64,000 nucleotides of DNA. Origin: Limanda limanda. Its lineage: Eukaryota > Chordata > Actinopteri > Pleuronectiformes > Pleuronectidae. Location of the stretch: the NCBI RefSeq assembly GCF_963576545.1, contig NC_083651.1:7919886-7983885 (forward strand), in the 5' to 3' direction. Position numbers and translations under genes: made by a program. Positions 1-64,000 of this stretch are shown in pieces. Positions within the stretch are counted from its first letter, which is position 1. Every line of letters begins with the position of its first letter. Below the pieces are notes generated by a model. That model did not search any database and was not told where the DNA came from. It saw only the letters and a list, made by a program, of their open reading frames with translations.

Positions 1-658
1 TGGAATGCATTTAAGAAACTCGTTCTTCCGTAACTTTACCATTTCCATTTGTCATGGTTAACTCTTTGGGTGCGTTTTGAAATCACATGTTTACCACAAA
101 ACAAACCATGATTAAAAAAACACCATTCATTTGACCCATTTCATTTCCATTTGTCATTTGCCCTCATTTGTTGTGGTATACTTTTTGTGTGTCGCTGGTA
201 CGTGACCCCACGTTTGGTGGATGCAGGTGCTTGACCACCTACTGGGTCACAGTGGTTTTGAAAGTTTGTTTTAAATTTGGGTTGGACACATTCTAAGCAG
301 ATTCAGCTCATTTCGTGTACGTGTGTTGCAAGCATACATGTTTTTGTTTATGTATTTTTTGTGTGATTATTGCAGATACTCAAGCAAGATTTTCCAATGA
401 TCTTGTGTGCTTAAATGTCTTTCAATTTCCGGGTTTTCCCAGTTGTCACCAATCACATAGTTCCCTAACTGATGTCCCAATGTTAAATTGTATTATTTAG
501 GCATACAAAATCTTGTGCAGCTGTCTGTGTGTAGATGACATTTTACATGAAAATTGTGTCTTTACTTGAGAAAAACGTGTGGATAATGGAGAAAGTACTT
601 AAGTAAGGTGTCAATAGGATTCTCAAATTGTCTTTATTTGTATGTGTGTGCTTTGCAG
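1..658 (+). other. LATS2 intron (3' part)
   Basis: The window opens inside an intron that ends at the acceptor just before the UBA exon. It is AT-rich, with no coding segment or repeat family I can name. The short ORFs here have no recognisable content. Confidence 0.8.
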
Positions 659-6719
<6,061 letters not shown>

Positions 6720-7545
6720 AGCTGCAGACTGAACTCTTACTTACGCTCATCGTTCAGCTCGTGACCCTCCCGCCCTCCACTGCTCTTCTTCTGTTTATGT
6801 GTCTGTGTGTGTTTATACATATCTGGCATGTGTGATTGTTAACTTGAGGGAGCACGAACATCGCCACCTTGTGGAATCTATAATGCCTCCACCCTGACTT
6901 CAAATACAAGACTCCCCTGATCCGGGACCAAGAGACAACATTCAGCACGTTACTGACTGCATCTAGGGTGAAGCGAATGCGGTTGGCAGAGCAAGACTCA
7001 GACTGGTCAGGTTGCACTGAGATCCATGGGAACGTAAGGATGTCTGGATCCAATGGTTCTAGTTAGAGGACTGCTTCTGGTTCTTCCAGCAGTTTCTTCT
7101 CCCATTCCTTCCACCCTTGGTCTTACTGACGATCGAAACACCTTGACGGTGATTGTCTGACACGGGAAGTTACTTCCTGTTCTACCTGAGCTGCTTTTTA
7201 CGGCAATGTGAAGAGTGGAACTAGTTTACTTGTTGATCGTGCACGGGAGGCAGAGGGGGATTCGGGTGGGGTGGGGACTAGCGACACACCTCTTTCACAG
7301 CTGCTGCAAAATAAGCTACAAAATGCATGCGTGCACGCACCCACACTTATTCAGTACAGGTCGTGTTCGGGTCACAAAGGATGAAAGTGCACGGCTCTCT
7401 GCAGATAGATTGCCTCTTCTCTCAGAATTCGTCTTAGACCAGAAAAAGTTGTTTTCGGCGTGAAAGAGAATTCGACATTGAATTTTCAATTTTTTTTTAT
7501 ATTTCTGTGCCTTTTCTCTTAAATTTCTACCTTTGTGACATGAAA

Positions 7546-7960
7546 TTTAAAGGAGACATATGATGCTTTTTTCAGTGTTTCTTTCATGTAGTGTGTTGTC
7601 TGTAAAGGTGCTGCAATGCCAAAAAGCCCAAAGTCTGCAGTAAATGGAGCTCCTCTCCCCCGGAGATAACACTGCTCCTGAGGTCCTTAAACGCCTCATC
7701 AGATGTCCGGCTGATACTTCTGCACCATTGTGACATCAGTAGTATTGGAATTGTCGTGATTGGAAATAGTTGATCAATCACAACAAAGTGGGTCAGGTCT
7801 AGGATGGAGGCCTGAAAGGGACAGTAGCTAAAACTAAGTGTTTGAGACAGAAGCTGAGAGAGGAGCTGCAGCGATGGACACTCTGAGAAAAGTGACTTAT
7901 TTTCTGAAACACTCTTTAGAATTGTCAAACTGAGTATGAGCAGAATATGTCTCCTTTAAA
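7546..7960. mobile_element. MITE-like element with 16-bp perfect terminal inverted repeats
   Basis: TTTAAAGGAGACATAT at 7546-7561 is repeated in exact inverse at 7945-7960, bounding 415 bp with no coding capacity. The size, perfect short inverted repeats and lack of an ORF fit a non-autonomous DNA transposon. Similar TTAAAGGAGACATAT-bounded repeats are, to my recollection, widespread in fish. It lies 0.8 kb after the LATS2 stop, so it may be transcribed in the 3' UTR. Confidence 0.7.
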
Positions 7961-10934
7961 AAGAAAATAGAAAGAAACCAAACCAAATAGTTTTTGGTTG
8001 TTCTGTCCTCTACATCCACAGCTGCCTCAATTTGTGCCAACTGACGTTAATGTTTTGTCCTGTAGATGGAGCCAGATACTCCTTCCCTCAGAGGATGCTG
8101 TTACAAATATCCTCGTTATTGTGAAATACTTCATGTTACTGACTCTCTGTCTGGACTGACCATTTCAAATGTTACCTCCAGAAAAAATCCACAACCTACA
8201 CAGACACAACGAGTCTGTAGAGTTTGCTTAGGGCTCTACAGCCATATTTGATTTCCAGTCTGATCCAAGACTGAACCACTTATTTAAACCATAAATTTCA
8301 CTTTCAGCCTCACATGCAGTTCGTTTCTGCTTGTAAATCAGATGAAAAATACATATTTCTGTTCATATGATCAGTCTTGTTTATTGAGGGGGACAGATTC
8401 TTTCACACGTTAGCACAACAGTTTCTCATGGTATGTTTTAAAGACTTATTCACAAAGGCCTGAAACATCAGCTCAGGTCTCTGACTGAGAAGTACAAACA
8501 CACACATACACTCAGATTGACCAAGATTTACACCTTTACAGCAATTTTTGAAAGATCAGCCCCACTGTTGCATTTTAACTTAACCAGCCTCATCGGATCT
8601 CCGGAGGCAATCACAACACAAAGCGACGCGTTCTTACAACAGCCAAACATGTGATAGTTTGACTATGTGCAATACAAAAAAAATACATTATATATAGTTT
8701 TCTAAACACTTACTATCCTTTTTTTGGTTGAGCTTTTAGTACTGAAATGTACAAATATATTGGTTTATATATATTTTCCTTTTCAGTTACATCATGCTGC
8801 TTATTAATGTGGTTAATATTATTTACATTATTATTATAATTGCTATAACATGTGTACCTGTTTTTTTCCTTTCAAAAGAAGTGTTGGCTCAGTTGCCGTG
8901 TGTGCGTGGGTTTGAAAGTAACGAGCTATGTGCCTTTTCTAATGAATGTTGGAGTGTGTCGCGCCCAGTGACAGCAGGCGGCGACGACGATGATCAGTGT
9001 TTGCAGAACCTTTGCTCGCTTTGCCTCCTGCGGCCGGGCTGGTCCTGAACGCAGGAGAGAGGAGCGTGGAAAAGGTTTCACGGTTCAGAAAGAGACGATA
9101 GAAGTTAGAGGAGGAGCGAGGCAGGTCGGCTTTAGGAAATGTCATTGTAAAATAAGAATGAATTGCTTTCTCTATTTTACGAACAAACGGTTAAACTTCA
9201 GTTAAGAGTTGGTATTTGGTACATTTTCTTTATTTATCCGAAATGACCACAACGTTTGAGTGATTTTTAACTCTGTACTTTTAACTACAGAATCATGCAG
9301 TGTTCTGTATCACTCAGCAGATGACGCGTCATCCTACAACTTCATGCTTATTGACAATCAGTAAACGGTGACCGCTCTCTTTGAACTGAGCTGTGCGCTT
9401 CATTAATACCCAGCCGTTCCAACAGTATTGTGAATTTGACTCGATGGCGAACGCTAAAGAAGTCAAAACCTGTCCGGTGATTATCTGATTCAGAACTGGT
9501 TGAATGATGAAAAATGTGTGGATAAGATTTGTTACAGATGATTTTTTTATTATTATTTTGCTTGACAATGTATTGAACGTTTAGCTTTTTTATGTAAATG
9601 TGCCTTGTGTTTCTAAAGTGAGCAGCACAATCTTTAAAAGATTTCCTTCTCTAAGATCTCTTCTTCACAGTCATCTGTTATTACTGTTGATGTGGGGAAA
9701 CTGACAGAGCAAATTCTGATACACGTTCTCACTGGCTTTGTTTACATGCACAAATATTATAGTTGTTATTCTGGTCAGCAATTTACCCCAAGTAGAGCTA
9801 AGATTGCTCCCAGTAGAGCTCATACATCTGCCAACAAACCCCTTCATTTTGATCAAACCGTAAAACCAAATTGCACACAATATAAGCCACGGATATAAGC
9901 CCTCAAAATATGGGCAAATTTAATTTGATTAAAAAAATAAAAATAGATTTAATCAAGTTTCCTAAATTGTGCCCTGTGAAATTGGTGGGAATGTCAAAAT
10001 AAGTCCCTATCTCAAAATGTTACAGAATTGGATGAAAAAAATATTCCTGGATTCGTCCCTTTTTCAGATGTGCGGTAAAATTTGGTGTGTAAAGAATTAA
10101 AGCTTCTGAGATCAAAGACTGAAACGACCTATCTGAAAGTAGCTTTTTTTCCTTGGGTGACACGAAAACACCATAAAAATTGTGTTTACCGTGACTCTGT
10201 TTACTTAGAGTTACAATATACAGCTTCAGGATGGTTTTATTTGTAGTGGACTGTTTAAATTTAATTTCATAGACTGAAAGACTTTTTTCAAATGTGAAAG
10301 TGTCTGTAAACTCAGCCACTGTTTCCTAACCACAGTCTTCTGCAGATCCATCACTTGTGGATGAGGTGACTTGCTCGATGGCACCATCACTGTGACTGTT
10401 ACAGCAGGCAGACGTTGCTCTCTCACTCTTCCCCATCCAGTTGTTTCTGTGATCCGGTCCAGACGTCCTTCCACTTCTCTAAACCGCTCGTTGACCAGGA
10501 CAGACTGCTGCATGAACAAATAGCTTTATAACGACTCTGTGCAGAGTGTGTGAGTGCCACAAAGTGTGTGAGGTGTTTCCTGGATGTGTTTTTTTTAAGG
10601 TTAAAGAGTGATGACTGACAATCTTCAACTGACTTGATTGCTTCACTTGTGTATCTTTTTCATTTTGTATTTTTACTCTAAGGAGCCTCTGCTCATTTTT
10701 GATGCTTCTTAATGTATGATACAATTCTGTTACTCTTGAATTTATATTTATACAGATATACATATTTTTTGTATCTTTTTCCCCCCCCCTTTGTGCTAAT
10801 GTTCAAACATCCATGTCTACACAGTATTATAGATGATGTAATGTGGACAGCTATCTCTTTTTTTTACATTTATGTATGAACTGAGAATTTGTAAAAATGC
10901 TTTCACAGTCCTTGTGTGTAAAATGTATGTATAA

Positions 10935-10940
10935 ATTAAA
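10935..10940 (+). promoter_or_regulatory. Candidate LATS2 polyadenylation signal (ATTAAA)
   Basis: ATTAAA, the commonest variant poly(A) hexamer, followed within about 25 bp by GGACTCGGGTGTTATTT, which looks like a GU-rich downstream element. Assigned to LATS2 only because no other + strand gene lies nearby. Confidence 0.3.
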
Positions 10941-11149
10941 TTAACCAATGTGGACTCGGGTGTTATTTAATTATATTTGACGTGTGAACAAGGTGACAAA
11001 GAAGCTTTATTACAATTTTTTTTAATGTTATGTTAGGGAATGTCATTGCTTGATATCCCATATTGATCTACTAAAAAGACTCGTGAGTAAAAAATCAGTT
11101 AAGAAGAGTGGAACATCCACAAGCTCTCCATGCTACTTTCCCCCAGAAA

Positions 11150-11508
11150 TATTACTTTTTTTCTCACTTAATTAAAACTTTATTCTCATATTTAGAATTT
11201 CTTCTGAATTAATACTTTATTAAATCTACCACTTTACTCTCAATATATTAACCTAGTATTTTCAAATTGTGACTTGTCTAATTACAACCTAATCCTCTTA
11301 AATTACAACTCTATTCTCATAAAATTATGACTATTATCTTAATATGACATTTCTCAATATAAAACATTTTTATTGTATTGTAATATTACAATTCTCTTTA
11401 GATACAGACTTGTATTCTTGACTCTCATAATATAGCAACTTTATACTTCTAATCTAATGACATGCTTCTCAATTCTGACTTTATTCTCTTATATTATATC
11501 TGATATTA
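11150..11508. repeat. Degenerate AT-rich tandem repeat
   Basis: A diverged array of roughly 20-25 bp units around the theme TTCTCATAATATTACAACTTTA (for example near 11283-11335, 11400-11450 and 11470-11510). It resembles the 'ACGACTTTATTCTCGTAA' minisatellite common in fish DNA, decayed by CpG loss. It runs directly into the dispersed repeat that follows. Confidence 0.5.
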
Positions 11509-11878
11509 CAACTTTCTCAAAATATTAAAATTAAGACTTTTTTTTCCTCATTAAATTACAACTGAATTTGCATGATATATATTTGCTCCAGGCAGGAGGA
11601 TATCAGAGGACATTTAGGCTCAAAACATGTAAATGTAAAGCCGTTTCAAGTTGAATTTGAAGTTCTGCCATTTACGGACACTTTAATGACACCACACGAG
11701 GAGTATGGAGGCATTTTCTGTTGATTTTCTGTTTTGTTTTTATATGTTTGAAGAATTTGCCGCCATTTACACTAATTGTATTGGATTTGGCTGCAACACC
11801 GTTTACACTTGAGACTCCAGAGGGGTTCTGTGGAGTTAAACACTTCACCTACTCCTCCATCGGCATAGTGGTGGTGTA
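11509..11878. repeat. Dispersed teleost repeat, copy A (interrupted by Tc1)
   Basis: Nearly identical to 16149-16508, in the same orientation. Shared blocks include CAGGCAGGAGGATATCAGAG, TGACACCACACGAGGAGTAT, GTATTGGATTTGGCTGCAAC and CTCCATCGGCATAGTGGTGG. Copy A stops at GTGGTGTA, exactly where the Tc1-like element begins, so the repeat was the older sequence at this point. Confidence 0.75.
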
Positions 11879-12106
11879 CAGTTGCAATCAGAAATATTCA
11901 ACCCCCTCACCTCAATAGACATTATAGTGATGTGGACGACAGATAATGACAATAAATGGCAAAAAACCTCATTAAACAACAAAAGATATTTATTGATGCG
12001 TATTTTGTTTATTTTGACAACAGAAGTTGACTTAACTTTGAAGTCCAAATGAAAAATTTAACTCTTTCAACACATGTGCATGTGCAGTATTATTCAACCC
12101 CCAGCT

Positions 12107-12447
12107 TCAGTACTTAGTGGCGCATCCTCTAGCTTTTATAACTTCTAACAAACGTTTTCGGTAAGTGCGGACAAGCTTCTTACACCTCTCGATTGGAATC
12201 TTTGCCCATTTTTCACGTGCAAATACCTCTAGCTCAGTGATGTTTCATGGCTTCCGTGCTCCAACTGCCTTCTTTAAATCCCACCAAAGATTTTCAATAG
12301 GATTTTAATCTGTTGACTGGGAAAGCCACTCCAGGACGTTCCAGGATCTTTTTCTCAACCAAGCTTGACATGATGCCATGTACACGATCAAGATTGCTAG
12401 TTCCTGCCACAGAAAAACAGCCCAACATCATCAATGACCAACCTCCA
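12107..12447 (-). pseudogene. Tc1-like transposase, C-terminal half (pseudogene)
   Basis: On the - strand from 12447 the frame resumes as GGWSLMMLGCFSVAGTSNLD. It then skips the region holding the second catalytic Asp and continues through degraded ERPGVAFPVN (from LEWPSQSPDLN-type sequence), frame breaks, and the usual Tc1 end RGCATKY with a stop at 12107-12109. Joined to 15276-15816 across the insertion, the reading frame is continuous at KHGG. Confidence 0.8.
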
Positions 12448-12539
12448 CACTAGACGAAAAGCAGTATTATTGTCACAGTGAACCTCTACGGACAGGCCTA
12501 ATCCCCTGCTGTAACCAACTGTTTCCATGATGTTACCTC

Positions 12540-12690
12540 GGCGTTCGCCAGTGAAGACAAGGTGGGTCTATCGGCGTTTGCGGACCTTAAGGGGGATTTG
12601 GAGAACAAAGGAGAGAGCCGCGGGGGGGCTCGCGCCGCCGCGCGGACCGATCGCGACGTGTGATCTAATTAGCATATGAATCGGAGTCCA
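12540..12690. promoter_or_regulatory. CpG-rich block inside the CACTA-type element (possible orphan promoter)
   Basis: A sharp GC/CpG island in AT-rich surroundings, including CTCGCGCCGCCGCGCGGACC near 12628-12650. CCAAT-type ATTGG motifs occur at about 12720, 12758 and 12785. Read on the - strand, the block ends with a good splice donor (CCGAG|GTAACA, boundary near 12541) but no matching downstream exon follows before the element edge at 12448. It may be the promoter and first exon of a truncated gene. It has no similarity that I recognise to rRNA or snRNA. Confidence 0.35.
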
Positions 12691-13009
12691 GCCGCTGGCT
12701 AGAACCTCTCTCTACTCACCATTGGAGGAAACCACAGACCCTTGAAACTAATGTCACTCGTGATTGGCTGGTAGAAGTGTTGCTATTGGTCACCTTATGG
12801 GTCATTGCAGTGCACACGTGGGGTCACAGCATTCCGCACGTGGGGTAAGCCCCTCCCACACAATATTTATAATAAAAATGTATATATTAATATTTATTAT
12901 TATTTATAAGTAAGCCTTTACCAAAAGCACTGCAGTTAATTAAAACTAAACATTCATGTGATGCTTGATGCTATAGGTGAACATATTGTACAGGGAACAA
13001 ATGTGAACA

Positions 13010-13836
13010 AGGTATATGTGGAGTGAAAGCTTTATTTACATACAGCAAAAATATTGTACAAAATCTGAGGTGAGGCTTGAAATGTTTCTCTGCAGCCTCT
13101 GGGTCATGACTTCTTTGTGGGACTCTTCTCCAGTGTGTAGACGTCTGTGGTGTGTAGCTGTGAGATCAGTGTAGCTTCCAGTCTTATATGAAGTGTGGGA
13201 CACAGGTCGGTGTGCTCCTGGCTGTGGAAGGATGGATCCATGTCATCTGTCCCGCTTCAATCAGCTGTAAACACATTCAGTAAAATTAGCACAGTTCAAT
13301 GACAACATACACCTTTACATGTAACTGGAAAATTATTTAATGAATATAACCTTACCCTCTTTCTTCTCCGACAACTCCTCAATGCTGATGTAAGGTCTGG
13401 TCGGATCATACTGGCTCATAGTGTGTCTTTGTACGTCATGGACAGGCAGCTGGAAAACAACACATGTAACATGACTTTATTATTAATAAACGGAAATAGC
13501 CGCGCTGCATCACCGTTGGAAGATCCACAGCAAAAAAACACCAAAACAATTCATAAACAGTTACTTACATTCAATGGCTTAATTTTCTGCACTTTAAATC
13601 CGGACTTTCAGCGTCTCAGCCTAACGCCTCTTTGTTTGTGTGTGTGTGGGGGGGGGGGGCTGAGGCTGTGAAAACATACAGAAAAAAGTCACGTTGATGA
13701 AAAAACTTAACGAGAACAAACTGTTACATCTAAGTAATTCATACATATTTACACATGCACTAGATCTGCTCCAGCACTCGATGCTGTATTCGTATTTTAG
13801 CAACTTTCTCGCTATCCCAAAGAGTGGCGGACATGG
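13010..13836 (-). CDS. Candidate spliced small-protein gene inside the CACTA-type element (unrecognised)
   Basis: I do not recognise the product. Features read on the - strand: a terminal exon from 13267 down to a poly(A) signal AATAAA (13036-13031); an internal exon 13449-13356 with acceptor TTTTCCAG and donor GTAAG, open as LPVHDVQRHTMSQYDPTRPY then ISIEELSEKKE, closing two codons into the next exon; and an upstream open segment 13604-13569 (SGFKVQKIKPLN) with a consensus donor GTAAGT but a weak acceptor. A possible first exon begins at ATG 13834-13832 (MSATLWDSEKVAKIRIQHR). Phases of the 36-bp, middle and last exons agree. The first exon is uncertain. Coordinates cover the inferred transcription unit. 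Confidence 0.4.
13031..13036 (-). promoter_or_regulatory. Polyadenylation signal of the - strand cargo gene
   Basis: AATAAA on the - strand (TTTATT as given), about 225 bp after the inferred stop codon and followed by a T/G-containing stretch. It supports a real 3' end for the spliced - strand unit. Confidence 0.5.
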
Positions 13837-14180
13837 TTTCAGATGTACCAGTTAGCTTAGTGGTTAGCATGGCGTCTCTAGCTCACCGTAACTCAGGGAC
13901 TGTGCTTCCGTCTTCTCCGCCTCGACTCGTCCACACCGGGCCCGCGGCTCTGCCTCCACACGCACTCATCTTCTCCTCCAGGGAACAGCGTCGTGTCGAC
14001 TTCAGCAAGTTATTTACCCCGAAGACAGAGTCACTCGTACGGGACAAGCTAAACACGACCCGCTTCCTGTCTGCGGGACACTCGACGCTGCTGCACGGCG
14101 TTTACGAGGCTCTGATTGGACGAGTCCATCAGCTGATGACGCGAGCGGGTGACGTGAGCAGCGGTTACTTCATGGGATAA
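13833..14180 (+). CDS. Unrecognised 115-codon ORF (possibly 103 aa from second ATG) inside the CACTA-type element
   Basis: An intact GC-rich ORF with protein-like composition, in contrast to its AT-rich surroundings. The first ATG is at 13833. A second ATG at 13869 sits in a better context (TTAGCATGGCG) and gives MASLAHRNSGTVLPSSPPRL; the shorter form is my preferred start. Visible features are a Pro/Ser-rich N-terminal part, a central basic stretch (SSREQRRVDFSKLFTPKTES), and a helical C-terminal half ending RAGDVSSGYFMG. There is no signal peptide, membrane segment or known catalytic motif. Two AATAAA signals near 14842-14860 could end the transcript. It is not similar to any transposase I know. 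It could be captured host sequence or an element-specific gene. Confidence 0.55.
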   Translation: MVSDVPVSLVVSMASLAHRNSGTVLPSSPPRLVHTGPAALPPHALIFSSREQRRVDFSKLFTPKTESLVRDKLNTTRFLSAGHSTLLHGVYEALIGRVHQLMTRAGDVSSGYFMG

Positions 14181-14255
14181 GTATTTGACTGAGGCCAGGT
14201 TTATTTTTTGTGGTGTTTAGTAAATTTACACACATGATTCACTCATGCTGTTCTG

Positions 14256-14312
14256 TGTTCGTAACCTTATAGTTGAATGCACTTATTGTAAGTCGCTTTG
14301 GATAAAAGTGTT
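14256..14312 (+). repeat. Short teleost repeat motif (SINE-tail-like)
   Basis: Contains TTGTAAGTCGCTTTGGATAA and AAGTGT, a sequence seen at the 3' ends of many fish short interspersed repeats and transcripts. Only this short piece is recognisable. Confidence 0.4.
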
Positions 14313-14841
14313 GACTGTTTTAATGGAATACTGAGAAAGTTTAATAACAACAATTAGACAATTGAAGTTCAAATTATGAAGGAATTTAAGCTCTATATTG
14401 TGTCTCCTTTATATTTAAAATAATAATCAAACTGAGTGGAGATGTATGTTGTATCCAAACAGCCGGCTGCTGTGTTTTGTCACTGTGCAGTCCATGGGGG
14501 ATTAAATATTACACTGAAAAAATAAATCATTAAATCAATGAATGTTTCATAGCAATTTTGAAAGTAGTGGTGAAAAGGTACCATTTATAATTCATGGAAC
14601 AGCTTAGTTTGCCATTGACATGTGAATTTGATGCCAGTATTTTGGGAGGACAGATATTTTTATGGAAAGCCAGTAGAAGTTTGGAGCTTACAGGACACAG
14701 ATGATCATACCCAGCATCATTTATTTGCTGGTAGAGGTGTGGTTTACACTTCCTCTGTGCATTTAACCAGCACAATTGAAAAAGTGACTGTAATCATGCC
14801 ACTCTATACAGTTGTTGAGATTTAGGATTGTTTTGGATGAC

Positions 14842-14860
14842 AATAAAAATTTGAAATAAA
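14842..14860 (+). promoter_or_regulatory. Tandem polyadenylation signals downstream of the + strand cargo ORF
   Basis: AATAAA at 14842-14847 and again at 14855-14860, followed by GTGCATTGTTTCATTTCTTT. Suitable 3' end for a transcript starting near 13830. Confidence 0.45.
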
Positions 14861-15275
14861 GTGCATTGTTTCATTTCTTTTGACTGCATTGACCTTTGTT
14901 CGTGGTATACAATATAATTCATTATAGCACACTTACTTACTTAAGAACAATTTAAAATTTCAGGTTTAATATTTATTTTAAGCCTGGTTTACTCAGCCAG
15001 ATAGTTTGTTGGTGCCTCTTACACATTGGTGTTATCTGCTCTCAGGGAAACTGATTTGCATTTGTGAAGCTCAGAGCATTGTCATTTGCATATGAAAGCG
15101 TCCTCTAGGAGTTGGAGCAGGGGGGGTCAAATCTCAACAGCTCACAGGCTTGACAACTGCAGGAACCCTGAGCGTTTCCTTTGCTGCCTGCAGATACGTG
15201 TGAAAGTCGTTAACCGAAGGATGTGCCAACACTTCTCTGCGACACAGATTGACACAAACGCTTCTTTTCATGCAG

Positions 15276-15816
15276 TGCCATGCTTGACCTTATGGTCATA
15301 AGCCTGGCCTTTCATACGCCAGACATACCGCTCGTCCATACGTCCAAACAGTTCCAGTTTGGTTTCATCAGTCCAGAGAACTGTCACCCAAAACTCAGTA
15401 GTCTTATCCAAATTCCTCCTGGCATATTCTAGTCGACTTTTGATGTTCCTTGTGGTCAAGAGCTGAGTGCGTCTTGGAGTCCAGCCATGGAGTCCTTGTT
15501 TATTCAGTGCACCTCTTATAGTTGCCACTGAAGCACTTGTACCAGCCTTCATCAGGTCATCCTGTAGGTGTCTTGCAGTCACACAGGGGTTTATCTGAGT
15601 TGTTCTGACTAAGTTGCTGAGGGCCATTGATGAAATGTTGGGCTTTCTTCCACCGCCAGGCAGGTTTGCAGCTGCTCCATAAGTTTTAAACTTCCTTATA
15701 ATGTTCCCAATGGTGTCTCTTGGAATATAATTTTTTGGGGAAATCTTCTTCTACCCAAGGCCTTTCAGGTGTATTTCCTCTCTCAGCTTTTGTGCAAGCT
15801 CCTTTGTCTTTCCCAT
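15276..15816 (-). pseudogene. Tc1-like transposase, N-terminal half (pseudogene)
   Basis: The - strand start ATG is at 15816-15814 (MGKTKELAQKL). A paired-type DNA-binding region follows, with an in-frame stop about 20 codons in, then GGGRKPNIS, HLQDDLMKAG, GLHGWTPRRTQLL and the catalytic-core block VLWTDETKLELFG with the first Asp of the DDE triad. The frame runs to KVKHG at 15280 and is then cut by the inserted element. Clear Tc1-family signature; not functional. Confidence 0.85.
15280..15280. other. Right boundary of the CCA target duplication of the CACTA-type insertion
   Basis: CCA at 15278-15280 matches CCA at 12445-12447. Together they bracket the 2830 bp insertion and give its base-exact ends. 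Confidence 0.75.
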
Positions 15817-16148
15817 GATTGCAACTCACCTTGAATACCTTCATTGGTGGAGTTTATATATGCATCACAGCTGAAGCAAAAGGATCATTATATTGTTCCC
15901 AAAGGCATAATTATGTTACAACTCCACTTTAGGACAAAAAAACTGTCAGACACCTTTTAAAACAACAATATTTTATAGGGGTTGAATAATTGCGACCTGG
16001 CTATCTTTGCAAAATATACTGCTACACACAAATACTACATCGTGCATTTTCCGTGTTGACAACTCATAAATAAGTCATCTGAAGCAGAGTCTTGCTCTTT
16101 GATCAAGATTCTGTCAACTTTAATTGATAAACCCACCGCCTCCGATTA

Positions 16149-16555
16149 ATATTACAACTTTCGCAAAATATTAAAATTAAGACTTTTTTTCGTCAATAAA
16201 TTACAATTTAATTTGCATGATATATATTGGCTCCAGGCAGGAGGATATCAGAGGACATTTAGGCTCAAAACATGATGTAAATGTAAAACCATTTTGAGTT
16301 GAATTTGAATGTTTACAGACACTTTAATGACACCACACGAGGAGTATGGAGGCATTTTCTGTTATGTTTTTGTATGTTTGAAGAATTTGCCACCATTTAC
16401 TTGAATTGTATTGGATTTGGCTGCAACACTGTTTACACTTGAGACTCCAGAAGGGTTCGGTGGACTCAAACACTTCACCTATACCTCCATCGGCATAGTG
16501 GTGGTGTAGATAAGGAGTGTCTTTTCATTTTTCTGTGAACTATCCCTTTAATTAC
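16149..16555. repeat. Dispersed teleost repeat, copy B (complete right end)
   Basis: Direct-orientation partner of 11509-11878. Past the point where copy A is interrupted it continues GATAAGGAGTGTCTTTTC and ends at GTGAACTATCCCTTTAA. The latter resembles the TTAAAGGGATAGTTCAC terminus of common fish MITEs, so the repeat is probably the right part of such an element. Confidence 0.65.
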
Positions 16556-16859
16556 CCAGGTGCTTAAGGTCTACAGGGCACATTGTTCCAGTAAACTCAT
16601 TAAATTGTGATAAGCATGCCTATATAGGCTCTTATAATTTCCCAGGATCTTTTTTGGGGGGGTGGGGTGCAGCGCCCCGTATTAACAAGCCGTGACTAGT
16701 GTTCCCTTAATTTTTTTGTATTCAACTTTCTTACAGTGCTGGTAAGATGCTCATATTTTATTTTTTGCTTCAATATGGCCCCAAAACTTAGTGGTTGTAT
16801 TAAATCATGTCCCACATGCTAAAATCCGCTAGAAACAGATATAAGAACAGCACTGTCAT

Positions 16860-17065
16860 GTACAATTCCTGGTAATACTGTAATATTCCATATATATTTC
16901 TACTGTACAGATCTTATTTATTACATTTTCACTTTAATATGCACGATACTCTGCACTTTTACTGCCTTTTTTTTTGCACTTCTGGTTAGACGCTAAACTG
17001 CATTTCGTTTCATATGTACTTGTACTGTGCAATGACAATAAAGTTGAATCTAATCTAATCTAACT
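16860..17065 (+). mobile_element. 3' end of a truncated non-LTR retrotransposon (LINE)
   Basis: The sequence runs through TGCACTTTTACTGCC, a poly(T) tract and TGCAATGACAATAAAGTTGA, then ends in tandem ATCTA repeats (AATCTAATCTAATCTAAC). A poly(A)-signal-like AATAAA followed by a short tandem tail is typical of fish LINE 3' ends. Only the untranslated 3' part is present. Confidence 0.6.
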
Positions 17066-17396
17066 GATTTAGACTTTTCATCAATTAAGGAGACCAAAAA
17101 AACATTGCCATTCTATACATTAAAATATGAAAAAGGAGACGATGCAAAGTAAACATTTGGTGAAATCAGGAATATGATACATAGTTTGACTGCGTCATCA
17201 ATATTAAACCAATTATTTTTAAGGACTCCTTGTTACCCTGGTGATAACTCGTATCTCTACAACACAAAAAAGGGAAAAATAAAAGATACAAAAAAGAATC
17301 AGACTGCAAACATCAAGAGTTGGCCGACAGCAAACACTGTCAAGAACCACATGATCTTCAGATGTATCAATTAACTCGAGTAGATGCATATATAAA

Positions 17397-17690
17397 TTAA
17401 CATTTAGATTTAGATTTAACATTTAGATTTAACATTTAGATTTAACATTTAGATTTAGATTCAGATTTAACATTTAAATTTAAATTTAACATTTATATTT
17501 AATTTAACATTTAGATTTAGATTTAACATTTAGATTTAGATTCAGATTTAACATTTAGATTTAAATTTAACATTTAGATTTAAATTTAAATTTAACATTT
17601 AGATTTACAGTTAACATTTAGATTTCAATTTAATATTTAGATTTAGCATTTAGATTTAACATTTAACATTTGGATTTAAAATATCTCTAA
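17397..17690. repeat. AT-rich minisatellite, unit about ATTTAGATTTAAC
   Basis: About 290 bp of imperfect tandem copies of (ACATTTAGATTTA), some with an extra GATTTA or AAATTT. No coding potential. Confidence 0.9.
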
Positions 17691-19702
17691 GTTGACTAAT
17701 ATTGTTGTAAATGTGCAAAAAAGTGACTCAAAAATTCACACCAGTTTTTTAAACATGGTTTGAAGCTAAATGTGACAAAATGTTGCTGTTATTTTCAGCG
17801 TGAGCTGCTTTACAAACGGCACCCCATATAGAACTACAAATTAGCTTTCTGCTACGGAAGCCTATTGCATTCACTTGAAAAACAAAATTCTGTTTTTTTA
17901 AGATAATCATCTCAGAAATTTTCGAGATAAATTTTCAACAAAATAAAAAATACAATAAAAAAAAGAACTTTTTTTCAAGTGAATGCAATACGCTGCCATA
18001 TTCTTCTGTCTGACTTTAATGCTGAGTCGAGATCCACATACATAAATCAATTTGGTCCTATATTGTTAAATTACAAGTTAAATGAGACACAATTAAAGAT
18101 AAAGTGTTTAATAGCATAAGTACAGCTGAAATACTCTGTGCATGCAAACCTGTTCATATATACAGGTTGTATTACAAATTAACAATTAACATTCAATTTA
18201 AGATATACACTTTACAGAGTTCAATTTTCATCTCTCAAAACATTAGTAAATTTAATACACAGTCTGTTCTGTTTAATAAAGTTTACAAACAAGCTGTTTC
18301 TTAAAGGAGCGAGCAAACATTTCCTCCACATCAGCAACACATGATAACTGCAGCCAGTTTCCACTGAATATGGATTTGAAGAATATGTTCCAATGTTGTC
18401 TTCCTCTAATAATAATGTATGAATCTTTCATACCTGAAACCTGCTGCTATATATGCGTCACTATTATTAACATCAATATTACAACCACTCTGAAAACAAT
18501 TGAACAGGTATTCTACTGATATAGAAATTATATTGAAGACGTTTCAATACGTATTTATTATCACCACCACCAGAACATTCTCAAGCTACATGTCGTTAAA
18601 CTTAAACATTTCCTCAGGATGAAAAACGAATGATCAGCAACACAGTTCGGAAACAAGACCGGGGAACCGCTGCGCTAAGAAACGATAACATCAGCATTTT
18701 GACCCGCTGGGTGTCACTTTATTTAGTTCTGTTAGTTGCCATGGTTCAGTGTGTGGGGACAAGCCGACAGAGATAAACAGACACACGTGGACTTCTTCTT
18801 CCCAAAATTGGGGTAGGCTTCTCTGAGCTCGTCTTCCGTTGCGCCACCTATGGGTTTGGCGGTGAATTTTTTTCAACGTACAGTGGTCGGACAAGTAAAA
18901 ATCAAAAAGACTCTTCGCCCACCGTGGAGCCCTCTCCGAGAAACGGATACGTAGAAGCATACTGGAGCCTTAAAACTTTAAACCTTAACTGTGCCTGATT
19001 CATCTGCCTGTGCAATATCAAACGGTTCATGTGGAATACATTCACTGTTCACATTCTGGTGTGTCAGGATACGGTTGTAAAAAGTAATTCAAGCCTTGGA
19101 TTTGATAACTGGTCAAAAGTCATTTGGCTGCAACAGACAAGAGACTTGGTTGTGAAATTCAGCCTTGTGGCCAAATTCAGAGGTCGGTGAGGGGGGGGGG
19201 GGTCTGTGACGTAACTGCAGAGCTGAAGTCACATTAAGAGACAGAAGCAAAGTACAAACAAATGGAAACAAAGTCAGAAAATTAAAACATCGTTTTATAA
19301 ATTCAGATCGATCGAGTTTGCTCATTAATTTGTGTGAGTGCAGTAAAAAGTATGATATCATGAAATGATTGTACACTTGTGATTATTATACCTTAAGTGT
19401 GACACCAGTATATAATGTGACTTTGGGCATTCAATAAATGTGGCTATCAGAAACATATTTAATACCAGTCGTTAGTTTTTGCTCGTCAAGGGAACTGTTC
19501 GGTTTCTCCATAACTTTGTATAAACTTGACTTTCATTTAAGAAATTAAGTTAAGTTGCGGATCTGGATCAGGGGTCGTATCTAGGAATTGTTTCTCTTTC
19601 TTAACATTATGATGTATAGGGCTTTTCATTTTCACTGATTTCCCCGGGGAATAAATCACGGATCTTGATGAAAAAAGATCAGGTGGATCTAGGTAACTCT
19701 AG

Positions 19703-19748
19703 TAGTAATAATATTAATATTAATATTAATATTAATATTAATTAATAA
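19703..19748. repeat. (TAATAT)n microsatellite
   Basis: AATAATATTAATATTAATAT pattern over about 45 bp, at the left edge of the dispersed repeat that follows. Confidence 0.85.
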
Positions 19749-19754
19749 CAATAA

Positions 19755-20241
19755 TAATCTAAAATTTCTAGGACTGCAAAGCAGCACTGGGCGGGCCCGA
19801 GCACATGCATTTTGAAGCGTTGCATGCGTTTTTGCCTTTTGCATGAAAAAAAATAAATAATAGGTAAAAACGTGGAATATGGCCAAAATGACCACTAAAT
19901 GCAAAATAGCAGGCTTCCTGTTGTGTTTTTCCAATTGCACATAATAATTTGTATTTGTCTGGTCATGATACACCTGTATATCGAATTTTGTGAAGACCGC
20001 TCAATGTGAACACGTTCAGGGGGATAGGGGGGGCACCGTTGAGCCATTTTGCGACGCCCATTGAAAATTCCTCCAGAATACGTAAATTTTCACCACTTTC
20101 TAACTTTCTGCAAATTTTGGTTAGAATTTGAGCATGGTAAAGCCCTCAAAAAGCCAATTAATTTGCCTGAATAATAATAATAATAATCCTTACAATTTCA
20201 ATAGGGCCTCACCTGTCAGTGCCTGTCAGTGCTCAGGCCCT
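19755..20241. repeat. Dispersed teleost repeat (non-coding)
   Basis: Contains TGGCCAAAATGACCACTAAA, ACCGAATTTTGTG-like TCGAATTTTGTGAAG, CATTTTGCGACGCCCATTGA, GCCTGAATAATAATAATAAT and a terminal AGGGCCTCACCTGTC through CTCAGGCCC. I recall this combination as a high-copy repeat in many fish genomes. It is of unknown class and has no ORF. Confidence 0.55.
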
Positions 20242-20254
20242 AAATACAGGATCC

Positions 20255-20564
20255 AATATTATGAATAAGAGAACGTTATTTTATCTAGGCTTTTGATTTG
20301 ATTGATTGGAATTTAATTTAATTTATTTGTATAATTATGTCTTTATTTACTTCCATTTATTCTTATATTTGGATATATGTATTTTTTTTATTATTTTATT
20401 TAATCTTATTTAAGTTATTTAATTTCTGCCTCTTTTTCTTTACCCTGAGTGTTTGATTGTGGGTTGGGGATGTTCATAAACATTTGTATGTTTATACATG
20501 TTTGAATGTATGTTTCTTATATGTAAAACTCAATAAATATATTGTTAAAAAAAAAAAAAAAAAA
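20255..20564 (+). mobile_element. Short poly(A) retroposon with 13-bp target duplication, upstream of XPO4
   Basis: AAATACAGGATCC occurs at 20242-20254 and again at 20565-20577. The sequence between ends in CAATAAATATATTGTT followed by about 20 A residues. This is the structure of a target-primed (LINE-mobilised) insertion, about 310 bp, with no coding potential. It lies just before the GC-rich XPO4 5' region. Confidence 0.8.
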
Positions 20565-20587
20565 AAATACAGGATCCCCATTGAATG

Positions 20588-20617
20588 CCCCCCCCCTCCC
20601 CCCCCCCCCCCCCCCCT
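20588..20617. repeat. Poly(C)/CT homopolymer tract
   Basis: About 30 bp of nearly pure C with single T interruptions, between the retroposon and the XPO4 start. A likely site of sequencing-length error. Confidence 0.9.
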
Positions 20618-20682
20618 CTGCCCGGGTACCAGCGCTGCGCTCCCACAATGCAGAGCGCCTGGCGCGTCATCGGAGAGGGACG

Positions 20683-63833
<43,151 letters not shown>

Positions 63834-64000
63834 GTAAATAATAAGAGCTGAATCGATCAATCAAGTACTGTTTTTTTTGTTTCTTACTGAGTTATAGGGA
63901 ATTGAAAATGTCCTGCAGCCCTAACCAGTATCTTCACCTGGTGAACTGGTACCAAATATAATGAAAACACAAAGAATAATTTCACCAGAGCTAGGATGTC
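63834..64000 (+). other. Start of XPO4 intron 16
   Basis: The donor GTAAAT at 63834 opens the next intron, which runs off the window. Confidence 0.9.

Follow-up and report, generated by a model that had tools for sequence, protein, structure and literature searches.

A 2830-bp insert in a dead Tc1 element of Limanda limanda, very probably a shortened, non-autonomous CACTA transposon

In the window (the whole stretch of 64,000 nucleotides that was analysed) a Tc1 element is interrupted by a 2830-bp insert, which is very probably a non-autonomous, internally deleted CACTA (EnSpm, CMC) DNA transposon that would have been moved by full-length relatives. The insert belongs to a young multicopy family and is best taken as an ordinary CACTA element in shortened form, which does not transport host genes. 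The features resolved are given below by position in the window, where q denotes the position along the 2830-bp insert (q1-377 being 12448..12824) and 'partner' a full-length element with the same ends.

11879..12447, minus strand: 3' half of the Tc1, its frame resuming with WSLMMLGCF (outer end set by eye)
12445..12447, no strand: left copy of the target-site duplication (TSD) CCA, read directly from the sequence
12448..15277, plus strand: the whole insert (2830 bp), taken as a non-autonomous CACTA element, with fixed ends and 3-bp TSDs, multicopy, largely collinear with a 6.7-kb partner
12448..12475, plus strand: left terminal inverted repeat, CACTAGACGAAAAG..., the same in all three full-length partners
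12448..12824 (q1-377), plus strand: block at the left end, which includes the first CpG-rich stretch, 97-98% identical to the full-length partners
13074..13570, minus strand: decayed accessory gene with splice-like sites, by collinear alignment the counterpart of the partners' DUF4616 gene
13571..14182, no strand: CpG-rich block at the position of the partner's inter-gene region (a putative promoter), with weak collinear homology
14207..14391, plus strand: CACTA transposase remnant (FNGILRKFNNNN...TIEVQIM) after a large internal deletion (q1760-1944 against partner 5322-5514)
14648..15277 (q2201-2830), plus strand: block at the right end, with 93.7% identity to the C2 partner and AATAAA sites (by eye)
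14649..14822, plus strand: C-terminal end of the CACTA transposase (DRYFYGKPVEVWSLQ...TVVEI, then stop), by pairwise protein match
15250..15277, minus strand: right terminal inverted repeat, read on this strand as CACTGCATGAAAAG..., the same in the C2 partner
15278..15280, no strand: right copy of the TSD CCA, read directly from the sequence
15281..15999, minus strand: 5' half of the Tc1, with PF01498 (outer end set by eye)

The limits of the insert, for which an earlier note on this DNA had given 12448-15277 with CCA on both sides and inverted termini matching at 20 of 28 positions, were recomputed and proved exact. The ends have the form CACT...AGTG (CACTA/CACTG), and when the outer 28 bp were compared with the reverse complement of the opposite end, the 20 matches were reached by none of 200,000 random 28-mer pairs drawn from the window (highest, 19). 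The outer 14 bp of the right repeat are also present in the C12 and C19 full-length elements. When folded as a single strand, the left end showed nothing unusual (z +1.1), and scans of the window for Rfam families and tRNAs were both empty. Excision of the insert together with one CCA reopened the minus-strand Tc1 frame at the junction (...DHKVKHGGWSLMMLGCFSVAG...), in agreement with the note; the joined frame is continuous there, and the codons reported as KVKHGG-SLMM need the addition of a W that had been omitted (...DHKVKHGG-W-SLMMLGCF...). Membership of the Tc1/mariner group was established by the right half, which carries a Tc1-type transposase domain (PF01498, E=3.2e-17, Pfam search); the left half alone matched no Pfam family. 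The Tc1 is dead, since the joined frame runs into stops further on.

Copies of the insert were sought in a genome of 717 Mb (336 contigs, including the window). The 2830-bp query gave at least 44 match rows, the best 40 of 721 first-look candidates having been scored, and an internal 31-mer had 171 exact matches genome-wide (80 forward and 91 reverse), compared with 0 for a reversed-word control. From the genome-search match list 39 further places were fetched, one of which (L047, without the left part) was dropped; with the window copy this gave 39 places and 41 end-pairs, as an inverted pair at one place (L037) yielded three pairings. An exact 3-bp duplication was found in 36 of the 41 end-pairs, with 23 different trinucleotides (exceptions: L031, L037_3, L038, L040 and L042), and in 35 of 39 when one pair was counted per place. 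The repeated occurrence of exact duplications of such varied sequence makes the boundaries of the element certain. Other genomic copies with the same ends and 3-bp duplications, the search for which had been proposed earlier and the absence of which would have spoken against the reading in the note, are present. Divergence from the consensus was 0.14-1.1% (median 0.28%) over the 41 end-pairs, a sample biased towards young, complete copies because the best-scoring ones were taken. A second sample consisted of 10 places hand-picked across contigs from 100 listed 31-mer matches, none of them fetched before; the exact left end was at the expected position in 9 and the right end in 6 (one mismatched). 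Both ends and an exact TSD were found at 4 of these places and both ends without a TSD at 2, while at the other 4 at least one end was missing at the expected distance, so the 31-mer matches need not all be complete elements.

A search of the genome for Transposase_21 (PF02992) gave 10 matches, 8 of which were cut out and compared with one another. Those at C2, C12 and C19 were near-identical (C2 and C19, 99.94% over 3432 bases) and that on C4 was related to them; a second group comprised C7, C8, C17 and another place on C12. The three near-identical matches lie in full-length elements that have the ends of the insert, each flanked by a 3-bp duplication:

C2, 10288986-10295680: 6695 bp, TSD AAA
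C19, 9294034-9300728: 6695 bp, TSD AGT
C12, 1035371-1041685: 6315 bp, TSD TAT

Between the ends of the C2 element, a frame of 402 residues carries Transposase_21 (E=1.6e-21). The next frame (531 residues) scored 24.9 bits for PF13960 (DUF4218), below the cut-off of 27; in plant CACTA elements DUF4218 is found downstream of Transposase_21. DUF4616 was matched by a frame of the opposite strand, at 42.9 bits against a cut-off of 27. A search with the transposase frame, in which all 44 candidates were scored, gave three full-length open copies (C2, C12 and C19); C4, C5 and C10 contributed nine partial pieces, all but one of which contain stops. On the left, the first 81 bp (C2, C19) or 180 bp (C12) of the insert are identical to the partner, and on the right the last 129 bp are identical to the C2 partner; alignable interior pieces are about 13-32% different. 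A partner with a CMC transposase, of the kind for which the note had suggested looking, exists in three full-length copies. A 3-bp target-site duplication is a hallmark of CACTA/EnSpm (CMC) elements, and terminal inverted repeats starting with CACTR are shared by the insert and all three partners. Together with the Transposase_21 gene in the same-ended elements of 6.3-6.7 kb, the ends and 3-bp TSDs bear out the CACTA-type (CMC/EnSpm) identity first proposed for the insert.

The interior of the insert was compared with the partner by collinear alignment, with z scores taken against shuffles that preserved base composition alone. At z 30.7, the segment q627-1128 is collinear with partner 714-1351, where the accessory gene lies on the minus strand (compare the peptides PSFHSQEHTDLCPTLHIRLEA in the insert and PSFRSRELSDLCATLQTRLEA in the partner), and q1736-1960, which holds the transposase piece, is clearly homologous to the partner (z 13.6). 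The C-terminus of the transposase is 73% identical to that of the partner over 63 residues (E=3e-23, pairwise comparison). Weaker alignments were obtained for q1124-1500 (z 6.7, score 73, best shuffle 69) and q1601-1740 (z 6.3, score 48, best shuffle 38), which align with the first-exon side of the accessory gene and the space separating the divergent genes. Marginal scores were found for q377-626 (82, best shuffle 80) and q1946-2200 (62, best shuffle 60), and under stricter scoring q1945-2151 did not rise above the shuffles (25 against 32). Most of the transposase gene, approximately partner 2195-5320, is missing. The divergent gene pair of the insert is mainly the transposon's own pair in ruins, because most of the insert runs collinear with the C2 element: on the protein comparison, the plus-strand 'gene' is what remains of the C-terminal part of the CACTA transposase, and its minus-strand neighbour is, judged by its collinear position, the decayed counterpart of the transposon's divergent accessory gene. 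The accessory remnant, in the window's own exon reading, had no match in a Pfam search.

Of the two apparent genes described earlier, the splice-like and poly(A)-like sites exist (seen by eye), and neither gene is intact. The plus-strand frame of the CpG-rich block, for instance, has its length of 138 aa in 24 of the 41 copies, the others being longer, shorter or ending differently. The CpG-rich block is there as described, and transposase remnants lie within the insert. The view that the element carries gene cargo, a captured and intact host gene pair, is not supported, both genes matching the full-length CACTA's own genes as remnants.

Capture is then left as a reading for the CpG-rich block alone, for which it is unlikely. 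Under a Pack-CACTA scenario, a host promoter or first exons (13571-14182) would have been captured into a CACTA shell and spread with it; the high CpG content of the block, its want of a strong match in the C2 partner, the absence of a Pfam family in its frames and the existence of Pack-TIRs in animals, as described in PMC8277862, all lend this some plausibility. The block nevertheless sits at the collinear position of the partner's inter-gene region, with a similarity that is weak but above shuffles, it has CACTA gene remnants on both sides, and its 138-aa frame is kept in just those 24 copies, so that we regard the scenario as quite improbable. Host sequence with a parental copy, by which Pack-CACTA and Pack-TIR elements are recognised, was not found for either 'gene', both of which match the full-length CACTA. 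No Pfam family was matched by four non-Tc1 frames or peptides, and no PDB chain by the MSQYDPTR... peptide. Three shorter peptide pieces gave nothing in Pfam beyond a sub-threshold match of the transposase C-terminal piece to Catalase_C (13.9 bits, cut-off 24.6), which was taken as chance. A protein search with the CpG-block frame returned P0001 as its sole match (16 candidates), on a 1956-base ENA contig; we take it to be another copy of the element, since the residues beside the match are similar to those translated from the element itself. As to the left block, it contains octamer, CCAAT and TATA motifs that are presumably histone-promoter-like; a histone-promoter origin was considered because a histone-H3-like stretch adjoins the C9 copy, but that stretch proved to be a separate insertion nested in a two-ended copy and so carries no information on the element.

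Two other readings carry next to no weight. That the locus holds two functional host genes between coincidental transposon halves would account for the splice-like and poly(A)-like sites, but the same 2.83 kb recurs in many other places, each time between different flanking sequences, which speaks decisively against it, and transposase remnants lie inside the insert. A Chapaev3 element would likewise end in CAC...GTG and, in the description of PMC4079192, Chapaev elements make 3- to 4-bp duplications, but according to the same source Chapaev3 duplicates TWA, which here (in the form TAA or TTA) accounts for 3 of the 36 exact duplications, and the partner transposase matches Transposase_21.

The preferred reading, a CACTA element shortened by internal deletion, suggests the following course of events. 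The full-length element consists of the left end, a minus-strand accessory gene, an inter-gene region, a plus-strand transposase gene and the right end, the region separating the divergent genes being probably their promoter. A diverged relative of this element would have lost most of its transposase gene and kept both ends, the now decayed accessory gene, the inter-gene region and the transposase C-terminus. The direct parent was not found among the partners compared, and we infer its lineage from remnants that are 73% (protein, 63 residues) and 75-86% (DNA pieces) identical to the partners. The transposase of a full-length relative would recognise the common ends and move the short element, with duplication of 3 bp of target; sharing of one transposase by both elements would account for identical ends around a diverged interior. 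Low divergence points to a movement that would have been recent, and one copy would have landed in a Tc1, which is dead today. The contrast between three open partners and 171 matches of the 31-mer is in keeping with a non-autonomous family that depends on a few full-length copies.

DUF4616 had 5 matches in the genome, all in CACTA-like sequence (7 of 7 candidates scored). Three of them are in the full-length partners. The other two are on C5, with a transposase piece 2.5 and 4.0 kb away, respectively, and with neighbouring sequence that can be aligned piecewise to the partner at 73-85%. In comparisons of the partner with each of the C5 copies, dN/dS was 0.29 and 0.35 for the DUF4616 exon and 0.41 and 0.46 for the first exon, so the accessory gene appears to be under selection between lineages; when the C5 copies were compared with each other, the ratios were 0.46 and 0.96. 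The DUF4616 search gave no match in any of 14 control genomes, and a literature search for DUF4616 found no paper naming it.

CACTA elements of animals include SmTRC1 of Schistosoma, with related sequences in Danio rerio and others (PMC1636069). SmTRC1 shares with the present elements the CACTA superfamily and a Transposase_21 (PF02992) domain, and is set apart, by its description, by a 2-bp duplication in 7 of 14 copies, in contrast to 3 bp in 36 of 41 end-pairs here, and by the divergent DUF4616 gene of our full-length elements, the comparison being with its description rather than its sequence. TSD length is variable in CACTA elements, the 2 bp of SmTRC1 comparing with 5 nt in rice and maize in the plant Pack-CACTA literature (PMC8903248, PMC13317346). 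For zebrafish, EnSpm families including non-autonomous ones are reported with lineage-specific expression in embryos (PMC9341512); these too are non-autonomous CACTA copies in a fish genome, from which, again by description, the present element differs in its length of 2.8 kb, its gene remnants and its CpG-rich interior. CACTA copies are also described at a cichlid inversion (PMC12530302). Gene-capturing TIR elements, known as Pack-CACTA in plants (PMC8903248, PMC13317346) and Pack-TIRs in animals (PMC8277862), are similar as non-autonomous TIR elements with a gene-like interior; in contrast to these as described, the identified interior here is the transposon's own gene material rather than host DNA traced to a parental locus.

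The predicted inter-gene region of the element may be able to act as a promoter. It is unlikely, if somewhat less so than capture, that the CpG-rich region, own or host-captured, is still an active bidirectional promoter spread by the recent burst of the element; if true, a mobile ready-made promoter would have been carried through a fish genome by a non-autonomous CACTA element. For annotation, the insert illustrates that a non-autonomous transposon retaining pieces of its own divergent genes can be mistaken for a gene carrier, and the finding that DUF4616, to which Pfam assigns no function, belongs to a CACTA accessory gene here could help annotators. A single fish genome holds a matched pair, namely the short element, young and high in copy number, and its three full-length partners of the same ends, which would make vertebrate CACTA transposition directly testable.

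Copies of the 2830-bp non-autonomous CACTA element in the genome containing the window (G000) fell into subfamilies at element positions 187-193 (approximately window 12634-12640). Among 41 paired left and right ends from the best-scoring copies, the window copy included, linked changes at positions 187, 188, 189 and 193 were present in 8 pairs, and a change at position 192 in 8 different pairs. Two places matching the element (L037, G000:C3:17633514-17640042; and L041, G000:C11:22014718-22021098) contained copies in an inverted, abutting or nested arrangement, as if one family copy had inserted into another. A two-ended copy on contig C9 (L048+L049, G000:C9:27104000-27120000) carried a nested insertion of about 1.2 kb (joined positions 8349-9581), with what we take to be a histone-H3-like stretch and a repeat presumably resembling the end of another DNA transposon.

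The interrupted Tc1 was itself flanked by a direct repeat (window 11503-11770 and 16149-16400, about 4.6 kb apart; 89-98% identity by segment), and by eye a TA was present at its left junction and absent at its right. A further Tc1-like transposase, also recognised by eye, was located at window 25914-26813 (minus strand, two open frames).

A second Transposase_21 group in G000, with a longest frame of 741 residues, comprised four loci (mutual identity 93-99% in aligned pieces):

G000:C7:24226651-24230076, second-group Transposase_21 locus
G000:C8:29496437-29499862, second-group Transposase_21 locus
G000:C17:1355390-1358791, second-group Transposase_21 locus
G000:C12:421706-425110, second-group Transposase_21 locus

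All five matches to DUF4616 (PF15394, function unknown) found in G000 lay within CACTA-like sequence:

G000:C2:10294687-10294926, strand opposite to transposase, DUF4616 match
G000:C19:9299735-9299974, strand opposite to transposase, DUF4616 match
G000:C12:1040726-1040965, strand opposite to transposase, DUF4616 match
G000:C5:6107954-6108193, strand opposite to transposase, DUF4616 match
G000:C5:6116358-6116606, strand opposite to transposase, DUF4616 match

Between the partner (a full-length CACTA element with the same ends as the 2830-bp element) and the C5 copies, dN/dS of this accessory gene was 0.29-0.46. The DUF4616 product is possibly a CACTA helper protein.
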